Assembly: GCF_022014595.1 (NCBI RefSeq)
Contig: NZ_CP091740.1
Span: 3,584,200-3,648,199 of the forward strand
From: Solitalea lacus
GTDB lineage: Bacteria > Bacteroidota > Bacteroidia > Sphingobacteriales > Sphingobacteriaceae
DNA length: 64,000 nt
Direction of reading: 5' to 3'
Shown: positions 1 to 64,000 of the stretch, one piece after another
How positions within the stretch are numbered: position 1 is the first letter of the stretch
Layout: each line of letters opens with the position of its first letter
Notes under the pieces: model-generated
The model's input: only the letters and a program-made list of their open reading frames with translations
Told to the model about the DNA's origin: nothing
The model's database searches: none
Program-made: the position numbers and the translations under genes

Positions 1-13
1 TCAGGCTAAACAT
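1..13 (-). CDS. IS66 TnpB, first codons only
   Basis: On the minus strand the TGA stop of the TnpA-like gene overlaps an ATG (TGATG), followed by codons for F, S and L. IS66 TnpB proteins of this phylum often start MFSL, and translational coupling of tnpA and tnpB is typical. Only four codons are in the window. Confidence 0.5.
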
Positions 14-288
14 CAGTAGAGGCGGATCAGTTCAGCAAGGAGATGCACAGGAGCGGAACTTGCGTTAAGCCGTACGCCATTAGGATAGATGATCTCAAGG
101 GTTGCTGAGACCGCTTCAGTTGGGGGAGTGATGGCAATAAAACCTGTTTCAGTCCTTGCTTTACATCGTGCCACCCAGTTGGCAAACGTAGTTCGCTTTA
201 CCCCGATCATTTCACAATAAGCTTGCTGGGTTAACCCGCTTTCTTTCCATTGCTGCACGGCTAGGCGCATTTGCTCTATTTTTTTCAT
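13..288 (-). CDS. IS66-family accessory protein, TnpA-like
   Basis: This 91-residue protein has a helix-turn-helix near residues 19-40 (SGLTQQAYCEMIGVKRTTFA), the hallmark of the small DNA-binding first ORF of IS66 elements. It probably binds element DNA and assists the TnpC transposase, which is outside the window. It is the first gene after the element's terminal GTAAG end, and its stop overlaps the start of tnpB. It is unrelated in function to the heme genes beside it. Confidence 0.75.
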   Translation of the reverse strand: MKKIEQMRLAVQQWKESGLTQQAYCEMIGVKRTTFANWVARCKARTETGFIAITPPTEAVSATLEIIYPNGVRLNASSAPVHLLAELIRLY

Positions 289-348
289 CCAACAAAGAAA
301 AGATACCAGGAGGAAACTGTAAAGATGGGGTTGGTCGGGTGCTTACAA

Positions 349-876
349 TTATTTCGTTCTATATCGCTTATAAATCTTTACAGCCATCATAATGATTATA
401 CTGAAAAGAATCAATCCGGCAAAGCCCCATAGCCATGAAACTGCATTTTTTAACACAACCAGAAAAACAATGGCAAAAAGGAAAATAGTTGCAACCTCAT
501 TCCAAACTCTCAATTGGGTTGAAGTCCATTTAAATATACCTTGGCGCAACTGCTTCATAATGGCCTGGCATTTAAAATGATACCAAAGCAAACCTGCAAC
601 AAACACCAACTTAACAATCATCCAAGGATGATTATACCATTGATATTCAATCATTAACCATAAGCCGGCACAAACAGTTAGAATCATCGATGGGGTTGTA
701 ATAATGTTCCATAATTTGGACTCCATCACTTCAAACTGAGCTTGCAATACCTTTCGTTCTGTTTCTGCGCGTTCGTTGGCCTCAGTATGGTAAATAAATA
801 ATCGGACCATGTAAAATAAGCCGGCGAACCAGCTTACTACAAAAATGATATGAACGGCTTTGATGTATAAATACAC
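349..876 (-). CDS. hemJ: HemJ-type protoporphyrinogen IX oxidase
   Basis: This 175-residue membrane protein starts with an amphipathic helix and the signature KAVHII...WFAGLFYMVRLFIYH. The early histidine (His9) and the WFAGLFY...RLF motif are conserved in HemJ, the heme-binding oxidase that converts protoporphyrinogen IX to protoporphyrin IX in the inner membrane. About four membrane segments are visible. It begins 8 bases after hemE, so it is probably the last gene of the heme operon. The IS66 end lies 2 bases beyond its stop, leaving the coding region intact. Family assignment is strong; activity is inferred. Confidence 0.85.
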   Translation of the reverse strand: MYLYIKAVHIIFVVSWFAGLFYMVRLFIYHTEANERAETERKVLQAQFEVMESKLWNIITTPSMILTVCAGLWLMIEYQWYNHPWMIVKLVFVAGLLWYHFKCQAIMKQLRQGIFKWTSTQLRVWNEVATIFLFAIVFLVVLKNAVSWLWGFAGLILFSIIIMMAVKIYKRYRTK

Positions 877-884
877 GATGCTTA

Positions 885-1916
885 TTAATATTTAAACTCT
901 TTAATTACATCGATTGCATACTTCACATTATCAAACGGAAGATCAGGCATAATACCATGACCTAAGTTGAAAATAAAGCCATTTTCGCCACGCATACGCT
1001 CTAATAAGCGTAGTACACGCTCTTTAATTACTTTTTTATCGGCATATAAGATATGCGGATCAAAATTACCCTGAACGGCAATATTTGAAGGCAAACGCTT
1101 TTTAATATCAAGCAAATCAATATTCCAATCGATAGAAATCACATCCGGTTTAGCTTCAGCCATTAAAGGGGCAAATACAGAGCTTCCTTTACAGAAAGAA
1201 ATTACCGGAATATCTTTTCTGTTGAGCTTTGAAATAATTTCTGCAATATAGAAATGTGAAAATTCCTTATAGTCATCCCAAGCCAAAGCTTGCGCCCAAC
1301 TGTCAAAAATTTGGATGGCATCAACCCCTGCCTCAATTTGCATATTCAAATAGTCTGCAGTGATAATTGCCAGCTTCGACAAAAGAGCTTTAGCAGTTTC
1401 AGGTTCGTTATGCAACATTAATTTGGTTAGCTTAAAATCTTTGGATGATTTTCCTTCTACCAAATAGCTCATAACTGTAAACGGAGCACCTGCAAAACCA
1501 ATTAAAGGTGTTTTATGCGGAGCTAATCGTTCCTTGACAATTTTAATTGCATCAGCAACATATTTCAAAGCCTCTTTTGCAGGAGGTACTTCCAAAGCCT
1601 CCACATCCTTCATGGTACGTACCGGGTTAGCAAATTGAGGACCAACACCTTGCTCAAATGAAAGTTGTCCACCCATTGCTTGGGCAGTTACCAAAATATC
1701 TGAAAACAAAATGGCTGCATCAATTCCCAAAAGATCAACTGGAAGCATTGTTACATCGGCCGCAATTTCAGGAGTTTGGCACATCTCAAGAAATGTATAT
1801 TTATTCTTGATCTCCCAATATTCTTTCATAAATCGTCCTGCCTGGCGCATCATCCAAACTGGTGGACGTTCTGTTGGCCGCGAAAACGCAGCATTTATAA
1901 ATAGAGAATTTTGCAT
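885..1916 (-). CDS. hemE: uroporphyrinogen decarboxylase
   Basis: This 343-residue protein has the usual HemE length. It contains the N-terminal substrate motif PVWMMRQAGRFMKEY, the ILFSDILV segment with the catalytic aspartate region, and the C-terminal NLGHGIMPD motif. It removes four carboxyl groups from uroporphyrinogen III to give coproporphyrinogen III in the cytoplasm. It lies between a two-component pair and hemJ on the same strand as the other heme genes. No oddities are visible. Confidence 0.95.
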   Translation of the reverse strand: MQNSLFINAAFSRPTERPPVWMMRQAGRFMKEYWEIKNKYTFLEMCQTPEIAADVTMLPVDLLGIDAAILFSDILVTAQAMGGQLSFEQGVGPQFANPVRTMKDVEALEVPPAKEALKYVADAIKIVKERLAPHKTPLIGFAGAPFTVMSYLVEGKSSKDFKLTKLMLHNEPETAKALLSKLAIITADYLNMQIEAGVDAIQIFDSWAQALAWDDYKEFSHFYIAEIISKLNRKDIPVISFCKGSSVFAPLMAEAKPDVISIDWNIDLLDIKKRLPSNIAVQGNFDPHILYADKKVIKERVLRLLERMRGENGFIFNLGHGIMPDLPFDNVKYAIDVIKEFKY

Positions 1917-1966
1917 ACAAAATATAGAGTCATTCCTAGGCGGATGACAAGTTTATGTTAGTTTCC

Positions 1967-2665
1967 TTAATCGGTAAATTTATATCCTACGCCACGCACA
2001 GAATGAAAATAGCGGGGTTCTTTAGGGTTAGGTTCAAAATATTTACGGAAAGAGAGGATGAAATTATCGATAGTACGGGTTGAAGGAAAGACATCATAAT
2101 TCCAAACCGTTTCAAGAATTTGCTCACGAGACACCACTTCGCCCTTGCGCTCAATCAGCAACTTAAGTAACATTACTTCTTTTTTGGTTAGCATTGTTAC
2201 CGAGCCATCTTCGGAAATGAGTTCAAAGCTTGTGAAGTTAATCTCTTTGCCACCAATCTTATAGGTGTTCAGTGATTTACCTTCATCAGTATTTCTTAGG
2301 CTACGTTTAACCAAAATACCTACGCGCAAAATCAATTCTTCAAGATTAAATGGTTTGGTCAGATAGTCGTCAGCTCCCTTTTTCAAACCCATTACACGAT
2401 CCTCGCTGGTATTTTTAGCTGTTAGAAATAAAATAGGCACATCATAATTTTGCAATCTTATAGTTTCGGCAACCTGAAAACCATCTATTTCTGGCAACAT
2501 CACATCCAGCAATACCAGGTTAAAGCGTTCTTCCTTTATTAAGCGAAGTGCTTTCTTACCATCCATTGCTGTAGTAACATGATAACCTTCCAGTTCAAGA
2601 TTAAGCTTAATGGCTTCGAGCAAATGCTCCTCATCTTCAACCAATAATATGCGAGATTGACTCAT
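1967..2665 (-). CDS. OmpR/PhoB-family response regulator
   Basis: This 232-residue protein has a receiver domain at about 1-120, with acidic residues ED near the start, the phospho-acceptor Asp in LVLLDVMLPEIDG, and the conserved Lys in LTKPFNLEEL. A winged-helix DNA-binding domain follows at about 135-232, ending in the typical STRTIDNFILSFRKYF...RGVGYKF. It lies 118 bases downstream of a histidine kinase that is almost certainly its partner. The pair sits inside the heme cluster between hemL and hemE, so heme- or redox-related control is a guess from position only. Confidence 0.9.
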   Translation of the reverse strand: MSQSRILLVEDEEHLLEAIKLNLELEGYHVTTAMDGKKALRLIKEERFNLVLLDVMLPEIDGFQVAETIRLQNYDVPILFLTAKNTSEDRVMGLKKGADDYLTKPFNLEELILRVGILVKRSLRNTDEGKSLNTYKIGGKEINFTSFELISEDGSVTMLTKKEVMLLKLLIERKGEVVSREQILETVWNYDVFPSTRTIDNFILSFRKYFEPNPKEPRYFHSVRGVGYKFTD

Positions 2666-2783
2666 ATGACGGATGTTTTTTACAGTGCAAGTTTATGAAA
2701 TTGATTGGCGGTTTTTGGTAACGCCAGTGTCATTTTTATACAGAAAGAAGAAGTAGGTTTTTTAAGAAGGTTTGAACTTTGCT

Positions 2784-3650
2784 CTAAAAAACCACTTCAA
2801 ACACGGTTCCATGAGGCTTGTTATTTTTTACATAAATCAATGCCCCATGATTATCAAGCACCTGTTTCACAATGAATAACCCCAAACCTGTTCCTTTAGT
2901 TTTACGGGTATCCTCCAGCCCTATCCTGTAAAATTTATCAAATATTTTAGGCTTTTCATCATCCGGAATCCCCACACCCTGATCGTTTACCTTCAGTATC
3001 GTTTTATTGTTTTTAGGAAATAACTCAATACTGATCTCCGAGCCCTCCTCTGAATACTTTACTGCATTTTCAATAAGGTTGGAAACTACCAAGTCAATAG
3101 TAAATTCATCACCCAACATCCGTATATCAGGAGCGATGCTGGCTTTTACCACTCTTTTTTGTAAGGTATTTTGATGACGCTGAACAACCTCCTGAACGGC
3201 TTTTGATAAATTGAATTCCTCTTTAGGATAACTATAAGAGTTATTCTCAATTTTGGTGGCCATCAGCATGTTTTCAACCAAATCATCCAACCGTTCAATG
3301 TCCATTAGTGAATTGCTGATAAATGCATTTTGCTTTTCTTTATCCAAATCACGTTTTAATATAGTCTGAAGGTAGAGTTTGATTGACGCCAATGGCGATT
3401 TGAGCTCATGGGTAACACTCAACAAGAAGTTTTTTTGACGCCTGCTTAAGGCAATCTCTTCCTGTATAGCCTTTTTGATAGAAAAAGCCCCCCACAATAA
3501 GATAATTACAAAAACAGAAAATTCGCCTATTACCATTGCTGTTTTATTGGGCTCAGCTTTAATAAGCAGTTGCCCCCACCACATGAGTTGAAACAACACA
3601 TAGGCGATTAAAACATAAAAGAGGGTAAGAGGACGAATCTTTCGTTTCAT
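2784..3650 (-). CDS. sensor histidine kinase, two-TM
   Basis: This 288-residue protein has two closely spaced membrane helices (about 8-30 and 38-60) with almost no periplasmic loop and no HAMP domain. A HisKA helix carries the phospho-His in SVTHELKSPLASIKLYL. The ATPase domain shows the N box NLIENAVKYS, G1 DQGVGIPDDE and G2 KGTGLGLFIVKQ. A kinase without an obvious external sensor usually reads a membrane or intracellular cue. It is placed directly between hemL and its cognate regulator gene. The signal is unknown. Confidence 0.9.
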   Translation of the reverse strand: MKRKIRPLTLFYVLIAYVLFQLMWWGQLLIKAEPNKTAMVIGEFSVFVIILLWGAFSIKKAIQEEIALSRRQKNFLLSVTHELKSPLASIKLYLQTILKRDLDKEKQNAFISNSLMDIERLDDLVENMLMATKIENNSYSYPKEEFNLSKAVQEVVQRHQNTLQKRVVKASIAPDIRMLGDEFTIDLVVSNLIENAVKYSEEGSEISIELFPKNNKTILKVNDQGVGIPDDEKPKIFDKFYRIGLEDTRKTKGTGLGLFIVKQVLDNHGALIYVKNNKPHGTVFEVVF

Positions 3651-3714
3651 TCTTTAATAAAATGGAACTTGTGACATGAGACTTAATAATTACTTCATAT
3701 CACAAGCTCTATAT

Positions 3715-5076
3715 CTATCTTTTAAAAGTGATATCCAACGCTTCAAAAATGGCACGTTTTGCAACTTCCAGGTCGATTTTAGTATGGACTGATGAAATAA
3801 AGCCTACCTCATAACCTGAAGGACCAAAATAAATACCACGGTTCAAACACTCACGGTGGAAAACTTTAAATTTCTCCATACTAGCTGGATCTATTTGTTC
3901 AGCTGTCTGAACTTTCTCTAAATCCGTAAATGCAATCCAGAATATCGAACCAATTTGCTGCACACGTACTTTATAGCTACGCGCAGATGCAAATCGTTGA
4001 ATTGAATCAGCAAACTCCTGTGTTTTATTGTTCAGCTCTTTATAAAAGCCTAAACGACTTAGTTCAGTAAGCTGTGCAATACCTGCTGCCATGGCTATTG
4101 GGTTACCTGATAAGGTCCCTGCCTGATAAACCGGGCCATCGGGAGATACTGTTGACATAATCTCAACATTCGCACCATAAGCTCCAACCGGCATACCTCC
4201 GCCAATAATTTTTCCGTAAGTAATAATATCTGGCTTAATTTGATAATAACCAGCAGCCCCTTCAAAACCTAAGCGGAAACCTGAAATCACCTCATCAAAA
4301 ATTAATAAAGAGTTTTCTGCAGAAGTGATATCTCTTAATGCTTGCAAAAATTCTTGTTCCTGCAATAACAAACCGTTATTTGCCGGAACCGGTTCGATAA
4401 TTACAGCAGCGATTTGATCTTTGTGTTCAGCAAAAGCCTGTTTTACTGCATCAATATTATTTAAAGGAACTACAATCGTTTCTTTGGCAAATGATTCCGG
4501 AACACCCGCTGAGGTTGTTTCACCAAAAGTTACCAATCCAGAACCGGCCTTAACCAGCAAGCTATCTATATGACCGTGGTAGCAGCCTTCAAACTTCAAT
4601 ATTTTATTGCGTTTGGTGTAGCCGCGGGCCAGGCGAATGGCACTCATCACAGCTTCTGTACCAGAACTAACAAAACGCAGCTTCTGAATATATTTGTTGT
4701 GTTTAAGAATCAGTTCGGCCAGTTCATTTTCAATGGCAGTAGGCGCTCCAAAGGTCATTCCCTTTAATGCTGTCTCGGTCACCTTCTCGCGTATTTTAGC
4801 ATTATTATGTCCTAAAATCAACGGCCCCCAAGAACAACAGAAATCAATGAACTTATTTCCATCAACGTCCCATAAATACGGACCATCACCTTTATCAATA
4901 AACAAAGGTGTGCCATAAACTGATTTAAATGCTCTTACAGGAGAATTTACTCCACCAGGGAAATAGCTTTTTGATTTTTCATACAACTCTGCCGATTTCT
5001 CACGTGAAATATCTGCTTTACCTGTTGTTGCTACCGGCTGGTCAGCTTCTGAACTCTTCTTAAACAATCCAAACAT
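3715..5076 (-). CDS. hemL: glutamate-1-semialdehyde 2,1-aminomutase
   Basis: This PLP enzyme converts glutamate-1-semialdehyde to 5-aminolevulinate, the second step of the C5 heme pathway. Its 453 residues include a short N-terminal extension (about 25 residues) before the family start SAELYEKSKSYFPGGVNSPV. Visible motifs are SSGTEAVMSAIRLAR, the PLP-contacting DEVISGFRLG, and the Schiff-base lysine K289 in ITYGKIIGGGMPVGA. It lies between hemB and the histidine kinase on the same strand. Internal Met codons are poorer start candidates, so the annotated start is kept. Confidence 0.95.
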   Translation of the reverse strand: MFGLFKKSSEADQPVATTGKADISREKSAELYEKSKSYFPGGVNSPVRAFKSVYGTPLFIDKGDGPYLWDVDGNKFIDFCCSWGPLILGHNNAKIREKVTETALKGMTFGAPTAIENELAELILKHNKYIQKLRFVSSGTEAVMSAIRLARGYTKRNKILKFEGCYHGHIDSLLVKAGSGLVTFGETTSAGVPESFAKETIVVPLNNIDAVKQAFAEHKDQIAAVIIEPVPANNGLLLQEQEFLQALRDITSAENSLLIFDEVISGFRLGFEGAAGYYQIKPDIITYGKIIGGGMPVGAYGANVEIMSTVSPDGPVYQAGTLSGNPIAMAAGIAQLTELSRLGFYKELNNKTQEFADSIQRFASARSYKVRVQQIGSIFWIAFTDLEKVQTAEQIDPASMEKFKVFHRECLNRGIYFGPSGYEVGFISSVHTKIDLEVAKRAIFEALDITFKR

Positions 5077-5162
5077 ATATGAAACGTAAAATTATAATCT
5101 GTTAATTCTAATAACGCAGGCATCTAACAAAACTTATGCCTGTATTTTCAAATTTATGCTAA

Positions 5163-6131
5163 TTATAACCATTTATTGGCTACAATATCGCGAGCGTGAT
5201 AAGTAATAATAATATTGGCTCCCGCACGGGCAAAGGCATACATATTTTCCATAACTACCTTTTGCTCGTCAATCCACCCTTTCTCAGCAGCGGCTTTAAT
5301 CATTGAATACTCTCCAGAGACATTATAACAAGCTACGGGAAGGTTAGTATTTTGACGTAAATCGCGTATCACATCCAGGTAAGCCAATGCAGGCTTTACC
5401 ATCAATACATCAGCTCCTTCTGTTTCGTCTAACTCGGCTTCACGCATAGTCTCGCGAGGATTTCTGAAATCCATTTGATAAGCCTTACGATCGCCTTTAT
5501 TTGGCGCTGAATCAGCAGCTTCACGGAAAGGACCATAATAAGCCGAAGCAAATTTAATAGAATATGACATGACTGCAGTATTCACAAAGCCTTGTTCATC
5601 AAGTTTTTGGCGAATTGCTTCTATCCTGCCGTCCATCATGTCTGACGGAGCTACCATGTCAGCACCAGCTTGTGCATGACTTAAAGCCATCTTGGCTAAT
5701 ACTTCAACAGTCTCATCATTTTGAACGTAATCATCCTTTAAGATTCCACAATGACCATGAGTTGTATAAGCACAAGTACAAACATCCGTAGCGACGTATA
5801 ACTCGTCTTTGAATTTTTCTTTTAATGCCTTAACAGCTTTATATACGATGGAATCATGCGAGTGTGCTGAATGTGCATCTTCACATTTCTCCTCCCCTAC
5901 TCCAAATAACAATACTTTATTAATACCTAGTTTAAGGCCCTCTTCTACATCTTTTAATAATGTATCAACAGAAAAATGGCTAATGCCCGGCATAGCATCA
6001 ATCGGATGAACAATGTTATCTCCTGGAACAACAAAATACGGATACATGAACATCTCTTTGGAAATTCTAGTTTCCGCAACCATTTCTCTAATTACAGGAT
6101 TCTTTCTTAAACGGCGGGGACGATACAACAT
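5163..6131 (-). CDS. hemB: delta-aminolevulinic acid dehydratase
   Basis: This 322-residue porphobilinogen synthase condenses two 5-aminolevulinate molecules. The three zinc-binding cysteines are present in DVCTCAYTTHGHCG (C118, C120, C128), so this is the zinc-dependent type. Catalytic lysines lie in SIKFASAYYGPFR and LMVKPALAYLDV. It follows hemCD in the operon, but a perfect 15-bp hairpin separates the two genes (separate entry). Confidence 0.95.
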   Translation of the reverse strand: MLYRPRRLRKNPVIREMVAETRISKEMFMYPYFVVPGDNIVHPIDAMPGISHFSVDTLLKDVEEGLKLGINKVLLFGVGEEKCEDAHSAHSHDSIVYKAVKALKEKFKDELYVATDVCTCAYTTHGHCGILKDDYVQNDETVEVLAKMALSHAQAGADMVAPSDMMDGRIEAIRQKLDEQGFVNTAVMSYSIKFASAYYGPFREAADSAPNKGDRKAYQMDFRNPRETMREAELDETEGADVLMVKPALAYLDVIRDLRQNTNLPVACYNVSGEYSMIKAAAEKGWIDEQKVVMENMYAFARAGANIIITYHARDIVANKWL

Positions 6132-6152
6132 ATTAATTTCGGATTATAAGTC

Positions 6153-6193
6153 ACGGGTTTCGAATTAAGGAAAATCCGTAATTCGAAACCCGT
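6153..6193. repeat. perfect 15-bp inverted repeat between hemCD and hemB
   Basis: ACGGGTTTCGAATTA (6153-6167) is exactly mirrored by TAATTCGAAACCCGT (6179-6193) across an 11-base loop that can itself pair GGA with TCC. No T-run follows on either strand, so it is not a standard rho-independent terminator. It could be an RNA processing or attenuation hairpin, or a short dispersed palindrome. Confidence 0.8.
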
Positions 6194-6210
6194 AATACTC
6201 AATTTTATTT

Positions 6211-7794
6211 TTACAACAACCCGTAAACGGCTTCTGATAAGCCAATTTCATCGGGTGAATAAGGAATTACATAATTGGTATAGCCAAATTCTTCCAGCTT
6301 GTTGCCGGTTGATTTACCAATGGCTACTACTTTTTGGTTAACGTAGATTACATTATCGTTTGATAAATATGCTTCTACATTTGAAGGGCTGGTGAACACC
6401 AAAATATCAGCTGAAGACTGTCCGATTTCCTTTTCTTTAACCGTTTCATAAACAGGTAAATCAATACTGCTAATTCGGTCAGCCAATTGAACCTGAATAG
6501 TTCTGAGTGAATCTTTAGCCTGCGGGAACAATATGGTCTGTCCCTGCACCAAAGGAAGTAAAGACTCCGCTACTTCGCGAATATCACCCGACTCACCAAC
6601 AAAGTCAGGAATTCGGTTGAAATGACGCAATTCATTCTCCGATCCTCGGCCCATCACTCCTATTTTTACTTTTTTAGGAATAACCGGTTCAAGTTTAAAG
6701 AAGTTCTCTACACCATTTTTACTGTTAAAGAAGATCCAATCCACTTTTTTCAAAATGTATGAATCAAAAGTATTGATGATTGGAAACGTACGGATTAACG
6801 AACGGTCTTCAATATCCAAGTTAAATTTCTCTAATGAACGAAGGAAAAAGCTATCTTCCGACAATTCACGAGAAATAAACAACGATTTAACTATGTTCTT
6901 TTCTTTAGTATAATGATCAACAATTTGCTCTGCTAACCCTTCTGAATTCCTTGTACGAAGAAATAATCGTTCAGGAAAATCACTATCGTCAGTTGCTTTA
7001 GAAGTCCACACCTCAAATTGACCATCCTCCTTCTTACAATAAACCCCTAATGGCATGTGGCAACCTCCGTCAAACATATTGAGCACTTTACGCTCAACAG
7101 AAATAGTCTCGGCCACCTCTTTATTATGGATCTGCTGTAATAACTTAATCAGTTCAGCATCATTTGCCCGGGTTTGCAATGCCAAAACCCCTTGAGCTGG
7201 AGCTGGCACCATTTCAACAGGATCAATTTCTTCCACATGGAATTCACTTAAATCCAACCCTAAACGATGTACACCTGCTTTTGCCAAAATAATAGCATGA
7301 AAATCGCCATCACGTAATTTTTGAATACGGGTAGGAACATTTCCACGCAATTCTTCAAACTCAACATCAGGTCTTAAACTTCTGAATTGCGCTTTCCTGC
7401 GATTTGATGAGGTACCAACAATTGCATTATAGCGAACCGAAAACTGCAAACTTACATCTACACAATCTTTCAAAATAATCAGCAATTCGGTTGGGTCTTC
7501 ACGCTCAGACACAGCGGCAATGGTTAATCCTTCCGGAGATTCGGTTGGCAAATCCTTATGAGAGTGTACCGCCAAATCAATATGGCCTTGCAACAACTCA
7601 TCCTCCAACTCTTTGGTGAAAAAACCTTTACCTTCCAGTTTTGAAAACGAAAGATTAAAAAAGTTATCACCTTGAGTTTTAATGATTTTAATCTCAGATT
7701 CCAACCCAATTGCGGCAAGTTTGGCCTTTACATGGTTGGCTTGCCACAAAGCAAGGTCACTGCCTCTAGAGCCTATTACAATTGTTTTGTTCAT
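6211..7794 (-). CDS. hemCD: fused porphobilinogen deaminase / uroporphyrinogen-III synthase
   Basis: This 527-residue fusion has HemC at about 1-305. It starts VIGSRGSDLALWQA, has the catalytic region AVHSHKDLPT, and carries the dipyrromethane-cofactor cysteine C245 in MFDGGCHMPLG. The C-terminal ~215 residues match the weakly conserved HemD fold, with FTSPSNVEAYLS and VVAIGKSTGNKL as typical segments. The fusion makes the linear tetrapyrrole and closes it to uroporphyrinogen III in one polypeptide. Its neighbours are hemA upstream and hemB downstream. Confidence 0.92.
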   Translation of the reverse strand: MNKTIVIGSRGSDLALWQANHVKAKLAAIGLESEIKIIKTQGDNFFNLSFSKLEGKGFFTKELEDELLQGHIDLAVHSHKDLPTESPEGLTIAAVSEREDPTELLIILKDCVDVSLQFSVRYNAIVGTSSNRRKAQFRSLRPDVEFEELRGNVPTRIQKLRDGDFHAIILAKAGVHRLGLDLSEFHVEEIDPVEMVPAPAQGVLALQTRANDAELIKLLQQIHNKEVAETISVERKVLNMFDGGCHMPLGVYCKKEDGQFEVWTSKATDDSDFPERLFLRTRNSEGLAEQIVDHYTKEKNIVKSLFISRELSEDSFFLRSLEKFNLDIEDRSLIRTFPIINTFDSYILKKVDWIFFNSKNGVENFFKLEPVIPKKVKIGVMGRGSENELRHFNRIPDFVGESGDIREVAESLLPLVQGQTILFPQAKDSLRTIQVQLADRISSIDLPVYETVKEKEIGQSSADILVFTSPSNVEAYLSNDNVIYVNQKVVAIGKSTGNKLEEFGYTNYVIPYSPDEIGLSEAVYGLL

Positions 7795-7837
7795 GCTATA
7801 TGATTATAGATGTAAAAATCGCTTAAAATTACCGCCA

Positions 7838-9064
7838 TTATTTTTGTTGCATCAAAATTTCCTTGGCCATAACCATGGGAACACTGATGTATTTTTTTTC
7901 GACGTAATTTAGTACTTTTTCAAGTACTTCGCGCGAGTTTTCATCCAATGAATTGATCTCATTTGCAAAAACCGATTCTATGGCTTTTGTCTTTATCTCT
8001 TTAATTTTTTCAGGAACCTCTCGCATTGCCAATTCAACACGGCGTTGCTTAAGAATTGGGATAAATTCCTGAATGTTCTCTTCAATAATACGCTCTGCAA
8101 ACACTAGTTCGCCTTTGCGTTCTTCCAAATTGCGGCTTGCTATGTCTTGAATTTGCTCAAGTGAAATAAATGCAGGTGAAAACTGCTCAATCACTTCTGG
8201 AGCAGTGTCATTTGGAATAGCCAAATCAACAATTACTTTTTTACCTGTAGAACCATTCACCAGTCCTTGATAAATTTCAGGGGTGATTACAGGTTCTGTC
8301 GCTCCTGTACAAGTTAAAATTACGTCAAAACCATCACGATAATTTTTCAGCTCCTCTAAAGGCAATGCTTTTGCACCTATTTCATCTGCCAATACCTGAG
8401 CTTTTGATAAGGTGCGATTAAAAATAACGCAATCTTTAAGGTTGTGCTTTTGGAGGTATTTGGTAAGCAATTGAACAGTTTCGCCAGCACCTATAATTAA
8501 GAATTTAGCATCGAAGCCGACATTATGCATACGCAACATACGACAAGCCAGTGAAGCCACCGAAACCGGTTTATCTGAAATTCTGGTATTGGTATAAACT
8601 TCCTTAGAAGCTTTTACCACTCGATTCATTACCAAACGGAAAAAGTCACCCGTTAAACCCCAATCCCTGCACTCTTCATACATTTCTCTGATTTGCGCCA
8701 GAATCTCCTTTTCTCCAACAACCAAGGATTCCAATGAGCATGAAATACGCATTAAATGCTCCAGAGCCGAAGTTCCTGTGTACATAGCAGCATTAACAGA
8801 ATAATAATCATGCTGTTCAGGAGTAAAATGAGGAAATAAGAATTTGATTATCTTTTTGGTGTAAGCTGAGTCTAATTCCTTTTCACTGGTAAAAACAAAC
8901 TCAACACGATTACAGGTGGATATATAAAAAAGTTCTCCGAAATTAAATTTCTCTTTTAAAGCTTTTAAGCGAGCTGGTCGTTCGTCTTTCTCAAGAACCA
9001 AACTACCAACCTCATCCAATGCACAATTTTTAAACGTATACGCAATAACTTTCAGTGCTTTCAA
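7838..9064 (-). CDS. hemA: glutamyl-tRNA reductase
   Basis: This enzyme catalyses the first committed step of the C5 pathway, reducing glutamyl-tRNA to glutamate-1-semialdehyde. The catalytic cysteine lies in FYISTCNRVEF. An NADP-binding segment (FLIIGAGETVQLLTKYL) and the C-terminal dimerisation helices follow. The frame is open to a TTG at 9070, but AAAAGG sits 6-7 bases before the second TTG (9064) and only one base before the first, so I chose 9064, giving MKALKVIAYTFKN. As first gene of the cluster it is the expected control point. Confidence 0.9.
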   Translation of the reverse strand: MKALKVIAYTFKNCALDEVGSLVLEKDERPARLKALKEKFNFGELFYISTCNRVEFVFTSEKELDSAYTKKIIKFLFPHFTPEQHDYYSVNAAMYTGTSALEHLMRISCSLESLVVGEKEILAQIREMYEECRDWGLTGDFFRLVMNRVVKASKEVYTNTRISDKPVSVASLACRMLRMHNVGFDAKFLIIGAGETVQLLTKYLQKHNLKDCVIFNRTLSKAQVLADEIGAKALPLEELKNYRDGFDVILTCTGATEPVITPEIYQGLVNGSTGKKVIVDLAIPNDTAPEVIEQFSPAFISLEQIQDIASRNLEERKGELVFAERIIEENIQEFIPILKQRRVELAMREVPEKIKEIKTKAIESVFANEINSLDENSREVLEKVLNYVEKKYISVPMVMAKEILMQQK

Positions 9065-9549
9065 AACCAAACCTTTTTATAAAACAAAAGCCATTTAAGG
9101 CCGCGAAAACACCATTTAGTTAATTCAAATTTATTTTGAAGAACAGATCTTAACCTTTTGGGTTTTCCACAATGCAAATATGCCAATTAGACCGTTTTCT
9201 ATTTGTCACTTTATTGTAAATCAGTTTATTTAGAAAGAATATAAATAAACACGATTTATGATAGATAAGAATAAGAAACATTCATAATTAATTCTGTGAA
9301 AGTAAATTACAATTTGTTTTTTATTTTAATTTATACCTGAATACATCAACAGCAAAAATTACCAGGAAGGCAGACTTCTGCATGTTTCTGCTTTCTGCAC
9401 TTGCCGCTTTTGTTGCTTAGTAATAATCGGGCATACGACAGATCGTGGGAGGCCCGTATCATTTGGGGAGTAATTCCTTAGGAAGATCTCAAATTCTAGA
9501 ACCTGAAAAAACCATCAGAGAAGGTGAATACATTTGTAAACAAGGGTGA
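9065..9549. other. long intergenic region upstream of hemA
   Basis: This 485-base gap between ispG and hemA has no convincing gene. The hemA-proximal half (9070-9340) is very AT-rich and must carry the hemA promoter; on the minus strand CATATTTG (one mismatch to the Bacteroidota TAnnTTTG box) lies near 9175. The distal part (9360-9500) is richer in GC and contains pairable segments, for example CGGGC/GCCCG enclosing ACGA/TCGT around 9428-9460. That suggests a structured leader or small RNA, but no known family was recognised. Confidence 0.4.
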
Positions 9550-11562
9550 CTAAACGGCTGGCTCCACCCAGTCTCCATGCTCTTTAATCAGATCAATCAG
9601 CTCATCGACTGCATTTTCAGCAGGAACATTACGCTTTACCACTTCTTTTTCCTTGTACAAGGTTATTACCCCTGGCCCCGTTCCAACGTAACCATAATCT
9701 GCATCGGCCATCTCGCCAGGACCATTTACAATACAACCCATAATACCAATTTTGATTCCTTTTAAATGATCGGTTCGACTACGAATTAATTGAGTGGTTT
9801 CTTGCAAATCAAACAACGTTCTTCCGCAGGAAGGGCATGAGATATACTCGGTTTTAGAAATTCGTGTGCGTGTGGCCTGTAAAATACCAAAGGCAACAGA
9901 ATTAATAGTTTGTGTAGCTATTCCGTCTGCCTGTAACCATAAACCATCTGTTAAACCATCTGTCAGTAAAGCTCCAATATCCGTTGATGCATATAGCATA
10001 AAATCATCATCATTGATTTTATTATATGAACGCTTTATAATTACCGGAACATCCAACTGTTGGGTAAGCAAATCAAAAATGAACTGGCGCTGTTCGGCCA
10101 TTCCATGAATATTTTGTGTCGAAAGAATTAAAACTACAGTTTTATCCTTTGATAAGGTATCCACAAAACCATTGTAAACCTCATCAGACGATTCCAGGAA
10201 GATCTTAATATCAGTTTCGACAAAATTTAGCCAGTTATCTTTATTCTCCGCTTTTAAATATTCTTCTGCATTAAATAACGGATGCGCATTTTGCTTGTCT
10301 TCCAGATTTAGCCAAGTTCCGTAATTATAAATCTGCTTAAGATTTCCTGGGAAAGAAAACGAAGGCAAAGCATCTCCTAAGAAAACAAAATCAGCAGTTT
10401 GTTCAGTAAGATTGTACTTATCTAATAAGGCTGAATAATTATATCCTATTGAAGATAATGCAAACGGGTCTTTGATATTTTCTTTAGACAAATCAACAAT
10501 TACACGTGGCACATTATGTCCTCCAACATTGAGCACTTCATGTGTTTTGCGACGTTGATAAGAATACGGATCAAAGTTATTGGGAAGAATAATTTCGGGT
10601 TGATAAATAGCCTCTTCAGCCACCATTTCCAATTTTTTTGCTCGCATTTCATAGCGTTTTGCCAATGCAGACGCTACGGGAGCTTCAAACTCAGGCTCTT
10701 CAGTTAAAGAAACACGAATGGTATCACCCAAGCCATCTTCCAACAAAGTTCCAATTCCTACAGCTGATTTAATACGTCCGTCTTCACCATCACCAGCCTC
10801 AGTAACACCTAAATGTAAAGGATAGTTCATTCCTTCGGCAACCATTTTCTCAACCAGCATACGGTAGGCTTGCACCATTACTTTAGGATTACTGGCTTTC
10901 ATCGAAATCACCAGATTATGATAATCTAAATCCGAGCAAATTCGAATAAATTCCATTGCTGATTCAACCATACCCATTGGAGTATCACCGTAACGGCTCA
11001 TTATCCGGTCAGATAAAGAACCATGGTTGGTACCAATGCGCATAGCAGTACCGTACTCTTTACAGATTTTCACTAAAGGAGAAAAGCGTTGACGAATACG
11101 TTCAACTTCCTGTAAATATTCTGAATCAGTGTAATCTATTTGCTGGAATTTCTTTTTATCGATGTAATTACCCGGATTTACACGCACCTTTTCAACAATG
11201 CGGGCTGCCAGTTCAGCAGCATTAGGAGTAAAATGAATATCGGCAATTAAGGGAACATTATACCCGCGATTGCGTAATTCCTTTTTAATTTCAGCCAGGT
11301 TTTGGGCTTCCTTGATGCTTGGTGCTGTAATACGCACGTATTCACATCCCGCATCAACCATGCGTATGGTTTGTTCAACGGTAGCCAGCGTGTCCATTGT
11401 ATCGGTAGTAGTCATTGATTGTATGCGAATGGGATGATGTGCCCCCATCGCTATATCGCCAATGTTTACTTCTCGAGTCACAAAACGGGAATAAGTATTT
11501 AAAGAATTACAATACTTACCCTTTAACGCCTTAATGAAATTTAAATCTGCTACCGAATTCAT
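9550..11562 (-). CDS. ispG: 4-hydroxy-3-methylbut-2-enyl diphosphate synthase, long form
   Basis: IspG (GcpE) makes HMBPP in the non-mevalonate isoprenoid pathway using a [4Fe-4S] cluster. The 670 residues far exceed the ~370 of the E. coli enzyme. A TIM barrel (HHPIRIQSMTTTDTMDT...) is followed by an extra central domain and then the C-terminal cluster domain with SCPSCGRT and IGIMGCIVNGPGEM, which supply three cysteines and a glutamate. This three-domain layout is usual for this phylum and for plants. It is a single-gene unit beside pspC. Confidence 0.95.
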   Translation of the reverse strand: MNSVADLNFIKALKGKYCNSLNTYSRFVTREVNIGDIAMGAHHPIRIQSMTTTDTMDTLATVEQTIRMVDAGCEYVRITAPSIKEAQNLAEIKKELRNRGYNVPLIADIHFTPNAAELAARIVEKVRVNPGNYIDKKKFQQIDYTDSEYLQEVERIRQRFSPLVKICKEYGTAMRIGTNHGSLSDRIMSRYGDTPMGMVESAMEFIRICSDLDYHNLVISMKASNPKVMVQAYRMLVEKMVAEGMNYPLHLGVTEAGDGEDGRIKSAVGIGTLLEDGLGDTIRVSLTEEPEFEAPVASALAKRYEMRAKKLEMVAEEAIYQPEIILPNNFDPYSYQRRKTHEVLNVGGHNVPRVIVDLSKENIKDPFALSSIGYNYSALLDKYNLTEQTADFVFLGDALPSFSFPGNLKQIYNYGTWLNLEDKQNAHPLFNAEEYLKAENKDNWLNFVETDIKIFLESSDEVYNGFVDTLSKDKTVVLILSTQNIHGMAEQRQFIFDLLTQQLDVPVIIKRSYNKINDDDFMLYASTDIGALLTDGLTDGLWLQADGIATQTINSVAFGILQATRTRISKTEYISCPSCGRTLFDLQETTQLIRSRTDHLKGIKIGIMGCIVNGPGEMADADYGYVGTGPGVITLYKEKEVVKRNVPAENAVDELIDLIKEHGDWVEPAV

Positions 11563-11623
11563 TGTGCAAAAATAATAAAAAGGATAACAGTGAATTATTT
11601 AGGCCTTGGTTTATTTATATTGG

Positions 11624-11690
11624 AAATAAAAAAAGCCTCCACCTACGATAAAAACAACTGTTCATTAAAGTAGTTAAAGGCTTTATTTAT
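11624..11690 (-). terminator. probable terminator downstream of pspC gene
   Basis: AAAAAAAGCCT (11628-11638) pairs with AGGCTTTATTT (11678-11688), and CTAC/GTAG pair inside the loop. On the minus strand, in the direction of the pspC gene, the second arm is A/T-rich and runs into a T-tract. The loop is long, so confidence is moderate. Confidence 0.5.
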
Positions 11691-11707
11691 CTTACCTAAC
11701 CAGGCAA

Positions 11708-11905
11708 TTATTGAATAACCTTTGGCTTTTCCGGCATTACTATCCATAAAATAAGGTAAATAAGTACCCCAGTGCCAAATCCAAAGAACAAAATCAGAAA
11801 TATGATACGCATAATGGTAGGGTCCATATTAAAATATTCAGCCAAACCTGAGCATACGCCTCCAATAACTTTGTTATCCGGATTTTTATACAATCGCTTT
11901 TCCAT
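11708..11905 (-). CDS. PspC-domain membrane protein
   Basis: This 65-residue protein is a stand-alone PspC domain. It starts KRLYKNPDNKVIGGVCSGLA, followed by YFNMDPTIMRIIF and one hydrophobic helix ending in MPEKP. Such proteins sit in the inner membrane and belong to envelope-stress pathways in other bacteria. No other psp gene is near, so its role here is unknown. It lies between a dehydrogenase and ispG on the same strand. Confidence 0.9.
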   Translation of the reverse strand: MEKRLYKNPDNKVIGGVCSGLAEYFNMDPTIMRIIFLILFFGFGTGVLIYLILWIVMPEKPKVIQ

Positions 11906-11940
11906 AAATGATTTATTGTTAGTCGTTAAAAAAAAATCAG

Positions 11941-12642
11941 CTAAACTTCCCCAAGCAATGGCCGTATTAAAATTTCATCCACAACAGCTCCTTCACTCAT
12001 TTTATAAGCATTCAAAACTGCCGATGCCACATCTTCCGGTAAAACAAAACGTGATCCAGGAATAGTAGTACCCGACCAAGAGGCTGTAAGAGTTGACCCC
12101 GGTAAGACAGCAGTTACCTTTACACCTTGGTGCATTAATTCTTCGCGCAGCACTTTTGTTAGTCCCATTAATGCATACTTAGAAATACTGTATGAACCTG
12201 CAGCAACCACCGGTTTAATAGAAGCTGTTGAACAGATATTAAAAATATGCCCTTGGCCGTCTTCAATCATTCCACCGGTAAAATATTTTGAGAGATAGTA
12301 TGCCGAATACAAATTAGTGTCAATCATTTGCTCCAACATACCATCCTCTTCATCCATTACAGAACCAGGAACGTACAGGCCAACGTTGTTTACCAAAACA
12401 TCAACCTTAGCATATCTATCCAATACCTTATCAACAAAGGCAAGTAATTCATCACGATTGGAGCAATCGACCGCTTTGTATAAAATCTGAATATCAGGAT
12501 TTAGCTGCTGAAGTTGAGTACTAAATTCAACCAGCTCATTTTCATTACGGGCACAAATAGCCAAATCAAAGCCTTCTGAAGCAAAAACTTCTGCTATAGC
12601 CTTTCCAATTCCTTTTGTAGCACCTGTTATTACTGCAAGCAT
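11941..12642 (-). CDS. short-chain dehydrogenase/reductase
   Basis: This 233-residue classical SDR has the cofactor motif TGATKGIGKA at the N-terminus, the structural NNVG motif, a serine in ICSTAS, and the catalytic YSISK pair. It should reduce or oxidise a carbonyl/alcohol substrate with NAD(P)H; the substrate cannot be read from sequence. It is divergent from mlaE, with a 135-base promoter region between them. Confidence 0.88.
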   Translation of the reverse strand: MLAVITGATKGIGKAIAEVFASEGFDLAICARNENELVEFSTQLQQLNPDIQILYKAVDCSNRDELLAFVDKVLDRYAKVDVLVNNVGLYVPGSVMDEEDGMLEQMIDTNLYSAYYLSKYFTGGMIEDGQGHIFNICSTASIKPVVAAGSYSISKYALMGLTKVLREELMHQGVKVTAVLPGSTLTASWSGTTIPGSRFVLPEDVASAVLNAYKMSEGAVVDEILIRPLLGEV

Positions 12643-12777
12643 AACGTAAAAGTAAGATATTTGACTTAAAGTTACACATCCTCAATAAAGAGTTGCTTAT
12701 TTTCCAGCTATGCCGGGAACCAAGAACTATGGAATTAAGGACTGAATAATTTTCACTATTTTCGCAAAAATTATTTT

Positions 12778-13512
12778 ATGCTGTTCTACCATTTAGGAAA
12801 GTACGTTTTATTGATGAAAGCGGCGTTGAAACGCCCTGAAAAATGGAGTTTTTACTGGAAAGAAATTGCCCGTGAAATGGTTTCCATAGGTGTAGGCTCA
12901 TTGGGAATCATTAGCATTATTTCAGTTTTTATGGGAGCAGTAACTTCCGTACAAACCGCATTTCAGCTAATCAGCAATTTAATTTCACTTTCGGTAATTG
13001 GACAAATTACCCGTGATAATTCAATTCTGGAGTTAAGCCCGACCATTGGTGCCTTAGTATTAGCCGGAAAAACAGGCTCAAATATTGCTTCACAAATAGG
13101 AACCATGCGTGTTACTGAACAAATTGATGCGCTTGAGGTTATGGGCGTTAATTCCCCGGGATACCTTATCTTTCCTAAAATCATTGCCGGTGTAACGATG
13201 ATCCCGCTGCTGGTTATTATCTCAATAACACTCAGTATTTTGGGAGGTGGCATTGCAGGAGTTTTGTCTGGAGCATTATCACAAGCTGATTATATTTCTG
13301 GTGTACAGGCCGAATTTAACAACGTCATTTTGGTGGCCGGTATGGTAAAATCAATTATTTATGCATTTATTATTACTTCGGTTTCGGCTTACCAAGGGTT
13401 TTACACCAATGGAGGCGCCTTGGAAGTGGGAGAATCAAGTACCCGTGCGGTAGTAGTAAGTTGTATTTTAATTTTGTGTGCTGACTACATTGTAGCCCAA
13501 CTGTTATTATGA
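12778..13512 (+). CDS. mlaE: MlaE-family phospholipid transporter permease
   Basis: This 244-residue inner-membrane permease of the Mla/Mce-type ABC system has five or six hydrophobic segments. It shows the family features FMGAVTSVQTAFQ and SPTIGALVLAGKTGSNIASQIGTMRVTEQIDALEVMG (residues about 81-121). It moves phospholipids between the inner and outer membranes, with an MCE-domain protein as periplasmic partner. Its stop overlaps the start of the ATPase gene by 4 bases. No MCE-domain gene lies in the window. Confidence 0.92.
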   Translation: MLFYHLGKYVLLMKAALKRPEKWSFYWKEIAREMVSIGVGSLGIISIISVFMGAVTSVQTAFQLISNLISLSVIGQITRDNSILELSPTIGALVLAGKTGSNIASQIGTMRVTEQIDALEVMGVNSPGYLIFPKIIAGVTMIPLLVIISITLSILGGGIAGVLSGALSQADYISGVQAEFNNVILVAGMVKSIIYAFIITSVSAYQGFYTNGGALEVGESSTRAVVVSCILILCADYIVAQLLL

Positions 13513-14255
13513 TAGAAATTAAAGACATCAGAAAATCATTTGACGACAAAGAGATATTGAAAGGAATTTCTGCAACTTTCAAATCGGGCTCTTGCAATAT
13601 GATTATCGGAGGTAGTGGATCAGGAAAAACGACTCTGATTAAGTGCATGGTTGGATTACACGAAGTAAATTCAGGAGAAGTACTGTATGATAACCGTGAT
13701 TTTACTAAACTGAATTTTGAAGAACGTATTCCTATCCGGAAAGAAATTGGAATGCTGTTTCAAGGTTCGGCCTTATTTGACTCACTCACAGTTCAGGACA
13801 ATGTGATGTTTGCCTTAAATATGTTTACTGAAATGAGTTATGCAGAAAAACTGGAACGTGTAAACTTTTGTTTGCATCGTGTTAACCTCGAAAATGTAAA
13901 CAATAAGTTTCCGGCAGAGCTTTCAGGAGGGATGAAGAAACGTGTGGGCATTGCTCGGGCTATTGCAATGAAACCCAAGTATCTTTATTGCGATGAACCT
14001 AACTCCGGCCTTGACCCAAAAACTTCAATAGTAATTGATAACCTCATTCAGGAAATTACAGATGAGTTTAAAATTACCACCATTGTAAACACCCATGATA
14101 TGAACTCGGTTATGGAAATTGGAGACAATATTGTGTTTTTGCATCAAGGACAAAAGTGGTGGGAAGGCAGCAATAAGGAAATAACGCATACAGACAACGG
14201 AGAACTAAACGAATTCGTTTTTGCTTCAAAACACTTCAAAGAGTTACAAAAGTAA
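13509..14255 (+). CDS. mlaF: MlaF-type ABC transporter ATPase
   Basis: This 248-residue ABC ATPase has Walker A GGSGSGKTT, signature LSGGMKKRVGIARA, Walker B YLYCDEP and the switch histidine in VNTHDM. The MKKR variant of the signature is typical of Mla/organic-solvent-resistance transporters. It is translationally coupled to mlaE by a 4-base overlap and powers that permease. Confidence 0.92.
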   Translation: MIEIKDIRKSFDDKEILKGISATFKSGSCNMIIGGSGSGKTTLIKCMVGLHEVNSGEVLYDNRDFTKLNFEERIPIRKEIGMLFQGSALFDSLTVQDNVMFALNMFTEMSYAEKLERVNFCLHRVNLENVNNKFPAELSGGMKKRVGIARAIAMKPKYLYCDEPNSGLDPKTSIVIDNLIQEITDEFKITTIVNTHDMNSVMEIGDNIVFLHQGQKWWEGSNKEITHTDNGELNEFVFASKHFKELQK

Positions 14256-14356
14256 TGATTGAGATTTTGAGAAATCGATTTAAGCAATAACCATTCAGTG
14301 CAAACTGTTTTCTCGCATAATATTCAAATTATCTAATTAACTAATCATCAAAATAA

Positions 14357-15238
14357 ATGATAAACCTCCTTACTCCAACGCATTGGAAAGATTATGAGCT
14401 GATTGATTGCGGTAATTTCGAAAAACTGGAGCGTTTTGGAAAATATATACTTATCCGTCCTGAACCCCAGGCTGTTTGGGACAAAACCTTAAGCGAAGGT
14501 GAATGGCAAAAACTTCATCATATAAAGTTTAAAGGACGCACAGCTACTTCGGGTGATTGGTCTAAGAAAGACAAAGCCCTACCCGATCGCTGGCATATTG
14601 AATACAAAACCAAAGACCTCGATCTGAAGTTTCGATTGGGTTTAACATCATTTAAGCATGTTGGTATTTTTCCTGAACAGGCAGCCAACTGGGATTACAT
14701 TGCTGAATCCATTAAAATGATGAAAACTCCTCAACCAAAATTCCTGAATATATTCGCCTATACAGGAGGAGCCTCTATTGCGGCCCGAAATGCCGGAGCT
14801 GACACCACTCATGTCGACTCTATTAAACAGGTAGTTACCTGGGCCAATGAAAACATGGAACTTTCAGGCTTGAGCGATATTCGCTGGGTAGTAGAAGATG
14901 CTTTGAAGTATGTTCAGCGTGAGGTTAAACGCGGAAAAAAATACAATGGCATTATTTTGGACCCTCCGGCCTATGGCAACGGGCCAAAAGGCGAAAAATG
15001 GAAGCTGGAAGATCAGATCAATGAAATGATGAAGGATGTGGTAAAACTTTTAGATGAAGAAGAACACTTCCTTATTTTAAATACTTACTCCTTAGGCTTT
15101 TCCTCTTTAATAGTTGAGAATCTTATTCATTCTGCATTCCCTTCTGTTAAAAACTTTGATATTGGCGAATTATACCTTCAAGCCACAGCTGGCTGTAAAC
15201 TTCCATTGGGAGTTTGGGGTAAATTCAGATCATTTTAA
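14357..15238 (+). CDS. class I SAM-dependent rRNA methyltransferase-like protein
   Basis: This 293-residue protein has an N-terminal RNA-binding-like part and a Rossmann methyltransferase domain from about 110. Motif I is LNIFAYTGGASIAA and the catalytic motif is ILDPPAYGNG. The DPPxYG motif and order resemble the RlmI/RlmK group, which methylates 23S rRNA, but it is shorter and lacks the PUA domain. A tRNA or rRNA target is probable; the exact base is not known. It is transcribed alone, 101 bases after mlaF. Confidence 0.8.
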   Translation: MINLLTPTHWKDYELIDCGNFEKLERFGKYILIRPEPQAVWDKTLSEGEWQKLHHIKFKGRTATSGDWSKKDKALPDRWHIEYKTKDLDLKFRLGLTSFKHVGIFPEQAANWDYIAESIKMMKTPQPKFLNIFAYTGGASIAARNAGADTTHVDSIKQVVTWANENMELSGLSDIRWVVEDALKYVQREVKRGKKYNGIILDPPAYGNGPKGEKWKLEDQINEMMKDVVKLLDEEEHFLILNTYSLGFSSLIVENLIHSAFPSVKNFDIGELYLQATAGCKLPLGVWGKFRSF

Positions 15239-15283
15239 ATACGAAACCACTTCTGTCGGCTTTTTTTCACCTGATATTTTTAT

Positions 15284-15326
15284 GGGTTACAATGATTTTC
15301 AAACAAAATGAAAATCATTGTAACCC
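15284..15326. repeat. perfect 17-bp inverted repeat
   Basis: GGGTTACAATGATTTTC (15284-15300) is exactly mirrored at 15310-15326 across a 9-base loop. It lies 45 bases after the methyltransferase stop and lacks a T-run downstream. It may serve as a terminator or RNA-stability hairpin, or be a dispersed palindrome. Confidence 0.85.
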
Positions 15327-15460
15327 TATGCATATTTCCCTCGTAAACGCCTAAAAACCACTCCAAAAACCAAACTATTTCAAGTTAGTTGTTTATGCTT
15401 TTTGAAAAGCATATTTGAAGTAGTTCGGGCTGGCAAAAAATTATTATTTACACCCAACCC

Positions 15461-16519
15461 ATGCATTTAAAAAAAAGAAACTTAACGAACGCTCTGCTTT
15501 TAGCGTCTTTATCATCACTAACATTATTCAATAGTTGCGAAAGTTCATCCGGCAAAACTTCTAGCGCAATATCTTCAGGAGCAAATGCCTCTGCTAATGC
15601 CGATGCAAAAAATCTGAAGGGAGGAACTTCAACTTCTGCCCAACCGGCAGAGGATCCCGAAGATAAAATTCCTTATCAACCTATTACCATTGATACTGCA
15701 GGAAAATGGGTAGTAAAAGGCCCAAAACCTAAAGAAAATGCAATACTTCCTAATTATCGTATTGTTGCCTACTATGGTAATCTGTATTCGAAAAAAATGG
15801 GGATTTTAGGCGAACTTCCTCCAAAAGAGATGTTGGCTAAATTAAATGGTGAAGCAAAAAAATGGGCTGCCGCAGATCCTAGCACCCCTGTAAAGCCAGC
15901 ACTACATTTAATTGTTGTAACCGCTCAAGGCCAACCTGGGAAAGCCGGAAAATACCGTTTACGTATGCCTTTCAAAATGATCGACTCGGTTTTAGTTATG
16001 GCTAAAAGTATAAATGCTGAGGTATTTTTGGATGTGCAAGTTGGATTAGGTACCCTGCAAGAAGAGTTACCTCCATTAGAGCAATACCTTAAATTACCAA
16101 ACGTGCATTTAGGTATCGATCCTGAGTTTTCAATGAAATCAGGACATGCCCCTGGTAAACGTATTGGAACTTTTGATGCTGCAGATATTAATTATGCTAG
16201 TGATTTCTTAACTAATCTGGTAAGAACAAATAACCTTCCTCCAAAAATGTTAATTGTACACCGTTTTACAAGGAAAATGGTGACTAATTCGCAAAACATC
16301 AAATTAAACCGCGATATACAAATAGTAATGCATATGGACGGATGGGGACCGGCAACATTAAAGCGTGACACTTACAGAAGTTACATTTATAAAGAGCCAG
16401 TTCAATATACCGGGTTTAAATTATTCTATAAAAATGATATTAAATGCGGAAAGCCAATTATGGAACCGTCCGATGTTTTAGCTCTTTATCCAAAACCTAT
16501 TTACATTCAGTATCAATAA
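15461..16519 (+). CDS. putative lipoprotein of unknown function
   Basis: This 352-residue protein begins with a lipoprotein signal peptide (lipobox LFNSC, cysteine at about residue 26), then a Ser/Ala/Gly-rich linker to about residue 60. The globular part has alternating strands and helices: RIVAYYGNLYSKKMG, LHLIVVTA, AEVFLDVQVG, VHLGIDPEFSMK, MLIVHRF, IQIVMHMDGWG. That order resembles a TIM barrel of the glycosidase-like type, but I see no definite catalytic motif. It is probably outer-membrane anchored. It is transcribed alone and has its own terminator. Confidence 0.75.
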   Translation: MHLKKRNLTNALLLASLSSLTLFNSCESSSGKTSSAISSGANASANADAKNLKGGTSTSAQPAEDPEDKIPYQPITIDTAGKWVVKGPKPKENAILPNYRIVAYYGNLYSKKMGILGELPPKEMLAKLNGEAKKWAAADPSTPVKPALHLIVVTAQGQPGKAGKYRLRMPFKMIDSVLVMAKSINAEVFLDVQVGLGTLQEELPPLEQYLKLPNVHLGIDPEFSMKSGHAPGKRIGTFDAADINYASDFLTNLVRTNNLPPKMLIVHRFTRKMVTNSQNIKLNRDIQIVMHMDGWGPATLKRDTYRSYIYKEPVQYTGFKLFYKNDIKCGKPIMEPSDVLALYPKPIYIQYQ

Positions 16520-16564
16520 TACATGACCCTAGCCAATTGGCCAGGATTCATTTTTAAGAATTAT

Positions 16565-16599
16565 AAAAAGCCTGTAGTTTTTGAACTGCAGGCTTTTTA
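16565..16599 (+). terminator. rho-independent terminator
   Basis: AAAAAGCCTGTAGT and ACTGCAGGCTTTTT form a stem with one mismatch and a short T-rich loop. The T-run TTTTT ends the stem. It follows the lipoprotein gene. Confidence 0.85.
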
Positions 16600-16634
16600 T
16601 ATTTAGCTAGCAACCTTCACCGCTTTTCAAATTG

Positions 16635-18209
16635 ATGAAAAAATTATTACTCATTTACCTTGTTGCTCTTGCTCCATTTGTAAGTAAAGCACAAGCCCAT
16701 TATGATATAGTGCTAATCAACGGAAGAGTTGTTGATGGCACAGGAAATCCTTGGTTTAAGGCTGATGTGGGAATATCAAAAGGTAAAATTGTGAAGATTG
16801 GTCAAATAGATACTACCAAAGCCAAAAAAGTAATTAACGTAAATAATCGAATAGTCGCCCCCGGTTTTATTGACATACATACTCATATTGAAGGCGATGA
16901 AGAGAAAACTCCCACTGCTGATAATTTTATTTATGATGGCGTAACATCGGTTATAACCGGTAATTGTGGCAGCTCCGAGGTGGACCTTGAAAAGTATTTT
17001 AACTTCCTAACTAAGCTTAAAACCTCGGTCAATATAGGCGCATTAATTGGGCAAGGAAGCGTTAGAGCTCATGTAATGAATACCTCAAGCGCCCCCCCAA
17101 CAACAGAACAACAAATGGCAATGGAAGAGCTAGTTGAAAAAGCAATGAAAGATGGGGCCATGGGTCTTTCCACCGGTTTAATTTATGTTCCCGGCATCTA
17201 CTCCAGTACTGAAGAAATAGTTGGTCTTGCTAAAGTTGCAAAAAAATATGGCGGCATTTACGCCACCCATATGCGCAGTGAAACAGCCCAAGTTTTTGAG
17301 GCCATTAACGAGGCCATAACTATCGGAAAGCTGGCTGATATCCCGGTGCAAATTTCACACTTAAAAGTTGGCCGCCCTAACTGGAATCGGTCACTTGAAA
17401 CCTTAAAAATGATAGACTCTGCTCGGGCAATGGGTCTGGACGTTACTTGTGATCAATACCCTTATTCGGCCAGTAGCACCTCCCTCCGATCGTTGATTCC
17501 AACCTGGGCACTAACACAAAACGACAGCACATTCCAAAAGCGTATTACCGACCCTCCTATGAAAAAGAAAATAGTTGACGAAATGTTAAGTGATGCAGCC
17601 CGGAGAGGCAATACTGATTTTTCGTATGCAGTAATTGCTTTTTGCAATGCAGATACCACCTTGAACGGAAAAAGTATTTCGCAAGTAAACAAACTAAAAG
17701 GGAGACCTCAAACATTAGAAGCCGAAATCAATACCATTTTAGAGCTTGTGAATGAGGGTTGGGTTCAAATGGTTTTTCATGGAATGAATGAAGGCGATAT
17801 TGAAACCATTATGAAGTATCCGTTTACTATTGTAGCCAGTGATGGAAGCATACGTGAATTTGGCAAAGGAATGCCACATCCGCGTAGTTATGGAACCAAT
17901 GCACGGGTATTAGGCAAATATGTTAGAGAAAAAGAATTAATTAAACTGGAGGATGCAATTAAAAGAATGACCTCCGCTCCTGCACAACGTTTCAATCTTA
18001 AAAATAAAGGATTAATACGACCAGGTATGGATGCTGATATTGTAGTATTTGACGATAAGAACATCGATGACTTATCAACTTATGATTCGCCACATGCCTA
18101 CTCAACAGGAGTTGAATATGTATTGGTAAACGGAAACATTACATTGAAAGAAGGTAAACATACTGGAGTTAGAAATGGACAGATCTTATACGGTCCAGGT
18201 AAGAAATAA
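16635..18209 (+). CDS. secreted N-acyl-D-amino-acid deacylase (D-aminoacylase)
   Basis: This amidohydrolase-fold protein of 524 residues has a signal peptide (MKKLLLIYLVALAPFVSKAQA). Metal-site motifs are IDIHTHIEGDE near the N-terminus, ATHMRSE, QISHLKVG and the late IVASDGS. The NGRVVDGTGNPWFKADVG start and APAQRFNLKNKGLIRPGMDADIVVFD end are typical of D-aminoacylases, which release D-amino acids from N-acyl derivatives. An in-frame TTG lies one codon earlier; I chose the ATG at 16635. The signal peptide points to the periplasm. Confidence 0.88.
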   Translation: MKKLLLIYLVALAPFVSKAQAHYDIVLINGRVVDGTGNPWFKADVGISKGKIVKIGQIDTTKAKKVINVNNRIVAPGFIDIHTHIEGDEEKTPTADNFIYDGVTSVITGNCGSSEVDLEKYFNFLTKLKTSVNIGALIGQGSVRAHVMNTSSAPPTTEQQMAMEELVEKAMKDGAMGLSTGLIYVPGIYSSTEEIVGLAKVAKKYGGIYATHMRSETAQVFEAINEAITIGKLADIPVQISHLKVGRPNWNRSLETLKMIDSARAMGLDVTCDQYPYSASSTSLRSLIPTWALTQNDSTFQKRITDPPMKKKIVDEMLSDAARRGNTDFSYAVIAFCNADTTLNGKSISQVNKLKGRPQTLEAEINTILELVNEGWVQMVFHGMNEGDIETIMKYPFTIVASDGSIREFGKGMPHPRSYGTNARVLGKYVREKELIKLEDAIKRMTSAPAQRFNLKNKGLIRPGMDADIVVFDDKNIDDLSTYDSPHAYSTGVEYVLVNGNITLKEGKHTGVRNGQILYGPGKK

Positions 18210-18238
18210 CAATAGATTTTTCCTTACTGATTACAAAA

Positions 18239-18266
18239 ACGGAGGTCGTTTCTCAACGACCTCCGT
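18239..18266. terminator. bidirectional terminator hairpin
   Basis: ACGGAGGTCGTT (18239-18250) is perfectly mirrored at 18255-18266 across a TCTC loop, between two convergent genes. The flanks are AT-rich but without a long T-run, so it may act on both strands. Confidence 0.7.
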
Positions 18267-18296
18267 AATATTATTCAATTTAAACGTTGATACTTA

Positions 18297-18494
18297 TTAC
18301 TTCTTGGTTTCGGCAGCTACCTTAATCAGCGAATACGCAAATAGTAAAATTAAGCCCATTAATAAAATGGTACTTAAAAGGATCAACATATTCGCACCCG
18401 GCAGGCCTAAAAACTTTAAAGAAGCACCTGCAATAAGTGAAATTAGGCAGGCAAAAGCTGGAAAAAGTAGAGTTTGTCTCATGTTTTGGTTCAA
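18297..18494 (-). CDS. small two-helix membrane protein
   Basis: This 65-residue protein has two hydrophobic helices (about 8-30 and 34-60) and a charged KVAAETKK tail. It resembles the next upstream small membrane protein in layout (a LPGA/FPGN turn between helices). Function unknown. It is one of two possible minus-strand frames here; this one has the better membrane-protein pattern and ends just before the terminator hairpin. Confidence 0.55.
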   Translation of the reverse strand: MNQNMRQTLLFPAFACLISLIAGASLKFLGLPGANMLILLSTILLMGLILLFAYSLIKVAAETKK

Positions 18495-18580
18495 TTGGTT
18501 TGTTTTCCAATTAAGAAATAATAACGATCAAATGCAAACTTTTTCGAAATTATTTTCCAACTTTTTAATCATTTTTAAAA

Positions 18581-18826
18581 TTATCTTTTAGACTTAACAG
18601 CCCCTGCAGCGGTTTTCCTTGTTGATTTCTTAGCTTTTCTATTCTTCACTTTAAAGAACAATGTCCTGACACCAAGCAATATTCCAAAAATGAAAGTAAA
18701 AACGAGCGCTATACCCCAAAAGCCTAAAATAAGGTTACCAGGAAATCCAACAAATAACAACACCAGGCTAATCAATACCATGATACCAATGACCAAAGCC
18801 CCCAGCTTTTGATAACTAATCGCCAT
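18581..18826 (-). CDS. small two-helix membrane protein with basic tail
   Basis: This 81-residue protein has two membrane helices (about 8-30 and 33-56) and a strongly basic, lysine-rich C-terminal tail (from about 60) that should face the cytoplasm. It starts 2 bases after the DUF4197 gene, so the two are cotranscribed. Function unknown. Confidence 0.65.
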   Translation of the reverse strand: MAISYQKLGALVIGIMVLISLVLLFVGFPGNLILGFWGIALVFTFIFGILLGVRTLFFKVKNRKAKKSTRKTAAGAVKSKR

Positions 18827-18828
18827 AA

Positions 18829-19560
18829 CTACTTTCCGTCCTGCTTAGCAAACACCTTTTTCAACAAGTCTGTTGTACGATTTACAGGATCTTTACGAAT
18901 AGCAAGCTCTTCTTGTTCTACCTTAAAGAAAACACCATCCATGGCTTTATTAGTTACATAATCAGCCAAGTCAGGATTTACCTTCGTTACCAAAGGCACT
19001 TTATTATACCTGCTGATTATTTGGCTCCATACTTTGGTTGCACCAACCTGATCTAAGGAATTCTTAATAACCGGATTAAATTCTCCGTACAATTGCTGAG
19101 AGGTTGTTTTTTTCAGGTATAGAGTTGCTGCGTTTTTCTCGCCCATTAATATACTCAATGCATCCTGAAAAGTCATTTGCTTTACAGCGTTAACAAAAAT
19201 ATTCTTAGCTTTTCCTGCTGCATCTTCTGCCGCCCGGTTCATCAGTTTCAACCCTTCATCAGCTAAGCTCGACATACCAATGCTACGCAAGGTTTTATCC
19301 ACCTTTTGTAACTCAGGAGGCAATAGAATTTTAACAGCTTGGTCCTTAAGAAATCCGTCGGGTTTGGCGACCTGTGCAATGGCTGTATCAATTCCTTTAT
19401 GTAATGCTTGCTTTAACCCCGATGCAATATCGGTGTTGGTTAACTGTCCGTTTGCAGTAGTTTGCTTATAAATATCGTTTACTTGTTTTAATAAACTCTG
19501 CGACTCGCAAGAGGTTAAAGATATAGCTAGTGCAATTGTAAAAATGGTCTTCTTTAACAT
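18829..19560 (-). CDS. DUF4197 lipoprotein
   Basis: This 243-residue protein has a lipoprotein signal (lipobox ISLTSC, Cys18). The body is helical with the family segments SGLKQALHKGIDTAIAQVAK, ILLPPELQKVD and the C-terminal TNKAMDGVFFKVEQEE. DUF4197 proteins are periplasmic or outer-membrane lipoproteins of unknown function. It is cotranscribed with a small membrane protein downstream. Confidence 0.88.
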   Translation of the reverse strand: MLKKTIFTIALAISLTSCESQSLLKQVNDIYKQTTANGQLTNTDIASGLKQALHKGIDTAIAQVAKPDGFLKDQAVKILLPPELQKVDKTLRSIGMSSLADEGLKLMNRAAEDAAGKAKNIFVNAVKQMTFQDALSILMGEKNAATLYLKKTTSQQLYGEFNPVIKNSLDQVGATKVWSQIISRYNKVPLVTKVNPDLADYVTNKAMDGVFFKVEQEELAIRKDPVNRTTDLLKKVFAKQDGK

Positions 19561-19603
19561 ATGGTGATTGTTTTTATCAAATTAATAATGTGAAATAACA
19601 CGT

Positions 19604-22273
19604 TTAAAACAAGCCCAGTTGTCCATCATCTTCAAGATCAGTATCTTCCGGATTAGTTATCTCTAACTCTATCTTTTTTGCGGATGAAGGATCGTCTGTA
19701 GAATCACTGGCAGTCTCCGAGCTTTCATCATCCATTTCATCATTCTCTTCCCCTTCTTCAGCCGTTAGCGGTTCAAGCAGTTCAACCTTTACAATTTCAA
19801 ACTGACTCAATCGGTTTCCATTAGCCTTTAATCCTTTTATATCAATAAATTCAGAAAGATCAATTTCAGAACTCTCTTCTTCCTTGGCTTTTCCTTTTAA
19901 GACTGTTAATTGAACTCTTGGTTGTTCATCTGCACTTAACAATATTAACTTAGAACCAGGCTCATCACTTATGAAGCTAACTTTTTTACCAATTACTACA
20001 TTTTCGGGAGCGAACCGTTTCACAAAAAAGTTTTTCGCTTTTCCTTCAAAATGAACGACCGAAAGCACCATTTCAGGATCAAACTTACAAATCAGCAACA
20101 ACCCTTCGTCAAAGTGATTGGTTAGATCGAAATTGGTTAATTCGTACTCGCCATTTTTATAAACAACAATAATCTTGTCCTCCCCGCTAAACGAACCTAA
20201 GTATTTGCCACGACCATCCGCATTCAGGCGTTGTAACACATCATCGAACCAAATTTTCCTGCCTGCAAGAGTAGAAACTCCTGCTGATTTAAAAGTAATC
20301 TTCTTAATTGGATACTTGGTAACTACATTTCCCTGCGAACCACGACCTTTTATCGCCAAATCAGCAAAATTCAAATCAAATTGCAATTTTCGCAATTTAG
20401 AATGCGGTTTAAGCTGAATATTCACAACTTCAGCTTCTCCATTAGCATTAGCAGTAAACCATAATACCGATGATCCCTTTGTTCCTTTAGTTAGATCATA
20501 TTCTTTATCACGGGTTATTCCTCCAATAGGAAAACGTTTCATGTATGAGGTTCCACTGGTGCCATCGCGATAAATCATATTATACACCGTTCTGTCATCG
20601 TTTTTCTTAAACACCCCAACATGCACAATATGCTTGCCCATAAAGGCTTTCTCACTTACCTTGGAAACAATAAACTTGCCATCTGCACGGAAAGCGATTA
20701 TATCATCAATATCTGAACAATCGCATATGTATTCATCTTTCTTAAGGGATGTACCAACAAAGCCATCGTCTTTATTTACATACAGTTTCACATTGGCCAA
20801 GGCAACCTGAGCAGCTTGTACGGTATCAAATGTTCGCAACTCAGTTCTACGCTCGCGGCCTTTACCGTACTTATTTTTAAGCCTTTCGAAATAATCTATT
20901 GCATAGTCAATCAGGTTAGCCAAATGGTGTTCTACCTCATCAATTTCTTCCTGTAAAGCTTTCATCTGCTCATCCGCCTTCTTCACATCAAAGCGGGTAA
21001 TAGAGCTCATAGGCTTATCAATTAATTTCTTATAATCCTCAGGAAGGATTTCGCGATAGAACTGTGGAAAGAATGGCTCAAACAATTGGTTCAATACATT
21101 AACCACAACATCAAACGTCCCTGAACTTTCGTATTCAGGATGTTTATACATGCCCTCCTGAATGAATATTTTGAGCAATGAACTGAAGAAGATCTTTTCT
21201 TTCAATTCATTTAGTCTGATCTCTAGCTCTTGTTTTAAAAGTTCTTTGGTATTTTGTGTACACTCAGTCAGAATGTCATTCACGCTCATAAAATGCGGCT
21301 TATCATTTTTGATAACGCATGTATTGGGTGAAAGCGACATTTCACAATTGGTGAATGCATACAAAGCATCAATGGTAATATCAGGAGAAATGCCAGGTGC
21401 AAGATGAATGACAATTTCTACATCTTTAGCCGTATTGTCTTCAATCTTTTTAATCTTAATCTTCCCTTTATCATTGGCAGCAATAACGCTGTCAATCAGG
21501 CCTATTGTGGTTGTCCCAAAAGGAATTTCGCTAATAACGAGGGTCTTTTTATCCTTTTCGGTAATTTTAGCACGCACTCTTACCCGTCCGCCGCGCTGAC
21601 CATCATTATATTTTGAAACATCAGCCAAACCGCCGGTTGGAAAGTCCGGCACTAAATCAGGACGAACACCCCTTAACACCCCGATTGAAGCGTCAATCAG
21701 CTCAATAAAATTATGCGGAAGAATTTTAGTTGCTAAACCTACGGCAATACCTTCAGTTCCTTGGGATAAAATCAATGGAAACTTAACCGGCAACGTAACA
21801 GGCTCATGATTACGCCCGTCATAGGACAACTGCCACTCTGTAGTTTGCGGATTGAAAACGACATCATTGGCGAATTTACTCAACCTTGCTTCAATATAAC
21901 GGGGAGCCGCTGCAGCATCACCCGTTACAGGATCGCCCCAGTTACCCTGCGTATCTATCAGCAACTCTTTTTGACCAATATTAACCATCGCATCACCAAT
22001 AGAAGCATCACCGTGTGGGTGGTACTTCATAGTATTACCAATTACGTTGGCAGCCTTGTTAAACCGGCCATCATCCATTTCTTTTAATGAATGCAAAATA
22101 CGACGTTGAACAGGCTTTAAACCATCGTACATATTAGGCACCGCCCGGTCGAGAATTACATAAGATGCATAGTCCAAAAACCAACTCTCATATAAGCCGT
22201 CAACTTTAATAACATTGTCAAGATGGCCTTTTCCTTGGTTTTCTTCGTTTGGTATATCGTTTCCGTTGATCAT
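19604..22273 (-). CDS. parC: DNA topoisomerase IV subunit A
   Basis: This 889-residue type IIA topoisomerase subunit has the breakage-reunion domain starting SYVILDRAVPNMYDGLKPVQRRIL, the quinolone-region segment YHPHGDASIGDAM, and the catalytic Tyr126 in AAAPRYIEARL. A coiled-coil stretch (about 425-470) and a beta-pinwheel-like C-terminal part follow, ending in a long acidic tail (EEGEENDEMDDE and beyond). With ParE it decatenates daughter chromosomes. It lies 78 bases downstream of parE. The assignment as ParC rather than GyrA rests on the parE-parC order. Confidence 0.92.
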   Translation of the reverse strand: MINGNDIPNEENQGKGHLDNVIKVDGLYESWFLDYASYVILDRAVPNMYDGLKPVQRRILHSLKEMDDGRFNKAANVIGNTMKYHPHGDASIGDAMVNIGQKELLIDTQGNWGDPVTGDAAAAPRYIEARLSKFANDVVFNPQTTEWQLSYDGRNHEPVTLPVKFPLILSQGTEGIAVGLATKILPHNFIELIDASIGVLRGVRPDLVPDFPTGGLADVSKYNDGQRGGRVRVRAKITEKDKKTLVISEIPFGTTTIGLIDSVIAANDKGKIKIKKIEDNTAKDVEIVIHLAPGISPDITIDALYAFTNCEMSLSPNTCVIKNDKPHFMSVNDILTECTQNTKELLKQELEIRLNELKEKIFFSSLLKIFIQEGMYKHPEYESSGTFDVVVNVLNQLFEPFFPQFYREILPEDYKKLIDKPMSSITRFDVKKADEQMKALQEEIDEVEHHLANLIDYAIDYFERLKNKYGKGRERRTELRTFDTVQAAQVALANVKLYVNKDDGFVGTSLKKDEYICDCSDIDDIIAFRADGKFIVSKVSEKAFMGKHIVHVGVFKKNDDRTVYNMIYRDGTSGTSYMKRFPIGGITRDKEYDLTKGTKGSSVLWFTANANGEAEVVNIQLKPHSKLRKLQFDLNFADLAIKGRGSQGNVVTKYPIKKITFKSAGVSTLAGRKIWFDDVLQRLNADGRGKYLGSFSGEDKIIVVYKNGEYELTNFDLTNHFDEGLLLICKFDPEMVLSVVHFEGKAKNFFVKRFAPENVVIGKKVSFISDEPGSKLILLSADEQPRVQLTVLKGKAKEEESSEIDLSEFIDIKGLKANGNRLSQFEIVKVELLEPLTAEEGEENDEMDDESSETASDSTDDPSSAKKIELEITNPEDTDLEDDGQLGLF

Positions 22274-22351
22274 TATCTTAAATTATTTAATCATATAGAT
22301 GTGTTTTGAAAATAGCTTATAAAACTATAAAACACTATCATCTACAATTAG

Positions 22352-24223
22352 TTACGCCACAGTCAATTCTTGCTCCAAATCCTTCTCTACCCTTAGATTG
22401 CTGATAATAAATTCCTGGCGTTCCTGAGTGTTTTTTCCCATATAATATTCAAGCACATTTTTAATATGTGAATCTTTCAGAATTACGGGATCAAGACGCA
22501 TGTCTTCTCCGATAAACAAAGCAAACTCATCTGGAGAAATCTCACCCAAACCTTTGAATCGTGTAATTTCAGGCTTATTACCTAATTTATCGATGGCGGC
22601 TTTACGCTCTTCATCACTATAGCAGTAAATGGTTTCTTTCTTATTTCTAACGCGGAATAATGGGGTTTGCAAAATGTACAAATGTCCGTTCTTGACCAAA
22701 TCAGGAAAGAATTGCAAAAAGAAGGTTAGCAACAACATCCGGATGTGCATACCGTCAACATCGGCATCAGTTGCAACTACGATGTTATTATAACGCAAGC
22801 CATCCAAGCCATCCTCAATATTCAATGCATGCTGCAATAGATTGAATTCTTCGTTTTCATAAACAATCTTTTTAGTTAAACCAAAACAGTTCAATGGCTT
22901 ACCTTTCAAACTAAAAACAGCTTGAGTTGCAACATCACGTGATTTGGTAATTGAACCCGAAGCTGAATCACCCTCAGTGATAAACAAAGTGGTCCTAAAC
23001 CGTTGCTCATCCTCTTTCTTTAAATCTTCATCAAAATGGACCTTACAGTCACGGAGTTTTCTGTTGTGCAACGAAGCTTTTTTAGCGCGTTCATTTGCCA
23101 GTTTCTTAATTCCGGCAATGTCTTTACGTTCACGCTCTGACTGCATAATGCGCTTCAATAGCCCATCTGCAGCATCAGGATGCTTATGCAAGTAATCATC
23201 CAACTCTTTCTTAAGGAAATCGTTGACAAAGGTCCGCACTGTTGGACCATCCGGGCCTATATTTAATGAACCTAATTTAGTTTTAGTTTGCGACTCAAAT
23301 ACAGGTTCCTGAACCTTAATACTGATTGCTGCCACAACCGATGCGCGAATATCAGTTGCATCAAATTCCTTCTTATAAAATTCACGTAGGGTTTTTACCA
23401 GCGCCTCTCTAAAAGCGGCCTGGTGTGTACCACCCTGAGTAGTATGCTGACCGTTTACAAACGAATAATATTCTTCACCGTAGTGGTTATCGTGAGTTAT
23501 GGCAACCTCAATATCCTGACCTTTCAGATGGATAATTGGATAACGAATGGTTTCTGAATCGGTATTTTTATCTAACAAATCATATAAACCACGTTCTGAA
23601 AAATACTTTTTACCATTAAAATTGATGGTTAGTCCTGAGTTAAGGTAAACGTAATTCCATATCATATTCTCCACAAACTCAGGGATGTATTTGAAGTTGC
23701 GGAAAATATACTCGTCAGGAATAAAGTTAATGGCTGTACCGTTACGTTGAGTAGTATCCTTTTCCTGATCCTCTTTTACAATATTACCCTTGCTGAACTC
23801 AGCAAACTTAGTTCGTCCATCACGATAAGATTGTACGGTAAAAGTGGTTGACAAAGCATTAACAGCTTTGGTACCCACACCGTTCAAACCAACTGATTTC
23901 TGAAAGGCTTTCGAGTCATATTTACCTCCGGTATTGATTTTTGACACACAGTCAATCACCTTTCCCAATGGAATACCTCGACCGTAATCTCGTACCGAAA
24001 CCTTATGATCAGAAATAGTTATATCGATGATTTTGCCCGATCCCATCACAAACTCATCAATGGAGTTGTCCATAATCTCTTTCAGCAAAATATAAATACC
24101 ATCGTCAAGCGCTGATCCGTCACCCAACTTACCGATATACATTCCCGGGCGCAAACGAATGTGCTCTTTCCAATCGAGGGATTTAATATCATCTTCGCTA
24201 TAACCAATTTTTTCTTCAGCCAT
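22352..24223 (-). CDS. parE: DNA topoisomerase IV subunit B
   Basis: This 623-residue ATPase subunit has the GHKL fold with [24 protein letters not shown] and [13 protein letters not shown]. The TOPRIM motif is [13 protein letters not shown], with the acidic DADVDGMHI later. At ~620 residues it lacks the long insertion of many GyrB proteins, which favours ParE. It is the first gene of the parE-parC unit. Confidence 0.92.
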
Positions 24224-24490
24224 AATTATGAGATTTTTAGATGTGAGCTTTAAGAGATGAGAAAAGTATCATCCCTTCATCTCCCATCAAAACAAAAATA
24301 ATCTTTCTGCGCTGCGCAAGAATGCTAAAAATTTCAACATTTTCACAACTTTCTGAGTGTCTGCCTGCTAACTTTTTCACTATTTATCATTCTCAAAATC
24401 TATAGCAGTAAATTTACCGGGCTATTTTTTATCAATTGCAAGATTATTATATTTAAATAATTCATCATTCACCTTAAAATAAAAACGCTT

Positions 24491-24976
24491 ATGAAACGAC
24501 TTATATTCTCCGTTTTATTGCTTTCAGGCCTGTTTTTCAGCTATCAAACTTCTGCTCAGGAAATCAAACGCAAAACCATTATGGGCGTTTGGCGTCTCGA
24601 CAGCATTTTGTACAATAACATTAAAGCCTATTCCACCATTAAAGTTTTTGGAGATGTGGATGCTTCATGTATGATCAACAGCATGTGGACTTTCTACGGA
24701 AACTGGGATGGCAAAATATTATCTCCAATGGCTGAAGGTTGTCCTACCACTCCACAAACCATGGTATGGTCAACAGGTAAGGAAAACGGAGGAAATTATT
24801 TTGGCATAAAACCATTACTGGCAGGTCAAAAAGGCAAGCAAATTACCCAAGGCTTTAAAATGCCTATTCAATCTATTGATGGAAAAAACATGGTATGGCA
24901 TGAAACTGTAAAACTCGATTATAAAACCTCTCACGTTACTTATTTCTTTACCAAAACAAGTAATAAAGCGAAGTAA
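24491..24976 (+). CDS. secreted lipocalin-like protein
   Basis: This 161-residue protein has a signal peptide (MKRLIFSVLLLSGLFFSYQTSAQ). The early MGVWRLDSI fits the GxW motif of lipocalin-like domains, and beta strands follow (SMWTFYGNWDGKI, NMVWHETVKLD, SHVTYFFTK). Two cysteines (DASCMINS and EGCPTT) could pair in the periplasm. Ligand unknown. Confidence 0.7.
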   Translation: MKRLIFSVLLLSGLFFSYQTSAQEIKRKTIMGVWRLDSILYNNIKAYSTIKVFGDVDASCMINSMWTFYGNWDGKILSPMAEGCPTTPQTMVWSTGKENGGNYFGIKPLLAGQKGKQITQGFKMPIQSIDGKNMVWHETVKLDYKTSHVTYFFTKTSNKAK

Positions 24977-24991
24977 GTACTACATAGAAAG

Positions 24992-25036
24992 ATAAAGGCT
25001 AAAACTATTTTCATAAGTTTTAGCCTTTATTTTTGA
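24992..25036 (+). terminator. rho-independent terminator
   Basis: A perfect 15-bp stem (ATAAAGGCTAAAACT at 24992-25006, mirrored at 25016-25030) with a 9-base loop is followed by TTTTT. It ends the lipocalin-like gene. Confidence 0.9.
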
Positions 25037-25127
25037 TTGTTGGGGTATCTGATAAACACTTAAAATCCCAGTAATAAGAATCTAATTTAAAACACAAAAT
25101 GTTTACCTTACTATACATTAAATAGAA

Positions 25128-25135
25128 TACATTTG
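25128..25135 (+). promoter_or_regulatory. possible Bacteroidota promoter -7 box for cysE
   Basis: TACATTTG matches the phylum -7 consensus TAnnTTTG in a 307-base gap before cysE. A clear -33 TTTG is not seen at ideal spacing (GTTTAC near 25101 is the nearest), and the implied leader would be about 140 bases. The rest of this gap is AT-rich with nothing else recognised. Confidence 0.3.
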
Positions 25136-25283
25136 CGTATATATATTAACTACTTAAACTATAACTTAACTATATTTTATTTTAAAACGCATTTAAAACG
25201 ATATAACAAGCTAATTATTAACACAAAGAGAATAAAATTTAAATTTAAACAAGCCTCGCCCAATATTTGTATTAATCATTAGG

Positions 25284-26096
25284 ATGGACAAGCAATTTCT
25301 TCAAATATTATTAGACAAGCACCGAACGACAGGAACATATCCCTCTAACACAGAGATTTATCGTTTGGCAAGAAAGCTTCTTCGGTTAATGTTTCCGGAG
25401 AAAACCAACAAGCATTACCTCAGCACAGACAGCCTGGCGGAAAGATTCAACAAACAGGAAGAATGTTGGATTGAGATGTTATCGAGTATGCAGCATGTCC
25501 TGCCCGATGATGCAGCAATTTTGGTAAAACGATTTATGGCAACTATCCCATCTGTTTACAATGTTTTGCTGATGGATATCAATGCCATTTTCACTGGTGA
25601 TCCGGCTTCCAAAAGTGAATTTGAGGTCGTACGAACCTATCCCGGCTTTTTAGCAATTGCGTATTATCGGTTAGCTCATGAACTTCATAAATTGGAGATC
25701 CCTTTAATTCCAAGGATACTAACTGAACATGCTCACTCAAAAACCGGTATTGATATTCATCCGGGAGCCCAAATCGATACTCATTTTTTTATTGACCACG
25801 GAACGGGTATAACCATTGGCGAGACCTGTGTGATAGGCAAACATGTAAAACTCTATCAAGGAATTACATTGGGCGCACTGAGTGTTAGTAAAAACCTGGC
25901 CTCAACAAAACGACATCCGACAATTGAAGACAACGTAGTTATTTACTCAGGAGCGACCATTTTGGGAGGAGAAACCGTTATTGGCCATGACTCAATAATT
26001 GGCGGAAATGTTTGGCTAACGGCAAGCACTGCACCTTATTCTAAGGTTTATCATCAAAGTCAGAATAAATACATAGAAATGGGAATGGACGAATAA
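25284..26096 (+). CDS. cysE: serine O-acetyltransferase (EpsC-type)
   Basis: This 270-residue enzyme acetylates serine to O-acetylserine, the substrate of the next gene's product. The C-terminal half is a left-handed beta helix with hexapeptide repeats (GIDIHPGAQI, GITIGETCVIG, VKLYQGITLGA, VIYSGATILGGETVIG). The motif DIHPGAQIDTHFFIDHGTG carries the family's active-site histidines. It lies 11 bases before cysM, so the pair forms a cysteine-synthesis operon. Confidence 0.9.
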   Translation: MDKQFLQILLDKHRTTGTYPSNTEIYRLARKLLRLMFPEKTNKHYLSTDSLAERFNKQEECWIEMLSSMQHVLPDDAAILVKRFMATIPSVYNVLLMDINAIFTGDPASKSEFEVVRTYPGFLAIAYYRLAHELHKLEIPLIPRILTEHAHSKTGIDIHPGAQIDTHFFIDHGTGITIGETCVIGKHVKLYQGITLGALSVSKNLASTKRHPTIEDNVVIYSGATILGGETVIGHDSIIGGNVWLTASTAPYSKVYHQSQNKYIEMGMDE

Positions 26097-26107
26097 TTGA
26101 ATTAATC

Positions 26108-27016
26108 ATGATTACAAATACTGAACTAAAAACCAATAAACTGGTTGACCTTATAGGAAATACCCCACTGGTTGAATTAGCCAGATTAAACACCAAACCC
26201 GGAGTTAAGATTTTGGCTAAACTTGAAGGTGATAATCCCGGAGGAAGTGTTAAAGACCGAGCGGCTTATGGCATGATAAAAGGAGCTTTGGATCGTGGTG
26301 AACTTAAGCCGGGAATGAAACTAATTGAAGCTACCAGCGGAAATACAGGCATTGCCCTTGCAATGATGGCAAGTTTATTCGATGTTGAAATCGAGTTGGT
26401 AATGCCCGAAAACTCAACCCGCGAACGAGTGTTAACCATGGAAGCTTTTGGGGCAAAAGTAATACTGACATCCGCTGAAGGGTCAATGGAAGAAGCTATT
26501 GATTATGCTCATGCACAAGTTGCCAAAGGTGGTTATTTAATGCTAAACCAATTTGCCAACCCTGATAATTACGGAATGCACTATCGCACAACCGGTCCGG
26601 AAATATGGCGCGACACTCAAGGCTCTGTTACTCACTTTGTTTCCTCAATGGGTACAACAGGAACTATTATGGGAGTCTCAAGGTATCTGAAGGAGCAAAA
26701 CCCTAATATTCAAATCATTGGATGCCAACCTACCGACAATTCTCGTATTCCAGGTATTCGCCGCTGGCCAAAAGAATACCTACCTAAAATATTTGAACCA
26801 GAGCGCGTTGATAGGATTATGGATATTTCTCAGGATGAAGCCACTCAAACCACTCGTAATCTTGCCAAAATAGAAGGCGTTTTTGCGGGTATGAGTTCAG
26901 GTGGTGCCGTTTCAGCTTCTTTGCGACTGGCACAGGAACTAGAGGAAGGTGTAATTGTTTGTATTATTTGTGACCGAGGCGATAGGTATTTGTCCTCAGA
27001 CTTATTTGGAGCTTAA
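26108..27016 (+). CDS. cysM: cysteine synthase B
   Basis: This 302-residue PLP enzyme joins sulfide (or thiosulfate) to O-acetylserine. The PLP lysine is in NPGGSVKDRAAYGM, the substrate loop is EATSGNTGIALA, and the phosphate loop is SSMGTTGTIMG. The C-terminal VCIICDRGDRYLS ending is typical of CysM rather than CysK. It is directly downstream of cysE. Confidence 0.92.
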   Translation: MITNTELKTNKLVDLIGNTPLVELARLNTKPGVKILAKLEGDNPGGSVKDRAAYGMIKGALDRGELKPGMKLIEATSGNTGIALAMMASLFDVEIELVMPENSTRERVLTMEAFGAKVILTSAEGSMEEAIDYAHAQVAKGGYLMLNQFANPDNYGMHYRTTGPEIWRDTQGSVTHFVSSMGTTGTIMGVSRYLKEQNPNIQIIGCQPTDNSRIPGIRRWPKEYLPKIFEPERVDRIMDISQDEATQTTRNLAKIEGVFAGMSSGGAVSASLRLAQELEEGVIVCIICDRGDRYLSSDLFGA

Positions 27017-27090
27017 TAATTAACAGTAACAATTATTGTAACCAGGCAGTATTTCTAATCAATTTAAGTTGATTGAAAATTGATTAAATA

Positions 27091-27126
27091 AAAAAGAAAA
27101 GCAACTTTTGGGTTGCTTTTCTTTTT
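27091..27126 (+). terminator. rho-independent terminator
   Basis: A perfect 15-bp stem (AAAAAGAAAAGCAAC, loop TTTTGG, then its complement ending in TTTTT) lies 75 bases after cysM. Confidence 0.9.
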
Positions 27127-27154
27127 AAGAATCGATATGCTCAACACATAAAAT

Positions 27155-27817
27155 ATGCTTGCACAAAAAGTACTTCATTTAGGACTTAAAATTTTACTAA
27201 AACCCCTCCATCGTATATTTGCAAGCCTTTTGCTAGCATTATTAGCTTTTCTGTTATTTAGAGATTCCATTGAAGGCCTATTGGTATTATTAATTTTTCT
27301 ATGGAATGTTTTTGCCTTTAGCTTTGTTGCTTCCAGCTGGATAATCATTTTCAATTATTCAATTGAAGATATCAGAGCCCATGCCGAACAAGAAGATGGC
27401 AGCAGGACTTTTGTATTCATCATCATCTTGTTTGCATCATTTGTCAGCATGTTTGCCGTTTTATTACTCATGCTTTCCAAAGATTATGCTCATATTTCGG
27501 CAATTTCCTATTTCATAATTGTACTTGTAGCCATACTATCGTCATGGTCATTAGTGCATACCATTTTTACATTTCATTATGCACGACTTTTTTACCCTAA
27601 AGGAGAAGGCTTGGAATTTCCAGACAATGCACTACCTGACTACCTGGATTTTGCCTATTTCTCGTTTGTAATTGGCATGACTTTTCAGGTTTCAGATGTG
27701 GAAATATCATCAAAACTAATCAGGAGAACAGCGCTCTTACACTCGCTTATCTCTTTCTGCCTAAACACTTTTGTAGTGGCTTTAACCATTAATATTATTG
27801 CCGGTCTGAATAAGTAG
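27155..27817 (+). CDS. DUF1345 membrane protein
   Basis: This 220-residue membrane protein has five or so hydrophobic segments and the family's conserved block YLDFAYFSFVIGMTFQVSD, followed by RRTALLHSLISF. DUF1345 proteins are inner-membrane proteins of unknown function. It converges on the aldo/keto reductase gene with only 17 bases between stops. Confidence 0.85.
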   Translation: MLAQKVLHLGLKILLKPLHRIFASLLLALLAFLLFRDSIEGLLVLLIFLWNVFAFSFVASSWIIIFNYSIEDIRAHAEQEDGSRTFVFIIILFASFVSMFAVLLLMLSKDYAHISAISYFIIVLVAILSSWSLVHTIFTFHYARLFYPKGEGLEFPDNALPDYLDFAYFSFVIGMTFQVSDVEISSKLIRRTALLHSLISFCLNTFVVALTINIIAGLNK

Positions 27818-27834
27818 CATTAAGAATATTTAAT

Positions 27835-28833
27835 TTATTCATTCTGACTAAGTACAGTTTCTATAACTGTCAGTTCATCGCTTGAGAATGAAAGGTTATT
27901 CAAACAATCAAGATTATTATCGAGTTGAGTCTCTGAGCTTGCCCCAATTAATACGGTCGTAATTCGATTATCTTTCATCAGCCAAGCCAAGGCCATTTGT
28001 GCTAATGACTGATTACGTTGTTTAGCAAGCTCATTTAATTGTTGAATTTTTTTTAAGCGGACCTCGGTAATGTCAGTAGTTTTTAAATAGCCATGCTCTT
28101 TAGCCGCTCTTGAGTTTTCCGGAATTCCTTTCAGATATTTATCCGTTAGCATGCCCTGGGCCAACGGAGAAAATGGAATACAACCCACCCCATTTTTTTC
28201 CAAAACATCCAGCAAGCCACCTTCAACCCAGCGTTCAAACATCGAATATTTAGGCTGATGAATTAAGCATGGCGTCCCTAACTGCTTTAATATATCGATT
28301 GCCTCTTGTGCCTCTGCAGGTTTATAATTTGAAAGTCCAACATACAATGCCTTTCCGCTTCTAACTGCAGTATCTAAAGCCGACATGGTTTCTTCTAAAG
28401 GCGTTTCAGGATCGGGGCGATGCGAATAGAAGATATCTACGTAATCCACCTTCATGCGTCTAAGACTTTGGTCTAAACTTGAAATCATGTATTTACGTGA
28501 GCCCCAATCGCCATAAGGACCAGGCCACATGGTATAACCTGCCTTTGTTGAAATAATTAATTCATCTCGCAGGTTTCCTCCGAAATCCTTTTTCAAAATT
28601 TCTCCGAAATTTTCTTCAGCAGAACCGGGTTTCGGTCCATAATTATTTGCTAAATCGAAGTGAGTTATACCTCGGTCAAATGCCCTCCTGACAATTGCCC
28701 GGCCATTTTCAAAGACATCAATGGAACCGAAATTATGCCATAAACCTAAGGAAACAGCAGGCAATAATAATCCGCTTTTACCACAGCGGTTATATTTCAT
28801 TTCGTTATAACGGGTAGTTGAGGGTGTGTACAT
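27835..28833 (-). CDS. aldo/keto reductase, YghZ/MgrA-like
   Basis: This 332-residue TIM-barrel reductase has the NADPH-dependent AKR catalytic set: Asp and Tyr in HFDLANNYGP, Lys in IISTKAGY, and His in YSHRPDPETP. The GLWHNFG and MWPGPYGDWGSRKY segments match the YghZ group that reduces L-glyceraldehyde 3-phosphate and methylglyoxal-like aldehydes. A detoxification role is inferred from the family. Confidence 0.88.
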   Translation of the reverse strand: MYTPSTTRYNEMKYNRCGKSGLLLPAVSLGLWHNFGSIDVFENGRAIVRRAFDRGITHFDLANNYGPKPGSAEENFGEILKKDFGGNLRDELIISTKAGYTMWPGPYGDWGSRKYMISSLDQSLRRMKVDYVDIFYSHRPDPETPLEETMSALDTAVRSGKALYVGLSNYKPAEAQEAIDILKQLGTPCLIHQPKYSMFERWVEGGLLDVLEKNGVGCIPFSPLAQGMLTDKYLKGIPENSRAAKEHGYLKTTDITEVRLKKIQQLNELAKQRNQSLAQMALAWLMKDNRITTVLIGASSETQLDNNLDCLNNLSFSSDELTVIETVLSQNE

Positions 28834-28951
28834 TATATAGTGTTATTTCGACACTAAATATAGCAAGAGGATTCTTTAAATAAAGCAAAAGAGAGTCTTC
28901 AAAGGATCATTACCCTTTAACTCAATTACATATAAATATCCTTGTGCTGAA

Positions 28952-29293
28952 TTAAGCTTTTCTTACAAATTCAGATTTTAATGCCATGGCACCAAATCCT
29001 TCAATTTTGCAATCGATGTTATGGTCGCCTTCCACCAAACGTATATTCTTCACCTTAGTTCCAGCCTTTACCGGTCCTGAAGCACCTTTTACGGGCAAGT
29101 TTTTGATAACGATAACCGAATCTCCATCTTGCAGTAGATTTCCGTTTGCATCTTTCACCACCAACTTCCCTTCTTCAATCAATTCATTAGGATTCCACTC
29201 ATGACCACATTCCGGGCAGGCATACAATTCTTCATTTAAAAAATATCCATAAGGTGATCCACATTGTGGACAAGGTTTCATTTCGTCAGACAT
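28952..29293 (-). CDS. yjdM: PhnA/YjdM-family zinc-ribbon protein
   Basis: This 113-residue protein has an N-terminal zinc ribbon ([10 protein letters not shown] and CPECGHEW) followed by the conserved [20 protein letters not shown] and ending in ALKSEFVRK. The family was once named for alkylphosphonate use, but no phn genes are near and its function is not established. Confidence 0.9.
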
Positions 29294-29479
29294 ACTATTT
29301 TATATTAAACGGTAAAATTACAACAACTCTTCGTTCGAGCATCACAAAAATGAGCTTTATTTCAAAATTTACTCTTTTTAGGCTTTTGTAATGACTGTGA
29401 AATTTTTCGACAAAAAAGAACCACTGACTTTCAAAAGATTAACAATAAACATTAAATTGTATATACAAAAAACATCACA

Positions 29480-30292
29480 ATGAATCCTAACAAAGAACTA
29501 TGGGAAAAAGGCGATTTCACTCGTCTGGCCGAAACCATGAGAGAAAGTGGTTCGGAATTGGTGGCCGCACTTGGCATTTCAAAAGGCATGGACGTGCTTG
29601 ACCTCGGCTGCGGAGACGGAACTACTGCCATACCTGAAGCAAAACTAGGCGCTAATGTATTAGGTGTTGATATTGCCAGAAATTTGGTTGCTGCAGGAAA
29701 TCTTCGGGCTAAAGCCGAAGGTCTCTCCAATTGCACTTTTCAGGAAGGTGACGCTACTGATTTAAGCGAGTTAAAAGACCATAGTTTTGATTTGGTAGTC
29801 AGCATTTTCGGAGCCATGTTTGCACCCAAACCTTTTGAGGTGGCTAAAGAAATGGTACGCGTCACCCGTCCTGGAGGAAAGATCATAATGGGTAATTGGA
29901 TACCTGGAGACCCTACCCTGGTAGCACAAATATTAAAAACAAGTGCAGCTTATACGCCCCCACCTCCTGAAGGTTTTGTTAGTCCCATGTTATGGGGGGT
30001 AGAGGATAATGTTATTGAGCGATTTGGAGCAGCAGGCATACCTAAAGAAAACATTTCATTCTCCAGAGAAACGTTTACGTTTTCGGCACCATTCTCAACC
30101 GATGAGTTTGTAAGCCGATTTAAAAACTATTACGGCCCTACGATGAATGCCTTTGAAGCCGCCGGAAAAAATGGTAAGGCATCCGATTTACAACATGAAT
30201 TGGAGCAGCTTTTTAAAAGTCAGAACCAAAGCAAAACTGAGAACGCAACAACAATCCCTGCCACTTTTCTAAAGGTAACCGTTAATGTTTAA
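29480..30292 (+). CDS. class I SAM-dependent methyltransferase (UbiE-like fold)
   Basis: This 270-residue protein has motif I VLDLGCGDGTTAIP, an acidic motif II in VLGVDIARNLV, and VVSIFGAMFAPKPFEVAKEM with the VTRPGGKIIMGNW post-motif. The fold is certain; the substrate is unknown (small-molecule methylation is most likely). It is transcribed alone. Confidence 0.82.
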   Translation: MNPNKELWEKGDFTRLAETMRESGSELVAALGISKGMDVLDLGCGDGTTAIPEAKLGANVLGVDIARNLVAAGNLRAKAEGLSNCTFQEGDATDLSELKDHSFDLVVSIFGAMFAPKPFEVAKEMVRVTRPGGKIIMGNWIPGDPTLVAQILKTSAAYTPPPPEGFVSPMLWGVEDNVIERFGAAGIPKENISFSRETFTFSAPFSTDEFVSRFKNYYGPTMNAFEAAGKNGKASDLQHELEQLFKSQNQSKTENATTIPATFLKVTVNV

Positions 30293-30293
30293 G

Positions 30294-30401
30294 GGCAAGC
30301 AGTTGGCTTATTTACATTCCGAGCCAAATGGTAAAATCATTGCCAAAAATCTGAGAGGCGCGGAGTTAGCTCTAAAATTAGGCGAGGTGCTCGAAAAGTA
30401 A
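30294..30401 (+). pseudogene. remnant of a TlpA/DUF4369 thiol protein, 3' end only
   Basis: Just after the methyltransferase stop the + strand reads PNGKIIAKNLRGAELALKLG and then ends EVLEK-stop. This closely matches the last ~25 residues of the intact protein at 32150-33274 (DGKIIAKNLRGEDLDKKLA...). No thioredoxin active site remains, so it is a decayed fragment in the opposite orientation to the intact gene. Confidence 0.75.
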
Positions 30402-30551
30402 GGTAATTTATTACCATAGAGGATAGGGGGATAAAGTACTCCTATTTATCGCCCTTCCTCTGTGATTAATTCGATATCATTGCTATTTGTGCCTTTATGC
30501 TCAGTGTAACAATGTTTATTGCATTTTTGATTTTTCTACCAGACAGTTTAA

Positions 30552-30678
30552 TTAATTTAACAATTCGGCTAATTTTTTGTCAAGTTCTACCCAACGTAAA
30601 TTCTTGGCAATAATTTTACCCTCTGTCAATCAACCAATTTGCAGGAATTCCCTTAACGCCATACAGCGTTGCAACCGT
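30552..30678 (-). pseudogene. second 3' remnant of the same thiol-protein gene
   Basis: On the minus strand the sequence is nearly identical to the end of the gene at 32150-33274. It reads ATLYGVKGIPANWLID, then a one-base deletion shifts the frame, after which KIIAKNLRW and DKKLAELLN-stop continue. It abuts the stop codon of the next TlpA gene. It looks like a truncated tandem duplicate. Confidence 0.8.
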
Positions 30679-31962
30679 CTATAAATTCTCTGCCAAATAA
30701 CTAGCTATTTTTTCCAATGCCTGAGGTCCGATTTCTTTAATAACGACCTTTCCTTTTGGATCAATTAACATCGTGGTGGGGAAACCTTGAATCATGTAAT
30801 TCTTCTCAAGATCATCACTTAAAGCCGCCAATTGAGGCCAATCCAGCTTTTGTTCGGTTATTATTTTTTTTGCTCTCAATAATTTTGGATCAGATTCGCG
30901 TGCAATGCTTACAAATGCGATATTTTTACTCTTATATTTCTCATGCAAATTTTTTAAATCAGGCAACGATTCTACACAAGGGCGACACCAGCTTCCCCAG
31001 AAATCAATCAGGATATATTTACCCTTTAACTGTTGAGAGGAAAAATCTTTGGATGAAAAAATATCCTTACCCGATATTTCAGGTGCCATTGAATTAAGCG
31101 TGGCTTCAAATTTTGTTTTAGCGATTAATTCAATCTGCAGTAAATCTTGTTTTAATTGTTTTACTCTATAAAGGGCATGTCCAAACCTTAATGTATCTGT
31201 TGAATTAAAGCGAAAACTATTTTCATTTGCATCTTCATTTTCCGGTTTTACTGAGATATAATAGTTTTTTAAGGGGTATAAGCCAAAATATTCATTGTTT
31301 ACATAAAAATTATATTTTTTGCCGCCTATAATACCGGTTCCGCTTCTGTACGGATCCATTATTAAAACAAGATTCGCTTTTCTTTCAATTTCATTCTGGG
31401 AATAAGTAGTCTCATTAGGATCCATTTTCATTGAAACCGTAGTAGGTTGAATTTCCTTTCCATTAAAGTAATCTACCGAAACCTCGATCCTGGGAAGTGT
31501 GTTTACTTTTTCTTTCAAGTTAAATGTAAACACCTTATCATCACTAAAATCCAAATTATTGTTAGCGTCAACTATTACCTCTTTATTACTCAATGAGTCC
31601 AAGCCTATGAATACTGATACATAATTTCTATTGATCTTTTGATTAGTGACACATGCAGTATCTATTAGGCTATTTTTAATCTTATTTAAATAGTTTTCCC
31701 GCGTGATACGACCTTCCACTAAAGCTTCATAGAGGTTTTGATTATAGTTAAATACCCATCTTCTGACATTCTGGAGGGCATATTTCTTTTGTGGAATACC
31801 TTTATAAATGGAAACATCTCTAACCGTTAGGGTTGGAATGTTTTGATTAACCATAGGATTTGCACCCACTTTTGATTGTAACGCTATAGTATAAGTTTGT
31901 GCCAACGATGGAGCACAATTGCACAACAGAATAAATAGTACCGAGTTAAATAGTTTTTTCAT
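30679..31962 (-). CDS. periplasmic TlpA-family thiol-disulfide protein
   Basis: This 427-residue protein has a signal peptide (MKKLFNSVLFILLCNCAPSLAQ), an unrecognised N-terminal beta-rich domain to about residue 285, and a C-terminal TlpA/redoxin domain with the active site LIDFWGSWCRPCVES and cis-Pro in GFPTTMLIDPKG. The frame is open to 32103, but the signal peptide places the true start at the ATG at 31962. It is the last gene of the SusC/SusD-linked thiol-protein set. Confidence 0.85.
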   Translation of the reverse strand: MKKLFNSVLFILLCNCAPSLAQTYTIALQSKVGANPMVNQNIPTLTVRDVSIYKGIPQKKYALQNVRRWVFNYNQNLYEALVEGRITRENYLNKIKNSLIDTACVTNQKINRNYVSVFIGLDSLSNKEVIVDANNNLDFSDDKVFTFNLKEKVNTLPRIEVSVDYFNGKEIQPTTVSMKMDPNETTYSQNEIERKANLVLIMDPYRSGTGIIGGKKYNFYVNNEYFGLYPLKNYYISVKPENEDANENSFRFNSTDTLRFGHALYRVKQLKQDLLQIELIAKTKFEATLNSMAPEISGKDIFSSKDFSSQQLKGKYILIDFWGSWCRPCVESLPDLKNLHEKYKSKNIAFVSIARESDPKLLRAKKIITEQKLDWPQLAALSDDLEKNYMIQGFPTTMLIDPKGKVVIKEIGPQALEKIASYLAENL

Positions 31963-32149
31963 AACAAGCAAAATTTTAACTGACAACTTAAACATAAACA
32001 ATAGAAAAGAGAGGGGATTAACATTTACACGGGTCCAAGGACAATTAAGCGCATTTTTCACACGCCGAACAAGCCTAAGCGTTATAGCCAATGCTAATTG
32101 CATTATTGGACATTTGGATTGTCCACTTTTCTATATGAAGTAAAAAAAC

Positions 32150-33274
32150 CTAGTTTAACAATTCGGCTAATTTTTTGTCCAGATCTTCCCCACGTAAATT
32201 CTTTGCGATGATTTTACCGTCCTTGTCAATCAACCAATTTGCAGGAATTCCCTTAACGCCATAAAGCATTGCAACCTCATTTCCCCAGCCTTTTAAATCT
32301 GAAACATGAGACCAAGTTAATTTATCCCTTTTTATTGCACTCAACCAATTCGTTCTACTCTTCTGATCATCCAATGAAACACCAAGAATAGTGAAGTTTT
32401 TATCTTTAAACTTCTCATAAGCCTTTACAACATTGGGATTTTCAGCTCTACAAGGACCACACCATGATGCCCAAAAATCAATTAATACATATTTCCCTCT
32501 AAAATCACTGAGTTTCACAGACTTTCCTGTAGAGTCGGCTTGGATAAATTCAGGAGCCATAGCACCAACAGCCGTAGAATGAGCAATTTTCAAACGTTCT
32601 GAAAATTCAAGGCCAGAGGCACTATTTCTTATTGAAGCTGCCAAAGAATTGAAAAGGGGCTCTACTATTTCCAAATCAATATTCGATCCGGCTACTTCCT
32701 TTAATACAATCAAGCTAGGATACGAATCCGTATTTTCCTTAATCCATTGCTTTTGAAGCTTTGTTTTTTCTTCCGAATAAGGTTCTGCTTGTTTTGCAAG
32801 GCTCTCACGAAAAGCAGGATCCTTCTTCTGTTCCATAGTAGCCTGAGACCATTTTTCATTGATGCTATTCAGCGCATTTTGGGGCTTGGCAATAAACTTT
32901 TGATAACGAACGTAATCATCATTGATTTTGGTACCGGTAATAGCAGCATTTTTAATAGCGTCTGTACCAGTTATTTTAATTTTGCCGTCAACCAGGTAAA
33001 GAGACATTACATCCTGACTCTTAAATCTGCCCACTCTATTGCGATCGATTGTTAACTTTGCTACGATAGGTCTTTCAACTTTACCTGTAAATTTAAAAGC
33101 TCCCTGATCAAGCATAGCCGAATCAACATAATCCTTTCCTTTAAAGGCATAGAATAAATAAACTTTTTCGGAAGTTTTAATATTTTTCATTTTTCCCTCA
33201 ATCACATAGGATTGTTCTTGTGCCAATAGGCGACCTGGTAAAGCCAAGATCAATAGTGCTAATATTTTTTTCAT
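32150..33274 (-). CDS. DUF4369-TlpA thiol-disulfide oxidoreductase
   Basis: This 374-residue secreted protein has a signal peptide (MKKILALLILALPGRLLAQ), a DUF4369 domain at about 20-130 (YVIEGKMKNIKTSEKVYLFY), a helical linker, and a TlpA thioredoxin domain with VLIDFWASWCGPCRAE and the cis-Pro loop GIPANWLIDKDG. Such proteins reduce or isomerise disulfides in the periplasm. The 3' end has two decayed copies at 30.3-30.7 kb. Confidence 0.9.
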   Translation of the reverse strand: MKKILALLILALPGRLLAQEQSYVIEGKMKNIKTSEKVYLFYAFKGKDYVDSAMLDQGAFKFTGKVERPIVAKLTIDRNRVGRFKSQDVMSLYLVDGKIKITGTDAIKNAAITGTKINDDYVRYQKFIAKPQNALNSINEKWSQATMEQKKDPAFRESLAKQAEPYSEEKTKLQKQWIKENTDSYPSLIVLKEVAGSNIDLEIVEPLFNSLAASIRNSASGLEFSERLKIAHSTAVGAMAPEFIQADSTGKSVKLSDFRGKYVLIDFWASWCGPCRAENPNVVKAYEKFKDKNFTILGVSLDDQKSRTNWLSAIKRDKLTWSHVSDLKGWGNEVAMLYGVKGIPANWLIDKDGKIIAKNLRGEDLDKKLAELLN

Positions 33275-33321
33275 TAATTCGATCTAAAATGTTTTTAATT
33301 CTTTCCCTAATTATCAATCAA

Positions 33322-33352
33322 ATAAGCTGCGACATATGCAGTCGCAGCTTAT
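33322..33352 (-). terminator. hairpin, probable terminator
   Basis: ATAAGCTGCGAC is perfectly mirrored at 33341-33352 across a 7-base loop, 26 bases after the stop of the upstream thioredoxin gene. There is only a short T-run, so it may instead be a processing hairpin within an operon. Confidence 0.5.
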
Positions 33353-33377
33353 GCAAGCTTCGCGTTATTTTTTTCTA

Positions 33378-34616
33378 TTAACTTTTGTTCTCTAACTTGG
33401 CCTTTTCTTTCTCTTTCAAACCTTTAACCATTTCAATCTGACCATCAATTTCCTTGGTTGAATTACCCGCTTTAACCACATTATCTCTAATCTCATTGCC
33501 TACCAAAAGCGCTTTATCCAGATTATAATTTCTCCAGAGTATATAAAAATAGGTGTTCAAATAGCGCGGATTGCGATTTCTTTCCAATAGATCTTCCATC
33601 CATTTTATTCCGGCACTGCCCTCATCTTTCTTGCCTGTACAATTTCCCAATAAGCTAGTTAATGCAAGTGTATACTGATCATTGTTTTTGCCATACTTAT
33701 CTAAAAAAGCTGTTCCTTTTCTCATATATTCATTAATATCAACACTACCCTTGCTATCAAATGTTTCAAACACGTTATAAAACATGGCATACTCGTCAAA
33801 ATAAGGGTAATTTTTAGCTTTGAATTTCAGCATTCCGGCATTGAATTCAGGCCGTGCTTCAAGGATCAAGTTCTTTAAATGCCATAAATAAGTAGTTGCA
33901 ATGTATTTATCTATCTCAGTTGCCCCAACTGATTGGGCATATGCATTACGATTTGTTTCAAGGTACTCAAAGATAGGTGAGAAGGGTGCCACTCCAACCG
34001 TTTTCACTAGTTCAAAAGTGCTTTTCTTTGTCTTATCTTTTGCGCTTAACCCGTTAAAATAGTTGGCAAAATCAGCACTTGCCCTTTCACCCTGATACTC
34101 CTTTTTAAGTGTGGAAAAATATTTAGCGAGAAACTCCTCCTTGCGGTTGCCGGAATCATATTCTTTAATTAAGGATGCCAAATTCCTTTTAGGATCCACT
34201 GCTGTTTTTGCTAGTTCAATAAGATCATCGGCAGATCGAGATCCGGCAGTTGAATGTACCAAAACACCATTCTTATCGACGAACATTAAAGTAGGATAAG
34301 CATAAACCTGGTACTTTTTGCCTAGTTCAACACCAACTCCCTTATCGTCGCACTGAATTTTACAATTGATAAACTGGGAATTGAAATAGTTGCCCACCGT
34401 GGCCAATGGGAATACCTCATTTGACATTGCTTTACAAGGCCCACACCAAGAGGTATAAAAGTCTATAAACACCATTTTGTTTTCAGCTTTGGCCTTTGCC
34501 AGCGCCTCATCCAGGTTGTGAAGAAACTCAATTCCTTGTGCTTTGGCAATCACAGGAGCTGCCATCAGCCCTAAAACAGCGATATAAACCGCATATATTT
34601 TTCTGATTCTTTTCAT
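33378..34616 (-). CDS. secreted thioredoxin-domain protein
   Basis: This 412-residue protein has a signal peptide to about residue 27. A thioredoxin domain (about 28-145) has MVFIDFYTSWCGPCKAM and the cis-Pro loop VYAYPTLMFVDKNG. The remaining ~260 residues are mostly helical and end in a lysine-rich tail. It lies 57 bases after susD on the same strand, so it is part of the SusCD operon. A role in handling thiols or disulfides of the imported ligand, or in outer-membrane protein folding, is inferred. Confidence 0.85.
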   Translation of the reverse strand: MKRIRKIYAVYIAVLGLMAAPVIAKAQGIEFLHNLDEALAKAKAENKMVFIDFYTSWCGPCKAMSNEVFPLATVGNYFNSQFINCKIQCDDKGVGVELGKKYQVYAYPTLMFVDKNGVLVHSTAGSRSADDLIELAKTAVDPKRNLASLIKEYDSGNRKEEFLAKYFSTLKKEYQGERASADFANYFNGLSAKDKTKKSTFELVKTVGVAPFSPIFEYLETNRNAYAQSVGATEIDKYIATTYLWHLKNLILEARPEFNAGMLKFKAKNYPYFDEYAMFYNVFETFDSKGSVDINEYMRKGTAFLDKYGKNNDQYTLALTSLLGNCTGKKDEGSAGIKWMEDLLERNRNPRYLNTYFYILWRNYNLDKALLVGNEIRDNVVKAGNSTKEIDGQIEMVKGLKEKEKAKLENKS

Positions 34617-34672
34617 TCTAATTGTTTTTATTGCCTTAATGAATGTGAATAATTACTACTTGTTCCGATTAC

Positions 34673-36085
34673 CTATAAATAAGCATCATTTTGACTAAGT
34701 TTAGGATTGGCTCTTATTTCAAGTTCAGGTATTGGAAACAAATCGGCACCCTGTTTCCAGGTATTAATACCAGAAAGTGGTTTTAAAACTGCCTCTGCCC
34801 TATTTGTACGTTTTAAATCAAACCAACGATGACCCCATTCAGCGAAAAATTCTACCTGGCGTTCTTTTTCTATAGCCTGCAATAAAATTTCTTTACTTGC
34901 AGCCGTAGTAGCAAGTAAACCAGCTCTTTGGCGAACAACATTTACATCTGATAGTCCTTCTGAAATTTTAGAAAGCTGGGCTCGGGCCTCGGCACGAATT
35001 AAGTATTGCTCAGTTAATCTAAACACCACATAATATTCAGTAAGAGCACCTACATTAGCTTTATATTTTGATGGAAGTGCCGAGGGGGGGGTTCCAGTAC
35101 CACCAGCTATCCAACTAGTTTTTCGTTGATCATTTGATTCAAAAGAACTCAATAGTTGTTGAGTTAATGCATAAGCTGATCCTGCAAACAGGCTCGCCTC
35201 TACAGTATTGGAGTTAGCACGTACTGGTTGTAATTGCCATATAGTTTCAGGACTGTCCTTCTTAAACACTTTGTCCAAAGCCGGTAAAGTTGTGGCGTAA
35301 GTTCCTGATGAAATGATGGCGTTTGCCTCCAGTTCTGCTTCCTGCCATTTTTGGGTATACAAATAGGCCCTTGACAAAAGCGCACTTGCTGTCCATTTGT
35401 TTGGACGAAGACGTTCAGTAGTCACATAAGCATCTGTTAACAGCAGCTTTGCATCCTTTAAGTCTGAAATAATCTGTTCCCAAACTTTTGTCGAAGGCGT
35501 ACGAGGCATTAGCATATTTTCATGATAGTCGGAATTCACCACTAAAGGAACATCCCCAAAAAGATTTACTAAATAGAAATAACAGAAAGCTCTCATGAAT
35601 TTAGCCTCCCCTTCTATTTGTTTCTTTGTTGCGTCTGTCATACCGGTAGCAGTAGCCAATCCATCAATAATAGCATTAGTTCTATAAATGTATTTATAAC
35701 CATCCTTCCAAAACGCACGTACATAGGTATTATCATGAGTTAATGCATGATCCTCAAATTGTTGGTACTGAGGAGTTACAGTGCTGTTTTGAGTAAAATG
35801 AAGTTCATTTGCAGACATTCCACCAATTGAAGACATAACCCCACAAACAAAAGAGCCATTGCTTCCAAATTGGTCATTCATCATATCAATATAAATGGAA
35901 AGCATAGCTGCTGTTGCCGTCTTATCGCTTGTAAACACCTTATCGTTGATTAAAACATCCGGAGGAGTTTCAACATTTAAAAAATCAGAACAAGAAGGCA
36001 ATACTGCTAATGCCAAAGAGCTATATAATGCTAAACGGACAGTACTTTTGGTGATATTTTGAAATGTATTATACATATGTTTCAT
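34673..36085 (-). CDS. SusD/RagB-family outer-membrane lipoprotein
   Basis: This 470-residue protein has a lipoprotein signal (lipobox LAVLPSC) and the SusD-like start DFLNVETPPDVLINDKVFTS. The TPR-like segments and C-terminal block RQVEFFAEWGHRWFDLKRTNRAE follow. SusD proteins lid the SusC channel at the cell surface and bind the ligand. It lies 25 bases after susC. An ATG three codons later would also give a good signal peptide. Confidence 0.92.
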   Translation of the reverse strand: MKHMYNTFQNITKSTVRLALYSSLALAVLPSCSDFLNVETPPDVLINDKVFTSDKTATAAMLSIYIDMMNDQFGSNGSFVCGVMSSIGGMSANELHFTQNSTVTPQYQQFEDHALTHDNTYVRAFWKDGYKYIYRTNAIIDGLATATGMTDATKKQIEGEAKFMRAFCYFYLVNLFGDVPLVVNSDYHENMLMPRTPSTKVWEQIISDLKDAKLLLTDAYVTTERLRPNKWTASALLSRAYLYTQKWQEAELEANAIISSGTYATTLPALDKVFKKDSPETIWQLQPVRANSNTVEASLFAGSAYALTQQLLSSFESNDQRKTSWIAGGTGTPPSALPSKYKANVGALTEYYVVFRLTEQYLIRAEARAQLSKISEGLSDVNVVRQRAGLLATTAASKEILLQAIEKERQVEFFAEWGHRWFDLKRTNRAEAVLKPLSGINTWKQGADLFPIPELEIRANPKLSQNDAYL

Positions 36086-36109
36086 AATGTAATCTCTAAG
36101 GATGAACGA

Positions 36110-39100
36110 TTAAAAAATTACCTGCAAACCTGTAGTAAAGGTTTTTAACGGAGGCATTGTGCTATAGGACATTGTTTCCGGATCTCCTAATTTATATGGG
36201 GTAACGGTAAATAAATTTTGTCCCTGAACATACAACCTAATAGTTTGAGCATGGAGTTTCTGAGTTATGTTACTATTAAACTTATATGACAAGGAAACAT
36301 TCTTTAATCGTAAGAATGAGGCGTCAGTAACGCGTGCTTCTGAAAAGTTGGCGTAATAACTATAGGTAGTTATTGGGGTTCCAGTTGTTGAGAATTTCTG
36401 AACATCTGTTATGTCACCAGGTTTTTGCCAACGATCAAGAACCGCAACAGGCTGATTTATCCTTGTACCGGGAGCAGAAAATGAAATGGCAGTTCTACCC
36501 TTTTTATTAACAAATTGCAAAGAGAAGTCTAAAGACAAGGATTTATAATTCAATGTATTTTGTAAACCTCCGTAATAACGTTGAGATAGATCATAAATTT
36601 CAGTTTGATCTTTAGGGGTGTTGGTACCGGCTAATTGGTAAATTCCCGTTTGAGGATCTACACCATTGTATTTAATCCATTTACTAATATAGATGGGCAT
36701 TCCGACTACGTAAGTACTGGAGTATGGTGAGTTCTCTATACCTGGATATTTAACCAGTTTATTTCTTGGAATGGTTAGGTTGAATGCGGTCTTCCAGGTA
36801 AAATCCTTCAATTGAATATTCGTTGAATTAAGGGCAAATTCCCAACCCGAATTCTGTACAACAGCATTTAGGTTAGCATTTAAAGTTGTAAAGCCTGTCT
36901 GAGAAGGAAGAGAATAACCAACTAATTGATTATTTGTTTTGTTTAAATAGTAGTCAGCGCTTAAATAAATCCGGTCATTTAAAAACCCTAATTCCATGGC
37001 TGCTTCCCATTTTTGGTTACGCTCCCAAGCAAAGTCAGGATTATCCAAATTAACTGGATACAATCCATTTACTCCTTGATATGCAACCGCGGCGTTAGTT
37101 GCTTGCCATTTCGACAAATATTGGTAATTTCCAATGCGGTCATTTCCTGTAACACCCACGCTTCCTCTCAGTTTACCATAACTCAAAAAGCTAAGTTGCT
37201 TCATAAAGTTTTCTTCTGAAAAAACCCAGGCAGCACCCACTGCACCAAAATTTCCAAAACGATTATCAGATCCAAACCTGCTTGATCCGTCACGACGAGC
37301 CGAAACATTTATCAAATATTTGTCATCCCAGTTGTAACTTATTCTACCAAATAAAGCTTCATAACGATATTTGCCATAGCCGCTGGTTATAGTTTTGGAA
37401 GATGCAGGACCGGGAGTTAGCATCAGTTCATCGCTGGTATACCCACTTGCACTGATTCTTGAATTAAAACTTAGCTGTTCTTGAAAACTACCACCCAACA
37501 GGACCTGCACCTTACTTTTCCCCCAATTCTTAAAATAATTTGCCTGGGGCTCCAGGGTCCAATTTTTTTGTGTTTGATTAAAAAAATCAGATGTACTTAA
37601 CTGTGTTCCAAAAGGACTTTGAGATTTAGTTGGGTTAGTACTGGTTTGATCAACTTTTGTTTGGTTAAAGCCTCCATCTAGCTTAATTTCTAAATTTGGG
37701 GTGAATTTATACCCTAGATTTAAGCTAGAGCGCAAACCTTCAGTTAATCCAAAGTATTTTTTTTCTGCATAAGCTAAAGGATTAGAAAAGAGAACACCTT
37801 TATCTCTCCATACCAGATTTCCGAGCGAATCAATCGGATATGGAGCATTTGGTATCGTATTAACCAGCTGCAACAGATCGGCAGTATTCAGATTATTCTT
37901 ATCAGAATTGTAACTCGCATTTACTGAAACAGAAAATTTATTATCATTCGAACGATGTGATAGATTAGATTGAAAGCTTATTCTATCATTAGAAAAATCG
38001 CCATAATAGATTGGAGTTACATGTTTAAATCCTGAAGCTATTGAGAATTGAGTTTGCGGAGATCCACCTGAAACACGCACCTGCCCATCTGTACTTCGAG
38101 CAATTTTATTATACAAGAACTTTGTCCAGTCAGTGTAACGGGTAGTATCCCATACCATTAAATCCGTTGCATTGGCAGTAGTTGGAATTATTCCATCATT
38201 TCTAAAAGCTTCTTTACGCATGGCCACATATTGCTTTGTATTCATCATATCAACCATGGTTGTTGGACGCGACCAGCCTGTATTAAAACTTGCATCTATA
38301 GTAGTTTTACCTGCTTTAGCCTTCCGGGTTGTGATAAGCACTACCCCATTAGCTCCCCTTGATCCATAGATCGCGGTGGCATCAGCATCTTTCAGTACTT
38401 CTATACTTTCAATATCGCCTGCATTAAGATTCACAAATGGGCTGGTTCCTGAAGAGGCATTGGTTAATCCTCCCAATGTCTGAGCTGAAATACCACTGGC
38501 ATAAGTTACGCTACCTGCAGAGTGAGCAAACGGAATCCCGTCAATGATATACAAAGGTTCAGAACTTGCTCCAAGTGAATTTACTCCTCTGATAACTACA
38601 CTTACCGGAGCGCTTGAATTACCATTCGCCTGTGTAATTTCAACGCCTGGCATCCTGCCGCTAAGCGCTAAAAGAGGGTTATCTACCGGTTGATTTCTAA
38701 TTTCTTCACCTTTAACTTTAGAGATGGTACCTGTGCTTAATCGGCGAGTGGTAGTTCCATAAGCAATTACCTGTACCTGATCCAAAGTAGAAACTGATGT
38801 TTCCAGAACCGCATTTATAATAGTACTCTGGCCAACAGTGATTTCCTTTGTTCGGAAACCCATAAAGTTGAAAACCAGAACATCACCGCGATTCGCATTA
38901 AGTTTATATTTTCCATCAGGACCGGCTTGAGTACCTTTAGAAGTACCTTTAATCATAATGCTTACTGCGGGAAGAGGAATACCTTTATCATCTGTTACAG
39001 TCCCTTCTACCTGAACCGGATCGTTTACATTATTTTGTACAGATTGGGATTGTGGAAGTTTTTTAAGAATTGTGATGGTTTTGCCTTCAATTAGCCAAGT

Positions 39101-39400
39101 AACGGGCTGATCTTTAAATATAGTTTTTAAGGCATCTTCCACCGTGGAATTCTTCAACTCAACATTTACAGTTTTAACAGCTTCAATAACAGATGCATCA
39201 TAAAAAAACACATAACCTGTTTGGTGTTTAATGGTAGCAAAAACTGTTTTTAATGGAACATTTTTCCCTGAGAAATTAACCGACCTATTAAAGGGGTCGG
39301 CAGAAACCTGAAAGCAACCAAAGGAAAATAATAAAATTAAAATTGCGGTAAGCCACCCTTGGCGAACTGCCAATCGCCTCAAAAAGTTAATTTTTTGCAT
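36110..39400 (-). CDS. SusC/RagA-family TonB-dependent transporter with STN domain
   Basis: This 1096-residue outer-membrane importer has, in order: signal peptide (to about 34); STN signalling domain (about 40-115, VFFYDASVIEAVKTVNVEL...); carboxypeptidase-regulatory-like domain (about 130-215, VTDDKGIPLPAVSIMIKGTS); TonB plug with IRGVNSLGASSEPLYIIDG; and a C-terminal beta barrel. The STN domain allows it to signal to the FecR gene product upstream, which releases the sigma factor. The ligand is unknown. No glycoside hydrolase is nearby, so a polysaccharide ligand is not supported. Confidence 0.93.
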   Translation of the reverse strand: MQKINFLRRLAVRQGWLTAILILLFSFGCFQVSADPFNRSVNFSGKNVPLKTVFATIKHQTGYVFFYDASVIEAVKTVNVELKNSTVEDALKTIFKDQPVTWLIEGKTITILKKLPQSQSVQNNVNDPVQVEGTVTDDKGIPLPAVSIMIKGTSKGTQAGPDGKYKLNANRGDVLVFNFMGFRTKEITVGQSTIINAVLETSVSTLDQVQVIAYGTTTRRLSTGTISKVKGEEIRNQPVDNPLLALSGRMPGVEITQANGNSSAPVSVVIRGVNSLGASSEPLYIIDGIPFAHSAGSVTYASGISAQTLGGLTNASSGTSPFVNLNAGDIESIEVLKDADATAIYGSRGANGVVLITTRKAKAGKTTIDASFNTGWSRPTTMVDMMNTKQYVAMRKEAFRNDGIIPTTANATDLMVWDTTRYTDWTKFLYNKIARSTDGQVRVSGGSPQTQFSIASGFKHVTPIYYGDFSNDRISFQSNLSHRSNDNKFSVSVNASYNSDKNNLNTADLLQLVNTIPNAPYPIDSLGNLVWRDKGVLFSNPLAYAEKKYFGLTEGLRSSLNLGYKFTPNLEIKLDGGFNQTKVDQTSTNPTKSQSPFGTQLSTSDFFNQTQKNWTLEPQANYFKNWGKSKVQVLLGGSFQEQLSFNSRISASGYTSDELMLTPGPASSKTITSGYGKYRYEALFGRISYNWDDKYLINVSARRDGSSRFGSDNRFGNFGAVGAAWVFSEENFMKQLSFLSYGKLRGSVGVTGNDRIGNYQYLSKWQATNAAVAYQGVNGLYPVNLDNPDFAWERNQKWEAAMELGFLNDRIYLSADYYLNKTNNQLVGYSLPSQTGFTTLNANLNAVVQNSGWEFALNSTNIQLKDFTWKTAFNLTIPRNKLVKYPGIENSPYSSTYVVGMPIYISKWIKYNGVDPQTGIYQLAGTNTPKDQTEIYDLSQRYYGGLQNTLNYKSLSLDFSLQFVNKKGRTAISFSAPGTRINQPVAVLDRWQKPGDITDVQKFSTTGTPITTYSYYANFSEARVTDASFLRLKNVSLSYKFNSNITQKLHAQTIRLYVQGQNLFTVTPYKLGDPETMSYSTMPPLKTFTTGLQVIF

Positions 39401-39515
39401 AGATTTGATTTTGGGTTTTAGAATTAAGTTTATCCGTATTTAAATTAATTTGAGATCCAAATCCGGTCAGAAGTGTTCGCAGCATTTTCTGACCTTTCTT
39501 TTTTGGAAACTTGGG

Positions 39516-40652
39516 CTATGGTAGTACTATTAATTTATTTCCCTCCTGTTTTAAGTGAAGACCATTTCTTTCTAAAATTTTTATTACTTGTGTAAGGTTA
39601 AGATTTCTTTCCAACTCTCCCTCAAATGATTTAGTTGACACTGGTCCGCTATAGATAATCTCAACCCCATACCATCGGTTGATATAGCGCATCACAGTGC
39701 TTACATCAGCCCTATTGAAGTAGAAATAACCGTTTTTCCAGGCCATCACTTCATCCATATTTACTTCAGGATTTATTTTAATTTCGTCAGTTACCTGCGC
39801 TTGTTGACCAGGTTTTAATACGTTCATAACATTTCCATTCAACACTTTTACAGAACCTTCCAACAGGGTAATCTTGATATCTGAATCATCATCATAGGCA
39901 TTTACATTGAAATGTGTTCCTAAAACTTTGATCTCCAAATCACCTTTGGCCACTTTAAAAGGTTTATGTATATCATGAGCAACCTCGAAATAGGCCTCGC
40001 CTGTGATTGTCACTTTTCTTTCATCAGACACAAATGCTACAGGGTAAGTAAGGGCTGATCCTGAGTTTAACCAAACCTTACTGCCATCTGACAAGGTCAG
40101 GTTTATTACTTTACTTCCTTTAGGATTTGTTAAGGTGTTATATTGAAGTTCTTCAATAGATTTTGAATCCGCAGTACCTTTATATTCAATTTGACCATTT
40201 GCTAGCTTAACCAGCTGCATGCTTTCTTGCTGAGCAATAGTTCCTTTGTCATTGCCCTTCAACTCAAGTTTTTGTCCATTAGCAAGTGTGATGGTTGCAT
40301 AATTTTCAGCAGGTGCTGAAATGATTGTGGGCTTTATTGAGGTCAGGTCCGGTTTTACAATTGTGTTTTTTGATGCCCAATAAATACCACTGACCGAAAA
40401 TATTAAAACAGCGGCGGCAGCAACCTTGAAGAATGACTGTTTATACAAAGGAATAACTTTGTTACCTAAACCCAGACGAATGTTTTGATAAAGCTGCTCT
40501 TTAATTTCTGAAAGCTCAGAATCAGAATAATTGGACAATGAATTCGCATCACTAATAGAATCATACCATTTATCGACTTTAGCTTTCTCCGCTAAGGTTG
40601 TCTTTCCTCTTAGGTAATTAAGTAATAGCTTTATTGTTTTAGGGTCCTTCAT
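39516..40652 (-). CDS. FecR-family anti-sigma factor
   Basis: This 378-residue protein has an N-terminal cytoplasmic part (about 1-75), one membrane helix (FFKVAAAAVLIFSVSGIYW) and a periplasmic FecR domain with GSKVWLNSGSALTYP, GEAYFEVAHD and FKVAKGDLEIKVLGTHFNVNAYD. It should hold the adjacent sigma factor inactive until the STN-containing transporter signals. Its order between sigma factor and susC is the classic arrangement. Confidence 0.92.
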   Translation of the reverse strand: MKDPKTIKLLLNYLRGKTTLAEKAKVDKWYDSISDANSLSNYSDSELSEIKEQLYQNIRLGLGNKVIPLYKQSFFKVAAAAVLIFSVSGIYWASKNTIVKPDLTSIKPTIISAPAENYATITLANGQKLELKGNDKGTIAQQESMQLVKLANGQIEYKGTADSKSIEELQYNTLTNPKGSKVINLTLSDGSKVWLNSGSALTYPVAFVSDERKVTITGEAYFEVAHDIHKPFKVAKGDLEIKVLGTHFNVNAYDDDSDIKITLLEGSVKVLNGNVMNVLKPGQQAQVTDEIKINPEVNMDEVMAWKNGYFYFNRADVSTVMRYINRWYGVEIIYSGPVSTKSFEGELERNLNLTQVIKILERNGLHLKQEGNKLIVLP

Positions 40653-40761
40653 GTCTGAGTACTTATGTCAATAGAACAAATCCACATTTCATGGATGCTC
40701 TTTCACACTAAATACCCAAACTGAATAAGTAGTACTAGTCAGTTTGAAAAAAAATTTGATT

Positions 40762-41328
40762 TTATAGAAAAAATGGTAACCAGCAGGAATATTGGGTTAA
40801 ATCCTTCCTTAAACGTTTTAATGCTGTAGTAAGAGTATTTTTTACAGTTTGTTCAGAAATGTTTAATTGTTGAGCAATTTGTGCGATTTGCAGGTCTTCA
40901 ATACGGCTTAGTCGATAAATCTCCTGCATGCGTTCAGGCAGTTCTGCTACTTTATTAGATATAATTTCCTGAAGTTCATTGTATTGCAAAACTTCCTCTG
41001 TACTTAGATCAACATAATGCAATTCTTCATAATCAAGAGGAACATGGATACCTTTTTTACCTTTTCTATAGACAGATTTTATAATAGCATACTTAAGTGC
41101 TGTAAAAAGATAAGGAGCAAGTGAAACCTCAACATTAATAGCGTTTCTATTATTCCAGCAGCTAATAAAAATTTCCTGAACCACATCCTGAGCATCAGCA
41201 TCATTGCCCAATCTATTAATTGCTTTTTGGTAGAGTGCCCTCCAGTATCGGTCGAAAATTACACGAAAGGCAGCCTCCTCGTCCTTGTGCACCAATAAAT
41301 CTTTGTCGTTTAACCCGGGTAGAATCAT
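40762..41328 (-). CDS. ECF RNA polymerase sigma factor
   Basis: This 188-residue sigma-70 family protein has region 2 (FDRYWRALYQKAINRLGN, DAQDVVQEIFISCWNNR) and region 4 (LPERMQEIYRLSRIEDLQIAQIAQQLNISEQTVKNTL, residues about 128-166). It is the first gene of the locus, followed by FecR and susC, so it most likely drives the SusC/SusD genes. Confidence 0.92.
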   Translation of the reverse strand: MILPGLNDKDLLVHKDEEAAFRVIFDRYWRALYQKAINRLGNDADAQDVVQEIFISCWNNRNAINVEVSLAPYLFTALKYAIIKSVYRKGKKGIHVPLDYEELHYVDLSTEEVLQYNELQEIISNKVAELPERMQEIYRLSRIEDLQIAQIAQQLNISEQTVKNTLTTALKRLRKDLTQYSCWLPFFL

Positions 41329-41499
41329 GAACCTTAAGCATTACTAATAATGGAAATAAGTTATTATCAATAATCTAATTAAGATTCATTTATTACAATG
41401 GATTACATTACTATTAGGATGGACTATTTTATTGTCAAAAGTGCATCGGGCAACAGGTAAAACTTCCGGTGAGCCTTTGGTTCAGGGTTTTCGTGCTAT

Positions 41500-41919
41500 G
41501 CGAGGCCCTTTTCGTGCTACGCAAAGGGCTTCGACTTCAAAACAATCGTCAAAAAGTTTAAACCAATTGACTTCGATTATTTTCACCAGTTCCGTTCCAG
41601 CCCCACCGACTGCAATACCTGTCCGCTAAAGGAAAACTGCCTAGGCAAAAGCAAAGAGAAGAAGATCGATGTAACGGTGGACAGGCCTTATTATGAGCGG
41701 ATGCACCAGCGGCTGAAAACCACAAAAGCCAAACGGATGAAAAAACTCCGGAGCTCGACAGTGGAACCTGTTTTAGGCACGCTGGTCAATTTTATGGGCA
41801 TGCACCGCATCTGGGGACCCGTGGCATCGAGCAGGCCAATAAGTTCATGCTCGGGCAGCTATTGTCTACAACCTGAAAAGCACCTGAAGTTTAGTGCGGA
41901 GCACTCCCTTCATCTTTAA
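41500..41919 (+). pseudogene. IS1182-family transposase, C-terminal remnant
   Basis: The + strand encodes PIDFDYFHQFRSSPTDCNTC, then LKENC, and YYERMHQRLK...KKLRSSTVEPVLGTL...FMGMHRIW. This is the conserved C-terminus of Bacteroidota IS1182 DDE transposases. Two frameshifts after HRIW break it; the parts GIEQANKFMLG and AAIVYNLK lie in other frames. The N-terminal two thirds are missing. It marks the left border of the cassette array. Confidence 0.75.
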
Positions 41920-41992
41920 ACAACATACCTCGTTATTTTAAAAGTGAGATTTGGTCGGCTATACTGTAAGCCGGTTTATTTGACATAGGTAT

Positions 41993-42036
41993 AAAAAAAT
42001 GACCCACTTGCAGTTCTTATGGTATGCAAAGTGGGT
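41993..42036 (-). terminator. strong terminator at distal end of the cassette array
   Basis: On the minus strand ACCCACTTTGCA pairs with TGCAAGTGGGT across a 12-base loop and is followed by CATTTTTTT. It lies about 105 bases past the last attC-like site, so it would end transcription of the minus-strand array. Confidence 0.85.
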
Positions 42037-42141
42037 ACTGTTGATACAACCATCTGTAATCAAATTTTATTATACAATGTTTTATATAGATTTTCCCTTT
42101 TGTTATTCGTTTCTATCTAGAACAGTCGTTAATAGGGTGAC

Positions 42142-42272
42142 ACATAACGTTATGCAGATTTACGATGGCAGGCTTTTCAGCACAAATGTTAATACGGAGA
42201 ACGGAACTTTCTATAACCACAAAACTGTCTGCGGAGCACGAACCCCCGCCTATTGCAATTGCGCTGTTATGT
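42142..42272 (-). other. attC10-like recombination site (after CDF gene)
   Basis: The outer cores ACATAAC (42142-42148) and GTTATGT (42266-42272) are perfect complements. The inner arms GATGGCAGG and CCCGCCTATTGC pair imperfectly. The middle (CCACAAAACTGTCTGCGGAG) is shared with attC5. Length 131 bases, within the integron attC range. The CDF stop codon lies 10 bases before the core. Confidence 0.75.
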
Positions 42273-42281
42273 GCTGCCTTT

Positions 42282-43151
42282 CTATTCATTCGGTTCAATA
42301 TGAATTAAAACGTGTCCTAATTGCGGTATGTCACTTCGCAAAGTGTCTTTGAGTTTATGTGCTATTTCGTGTCCGTTTTTTACAGAAATGTTGGCGTCAA
42401 CAGTTGCGTGCAGGTCAACGTGATATTTCATTCCTGCTTTTCGGATAAAACATTTTTCGGTTGCTATAACACCGTCAACAGTTAGAGATACTTTTCTTAT
42501 ATCATCAACAAGGTCGTCATATAGATGCTCGTCCATTATTTCTCCAAGTGCAGGTCTGAATATTTTATAACTGTTGTAAAGTATAAAGCCAGAAGCAAAT
42601 AATGCCGCCCAGTCATCTGCTGTTTCATAGCCTTTGCCAAAATATAGAGCAATGGAAATTCCAATTAGTGCAGCAATAGATGTAACTGCATCGCTTCTGT
42701 GATGCCAAGCATCCGCTTTTAACGAAGAACTATTTGTCTCCTTTGCTTTTCGCATTACTAATTGGAATGAAATTTCCTTCCAAATGATTAGCGGGATAAG
42801 AACAAATAATGTCCAAATTTTTGGTAATTCGTGTGGTGTCCCAATGTTTTTGATGCTTTCATAAGCAATGATTGTCGCAGATGTAATTAAAAACCCAACT
42901 ACTAAAAATGTAATCAAAGGTTCTGCTCTTCCGTGTCCATAAGGATGATTTTTGTCGGCTGGTCTGCTTGCATATTTTAGTCCGAATAAAACCAAGAAGG
43001 AAGAAAGAATATCTGTCGTTGATTCTATTGCGTCTGCAATTAGTGCATAAGAGTTTCCGAAGAATCCAGCAAGTCCTTTTATTATAGCCAAAGCTGTGTT
43101 TCCTGCAATACTAAAATATGTTGTCTGTATGGCGGTCTGCTCGTTGGTCAT
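42282..43151 (-). CDS. cation diffusion facilitator (CDF) metal exporter
   Basis: This 289-residue inner-membrane transporter has six hydrophobic segments and a cytoplasmic C-terminal domain (from about 205). Metal-site residues are the aspartate in YALIADAIES (TM2) and HxxxD in WHHRSDAVTS (TM5); the loop HPYGHGRAEPL is typical. It should export a divalent cation (zinc, iron or manganese) in exchange for protons. It is the gene of the last cassette, flanked by attC-like sites on both sides and separated from other metal genes, as expected for an acquired cassette. Confidence 0.9.
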   Translation of the reverse strand: MTNEQTAIQTTYFSIAGNTALAIIKGLAGFFGNSYALIADAIESTTDILSSFLVLFGLKYASRPADKNHPYGHGRAEPLITFLVVGFLITSATIIAYESIKNIGTPHELPKIWTLFVLIPLIIWKEISFQLVMRKAKETNSSSLKADAWHHRSDAVTSIAALIGISIALYFGKGYETADDWAALFASGFILYNSYKIFRPALGEIMDEHLYDDLVDDIRKVSLTVDGVIATEKCFIRKAGMKYHVDLHATVDANISVKNGHEIAHKLKDTLRSDIPQLGHVLIHIEPNE

Positions 43152-43170
43152 TGTCGTCTGTTAAGGTTGT

Positions 43171-43297
43171 ACATAACGTTTCAGCTTGCCGGGCGGGAAT
43201 TTTACCACAAAACTTGATTTGAAAAACTAAAATTTGATTAAACTACAAAACTGTCAACAAAGCACAAAAAACACCTTTTGGGTAGGTGCTGTTAGCG
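43171..43297 (-). other. attC9-like recombination site
   Basis: The left core is ACATAAC (43171-43177) and the right core GTTAGCG (43291-43297). CAGC...CCGGGCGGG on the left pairs imperfectly with GGGTAGGTGCTG on the right. The middle shares ACAAAACTGTC with attC5 and attC10 but is more decayed and AT-rich. Confidence 0.65.
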
Positions 43298-43309
43298 GCT
43301 GGACATTGG

Positions 43310-43576
43310 TCATTCAACTTCATAGTCTTCGGAGCTATCAGTCTCACCAGTTATACAAGTAAAACAACCTTTTCCTGAAATTGCAGAACCAATGATCCAA
43401 ATTGGATTTCCGCAATTACAATTTATCCCGTCTTTTCTTAATTGTTGGAAATATAAAAGGTTTTTATTTAATTCCACAATGTCTGAATTCGGGTTACTTG
43501 CTTTGTATTTTTTTATAAAACTATCTATCGATATTTTTTGAAAATTAGAGGCTGGATATTCTGGTTTAAAAGTCAT
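43310..43576 (-). CDS. small cysteine-rich protein, function unknown
   Basis: This 88-residue protein is lysine-rich and helical at first, then has the cluster CNCGNPIWIIGSAISGKGCF followed by TC. The CxC and CxxC pairs suggest a small metal-binding knuckle. It overlaps the upstream gene by 11 bases, and the two form one cassette between attC8 and attC9. I do not recognise the family. Confidence 0.65.
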   Translation of the reverse strand: MTFKPEYPASNFQKISIDSFIKKYKASNPNSDIVELNKNLLYFQQLRKDGINCNCGNPIWIIGSAISGKGCFTCITGETDSSEDYEVE

Positions 43577-43871
43577 AATGCCTTTGGTTCTCTGGAATTT
43601 GTTCTACTTCCGTTATATTTTCTAATATTTTCTCAAGTGTATTGTCTAAGGCTTTTTTGTCGGGAGGCGAACCCCAAAAAATGTCTGCTAGGCCGTATTT
43701 GTCAAGTTTCCGGATTTCCTCAATTAATTTTTTTGCATTGTCCAAATATTCTTTTTCGTTATTGCAGGATGATGCCATAACTCCGAACTGAAGTGTTAAG
43801 TCGTGACTGAATCTCTCCGCTTCAATTATTACTCCTCTATACGATTCTGTCGATAAGTCATCTGTGTCCAT
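43566..43871 (-). CDS. small acidic helical protein, function unknown
   Basis: This 101-residue, soluble, helix-rich acidic protein has an amphipathic first half (SYRGVIIEAERFSHDLTLQF) and a lysine/glutamate-rich second half. It overlaps the following cysteine-rich gene by 11 bases, so the pair is translationally coupled. A two-gene unit with no known motif could be a toxin-antitoxin or immunity pair; that is speculation from size and coupling only. Confidence 0.65.
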   Translation of the reverse strand: MDTDDLSTESYRGVIIEAERFSHDLTLQFGVMASSCNNEKEYLDNAKKLIEEIRKLDKYGLADIFWGSPPDKKALDNTLEKILENITEVEQIPENQRHYDF

Positions 43872-43876
43872 ATTTA

Positions 43877-44008
43877 GTTGGGTTTTTAGCCTTGCTTGAC
43901 GCAGGTGCGAAGAAAGTTCCGCCTTTGTCCAGCGTGACGAAAGTAATTTAATGTAGTGGGATTTGCAAGTTGCACTTCGCCCGCAATTGCGGCAAGCGGC
44001 TGTTGAAC
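43877..44008 (-). other. attC8-like recombination site, left core degenerate
   Basis: The right core GTTGAAC (44002-44008) is exact, preceded by the arm GCGGCAAGCGGCT. Its partner AGCCTTGCTTGACGC (43888-43902) pairs with small bulges. The middle CGTGACGAAAGTAATTTAAT and GCAAGTTGCA match attC1. The left outer core is not clear. The right core is also the boundary of an IS91-like element. Confidence 0.6.
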
Positions 44009-44185
44009 TAAACCTTCGGTAGCTTTAATTACCGCAGGATCTTACTTTTGCGAAAGTATCAACAGTTTCTAACATGACAAAAAAAGAATCCTGAAGCTTT
44101 AGGGGAAAACACCAAGCTTAACCGCGCTAAAGGCGAAGTTCCCGGATTTACCGAACTGATTCACCGGTTCGAACGCAGCATCTCC

Positions 44186-45025
44186 GTGTTGGGACGCAGC
44201 CCGAGCACCTTTAAAAACTACGCCCTGCATGTGGCGACCATCGCCCTGCATTTTGGCAAAATCCCTACCGAACTAGATCCCGAACAGATCCACGAATACC
44301 TCTTTCTGCTTCAAAAACGATCGAAATCACCCTCCCAAACTTATTTCAAACACACCGTTTACGGCCTGCGGTTTCTGCTGAAATCGGAAGGCTTGCCCTA
44401 TTCGTTTCTCCAGCTCCCCGAAATCAAAAAAGAAAAGAAGTTGCCGGTGGTTCTGAGCAAAGAAGAAGTGTGGGAAATGCTCCGGCATTGCCAGTTGCTC
44501 AAACACAAACTGCTCATCGGCCTGCTGTATGGCTGCGGCTTGCGTTGCATGGAAGTGCGGAGTGTTCGTCTGGCCGATCTGGACTTTCACCGCAAACAGC
44601 TCAAGGTGGTGCAGGGCAAAGGTAAAAAAGACCGGTATGTACCGCTCTCGGGGCATCTGATTCGGGGATTGAAGACCTACCTGCAGGCCGAACAACCCCA
44701 GGACTATCTCTTTGGCGGGCAACCCGCCGGCCGCACCGGAGGCGATTTCGACAGCCGTTACTCTCAAAAAGGCGTTCAATGGGCGGTAAAGGAAGCCGCC
44801 CGCCGGGCCGGCATCCGCAAAGACGTGCACGTACATACACTCAGGCACACCTTCGCTACCCATTTACTCGAAGACGGCATGGACATCATCACCCTCAAGG
44901 ATTTGCTGGGGCATGAAAACATCGAAACCACCATGGAATACCTGCATGTGGCCCAAAGTGGTCGCATGAAACCCTTCAGTCCGCTCGACACGCTCTTTGC
45001 CCAATGCAGCCCCGCTTCGAAGTAG
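44186..45025 (+). CDS. tyrosine recombinase of IS91-like element 1
   Basis: This 279-residue tyrosine recombinase has the catalytic set Arg in GCGLRCMEV, Lys in KGKKDRYVPL, HTLRH, LLGHENIE and the nucleophile Tyr in TTMEYLHV. The given start is a GTG, but homology with element 2 continues upstream in this frame to about 44084. An ATG at 44074 would reach that frame only if an A-tract of 7 were 6. It overlaps the transposase pseudogene by 22 bases. A partner role in element movement is inferred. Confidence 0.78.
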   Translation: MLGRSPSTFKNYALHVATIALHFGKIPTELDPEQIHEYLFLLQKRSKSPSQTYFKHTVYGLRFLLKSEGLPYSFLQLPEIKKEKKLPVVLSKEEVWEMLRHCQLLKHKLLIGLLYGCGLRCMEVRSVRLADLDFHRKQLKVVQGKGKKDRYVPLSGHLIRGLKTYLQAEQPQDYLFGGQPAGRTGGDFDSRYSQKGVQWAVKEAARRAGIRKDVHVHTLRHTFATHLLEDGMDIITLKDLLGHENIETTMEYLHVAQSGRMKPFSPLDTLFAQCSPASK

Positions 45026-45798
45026 CTCGGGTGCTGGATCTGTTGGGAGAAGGTATCGGAAAATTGGGTCTGAACTCCTGGCAGCTGCGCACCTTATCGG
45101 CCCTCAGAAACTGCCGGACTGCTGCCTTGGGAGGTCATATAGATGCATGCGATGAATGCGGCAATCTGCAAATCAGTTACAACTCCTGCCGCAACCGCCA
45201 TTGCCCCAAGTAATTCCTTTTTCCGGTGAAAGCCCTCAGCAAGGTGTTTCGGGCCAAGTTTGTGGCCGCCTTAAGTCAACAACATATCGCTTTGATGCCC
45301 GATATGCGCAAGGCGCTCTTTGAAAAAGACTGGGTGGTATATGCCAAGCGCCCATTTGGTCATGCCGGGGCTGTGGTGGAATACCTGGGGCGCTACACGC
45401 ACAAAATTGCCATCAGCAACCACCGGCTCCGGGCCATCGATGAGCAGTCGGTGACTTTTGCCTACAAAGATTACAGGGCTCAGGGCCTCAAGAAATGCAT
45501 GCAACTGAGCCACGGTGAGTTTGTGCGCAGGCTGGCCCTGCACATTTTGCCCAGGCGCTTTGTGAAAATAAGGCATTACGGCTTTTTGAGCAGTACCTGG
45601 AAAAGGGAGAAACTCAGCCAACTGATCGGGACCCTGGGCGGCACGGTGCTAGTAAAGGACAAGCCGGTAAACAGCCTGTTGAAAAGATGCCCCTGTTGTA
45701 AAGCAGGCAATTTGGTGACCATCGCCGTTTTCGACCGGCGCGGCCCGCCGGAGGGGTACATAGGCGCGGGCCAAAACATACTTTCCTGTAAAAACTAA
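45004..45798 (+). pseudogene. IS91-family transposase, internally deleted
   Basis: The N-terminal zinc-finger region is present (CDECGNLQISYNSCRNRHCP) and stops at 45213. From about 45223 the C-terminal half follows (VKALSKVFRAKF...YLGRYTHKIAISNHRL, which holds the Y1 tyrosine). Compared with element 2, about 110 codons are missing, including the HUH metal motif, so it cannot be active. Confidence 0.85.
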
Positions 45799-45956
45799 TC
45801 TTTACGGGTAAGGGAACTTATGCCCCTGTGCGAACGAAAACGACCTTTTTTACCTGAAAAAAAGCCCGTAAAAAAAGCAGGACACCCATCCTGCTTCAAA
45901 TTTCTTCAACTCCTCCGACGACAAGTCCATAACTGTAGGCCGCTACCGAAGATTCC

Positions 45957-46014
45957 GTTCAACACAGCCTTCATCGCTTGTCCTGCGGACACGACGAACG
46001 CTTAGTTATTAGGC
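45957..46014 (-). other. attC7-like recombination site, short type (58 bases)
   Basis: On the minus strand it starts GCCTAATAAC, where TAA is the stop codon of the kinase gene, and ends GTTGAAC. The arms TTCGTCGTGTCC and GGACAAGCGATGAAG pair around a short GCA loop with bulged bases. It is directly followed by IS91-like element 1. Confidence 0.72.
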
Positions 46015-47016
46015 ACAGTTTTTATTGTCCCCAAGTTTATAAATGTCATAGTATCTCCTAACAAGTCCGTTGATGAATCTTTTCAAATAATTTTCACTTA
46101 AAAATGAGTTCGACCAATTGTCGTAACGCTGACATTGAACACCTAAATAGAAAAAATATAAACTTACCCCAAGCATTGGAATAAGTCGTTTTTCTTCTGC
46201 ACTTAATGGTGTTAAAGATTCGTACCCTTGAAGAAAACGGTCAACTTTAGGTTGATAATCTTTAGCTTCATATTTCTCAATGTTGTGAAGTTGTAAAATA
46301 TAGTAAGCAATATCTAAGCAAAGCCAACCGTTTCCGCAGAAATCGAAGTCGAAAATGGTTACTTGGTTGTCGGTGGTGATGTTTAGATTGTCAAACCAAA
46401 TATCAAGATGAACAATTCCCTGTCTAATTTGCGAAATGTCGGCATTCTCAAACTCCTTTAACAGGTATATTTGAGTCGATTTCATAAAGCTCATTTCTTC
46501 TGTATCACTTTTCAAAAAGGCTGATACTTCTTTTAGTGAATCAATGAGAATTGCTTCAGGTGTATAGTCTATGCGATTTAATTTCTGATTAGTGGTTATC
46601 TTATGAAGTCGAGCTATCAGTTGTCCAATTTGGAAATGAGTTTCTTCTGAAATTATATGTTGTTTTTCACCAGATGCAAATGTAAAGAGCACAGCAAATC
46701 TGTCTCCTTCCGGTGCACTTAGTGTTTGTACGTAGTTGCTTTCATTGTCTGATAGCGGATAGGAAATGGAAATGGTATTTTCTTTTAGCTGATTCAGCAA
46801 TTTAATTTCCTCGTCAATCTCCGTTTTTGAGCGCCAATTTAAACTATACACTCTAAATACAAACTTGTTTGAGTTGTCGGTTACCAAATATGTGTCATTG
46901 ATCCCAGCTTTTATTAATTGGCATTTGGTGTCTTTGCTCAAAGAATATTTTTCCTGTAAAAACAGTCCTAAATGTGTCGCTGAAAGATTAGAATTTGTTA
47001 CTGGAAAATGTGTCAT
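46009..47016 (-). CDS. APH-fold phosphotransferase, cassette gene
   Basis: This 335-residue kinase of the aminoglycoside phosphotransferase/choline-kinase fold has the catalytic HLDIWFDNLNI (HxDxxxxN) and metal-binding IFDFDFCG motifs. An N-lobe lysine/glycine region (KFVFRVYSL) is also present. The substrate is not clear; relatives phosphorylate sugars, homoserine, antibiotics or proteins. It is a single-gene cassette whose stop codon overlaps the attC7 core, so it was probably acquired. Confidence 0.82.
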   Translation of the reverse strand: MTHFPVTNSNLSATHLGLFLQEKYSLSKDTKCQLIKAGINDTYLVTDNSNKFVFRVYSLNWRSKTEIDEEIKLLNQLKENTISISYPLSDNESNYVQTLSAPEGDRFAVLFTFASGEKQHIISEETHFQIGQLIARLHKITTNQKLNRIDYTPEAILIDSLKEVSAFLKSDTEEMSFMKSTQIYLLKEFENADISQIRQGIVHLDIWFDNLNITTDNQVTIFDFDFCGNGWLCLDIAYYILQLHNIEKYEAKDYQPKVDRFLQGYESLTPLSAEEKRLIPMLGVSLYFFYLGVQCQRYDNWSNSFLSENYLKRFINGLVRRYYDIYKLGDNKNCA

Positions 47017-47069
47017 TGGTCTGTTTTGTTGTCTGTGGTAAAATTCTGACTAACGTTTCAAGAAAAGAT

Positions 47070-48600
47070 GTTTTAAAGGCTATTAAAGCCCAATTCTTCA
47101 TTAGTCAGGCCGAATTTATCAATTTGTTTCCGAATCCGTTTCACCATGCCCAGTTTTCTTTTCTGATCCAAAAACAGGTAACCTGCTGGGTTAATGTAAG
47201 TGGCTCCTTTAATCAGTAAGTTCCAGATAATCACGGCCAGCTTTCTGGCAGTAGCGCTGATGGCCGACACACGTCCCTTTCGGAAACTGATCCGTTGAAA
47301 AAAATCCCTTAAGGGTGTGGAGTCTTTCAGGTTGCCAATGGCATTGGCTGCATTTCGCAAGGCTATTTTTAGCCGGTTACTTCCCTTGGGCACTTTGCTT
47401 GAGAGTACCTTCCCCCCGCTCACCTTGTTGTTGGGCGCCAGGCGCAACCAGCTGGCAAATTGCTTGGCATTGCCAAACTTCCGAATGCCTGCTAAACCAA
47501 CTTCGCTCATTAAGGAAAGTACCGTTGAATAACTCATTCCTTCGATGGCCAGTAAATCCACTCCCTCGAACATTTGATAGGACTTCAGATTCAAGTCAAT
47601 GTCTTTTGGGCTGTTTTTATTAATGCGTTTATAGATTTTAGGGGGGAGTTGATGCTGGTTTTTATTGGGGTCATTGCCAATAATCTTTTCAAGCTGCTCG
47701 CCTATTTTTACGTCACATTGCAGCACCTTCTCCTGCAGGTAATCATAAGTCTCCAGTTCCTGCTGCAAGGCAAAGAGGTAATCGGCTCTGCCGTTGCTTT
47801 GCAGGGCCAGGGCAAGTTCGTGTTCACTTTTTCGGCAGTTGCCATGTCGCAGGGAAGCTAGCTTTTGCGGATTGGATTCACCTTGGCAAATGGCTCGAAT
47901 GATGCTTAAGCCGGTAAGTCCGCAAATGTCATTGACCACCACATCCAGTCGCAAGTTGAGCAATCGAAGGTATTTCTGCATTTTTTTGGAGGTAGAGGCC
48001 GCCTGATGAAGTAAGTTGGATCGGTGACGACAGTAGGTGCGCAGTTGCTCGGTCGCTTCATCGGGTAAAAAGCTGCTGTTTAACAAGCCCAGCGTGTGCA
48101 GCTTCTGGATCCACTGGCAATCTTTTACATCCGTCTTTTTCCCTTTAATGTTCTTGGTGAATTTTCCGTTGCACAACACGACCTGAAAGCCTTTGGCTAT
48201 GAGTACGGCATAAAGGTTTTGCCAATAGGTGCCTGTACTTTCCATCGCTACTGTTTTGACTTTTTTCTCCCCGAGCCACTGGGCCATGGCAAAGAGATCC
48301 TGGTTATACACCCCAAATTCCCTGACCTCTTCCGGCTGTTGTCCCACAGCCACCCAGTGCGACCGGCTGCCCACGTCGACTCCTGCCGCATGAGCATTGA
48401 CCACTTCCATTGGAATCGATTCCTGTTCCATGTGTTAACAGTTTAGAAACTCTTTGGAGATGTGCTTTTGGCTAAGAAAATATTCTGAACGGGGTCCCTC
48501 TTTTATGGAGGGCCACCAATGAAGTCATGGCAAACATCTCAACCAGGATTGCGCCCGTGCTTTATAGCGACACTTTTTAAAACGGCCTTGCAAAGAGCTT
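47070..48600 (-). mobile_element. IS110-family element 1
   Basis: This holds an intact DEDD transposase gene plus upstream non-coding DNA. The left boundary is set where homology to attC2 stops; the right boundary is approximate. IS110 elements have no terminal inverted repeats of the usual type, so ends cannot be fixed from one copy. Confidence 0.6.
47073..48431 (-). CDS. IS110-family DEDD transposase
   Basis: This 452-residue transposase has the RuvC-like N-terminal domain (AAGVDVGSRSHWVAVG, TVAMESTGTYWQ and KTDVKDCQW supply the acidic residues) and the C-terminal Tnp20 domain with IEGMSYSTVLSLMSEVG, FASWLRLAPNNKVSGGK and a conserved serine. It is longer than typical IS110 proteins because of a linker near 230-290. 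It appears intact. IS110 enzymes use a bridge RNA made from the element's non-coding end. Confidence 0.9.
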   Translation of the reverse strand: MEQESIPMEVVNAHAAGVDVGSRSHWVAVGQQPEEVREFGVYNQDLFAMAQWLGEKKVKTVAMESTGTYWQNLYAVLIAKGFQVVLCNGKFTKNIKGKKTDVKDCQWIQKLHTLGLLNSSFLPDEATEQLRTYCRHRSNLLHQAASTSKKMQKYLRLLNLRLDVVVNDICGLTGLSIIRAICQGESNPQKLASLRHGNCRKSEHELALALQSNGRADYLFALQQELETYDYLQEKVLQCDVKIGEQLEKIIGNDPNKNQHQLPPKIYKRINKNSPKDIDLNLKSYQMFEGVDLLAIEGMSYSTVLSLMSEVGLAGIRKFGNAKQFASWLRLAPNNKVSGGKVLSSKVPKGSNRLKIALRNAANAIGNLKDSTPLRDFFQRISFRKGRVSAISATARKLAVIIWNLLIKGATYINPAGYLFLDQKRKLGMVKRIRKQIDKFGLTNEELGFNSL

Positions 48601-48684
48601 TCCTAATTTAATGAATTTGCCCAGATTGTGATAGACCTTTACGTTAGCCCAAGGAGTCAATTCCTCTGAAATAGGATGGATTGT
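48432..48684 (-). other. non-coding region upstream of IS110 transposase
   Basis: These 250 bases have no gene. In IS110 elements of the IS621 type the region upstream of the transposase encodes the bridge RNA. Short pairable blocks are present (for example GGGTCCCTC/GAGGG near 48492-48508), but I cannot define a fold or guide loops by eye. Confidence 0.35.
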
Positions 48685-48816
48685 ACCTAACGTTTTGCAA
48701 ATTTGCGATGGGCGGGATTTTTACCACTAATGTTGATGCGGAGAACTGAACTTTCGGCTACCACAAAACTGTCTGCGGAGAACAAAACCCCGCCTGTTGC
48801 AAATGTGCTGTTGGCG
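48685..48816 (-). other. attC5-like recombination site (after RloB-like gene)
   Basis: The left core is ACCTAAC (48685-48691, GTTAGGT on the cassette strand) and the right core GTTGGCG (48810-48816). The arms TTTGCGATGGGCGGG and CCCCGCCTGTTGCAAA pair with few bulges. The centre matches attC10. Length 132 bases. Confidence 0.78.
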
Positions 48817-48825
48817 GTTCGGCTT

Positions 48826-49467
48826 TTATCCAAAGTGCTTTTTTAGTTCGTCTGACTGAAACAATAACTCCATTTCACACATTGCTTTTGTCGGGTTTTG
48901 GTTATCGAAACTTCCAAGAGAAATAGAGTTTTCTATAGCGGTCTTTAATTTTGGTTTTAACTTCAGATAAATGTCGTCATTTTGTTTCGTGAAGAACTTT
49001 TGTGTTTTCTCGTAACATTTTAAGTGTTTTTTCAGTTGTGCCTCCTCTCCCGAACATGCGTTGAAATATTTTGAAGTTTTTTCAAAATGAAGCAGAAACC
49101 AAAATTCAAGACAAGGGTTATTTACAGCAACAATGACATTAGGGTAATCGGCAATAAGAATTGTTCTATATTCTTGAAATGTTTTGAGTGGTGATTTTTT
49201 CCCTTTTGGGGCTTCATTTGCTTCTTTTATAATCGTGTCAAGGTCAACCAGCCAAAAAACTTTAGTAAATTCCTTTCCAGATAAATCACAAACCAATTTG
49301 TATTGTTCTTCTATGCTTTTCTTGTTCGGAATTTCGGGTTTTATACTAACACGTATATCCCTTTCGTTTCGCTTTAGCATTTGTAAATACCAAACTTCTG
49401 TTTCTCCGTCCACTACAACAGCGAAAGAAGGGTTTGGTTTGTGCGCAATCTTTTTGGGCTTTCTCAT
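48826..49467 (-). CDS. RloB-like protein, candidate defence effector
   Basis: This 213-residue protein matches the RloB family, with an N-terminal basic patch, FAVVVDGETEVWYLQML, VFWLVDLDTII and NPCLEFWFLLHFEKTS. The Glu and Asp-x-Asp arrangement is reminiscent of a TOPRIM-like nuclease core. RloB genes accompany ATPase genes in restriction and phage-defence loci. It overlaps the ATPase gene by 4 bases, and its stop precedes attC5 by 10 bases, so the pair is one cassette. Confidence 0.78.
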   Translation of the reverse strand: MRKPKKIAHKPNPSFAVVVDGETEVWYLQMLKRNERDIRVSIKPEIPNKKSIEEQYKLVCDLSGKEFTKVFWLVDLDTIIKEANEAPKGKKSPLKTFQEYRTILIADYPNVIVAVNNPCLEFWFLLHFEKTSKYFNACSGEEAQLKKHLKCYEKTQKFFTKQNDDIYLKLKPKLKTAIENSISLGSFDNQNPTKAMCEMELLFQSDELKKHFG

Positions 49468-50762
49468 GGGTTTAAATCAATGAAAGTGTCGCCCAAATTC
49501 GGTGTCCCACTTAATTTACCACTTTTGTAAGCGTTTAAAATATTTGTAGTGTTGCGAACAACAGAACTATCAAAATCAATCAATGAATATAGTTCTGTAG
49601 AGCAACTTTCTTGTTTGTCTGTGAACCATATCGCATCATTCCTAAAAATATCTTTGTTGTCTAAAATTTCTCGATTGTGAGTAGTAGCAATGATTTGAGA
49701 AGTTTTAGAATTCAAAAGAAAAGAGAGAAGGAAATGCAAATATAAATCAGGGTGTAATGAGGCTTCTAACTCATCAATTGGAAATGCTGTTGAATTTTTG
49801 ATTAGCAAAGCTAACAACCCTGCGAATCCATAGTAACGTCTCGTTCCTTGCGATTCAAATTCTAATGGCAAAGTATATTTAGTGTTGTTTACTGTATGTT
49901 CAAATTCAATGTTTACAGCCGTTAACTTTCCTCTTTCTTCCAATTCCTTAATTTTATCACTTGGAGTTTTTACTTGCTTTTTCAAAAACTCAATAAAATC
50001 ATCAGGGATTTCTTTTTCTTCTTCTTGAATAACAATGTCAGAGATATTAAAGTCTGCTTTCTTTAATATTGTAACGACATCAGATTTAGAAATTTCGTTA
50101 TTATCAATTCTTGAGGTTACAAATCCTTCTAATTCTGTTATTGTAGATACTAATGGACTTAAATAATTTTCAAACCAATCAACAACTTCTTGTAATTCTT
50201 TGAGGTCAATGTTTGTTTTTATATATCCACCAAGAACAGTATTGTTCCACAAAGTGTTAGATTCAAGTGTTTTTTCAAAAATCTTGTCAGTAGAAATTTT
50301 ACTACCAAAAGTTATTTCAGTAAATTGATTTGATAAATTGGTTTTTCTCCTAAAAACATTAGCTTTATTAGGATTGTGAAAATATAACCCCTCGGTTACA
50401 ATAGCTTTTTTGAAAAACTCTACTTCGTAAAAGTACTTAATGTCATTTTGAAAAAACTCTATAGAAATAATTGAGTTTTGGTTGGGTGTTTTTGGGTCAA
50501 ATAAGAAAGGATTAAAGTCTAACTCATTAGTTTTTTTACGCTCTGGTTCAAGAATAATATCTCTTAAAAAATCAAGAGCTTTCAGAATTGTTGTTTTTCC
50601 AGATGCGTTTGCACCATAAATCAAGGCAAGTTTTAAAACTCTTTGTCCCCCAAAATTTACGATATAGGCGTCTTCAAGGTGTGTTGATTTGTCAGCCTCA
50701 AATGAAAGAGTTTGTTTGTCTTTTATCGAGCCAAAATTTTGAACACTGAAATTTACAATCAT
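49464..50762 (-). CDS. AAA15/RloA-like ATPase, candidate defence sensor
   Basis: This 432-residue ABC/SMC-like ATPase starts MIVNFSVQNFGSIKDKQTLS. It has Walker A LIYGANASGKTT, a coiled insertion (about 170-280), Walker B/D-loop AFPIDELEASLHPDLY and the switch IIATTHNREIL. The frame is open to 50936, but the FGSIKD family start and the ATG at 50762 fix the start. With RloB it resembles two-gene ATPase-nuclease defence modules, where the ATPase senses infection. The 168 bases upstream show no gene. Confidence 0.85.
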   Translation of the reverse strand: MIVNFSVQNFGSIKDKQTLSFEADKSTHLEDAYIVNFGGQRVLKLALIYGANASGKTTILKALDFLRDIILEPERKKTNELDFNPFLFDPKTPNQNSIISIEFFQNDIKYFYEVEFFKKAIVTEGLYFHNPNKANVFRRKTNLSNQFTEITFGSKISTDKIFEKTLESNTLWNNTVLGGYIKTNIDLKELQEVVDWFENYLSPLVSTITELEGFVTSRIDNNEISKSDVVTILKKADFNISDIVIQEEEKEIPDDFIEFLKKQVKTPSDKIKELEERGKLTAVNIEFEHTVNNTKYTLPLEFESQGTRRYYGFAGLLALLIKNSTAFPIDELEASLHPDLYLHFLLSFLLNSKTSQIIATTHNREILDNKDIFRNDAIWFTDKQESCSTELYSLIDFDSSVVRNTTNILNAYKSGKLSGTPNLGDTFIDLNP

Positions 50763-51090
50763 TTTTATCTCTTTTTTTGTAAAACACTTACAAATATATG
50801 AACAAAAATAGCGATAAATAAAGTTTCTATCTAAAATATGTAAGTCGTTTACAATTTTAAGTGACTTTGGATACTTTGCCCATTTTCTGTCTTGTAAGTT
50901 CGTTGTTCGCACTGTCTGTTCTAAGCTGACCGTCAACGGGCGACGCTTGCCGAAGGCGCGATGAAAACACCTGCGTCTTAGTCTGCCGTGGCGTAAAGTT
51001 ATTAATTAGGCCGTATGTTTGTAAAGCATAAGTTCCAGGAAGTTATATTAAATTTAGAATAGCAACTCTAAAACTATAACGCTGAAACTT

Positions 51091-52169
51091 ATGCAACCAC
51101 AAATTAGTCAATTAGATTTTAGCGGTCAAAACATTTATGTGGGTTTTGACGTGCATTTAAAAAGCTGGCAGGTTACCGTTATGACCGAACTGCTCACCCA
51201 TAAAACGTTTTCACAGCCACCTAAACCGGAAGTATTACACCAATACCTCCGGCAGCATTTCCCTGGCGGCACTTATCATTCGGCCTACGAAGCCGGTTTT
51301 TGCGGCTATTGGATTCATAACCGTCTTCAGGCTTAGGCATTGACTCGATGGTGGTTAATCCAGCCGATATCCCCACCACCGATAAAGAAAAGGTGCAGAA
51401 AGAGGATTCCAGGGATAGTCGTAAAATCGCAAGATCATTAAGAAGCGGGACCTTAACACCGATTCATGTTCCTGCTGCCCAAACCCTGGAAGACCGTTGT
51501 TTAGTGCGTACCCGGGCCTCCTTAGTCAAGGATCTCACCAGGTATAAAAACCGGATCAAGTCGTTTCTGTACTTTCATGGCATTGAACTGATTGAGCCTT
51601 TTACAAAAGTTCAGTCACACTGGTCGAAGCGTTTTATGACTTGGCTGGAAAACATCGATATGCCGGAGCAAAGCAGTAAGATGGCCTTACAAATCATGAT
51701 TGCAGAAGCGAAGCATTTGAGAGCTTCTGTCCTGCAGCTAACCCGGCACCTCAAGGAATTGTCAAAAACTACCCTCTATCAGCAGCCGGCAGCCTTGTTG
51801 CGAAGTATCCCGGGAATCGGCTTACTGACTGCCATGACCCTGTTGACCGAGTTGGAGAGGATGGACCGGTTTGAAAACATGGATCAACTCTGCAGCTTTG
51901 TCGGCCTGATTCCTTCTACGCATTCCAGTGGAGAGAAAGAAGTGACCGGCGATATCACCCGCCGCGGGCATGCGGTGCTGCGCAGCGCCCTGATTGAAAG
52001 TGCATGGGTGGCCATACGCCTGGATCCTGCACTAACCAAAAGTTATCATGATTATTGCCGGCGGATGGAACCCAACAAAGCCATCGTAAGAATAGCCCGG
52101 AAATTACTCAGCAGAATCAGGTACGTATTAACAAACAAACAAGCGTATGTGTGTGCAGTGGTTCACTAA
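51091..52169 (+). pseudogene. IS110-family transposase, frameshifted
   Basis: The first part (YVGFDVHLKSWQVTV, AYEAGFCGYWIHNRLQA) stops at 51336; the protein resumes in another frame as GIDSMVVNPADIPTTDKEKV. One T is missing in GCTTAGGC near 51333 relative to the expected sequence. The C-terminal domain is intact (LRSIPGIGLLTAMTLLTELE, FVGLIPSTHSSGEKE, RRGHAVLRSALIESAW). It is either inactive or depends on frameshifting. Confidence 0.82.
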
Positions 52170-52422
52170 AACTAAACGCCATATAAAAAACATCCTTTTG
52201 AAGTGAGACTGATAAAAAACCTTGCAGTACTTCCAGTATCTGCTATAATTAGGCACCAGCTCACTATCTATAAAAAATTAAACACGGCAATGCAGCCCGG
52301 TTTACCGGTTCTGCTAATAGAAGGATGTTTTTATAGCTTTTAGTTCATTGAAAAGACAAGTAGGTCTGAAGGTTTAGGGAATGGGAGTTTTTTTAGCCAT
52401 TTAAGACAATGAATAGAGCGAA

Positions 52423-52449
52423 TGAAGCCCCTGCTATTGCGGGGCTTCA
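52423..52449. repeat. hairpin in IS110 element 2 non-coding end
   Basis: TGAAGCCCC (52423-52431) pairs with GGGGCTTCA (52441-52449) across 9 bases. It lies in the ~410-base non-coding tail of the element, where an IS1111-type bridge RNA would be expected. The RNA itself is an inference. Confidence 0.55.
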
Positions 52450-52697
52450 GCGCTGTATTCACCGTCATAAATCCTATTGCTGATGAGTTGCTCTCCAGCA
52501 GCGCCCACTTCCTCTTCGGATTTATATCACAAAGGTAACAATCTAAAAAAAACTTCCCGATCTCTTGTTTTACAACATAGAAGGTTATCAGTTCAATTTG
52601 CACGTCCAGCGCGCTTTACGGCAAGCGGGTGTTGAACTAAACCTACGGTAGCCTTTCCGCCGTTTTACCGTAGATTCGCCCTGTTAAAACTTATAGA

Positions 52698-53651
52698 ATG
52701 ACAACGAAAAAAAATCGCCGGAAGAATTAAGGTGGAATAGCTACCTTAACCGCGCTAGCCGTGAAGTTAGCGGATTTGCAGATATGCTGCAACGATTCGA
52801 GCGCAACATTTCAATTTTGGGCCGTAGTCCGCGTACCTTTTCAGGGTACAGTAGGTACGTGGCCGCCATGGCGCTCCACTTTGGCTGTCTGCCCACCGAG
52901 CTGGATCCCGAACAGGTCAAAGATTACCTTTACGAACTCCAGCAATGGAGTCAAACTCCCTCCCAAACCTATTTCAAACATACCGTTTACGGGTTACGCT
53001 TTCTACTGAAAACCGAAGGCCTGCCTTACGATTTCCTTCACTTGCCCTCTATTGCCAAAGACAAGAAGCTACCGGTAATCTTGAGCCGGCAGGAGATCTG
53101 GCGAATGTTGCAGGGGGCGCAACTCCTCAAACATAGGATCCCTCATTGGGTTGCTCTACGGTTGCGGGCTGCGTTGTGCCGAGGTACGGAGTCTGGAGCT
53201 CAAGCATCTTGATTTCGACCGCAAACTGTTGCATATCGTACAAAGCAAAGGCAATAAAGACCGCTACGTGCCACTAAGCAAACATCTTATCCGGGGCATC
53301 CGCAAATACATCTGCCTTGAACACCCCAAAAAGTACCTCTTCGAAGGGACTGGTAACCCAGAAGGCAGGGGTTTTGATGGCCGCTACAGTCAAAAGGGCG
53401 TACAATGGGCGGTAAAAACGGTGGCCAAACAGGTGGGTATCCTCAAAGAGGTGCACACTCATATGCTTCGCCACAGCTATGCCACGCATTTGCTGGAAGA
53501 TGGTGTAAACATCGTGGCCCTGCAAAAGCTGCTGGGGCATAGTAATATCGAAAGTACCATGGTTTACCTCCATGTGTGCCAGTTGCCCCAAAACCTGCCC
53601 CATAGCCCGCTGGATAAGGTGTTTGAACAATGCGCCCAGCCTGGGAAGTAG
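52698..53651 (+). pseudogene. tyrosine recombinase of IS91-like element 2, frameshifted
   Basis: It is similar to the recombinase of element 1 throughout: FERNISILGRSPRTFSGY, then GCGLRCAEVRS, SKGNKDRYVPL, HMLRHSYATH, LLGHSNIE and STMVYLHV. An extra C near 53142 (ATCCCTCAT) breaks the frame. An A-tract of 8 right after the ATG at 52698 also puts the start in the wrong frame. Both breaks suggest decay, although the A-tract break is shared in kind with element 1. Confidence 0.8.
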
Positions 53652-54733
53652 CCGATGTACTGCAAAAGGTAAACTGCTACACGCCTAACTACACCGTCCA
53701 CCAACAAAAGACACTCAGGGCTATCCAACTCTGCCGCACCGCCGCACTGGGAGGCCATGTAGATGCCTGCGATGGCTGTGGCAATATCAGCGTGAGCTAT
53801 AATAGTTGCCGGAACCGCCACTGCAATAAATGTCAGGGACATAAACGGGAAGAATGGATACAGGACCGGCAGGCCGAGCTGTTGCCATGTACGTATTTCC
53901 ACGTAGTGTTTACCCTGCCGCAGGAATTGAATGGATTGGCTTTGCACCGGCCGGATCTGGTTTATGCAGCTCTATTTCGTGCCGCATGGCAAACGCTGCT
54001 ACAGTTTGGTAAAAATGAGGGATTACAATTGGGGATGATTGCCGTGCTACATACGTGGGGGCAGAACCTGTCGCTCCACCCGCACCTGCATTGCATTGTA
54101 CCGGGTGGAGGCATGGATGAAAGAGGCCAATGGAGGCGCAAAGCACGTAGTGATAAATACCTGTTTGCAGTTAAGGCGCTGAGTAAAGTGTTCCGGGCGA
54201 AATACGTGCAGCAGCTCCGGCAAGAAGGTATTGAAGACCAAACCCTGTTGGAAACCCTGTTCAAAAAAGAATGGGTGGTATATGCCAAACGTCCTTTTGG
54301 AGGCCCCGGCCAGGTGATTGAATATCTTGGCAGGTACACCCATAAAGTGGCCATCAGCAACCAGCGACTGGTAGAGGTTAACGAGGAAGAGGTGAGTTTC
54401 CGTTACAAGGATTACCGTCAGAACGGGGTTACAAAGGTAATGGTCTTGCCTGTCAATGAATTTGTACGCCGCTTTGCCCAACACATCCTGCCGAGGCGTT
54501 TTGTGCGTATCCGACACTATGGGATTTTGAGCAGCAGCTGGAAGCGTGGCCATTTGCAGAAACTCCGGGAAAGCCAGAAGATGGTTTCAGTAGAGGCTAA
54601 AATGGTCACCCTGATCCGCAAATGTCCATGTTGTAAAACGGGTACGTTGGTCACCATTGAGGTATTTGGCAAACGGGGGCCACCTCAAACTGATTTCCGG
54701 GTGGCAAAAATTGTTCCTGTGCCGCAAAAGTAG
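53630..54733 (+). CDS. IS91-family HUH transposase
   Basis: This 367-residue Y1 transposase has a zinc-binding N-terminus (CDGCGNISVSYNSCRNRHCN), the HUH metal motif in LSLHPHLHC (His152 and His154), and the catalytic region YLGRYTHKVAISN. A C-terminal CPCCKTG zinc knuckle follows. It moves DNA by rolling-circle transposition, and IS91 relatives choose GAAC or CAAG-type targets, which fits the GTTGAAC boundary. It overlaps the recombinase frame by 22 bases. Confidence 0.9.
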   Translation: MRPAWEVADVLQKVNCYTPNYTVHQQKTLRAIQLCRTAALGGHVDACDGCGNISVSYNSCRNRHCNKCQGHKREEWIQDRQAELLPCTYFHVVFTLPQELNGLALHRPDLVYAALFRAAWQTLLQFGKNEGLQLGMIAVLHTWGQNLSLHPHLHCIVPGGGMDERGQWRRKARSDKYLFAVKALSKVFRAKYVQQLRQEGIEDQTLLETLFKKEWVVYAKRPFGGPGQVIEYLGRYTHKVAISNQRLVEVNEEEVSFRYKDYRQNGVTKVMVLPVNEFVRRFAQHILPRRFVRIRHYGILSSSWKRGHLQKLRESQKMVSVEAKMVTLIRKCPCCKTGTLVTIEVFGKRGPPQTDFRVAKIVPVPQK

Positions 54734-54901
54734 CAGAACGGGTAAGGGATGTTATGTCCAATGCCTAACAAAAGAAGTTGAAATGGAGCTGTTCCTGGGC
54801 TCAAAAATTTCCTAAACGAAAAAAGCAGGCGCCCTGACTGCTTTGGCATCCTTAAACCGTATTACAACATCCCCATAGATAAAGTGAATGTATCCGGTTT
54901 C

Positions 54902-54961
54902 GTTCAACCAAGTTTTCATTTCTTGCCCGTTGGGCAAAACGAAAACTTAGTAATTAGCGGC
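54902..54961 (-). other. attC3-like recombination site, short type (60 bases)
   Basis: On the minus strand it starts CCGCTAATTAC and ends GTTGAAC. AAGTTTTCGTTTTGCCC (54948-54932) pairs with GGGCAAGAAATGAAAACTT (54928-54910) with one bulge, giving a very stable stem with a 3-base loop. It borders IS91-like element 2. Confidence 0.75.
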
Positions 54962-54979
54962 TGCTCTTCTTTGTGTCGG

Positions 54980-55609
54980 TTAGTTGCTTTCATTCTGATT
55001 TACCTCTGTCCGTTTAACTATGTAAGTCAAGTCGATGTCCGCTGTTGTGAATGTAAATTTTATTTCGTCTGGATTTAGTTTCTCGGTTGTCCAATGCTTT
55101 GTTGGTAAACGAGTTTCGAGTTCTGTTACTTTCAAAGTGTCAAAGTCAATAAAGACAAGGTCACAATTTATTTTTTGTGTATCATTCCATTTTTGTAAAA
55201 ACACTCCGCCAAAGTCAACTAGTAACCAGTCACCAAACAACTTGTCTGTCAAGTAAGAAATTGGCGGGTTACTTTTTAGATTCAAATAGTCGCCACTGTC
55301 CCAAGGTAAAGAACCAGCAAGTTGTTGTTCAATAAGAACGCTGTCTGCTGAAGTGAAAACGTTCCATTGTTTGTTTCGGTTTTCTATTTCAAGGATCTCC
55401 TGCTTTTGTTTTTGCAAGTCCTCTTTACTTGTTGTGAATCGCTGCCAAAGAGAAAGTAGTCCAGCGAAAAGCATAACTACAAGTACAAACAAAAGAAAAA
55501 TAGGATACAAGGGAATTGTCAGAATTGACAAAAGTCCATCCACGAATTCGCTACCCGTTTTTGGTCGTTTTATTTTGTGTAAAAATGATATTTTAAGTTC
55601 CTTGGTCAA
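54980..55609 (-). CDS. single-TM cassette protein, function unknown
   Basis: This 209-residue protein has a basic N-terminus, one long membrane helix (about 28-55, LSILTIPLYPIFLLFVLVVM onward), a coiled-coil stretch (about 60-85, KEDLQKQKQEILEIENRNKQ) and a soluble C-terminal domain with several Trp and Asp residues. No family recognised. It is a single-gene cassette between attC2 and attC3. Confidence 0.7.
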   Translation of the reverse strand: MTKELKISFLHKIKRPKTGSEFVDGLLSILTIPLYPIFLLFVLVVMLFAGLLSLWQRFTTSKEDLQKQKQEILEIENRNKQWNVFTSADSVLIEQQLAGSLPWDSGDYLNLKSNPPISYLTDKLFGDWLLVDFGGVFLQKWNDTQKINCDLVFIDFDTLKVTELETRLPTKHWTTEKLNPDEIKFTFTTADIDLTYIVKRTEVNQNESN

Positions 55610-55636
55610 TGTGTCTGTATGGTCTATTAGAGTTCT

Positions 55637-55780
55637 GACTAACGTTTCAAGAAAAGATACGCTTGCCGAAGGCGCGATGAAAACACCTGCGTCTTTGTCC
55701 GCCGTGGGGTAAAGTTATTAATGGTTTTGTGATTTCCTAGTTGCACCTCCACCGCGCTTGCGGCATAGCGTGTGTTATGC
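55637..55780 (-). other. attC2-like recombination site
   Basis: The left core is GACTAAC (55637-55643) and the right core GTTATGC (55774-55780). The left arm ACGCTTGCCG pairs with CGGCATAGCGT on the right, leaving one extrahelical base, a known feature of attC sites. The centre (GGCGCGATGAAAACACCTGC) is shared with attC1 and attC4. Confidence 0.8.
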
Positions 55781-55791
55781 GCAATAAAGCC

Positions 55792-56394
55792 TCACTTGCG
55801 AGGTGCTTTAAATGAAATTTTAGCTCTTACTGGCAATGGAGGTCTGTCCGCTGTATCTTTTTTAATGTATTCAAGAATGTCTGCAGAACAAGATTGTTGT
55901 TTTTTTACATTTTGTGTAAGATAGAATTCCAGTCTCTTAAGCTCATGCTTTGCCTTTTCTGTCAAACGAGGGGGAATGAATTTTATATACGTTGTTTTAT
56001 TACCATCAAATGAACTTATTAAATAGCCAGCGCCACAATAAATATGAGGTGTTGTGTCAGCCTTGAACTCATTAGGCTTAAATCGGGCTAATGAATCTAA
56101 AATTTCAAATGACTTCATTACAGTATCTGGGAGTTGATTCCCTGTTAATGAAAATAATGTGTCATTTTTTGAAAATTGAATGCAAAATTTCCCAGAACTG
56201 TCAATCTCAAAATGTTCTCTAAGATGAAGGATAAATTTCCTTGGGTTGTCTAAGTCATCAATTGATTGAAACACGGAAGTCAAAGTAAAATGCTTAATCG
56301 AATTTTCCCTTGTAGAAGTCTGTTGATTACAGGAGTCCAGCAACAGGATAAAAACAAGAAAAATTATTGAGGTTGCTTTCATTTTATTGCGCAT
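55792..56394 (-). CDS. cassette-encoded lipoprotein, function unknown
   Basis: This 200-residue lipoprotein has the lipobox ILLLDSC at the end of a strong hydrophobic segment. The rest is soluble, with FTLTSVFQSIDDLDNPRKFI and YIKFIPPRLTEKAKHELKRL. The frame is open to 56439, but the ATG at 56394 lies inside the attC1 core GTTATGC, a typical cassette start; 56382 (MKATSII) is also possible. No family recognised. Confidence 0.72.
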   Translation of the reverse strand: MRNKMKATSIIFLVFILLLDSCNQQTSTRENSIKHFTLTSVFQSIDDLDNPRKFILHLREHFEIDSSGKFCIQFSKNDTLFSLTGNQLPDTVMKSFEILDSLARFKPNEFKADTTPHIYCGAGYLISSFDGNKTTYIKFIPPRLTEKAKHELKRLEFYLTQNVKKQQSCSADILEYIKKDTADRPPLPVRAKISFKAPRK

Positions 56395-56524
56395 AACGGG
56401 CGACGCTTGCCGAAGGCGCGATGAAAAAGCCTGCGTCATAGTCCCGCCGTGACGTAAAGTTATTAATTAGGTGGTAAGTTCAAAGTTGCATGTCGACAGC
56501 GCTTTTGGCAAGCGTTTGTTAGGC
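56391..56524 (-). other. attC1-like recombination site (best example)
   Basis: The left core is GCATAAC (56391-56397) and the right core GTTAGGC (56518-56524), both extended by GCGC. The inner arms ACGCTTGCCGAAGGCGC and GCGCTTTTGGCAAGCGT pair almost fully. The spacers between outer and inner arms differ in length (GGGCG against AA). The stop codon of the first cassette gene (TAA) is in the right core, and the next gene's ATG is in the left core. Confidence 0.85.
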
Positions 56525-56719
56525 GCTGGGTTTTTCTTCCTTCTTTAAGCCACTCCTAAATATGAGTATTCCAGCTAACATCATTGCACCCGTACCTATT
56601 TCTGCTCCAAATGGAATTTGGTCAAAAGGCAACGTAAAATAAGAATTCAAGAGTTTAATGAGTTGAATGGTCGAACTAATAAATAAGCCACCGCCAATAA
56701 TAAATTTAATCCATTTCAT
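56519..56719 (-). CDS. small two-TM cassette protein, function unknown
   Basis: This 66-residue protein has two membrane helices (about 4-24 and 40-58) and a charged end (KKEEKPSA). It is the first cassette after the recombinase, between the attI-like core and attC1. Its stop TAA lies inside the core GTTAGGC. Confidence 0.68.
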   Translation of the reverse strand: MKWIKFIIGGGLFISSTIQLIKLLNSYFTLPFDQIPFGAEIGTGAMMLAGILIFRSGLKKEEKPSA

Positions 56720-56793
56720 ATTATTCAGTTTGATTAAGAGAGCATCTATCTGTCTGTATTAAAAATATTGAGTTTAGGTAGACTTAACCTTGC

Positions 56794-56851
56794 GCCTAAC
56801 GAGTGGATAAACGCAGGTCCTTCTATTCTCTTTTGGTTTAGTTGCGTTTAT
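56794..56851 (-). other. attI-like site with recombinase-side repeats
   Basis: GCCTAAC at 56794-56800 (GTTAGGC on the cassette strand) is a simple core without an attC stem partner on its recombinase side. Just beyond it are GGATAAACGCA (56805-56815) and, inverted, TAGTTGCGTTTAT (56839-56851). The same repeat occurs before the recombinase gene at 58566. This is where a first cassette would insert, but function is inferred. Confidence 0.55.
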
Positions 56852-56929
56852 ATTCCATTTATCAGGTCTCTTACTTTTTCCCTATTAACACCCCGTCTGG
56901 CCTGATAGATGCCTAAATTACATTATTTT

Positions 56930-58555
56930 TTAAATATCCAACTTGTCCAAGGGACTTTTAATTTGGTCAAAACCTTTAGTGGTAATATGGGTGTATATTT
57001 CTGTGGTTTTACTACTGCTATGCCCTAATAAATTTTGAATATACCGCAAATCGGTGCCGTTCTCTAGCAGGTGTGTGGCAAAGGAATGCCTTAACGTATG
57101 CATACTAATCTTTTTCTTGATTCCGGCTTTTTGCGCGGCGTCTTTTAGCACTTGCTGAGCACTTCTTGCAGAATAGGGCTTGGGCTCAGAGCCAGCCGTG
57201 AATCCTTCAAACAGCCAGTAATTCGGCTTAAAGACCCTGTAGTAATTTCTTAAAATGATTAATAATTTTTCTGACAACAGGGTGTAGCGATCCTTTTTCC
57301 CTTTGGCCTGTTCTATTCGTATTTGTTTCCGCTCCGAATCTATATCATTTACTTTCAAGCTGACAAGTTCACTAATTCTCAATCCGGCCGAATAGGTAAG
57401 CATAATCATTGCTTTATGCTTCAAATTGGAAATCGAGGCAATCAGCAACTTTACTTCTTCTTCACTTAAAACGACTGGCAAAGTCTTTTCTTTAATGGGA
57501 CGCTCTATAAAGTAAAATTTACGCTGACCTCCTAAAACACGTTCGTAATAGAACTTTATACTATTTATTGCCAAATTCTGATATGAGGAGCTTACCTTTC
57601 GTTCGGTAACGAGGTAGCGTAAAAAACTAATTATTTGTTTTTCATCTATAGAGTTGATGTCATGCTTTGGAAAATGATTAATGAATTCTTCAAACAAACT
57701 TTTATAAGTTTTTATGGTTGCCGCACTGTATCGTAACTCGATTAATTTCTCTTCATACTCTTTAGGTGCATTTCGGTAGCTGGCCAAATCAAACGGCGTT
57801 AAACGTGAAAGTCCTTCCCGTTTATTCTCTTCTTCAAAAGAAAATCTCATTCCAAGTTCTTCCAGCATGCCTTTTAATTTGGTAAGAGTGTGTTCTGAGT
57901 AGGCTACTGTCCACCACCTATTTTTTGAATCCCAATGATAGTAAGGTAGTTTCTTTACACAACAGGCAAAGGCATCTGAATAATTAGAAATGATTTTGAG
58001 TCTTCCCGAAGCAGTTTTAATGACCCATGCCTCATTTTTATCTAGTACTTTAGTTGTAGATCCGGGCCGCGTAATCACTTCTTCGTTAATATTAACAGAT
58101 ATTAGTCGATCTCCAAAATATTGTTTCAACACATCCAGATTTCCGGAATAATTGGGTATTTGCCAATAGTATCCCGCAGAATCCCATCTGCTGTATTTTA
58201 GTTGAGCAACGAACTTAACATCAGCCTCATTTTTGGGCATTTTTAATATAATTTTTCGGCCTATTACCTCTATTGTGACTCCCTTTTTCTCTTTGGTGTC
58301 GGGTTGCCTCATTTTAACGGGTGTTTCTTCTGATTGATTAGGGGTTTGGGGGAGTGATAATTCAGGCTGTAAATAGGGAAATAAAGCAAGAAGTTGCTTG
58401 TAAGCCGCTTTTGTATAAGGAATGTGCCAGGCTCTGTGGGTTTGGCTCCAGCGGGCATCTTCTATGATCTTTAACTTCTCCAAAAATTCATTATTGTACG
58501 GAAAAGTAATCTTAATCCGGTACTCTCCACGGTGATACAATTTTGAAATCTTCAT
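56930..58555 (-). CDS. tyrosine recombinase with three HARP-like repeats
   Basis: The 541-residue protein has a C-terminal tyrosine recombinase domain (from about 265) with the catalytic set R393 (SAGLRISEL), Lys in AKGKKDRYTLL, H486/R489 (MHTLRH), H512 (LLGHSSS) and Y521 (EIYTHI). The N-terminus has three repeats (about 11-62, 100-150, 185-238), each with a strand, a helix and the motif RW(D/S)xxxRxWxIPY. This resembles the HARP DNA-annealing module of SMARCAL1-type helicases. It lacks the ~20-30 residue insertion before MHTLRH that defines classical IntI. It lies at the head of the cassette array, same strand, and is the candidate array integrase; a plain Xer-like recombinase is the alternative. 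Confidence 0.85.
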   Translation of the reverse strand: MKISKLYHRGEYRIKITFPYNNEFLEKLKIIEDARWSQTHRAWHIPYTKAAYKQLLALFPYLQPELSLPQTPNQSEETPVKMRQPDTKEKKGVTIEVIGRKIILKMPKNEADVKFVAQLKYSRWDSAGYYWQIPNYSGNLDVLKQYFGDRLISVNINEEVITRPGSTTKVLDKNEAWVIKTASGRLKIISNYSDAFACCVKKLPYYHWDSKNRWWTVAYSEHTLTKLKGMLEELGMRFSFEEENKREGLSRLTPFDLASYRNAPKEYEEKLIELRYSAATIKTYKSLFEEFINHFPKHDINSIDEKQIISFLRYLVTERKVSSSYQNLAINSIKFYYERVLGGQRKFYFIERPIKEKTLPVVLSEEEVKLLIASISNLKHKAMIMLTYSAGLRISELVSLKVNDIDSERKQIRIEQAKGKKDRYTLLSEKLLIILRNYYRVFKPNYWLFEGFTAGSEPKPYSARSAQQVLKDAAQKAGIKKKISMHTLRHSFATHLLENGTDLRYIQNLLGHSSSKTTEIYTHITTKGFDQIKSPLDKLDI

Positions 58556-58565
58556 AGGTATAAGA

Positions 58566-58580
58566 TAGTTGCGTTTATCC
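58566..58580. repeat. repeat TAGTTGCGTTTATCC upstream of the recombinase gene
   Basis: It shares 13 bases with 56839-56851 (same orientation) and 11 bases with 56805-56815 (inverted). The copies bracket the recombinase gene. They could be recombinase-binding or autoregulatory sites. The rest of 58556-58780 has no recognisable feature. Confidence 0.6.
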
Positions 58581-58779
58581 CTGAATATAAGAAGAATAAA
58601 CGATATAACCCCTGGAGTAGAGGCATTGTTACAAGGGTCATTTCCTCAGAAAGCCTTCGAGATTTTGTATATCCAGCAGCAGTCAGGGTAATTGCCTATT
58701 GAAATGGAAAGGTGTACCTGCGTGGAATCCAAAACTGTGCTAATTCCTTTTTCAAAGAACCTTATTATTGTTCAAGTAG

Positions 58780-58817
58780 AAAAAAGCCCCTTATCATATC
58801 AAATAAAGGGCTTTTTC
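58780..58817 (-). terminator. rho-independent terminator
   Basis: AAAAAGCCCCTTAT pairs with ATAAAGGGCTTTTT with one bulge across a short loop; on the minus strand it ends in a T-run. This form is common after Bacteroidota tRNA genes and here follows the tRNA fragment and the large T9SS gene. Confidence 0.8.
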
Positions 58818-58827
58818 AAGTAAAGTA

Positions 58828-58862
58828 GTGGAAAATACAGGAGTCGAACCGGAGACCTCTTT
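58828..58862 (-). pseudogene. tRNA 3'-end fragment
   Basis: The minus strand reads GAGGTCTCCGG, TTCGACT, CCTGTATTTTCC and AC: variable loop, T-arm with the TTCGACT loop and 3' acceptor strand of a tRNA. The 5' half is absent because the T9SS gene ends 8 bases away. Such tails are left when integrating elements use tRNA genes. The anticodon is lost, so the tRNA type is unknown. Confidence 0.6.
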
Positions 58863-58869
58863 ATTTTCC

Positions 58870-61800
58870 TCATCTTAACAGAGTGATTGATCCTGCGAGT
58901 TTTTTCCTTCCATTATTCGGGCTAATAACAAAATAATAAACACCTATCGGCACTTCTATACCTTTAAAGGTGCCATCCCATGCAGAGTAGTTTCCTTTTG
59001 CAACATAAACAGGCTGACCATACCTGTTAAATACCATAATATCGACATTGCCCCATGACTCAATGTATTTTATTTCCCATTTATCATTAACGCCATCTCC
59101 ATTGGGAGAAAATACATTGGGAATATCCGGATTTCTCACATAAACTATAATATCATCCATTGCAGTACACCCTGATTCTGAATAAACAGTTACTGTATAT
59201 TTAGTATCCTTTTCAGGAATTGCTACAGGATTAGGAATTGTATCATTGCTAAGCCCTATAGCAGGTGTCCATTTATATTTCATATTCTTATTTGGAGAAA
59301 TCGCATTCAGTTTAACCTCTCCACCCTTTAATATGGTAACATCGTTACCGACATTAACTACAGGATTGGGATTAACAGTAAAAGTTTGACTTTTTTCTGC
59401 GCTGCATCCATCAACCGTTGTAAACGTATATGTAATTGTGTGTGTACCCAAACCTGCAATTTGGGGATCAAATAAACCATTAGGCGATACTCCAGGGCCT
59501 GAATACCTGAAATTACCACTAAATCCATAAATTTCTTTGGCTTTACACAAAAAAGGAGCATCATTAATACAAACATCCTTTATTGGGTTAAATTCAATTG
59601 CCGGTTTTCCTTTTATGGTAATCTGATGAGTTTTATCAGAAAAACAAAGCGTTCCGGAAAAAGCTCTCATCCTTACATCAATCAACTTAGGTGTTAGATT
59701 ATGTGTTTCAGGATATTTAAAAACATATTTTCTACCACTTACTGTATCAGGTCTAAGCTCAACTAATTTATAAGCACTATTACCTGCGTGATCGGTTTCA
59801 TCAAAGTACCATTCTAATCGAATCACTTTACCGGGACTAACGGTCGACTTATCTTCAAATGTAACTTCATCTCCACTACATACAGAGGCAATATTTGCAG
59901 TAAACTCAGAAACGGGACTTAATCCGTTTACGGTGAATTTCTTTTGCTTTGTGCTTACACAGCCCTTGTTTGAAGTAACGGTTAGTGTAACTGTAAACTC
60001 GCCATCTCGAGGATATAAATGGGTTGCGTCTCTGGTCGTGGCCGTGTTTTTGCTTCCTGATGCCGGATCTCCGAAATTCCAAAGAAAATTTAAATTGGAA
60101 TCAGAGCCATCGGAGATAGATGTGATGTTCTTGAAATCTGCCGCTGCATCTGTAATACAAATATCGGGTGTTATAAAATCAGCAATTGGCATAGCGCCTA
60201 CTGTTATCTCCTTAGATAAGGTATTTATACAGCCTAAATCCGTTTCCACGGTTAATTTTACAATGTATTTTCCTGCCTTGGTAAAAACATGAGTAGGGTT
60301 TTGCAGATTGGAATTATTAGCAGTTGAAAGTGAATCACCGAAATCCCATGTCCATTTTGAAATAGATCCTTCCGCTGTGATAGATTTATCAAAGAAACTT
60401 ATTTCTTGACTTTCGCAGTTAGGCTGCGTTACCTGCGTTTTAACAACCGGAAGTTCCTTAATATGCACCGTTTTATTAAAGTGGGTTGCTGATGAGCAGC
60501 CGGTTTCTGATTCTACACTTAGCTTTACCTGAAAATCACCGCTTGAAGTAAAAATATGCGTAAATGGATCGGCATTTAACCTTACTTCCGGTGGAGTTCC
60601 ATCTCCAAAATCCCAAATCCATCTTTTCAGGCTTTTACCACCACTTGTACTTTTGTCAATAAAACTAATTTCAGCTCCTTTACATTGCGGATTTATCACT
60701 TCGAAAGAAGCTACCGGTAAGTCAAAGACCTCATAGCTCAATTCTATCACTTCGTCAGCTGTACAAGCTATAGGATTAGGATTAACTACATGTGCTTTAA
60801 TCGCATAAGTACCAGCCTGATTATAACTTATGGTTGGATTTACATAACTGTACTTATACAATGTTTCTCCATTAAAGGACTGTAAAACGAAATGAGCAGT
60901 TGGATTGGGATCAGTTACTAGTGTTCCATTACCTAAATCCCATTTCAAACTGGTAGTCTGATAAGGTAATATCAAAAACAAGTTAAATGGGGAATTTACA
61001 CATCCTACTGTTAAAGGCTCTTTTGAAACTGCATTTGCAGGTTCAATAAATTTGCTTAAGTTTTTCAGATCCGCACCGGCCAGATAACCGTAAGATTCAA
61101 AACTTCCATAGCCATAAGCAATGGCTACAAAACCAATGTCGGCTTTAATTCTATGCGTTGGATTAATGTTAGAAGATTGGGTGACATCAACAATGATGTA
61201 GCTATACTCCTCATTAATTTTTATAAAATTGTTTACAACAAAAGCTGCTCCTTCAGGATTAGTGCCAAAACTTTCGCCATCTACTGTAAGAGTTGGCGCC
61301 CCGCTTGTTTTAATGATTATATTGATGTAGTGGCTTCTGATATTCGTTGGCGCACTAGGGGTCGAAACAGCCGAATAAACTGTTACATCTTTCAATGTTT
61401 GCTCTACCGGATTTAGAATCGTCATTTCCGGATCTCCTGGAAAGAGCACCCTGCTGCGGTTGTTCGGATTACAATTCTGAGATGTTTGAAACTGTGCAAC
61501 ACTTATGGGTTTATCAGCTTTAATAATGGTGCTGCTTTGGCTTTTAAACGTTATGATATCTCCTTTTTTATAAGGGTTATTTAACATATCGCCATTAGCA
61601 GAAGTAATAGAGCCGTTTACGTTTATAGTGGTATTATCTTCAGCAACCTGAACACGGTAAATATCCCAGCTTCCATTTAAGGTATTGTAAAATGGTGCGG
61701 CTACAAAGTTTTTCCCCCAGGCAGAAACCGGCAAAAGCTGCTGGTAAAGATTGTCCTGGCCTGATGCATTGTTGGAATTTACAGCATTTCCATCTTCACA

Positions 61801-62508
61801 AAAACCATTTTTCGAACTTCCCGAAAATACCGAGAACGGTTTACATCCGTTTACGGTCCTAAACTGCGATCCCGACAAATCGAACTGTGACTGATACTGA
61901 TAAACATCTCCGGTATTTAAGGTTATTACAAAAGGCTGGTTGGCTTTATGTGATGAATTTCCCCGGCTGTCTTGAGTAGGAGTTACTTCAATTTCTGTTC
62001 CATCTTCTACACCAACAATGGTGAACTGCGAAGACCTTTTTTCGTTCTGGGCATCCTGAATTTGCACGTAGGAAATAGCATAATAGTTAAGTCCCAGTGT
62101 ATTTGTTGGGTATACCAAACAGGCTGCTGAGCGGGCTGCATTGGAAATGTGCGAATAAACAATCACTGGTTTGTCAGATGTTACATGTATCGCTTTTCCC
62201 ACCTCTACCCCATCCGAAGTACCAACATACAAATTATAGACTTTGGGATTGATTACAATGGATTTTGCTTCATTGGGTTGCAATGTTACAATGGAATCTA
62301 AACCAATGGCCTGAATTCGAACAATTGCAGCATACTCAGAAGTGATAAATAAGGTTAAACGTGAATTGGTACCATCGACGTGCCCCGCATATGGGACCCA
62401 AAAATCTGTTCCTTTATTAGAAGTACCCTGAGCATTACTTTTTAGGGTGAAAATGAAAATGAAAAAAAATAGCAAAGCAAGCCCATACGGTGAGATTCTC
62501 TCTCTCAT
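58870..62508 (-). CDS. large PKD-repeat adhesin-like protein, T9SS type-B cargo
   Basis: This 1212-residue secreted protein has a signal peptide (to about 27). Its N-terminal domain is related to IgGFc-binding proteins (GTDFWVPYAGHVDG, residues about 30-480). At least four PKD-like domains with WDFGDG or WNFGD motifs follow, then an Ig-like region. The C-terminal type-B sorting domain is NVFSPNGDGVNDKWEI...VDIMVFNRYGQPVY...WDGTFKG...VPIGVYYFVI. It should be exported by the type IX system and displayed or released at the surface. Adhesion or gliding is inferred from the family. Confidence 0.9.
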   Translation of the reverse strand: MRERISPYGLALLFFFIFIFTLKSNAQGTSNKGTDFWVPYAGHVDGTNSRLTLFITSEYAAIVRIQAIGLDSIVTLQPNEAKSIVINPKVYNLYVGTSDGVEVGKAIHVTSDKPVIVYSHISNAARSAACLVYPTNTLGLNYYAISYVQIQDAQNEKRSSQFTIVGVEDGTEIEVTPTQDSRGNSSHKANQPFVITLNTGDVYQYQSQFDLSGSQFRTVNGCKPFSVFSGSSKNGFCEDGNAVNSNNASGQDNLYQQLLPVSAWGKNFVAAPFYNTLNGSWDIYRVQVAEDNTTINVNGSITSANGDMLNNPYKKGDIITFKSQSSTIIKADKPISVAQFQTSQNCNPNNRSRVLFPGDPEMTILNPVEQTLKDVTVYSAVSTPSAPTNIRSHYINIIIKTSGAPTLTVDGESFGTNPEGAAFVVNNFIKINEEYSYIIVDVTQSSNINPTHRIKADIGFVAIAYGYGSFESYGYLAGADLKNLSKFIEPANAVSKEPLTVGCVNSPFNLFLILPYQTTSLKWDLGNGTLVTDPNPTAHFVLQSFNGETLYKYSYVNPTISYNQAGTYAIKAHVVNPNPIACTADEVIELSYEVFDLPVASFEVINPQCKGAEISFIDKSTSGGKSLKRWIWDFGDGTPPEVRLNADPFTHIFTSSGDFQVKLSVESETGCSSATHFNKTVHIKELPVVKTQVTQPNCESQEISFFDKSITAEGSISKWTWDFGDSLSTANNSNLQNPTHVFTKAGKYIVKLTVETDLGCINTLSKEITVGAMPIADFITPDICITDAAADFKNITSISDGSDSNLNFLWNFGDPASGSKNTATTRDATHLYPRDGEFTVTLTVTSNKGCVSTKQKKFTVNGLSPVSEFTANIASVCSGDEVTFEDKSTVSPGKVIRLEWYFDETDHAGNSAYKLVELRPDTVSGRKYVFKYPETHNLTPKLIDVRMRAFSGTLCFSDKTHQITIKGKPAIEFNPIKDVCINDAPFLCKAKEIYGFSGNFRYSGPGVSPNGLFDPQIAGLGTHTITYTFTTVDGCSAEKSQTFTVNPNPVVNVGNDVTILKGGEVKLNAISPNKNMKYKWTPAIGLSNDTIPNPVAIPEKDTKYTVTVYSESGCTAMDDIIVYVRNPDIPNVFSPNGDGVNDKWEIKYIESWGNVDIMVFNRYGQPVYVAKGNYSAWDGTFKGIEVPIGVYYFVISPNNGRKKLAGSITLLR

Positions 62509-62638
62509 ATTTAGTTTAGGGTGATTTAGGTTAAGTCCCTAAAGTAAAAAAAACGGGGAATAAAGAGAACTTTGAAGTGACCATTCTGCAAACACTTCAA
62601 AGAACAAGCAGATTGCTTATGCTAACGGAAATGCTTAA

Positions 62639-64000
62639 ACCCAGATTACGCAATAAGAATTTTCTAATGCGTAGCAATAGGAAAAAATGGATAAATTGCC
62701 TTAATGGAATTAGAAATTGGCTATACAGACAAGGAACTGACGCCCTGGGGCGGGATGGTTTTGCTTCGCAAAATGCTCGACAAGATCGGATTTGGCCAAA
62801 AGCTCACCGAGTGTGCTGATTTGCCGCAGCCGGGTTCTAATCGGGGATATGATGCAAAAACGATCATTGAATCCTTTATGGTCAGTGTGTGGTGTGGGGC
62901 CAATCGGTTTCTGCATACCGAAGTTACCCGTCACGATGCTGCCTTGGCTAAGATATTTGAGTGGAGGCGCACACCCGGTCAAGACACCCATAAGCGTTTT
63001 TTTGCCAAATTTAACCAGGCCATGAACCAACGGGTGAGTTGCCAACTGTATAGTTGGTTGTTTGAACAAGTACCGTTTGATAACTATACCTTGGATTGTG
63101 ATTCGTCCATATTGACCCGCTACGGAACCGCTCAGCAGGGGGCCTGCAAAGGGTACAATCCGGTAAAGCCCGGCCGGATGTCGCACCATCCCTTAATGGC
63201 GTTTGTTGCCGATGTGAAGATGGTGGCCAATTTTTGGTTGCGCAGCGGCAACAGCAGTGCATCGGAAGGTTTTGTTCCTTTTCTGGAAGACACCCTTGAG
63301 AAACTGAAATCAAAGACGGTCAGTCTGATCCGCTTGGATAGCGGTTTCTACTCAAAGGGGGTGATGGAGTATCTGGAAGAAAAGCAACTGAATTATGTCA
63401 TTGCTGCCCGATTTTATGAGCCCATCCAAACCCACATTTCTTCTTTGCAAACCTGGCTAAAACTGGATGAAGGCATTGAAATCAGTGAGATGAAGTACCA
63501 AAGCCCGCTTTGGGATCAACCTCGAAGGATGGTAGTGGTGAGGCAACGCTTGAAAGACAGGCCACAGGCTACGGGAAAAACCCTTCGGTTATTTGCTGAA
63601 GATGAACTGTACAATCAGTACCGATACAGCTGTTACGTCACTAATCTAAGCCTGTCCGGGGCAGAAGTGTGGCGTTTGTACCGCGGCAGGGCAGATGCGG
63701 AAAACAGGATCAAAGAACTGAAATACGACTTTGGGTTGGATAGTTTTAACCTAAAACAGTTTTTTGGTACAGAAGCCGCCCTCAACTTTGCCATGATTGC
63801 CTATAATCTCATGGCCATTTTCAGGCAATTTATCCTGCAAAGCAAGGTGCAGCACACACTCTCTACATTACGATATAAAACTTTTGCCATTGGAGCCTAT
63901 TTTGAGCAGGATGGAGATCGGATGATACTCAAAATGGCCTTACATCTTAAACGACGGGAATGGTTCACCGGACTTTGGGCACATGCCAAATCATTCCAAC
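62639..64000 (+). mobile_element. IS1380-family element, right part outside window
   Basis: The coding region is a IS1380-type transposase. The likely left end is CCCAGATTACGCAATAAGAA from 62640, about 65 bases before the gene. The right end is beyond the window. The 130 bases between it and the T9SS gene hold only that gene's promoter region. Confidence 0.65.
62704..64000 (+). CDS. IS1380-family DDE transposase, 3' truncated by window edge
   Basis: An open frame of 432 codons runs from the ATG at 62704 off the right edge; an in-frame TAA at 62692 fixes the upstream limit. It encodes TPWGGMVLLRKMLDKIG, the first catalytic Asp in YTLDCDSSILTRYG, the second in SLIRLDSGFYSKG, and the Glu in YRGRADAENRIKELKYDFG. 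That DDE order is typical of IS1380. The late NFAMIAYNLMAIFRQF is also conserved. It appears intact as far as seen. Confidence 0.9.
   Translation, partial: MELEIGYTDKELTPWGGMVLLRKMLDKIGFGQKLTECADLPQPGSNRGYDAKTIIESFMVSVWCGANRFLHTEVTRHDAALAKIFEWRRTPGQDTHKRFFAKFNQAMNQRVSCQLYSWLFEQVPFDNYTLDCDSSILTRYGTAQQGACKGYNPVKPGRMSHHPLMAFVADVKMVANFWLRSGNSSASEGFVPFLEDTLEKLKSKTVSLIRLDSGFYSKGVMEYLEEKQLNYVIAARFYEPIQTHISSLQTWLKLDEGIEISEMKYQSPLWDQPRRMVVVRQRLKDRPQATGKTLRLFAEDELYNQYRYSCYVTNLSLSGAEVWRLYRGRADAENRIKELKYDFGLDSFNLKQFFGTEAALNFAMIAYNLMAIFRQFILQSKVQHTLSTLRYKTFAIGAYFEQDGDRMILKMALHLKRREWFTGLWAHAKSFQ

Follow-up and report, generated by a model that had tools for sequence, protein, structure and literature searches.

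We analysed a window of 64,000 nt (the whole stretch of DNA considered here) from the genome of Solitalea lacus (contig NZ_CP091740.1), on the minus strand of which an open reading frame extends from an ATG start through a stop codon (58555..56930) and encodes a protein of 541 aa. On the basis of the reading frame, of Pfam and NCBIfam matches and of its homologues, the gene was annotated as that of an integron-type tyrosine recombinase fused to HARP-like units. The core-binding and catalytic domains lie at about residues 265-539 (56939..57763, minus strand) and were recognised in Pfam as Phage_integrase (E 2e-42) and SAM_4. The full catalytic set of tyrosine recombinases (R, K, H-x-x-R, H and Y) is present: R393, K418, H486, R489 and H512 are invariant in 44 relatives and Y521 is nearly so. 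The core matched the Xer/XerA model NF040815 with 218 bits, and the best structural match of the full-length model was VchIntIA (2A3V).

Three repeats had been proposed in the N-terminal part of this protein, at residues 11-62, 100-150 and 185-238. An HMM built from the N-terminal units of relatives, leaving the window sequence out, recovered all three with close limits: unit 1 at residues 2-60 (58376..58552, minus strand; iE 1e-21), unit 2 at residues 100-151 (58103..58258, minus strand; iE 3e-10) and unit 3 at residues 185-229 (57869..58003, minus strand; iE 6e-6). Over 1000 shuffles of residues 1-250 the top score was 9.3 bits, and the same HMM gave zero matches in 17 HARP-less integrases, IntI and other recombinases. 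AlphaFold predicted the same fold three times (beta-beta-alpha-beta-beta-alpha), with a pLDDT of about 85-95 across most of each unit, and pairwise comparison of the three units gave Z scores of 4.1-6.0. The presence of three N-terminal repeats is thus confirmed.

The earlier note had also likened these repeats to the HARP domain. A profile search against PF07443 (HARP) gave a divided answer: the N-terminus of a congener matched (E 7e-5, 22.7 bits), under the gathering cut-off of 25 bits, and the 541-aa integrase itself gave no match in Pfam even with E values of up to 10 allowed. With E limited to 1, six of 44 units matched PF07443 and 20 matched DUF5710 (PF18974; best E 0.0026), weakly in both cases; DUF5710 and HARP, two small families, may be related. 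When the unit profile was compared with all PDB sequences, the top match was the HARP domain of SMARCAL1 (4O66, E 0.021), which was also the first, weak match of a predicted unit in Foldseek (E 0.29, probability 0.72). The VIA-align table for the unit does not list 4O66; its best rows, i.e. eIF1, MotA and topoisomerase IV, have Z scores of 5.0-5.7, which is the chance range, and the damage-recognition domain of XPB scored 4.3-4.5. Finally, the profile of the integrase units matched the N-terminus of a SNF2-type helicase (3.5e-11), the same N-terminus matching PF07443 weakly (E 0.0018). Individually weak, the subthreshold PF07443 match, the PDB profile search, the Foldseek match and the SNF2 match jointly favour a kinship of the units with HARP, as judged from sequence profiles and predicted structures.

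In SMARCAL1, HARP is a structure-specific DNA-binding module (4O66 title; PMC4035279), and its HARP domains are portable, giving annealing-helicase activity to other SNF2 proteins or motors (PMC4035279). The units described here resemble it (PF07443, 4O66) in motif, length and the possibility of tandem copies, and perhaps in predicted fold; they differ from it in being fused to a recombinase, with no SNF2 motor, and in their Pfam score under the cut-off.

Just 3' of the integrase gene lies a putative attI (56792..56880, minus strand, limits approximate), proposed from the sequence and from a counterpart in two congeners, with its insertion point GTTAGGCGC at 56800-56792. An array follows on the same strand, with attC sites of about 135-140 nt. 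The attC of the first cassette (56388..56527) has an R'' (GCGCCTAAC) that is the exact reverse complement of the start of its own cassette (GTTAGGCGC ... GCGCCTAAC); that of the second cassette (55634..55783), which shows a small insertion near R', has an R'' (GCGCATAAC) that also matches its own cassette start. Further attC sites were found at 48682..48819, at 43168..43300, where the site folds weakly, and at 42139..42275, together with a weaker match at 50928..51056, apparently a remnant cut by an IS, and a partial match at an IS edge (43894..43996), all of them on the minus strand. An Rfam search of the window returned no match. A putative GTT insertion point 3' of the integrase gene is shared, at the sequence level, by the window and the two congeners, and an inverted repeat (TATACGCACC/GGTGCGTATA) is present in the attI regions of the congeners. 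In both congeners this integrase, again with three repeats, occupies a different chromosomal neighbourhood, with cassettes following at the same relative place.

The array is interrupted by IS110- and IS91-type elements. Inserted in it, at 51091-54733 and 44186-45798, are pieces of IS110-type transposases and IS91-type Y2 transposases, each of the latter preceded by a tyrosine recombinase gene, one of these recombinase ORFs being broken. A pair of genes within the array (48826-50936), encoding an AAA ATPase and an RloB-like protein, adjoins an attC site and matched AbiL phage-defence models (PADLOC AbiLi 3e-76, AbiLii 7e-17), and a gene of the APH-type phosphotransferase family lies within the array region (46009-47016).

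Sites were detected with covariance models trained on the arrays of the HARP-integrase family, which superseded a hand-written attC scanner that had given no excess over shuffles. As the attC model (R2) missed a class 1 integron site (locus L170), it is lineage-biased, and a lack of matches elsewhere means little. The attC helices had a covariation score of 0.581, vs 0.145 after shuffling and no more than 0.097 after sliding, and the arms R''/R' and L''/L' covary. The bottom strand gave the more stable fold in 43 of 55 sites, and the alignment displays a spacer of unequal length (5 vs 8-9 nt); a consistent single bulge, i.e. an extrahelical base, was not found in it. Across 64 cassettes from many loci, the cassette start agreed with its own R'' at 6.28 of the 7 nt beyond GTT, vs 3.36 of 7 for the preceding attC and 2.95 of 7 for shuffled partners, and 56 of the 64 matched their own R'' at 6/7 or better. 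This identity is the trace left by circular cassettes joined at GTT, a mark of integron cassettes.

The distribution of this arrangement was assessed at several levels. An order-level search retrieved the two congeners and single-unit integrases of about 350 aa, the majority of them with an attC array located on the integrase strand. Eighty relatives were obtained from a search of named genomes, including Flavobacterium, Algoriphagus, Cyclobacterium, Kaistella and MAGs of Bacteroidales; almost all contain one to three HARP-like units with varying spacing, units being apparently missing from three of them (L079, L095 and L103) and a few ORFs being broken. In these 80 loci, all 141 attC sites lie on the integrase strand, 138 downstream and three upstream, for 315 kb of downstream and 641 kb of upstream sequence scanned. 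Integrase and array kept one relative strand and order in 44 loci, and the first attC was found at a median of 1055 nt from the integrase. The earlier note had asked whether homologues bearing the repeats always sit beside attC-like arrays, or are mostly ordinary prophage integrases: attC sites are present in 38 of the 42 loci for which 1.5 kb or more was available downstream, and the strand-specific linkage recurring across loci speaks against the latter.

Among 395 genomes of the phylum, attC was detected in 57 of the 64 with a HARP integrase and in 111 of the 331 without (OR 16, p 4e-17, Fisher test, in which shared ancestry is ignored and the attC model comes from the same family). At the class level, 69 genomes contained attC; a HARP-type integrase was found in 35 of them and none was detected in 34, and canonical IntI occurred in a single one, that of Solitalea lacus.

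The absence of the IntI-specific insertion, also asserted beforehand, was borne out. The distance between the KGxKxR and HxLRH motifs is 62 aa in the 541-aa integrase and 58-64 aa in its family, vs 100 aa in IntI1; in the alignment with VchIntIA, which leaves out the insertion, VchIntIA skips from 182 to 247 while the 541-aa integrase advances from 440 to 466. The score against TIGR02249 was 223.5 bits, from a split match, for a curated cut-off of 265. In a quick tree, the canonical IntI formed one supported group (SH-aLRT 99) with the HARP proteins outside. The 541-aa protein is therefore not a canonical IntI. It shares with canonical IntI (IntI1, VchIntIA; TIGR02249) a tyrosine recombinase adjoining a (here putative) attI and an attC array, the R''/R' rule of the cassettes and 2A3V as best structural match, whereas it lacks the insertion of roughly 40 aa, scores under the TIGR02249 cut-off, falls outside the IntI clade, bears HARP-like units at its N-terminus and has its array 3' on the integrase strand. 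With XerA, XerC and XerD it has in common the layout of core-binding and catalytic domains without the IntI insertion, the alignment with XerA being strong; unlike them, it is linked to attC arrays, not to dif, and carries the HARP fusion.

Most probably, the 541-aa protein acts as integrase in an integron of Bacteroidota type, with an accessory HARP module and a downstream putative attI and attC array. The gene, its repeats, the array, the rule for cassette ends and the association across genomes come directly from the computations; we infer from sequence data that this integrase itself, and not one acting in trans, would move the cassettes. Its Xer-like core, kin to the canonical IntI clade yet outside it, would insert and excise gene cassettes through recombination between the GTT of the downstream attI and folded bottom-strand attC hairpins, so that cassettes would end up on the integrase strand, 3' of the gene. 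The one to three HARP-like units may form an accessory DNA-binding module, most likely recognising or stabilising folded or partly single-stranded attC, although the identity of this DNA as their substrate is speculative. That HARP would help the attC hairpin to form or to hold is attractive, binding to duplex attI being the main alternative. HARP in SNF2 proteins acts with ATP hydrolysis, whereas the 541-aa integrase has no ATPase, and active annealing is hence not expected. A broader proposal, in which we place slightly less than even trust, is that Bacteroidota have their own classes of integrons with integrases devoid of the IntI domain and that the largest of these classes uses a HARP module, acquired from annealing helicases or common to both, to bind the site in its folded single-stranded form and to help it fold or stay so.

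The role of the units can be examined against HARP-less integrases of Bacteroidota, of about 280-320 aa, which adjoin attC arrays at nine loci (L129-L134, L138, L143 and L145) amounting to ten genes, L131 having two. They share with the 541-aa protein the same core, the same type of attC, the arrays being matched by the same model, and the lack of the IntI insertion; they differ in the absence of HARP and in an array divergent from the integrase, as in classical integrons. No separate HARP unit or protein was found to be encoded within the stretches of these nine loci. In this limited sample, the presence of HARP coincides with a co-oriented array lying downstream, and its absence with a divergent one; locus L139 keeps the co-oriented downstream layout with a truncated unit.

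This partition, seen in the loci examined, agrees with a reading in which the units would attach to attI as a duplex or to arm-like sites, in the manner of the arm-binding domains of complex tyrosine recombinases, with a possible tie to the location of attI 3' of the gene. The inverted repeat in the attI regions of the congeners points the same way, as does the gain of N-terminal arm-binding domains by mobile-element recombinases (PMC8138268). The predicted fold of the unit appears to resemble HARP and, at the sensitivity used, none of the known arm-binding domains, and the attI is itself putative; we rate duplex binding as rather unlikely, while giving it serious attention.

Lower still stands the idea, raised in the earlier note, that the repeats substitute for the IntI insertion by gripping the extrahelical bases of attC, which we consider doubtful. 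It draws on the fact that nearly all family members lack the insertion and possess HARP, as well as on the structure-specific DNA binding of HARP in SMARCAL1. Against it stand the nine HARP-less loci, where integrases equally deprived of the insertion adjoin attC arrays: neither HARP nor the insertion is seemingly needed to keep an attC array, so that HARP is no general requirement for the use of attC, and its exchange for the insertion loses force. The copy number of one to three and the variable spacing of the units are also easier to reconcile with an accessory role than with a fixed contact.

Another possibility is that a canonical IntI moves the cassettes in trans, the 541-aa integrase being a mere neighbour and the array a CALIN. 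Two genes above the TIGR02249 cut-off do exist in the genome of Solitalea lacus (2095261-2096199 and 2766556-2767482; L164 and L165), which also has several attC clusters with no adjoining integrase. However, no attC match was found within about 10 kb of either gene, canonical IntI was met in only one of the 69 class-level genomes with attC, namely this one, and such action in trans would not explain why integrase and array keep a fixed strand and order in 44 loci. We hold this scenario to be improbable. As to the clusters, they are CALIN-like and lie near 0.42, 1.40, 1.92 and 3.72 Mb (L166, L167, L168 and L169), and no integron-kind integrase was found beside them. An ordinary prophage or mobile-element integrase lying near an array by chance, a reading that the Xer/XerA-like core might suggest, is scarcely credible and was rejected in view of the recurrent strand-specific linkage to attC (141 of 141 on the integrase strand, 138 downstream) in loci of several families, as well as on a plasmid of Chryseobacterium.

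An integron integrase with its own attI and array, as favoured here, departs from current descriptions, in which the IntI insertion is regarded as essential and diagnostic for integron integrases (PMC9024848, PMC8138268) and serves to identify IntI in surveys (PMC9024848, PMC9668308). In Bacteroidetes, earlier surveys reported only In0 and later one complete integron in Salinibacter (PMC9024848). Among open-licence papers, we found none on HARP-fused recombinases or on such Bacteroidota integrons. The loci described here resemble the CALIN and In0 of IntegronFinder surveys in presenting attC clusters without a recognised IntI, but differ from them in that an integrase adjoins the array, only without the domain that surveys require. 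The integrase would represent a non-canonical class of integron integrases, which searches based on the IntI domain would file as CALIN; if the broader proposal above is true, many Bacteroidota CALINs would be complete integrons or their offshoots. Should insertion-less integrases be the ones that act on Bacteroidota arrays, complete integrons have escaped the surveys of a large phylum, including on a Chryseobacterium plasmid, and the structural rule for recombination of folded attC needs revision. HARP-bearing, HARP-less and canonical enzymes found by similar attC sites would offer a natural comparison by which the recognition of a single-stranded hairpin by a recombinase could be put directly to the test.

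The Chryseobacterium plasmid (L172, NZ_CP041688.1), from rainbow trout, carries a single-HARP integrase (11998-13041) with five attC sites downstream. In the type strain of Flavobacterium psychrophilum (L052), a single-HARP integrase is accompanied by two attC sites just downstream.
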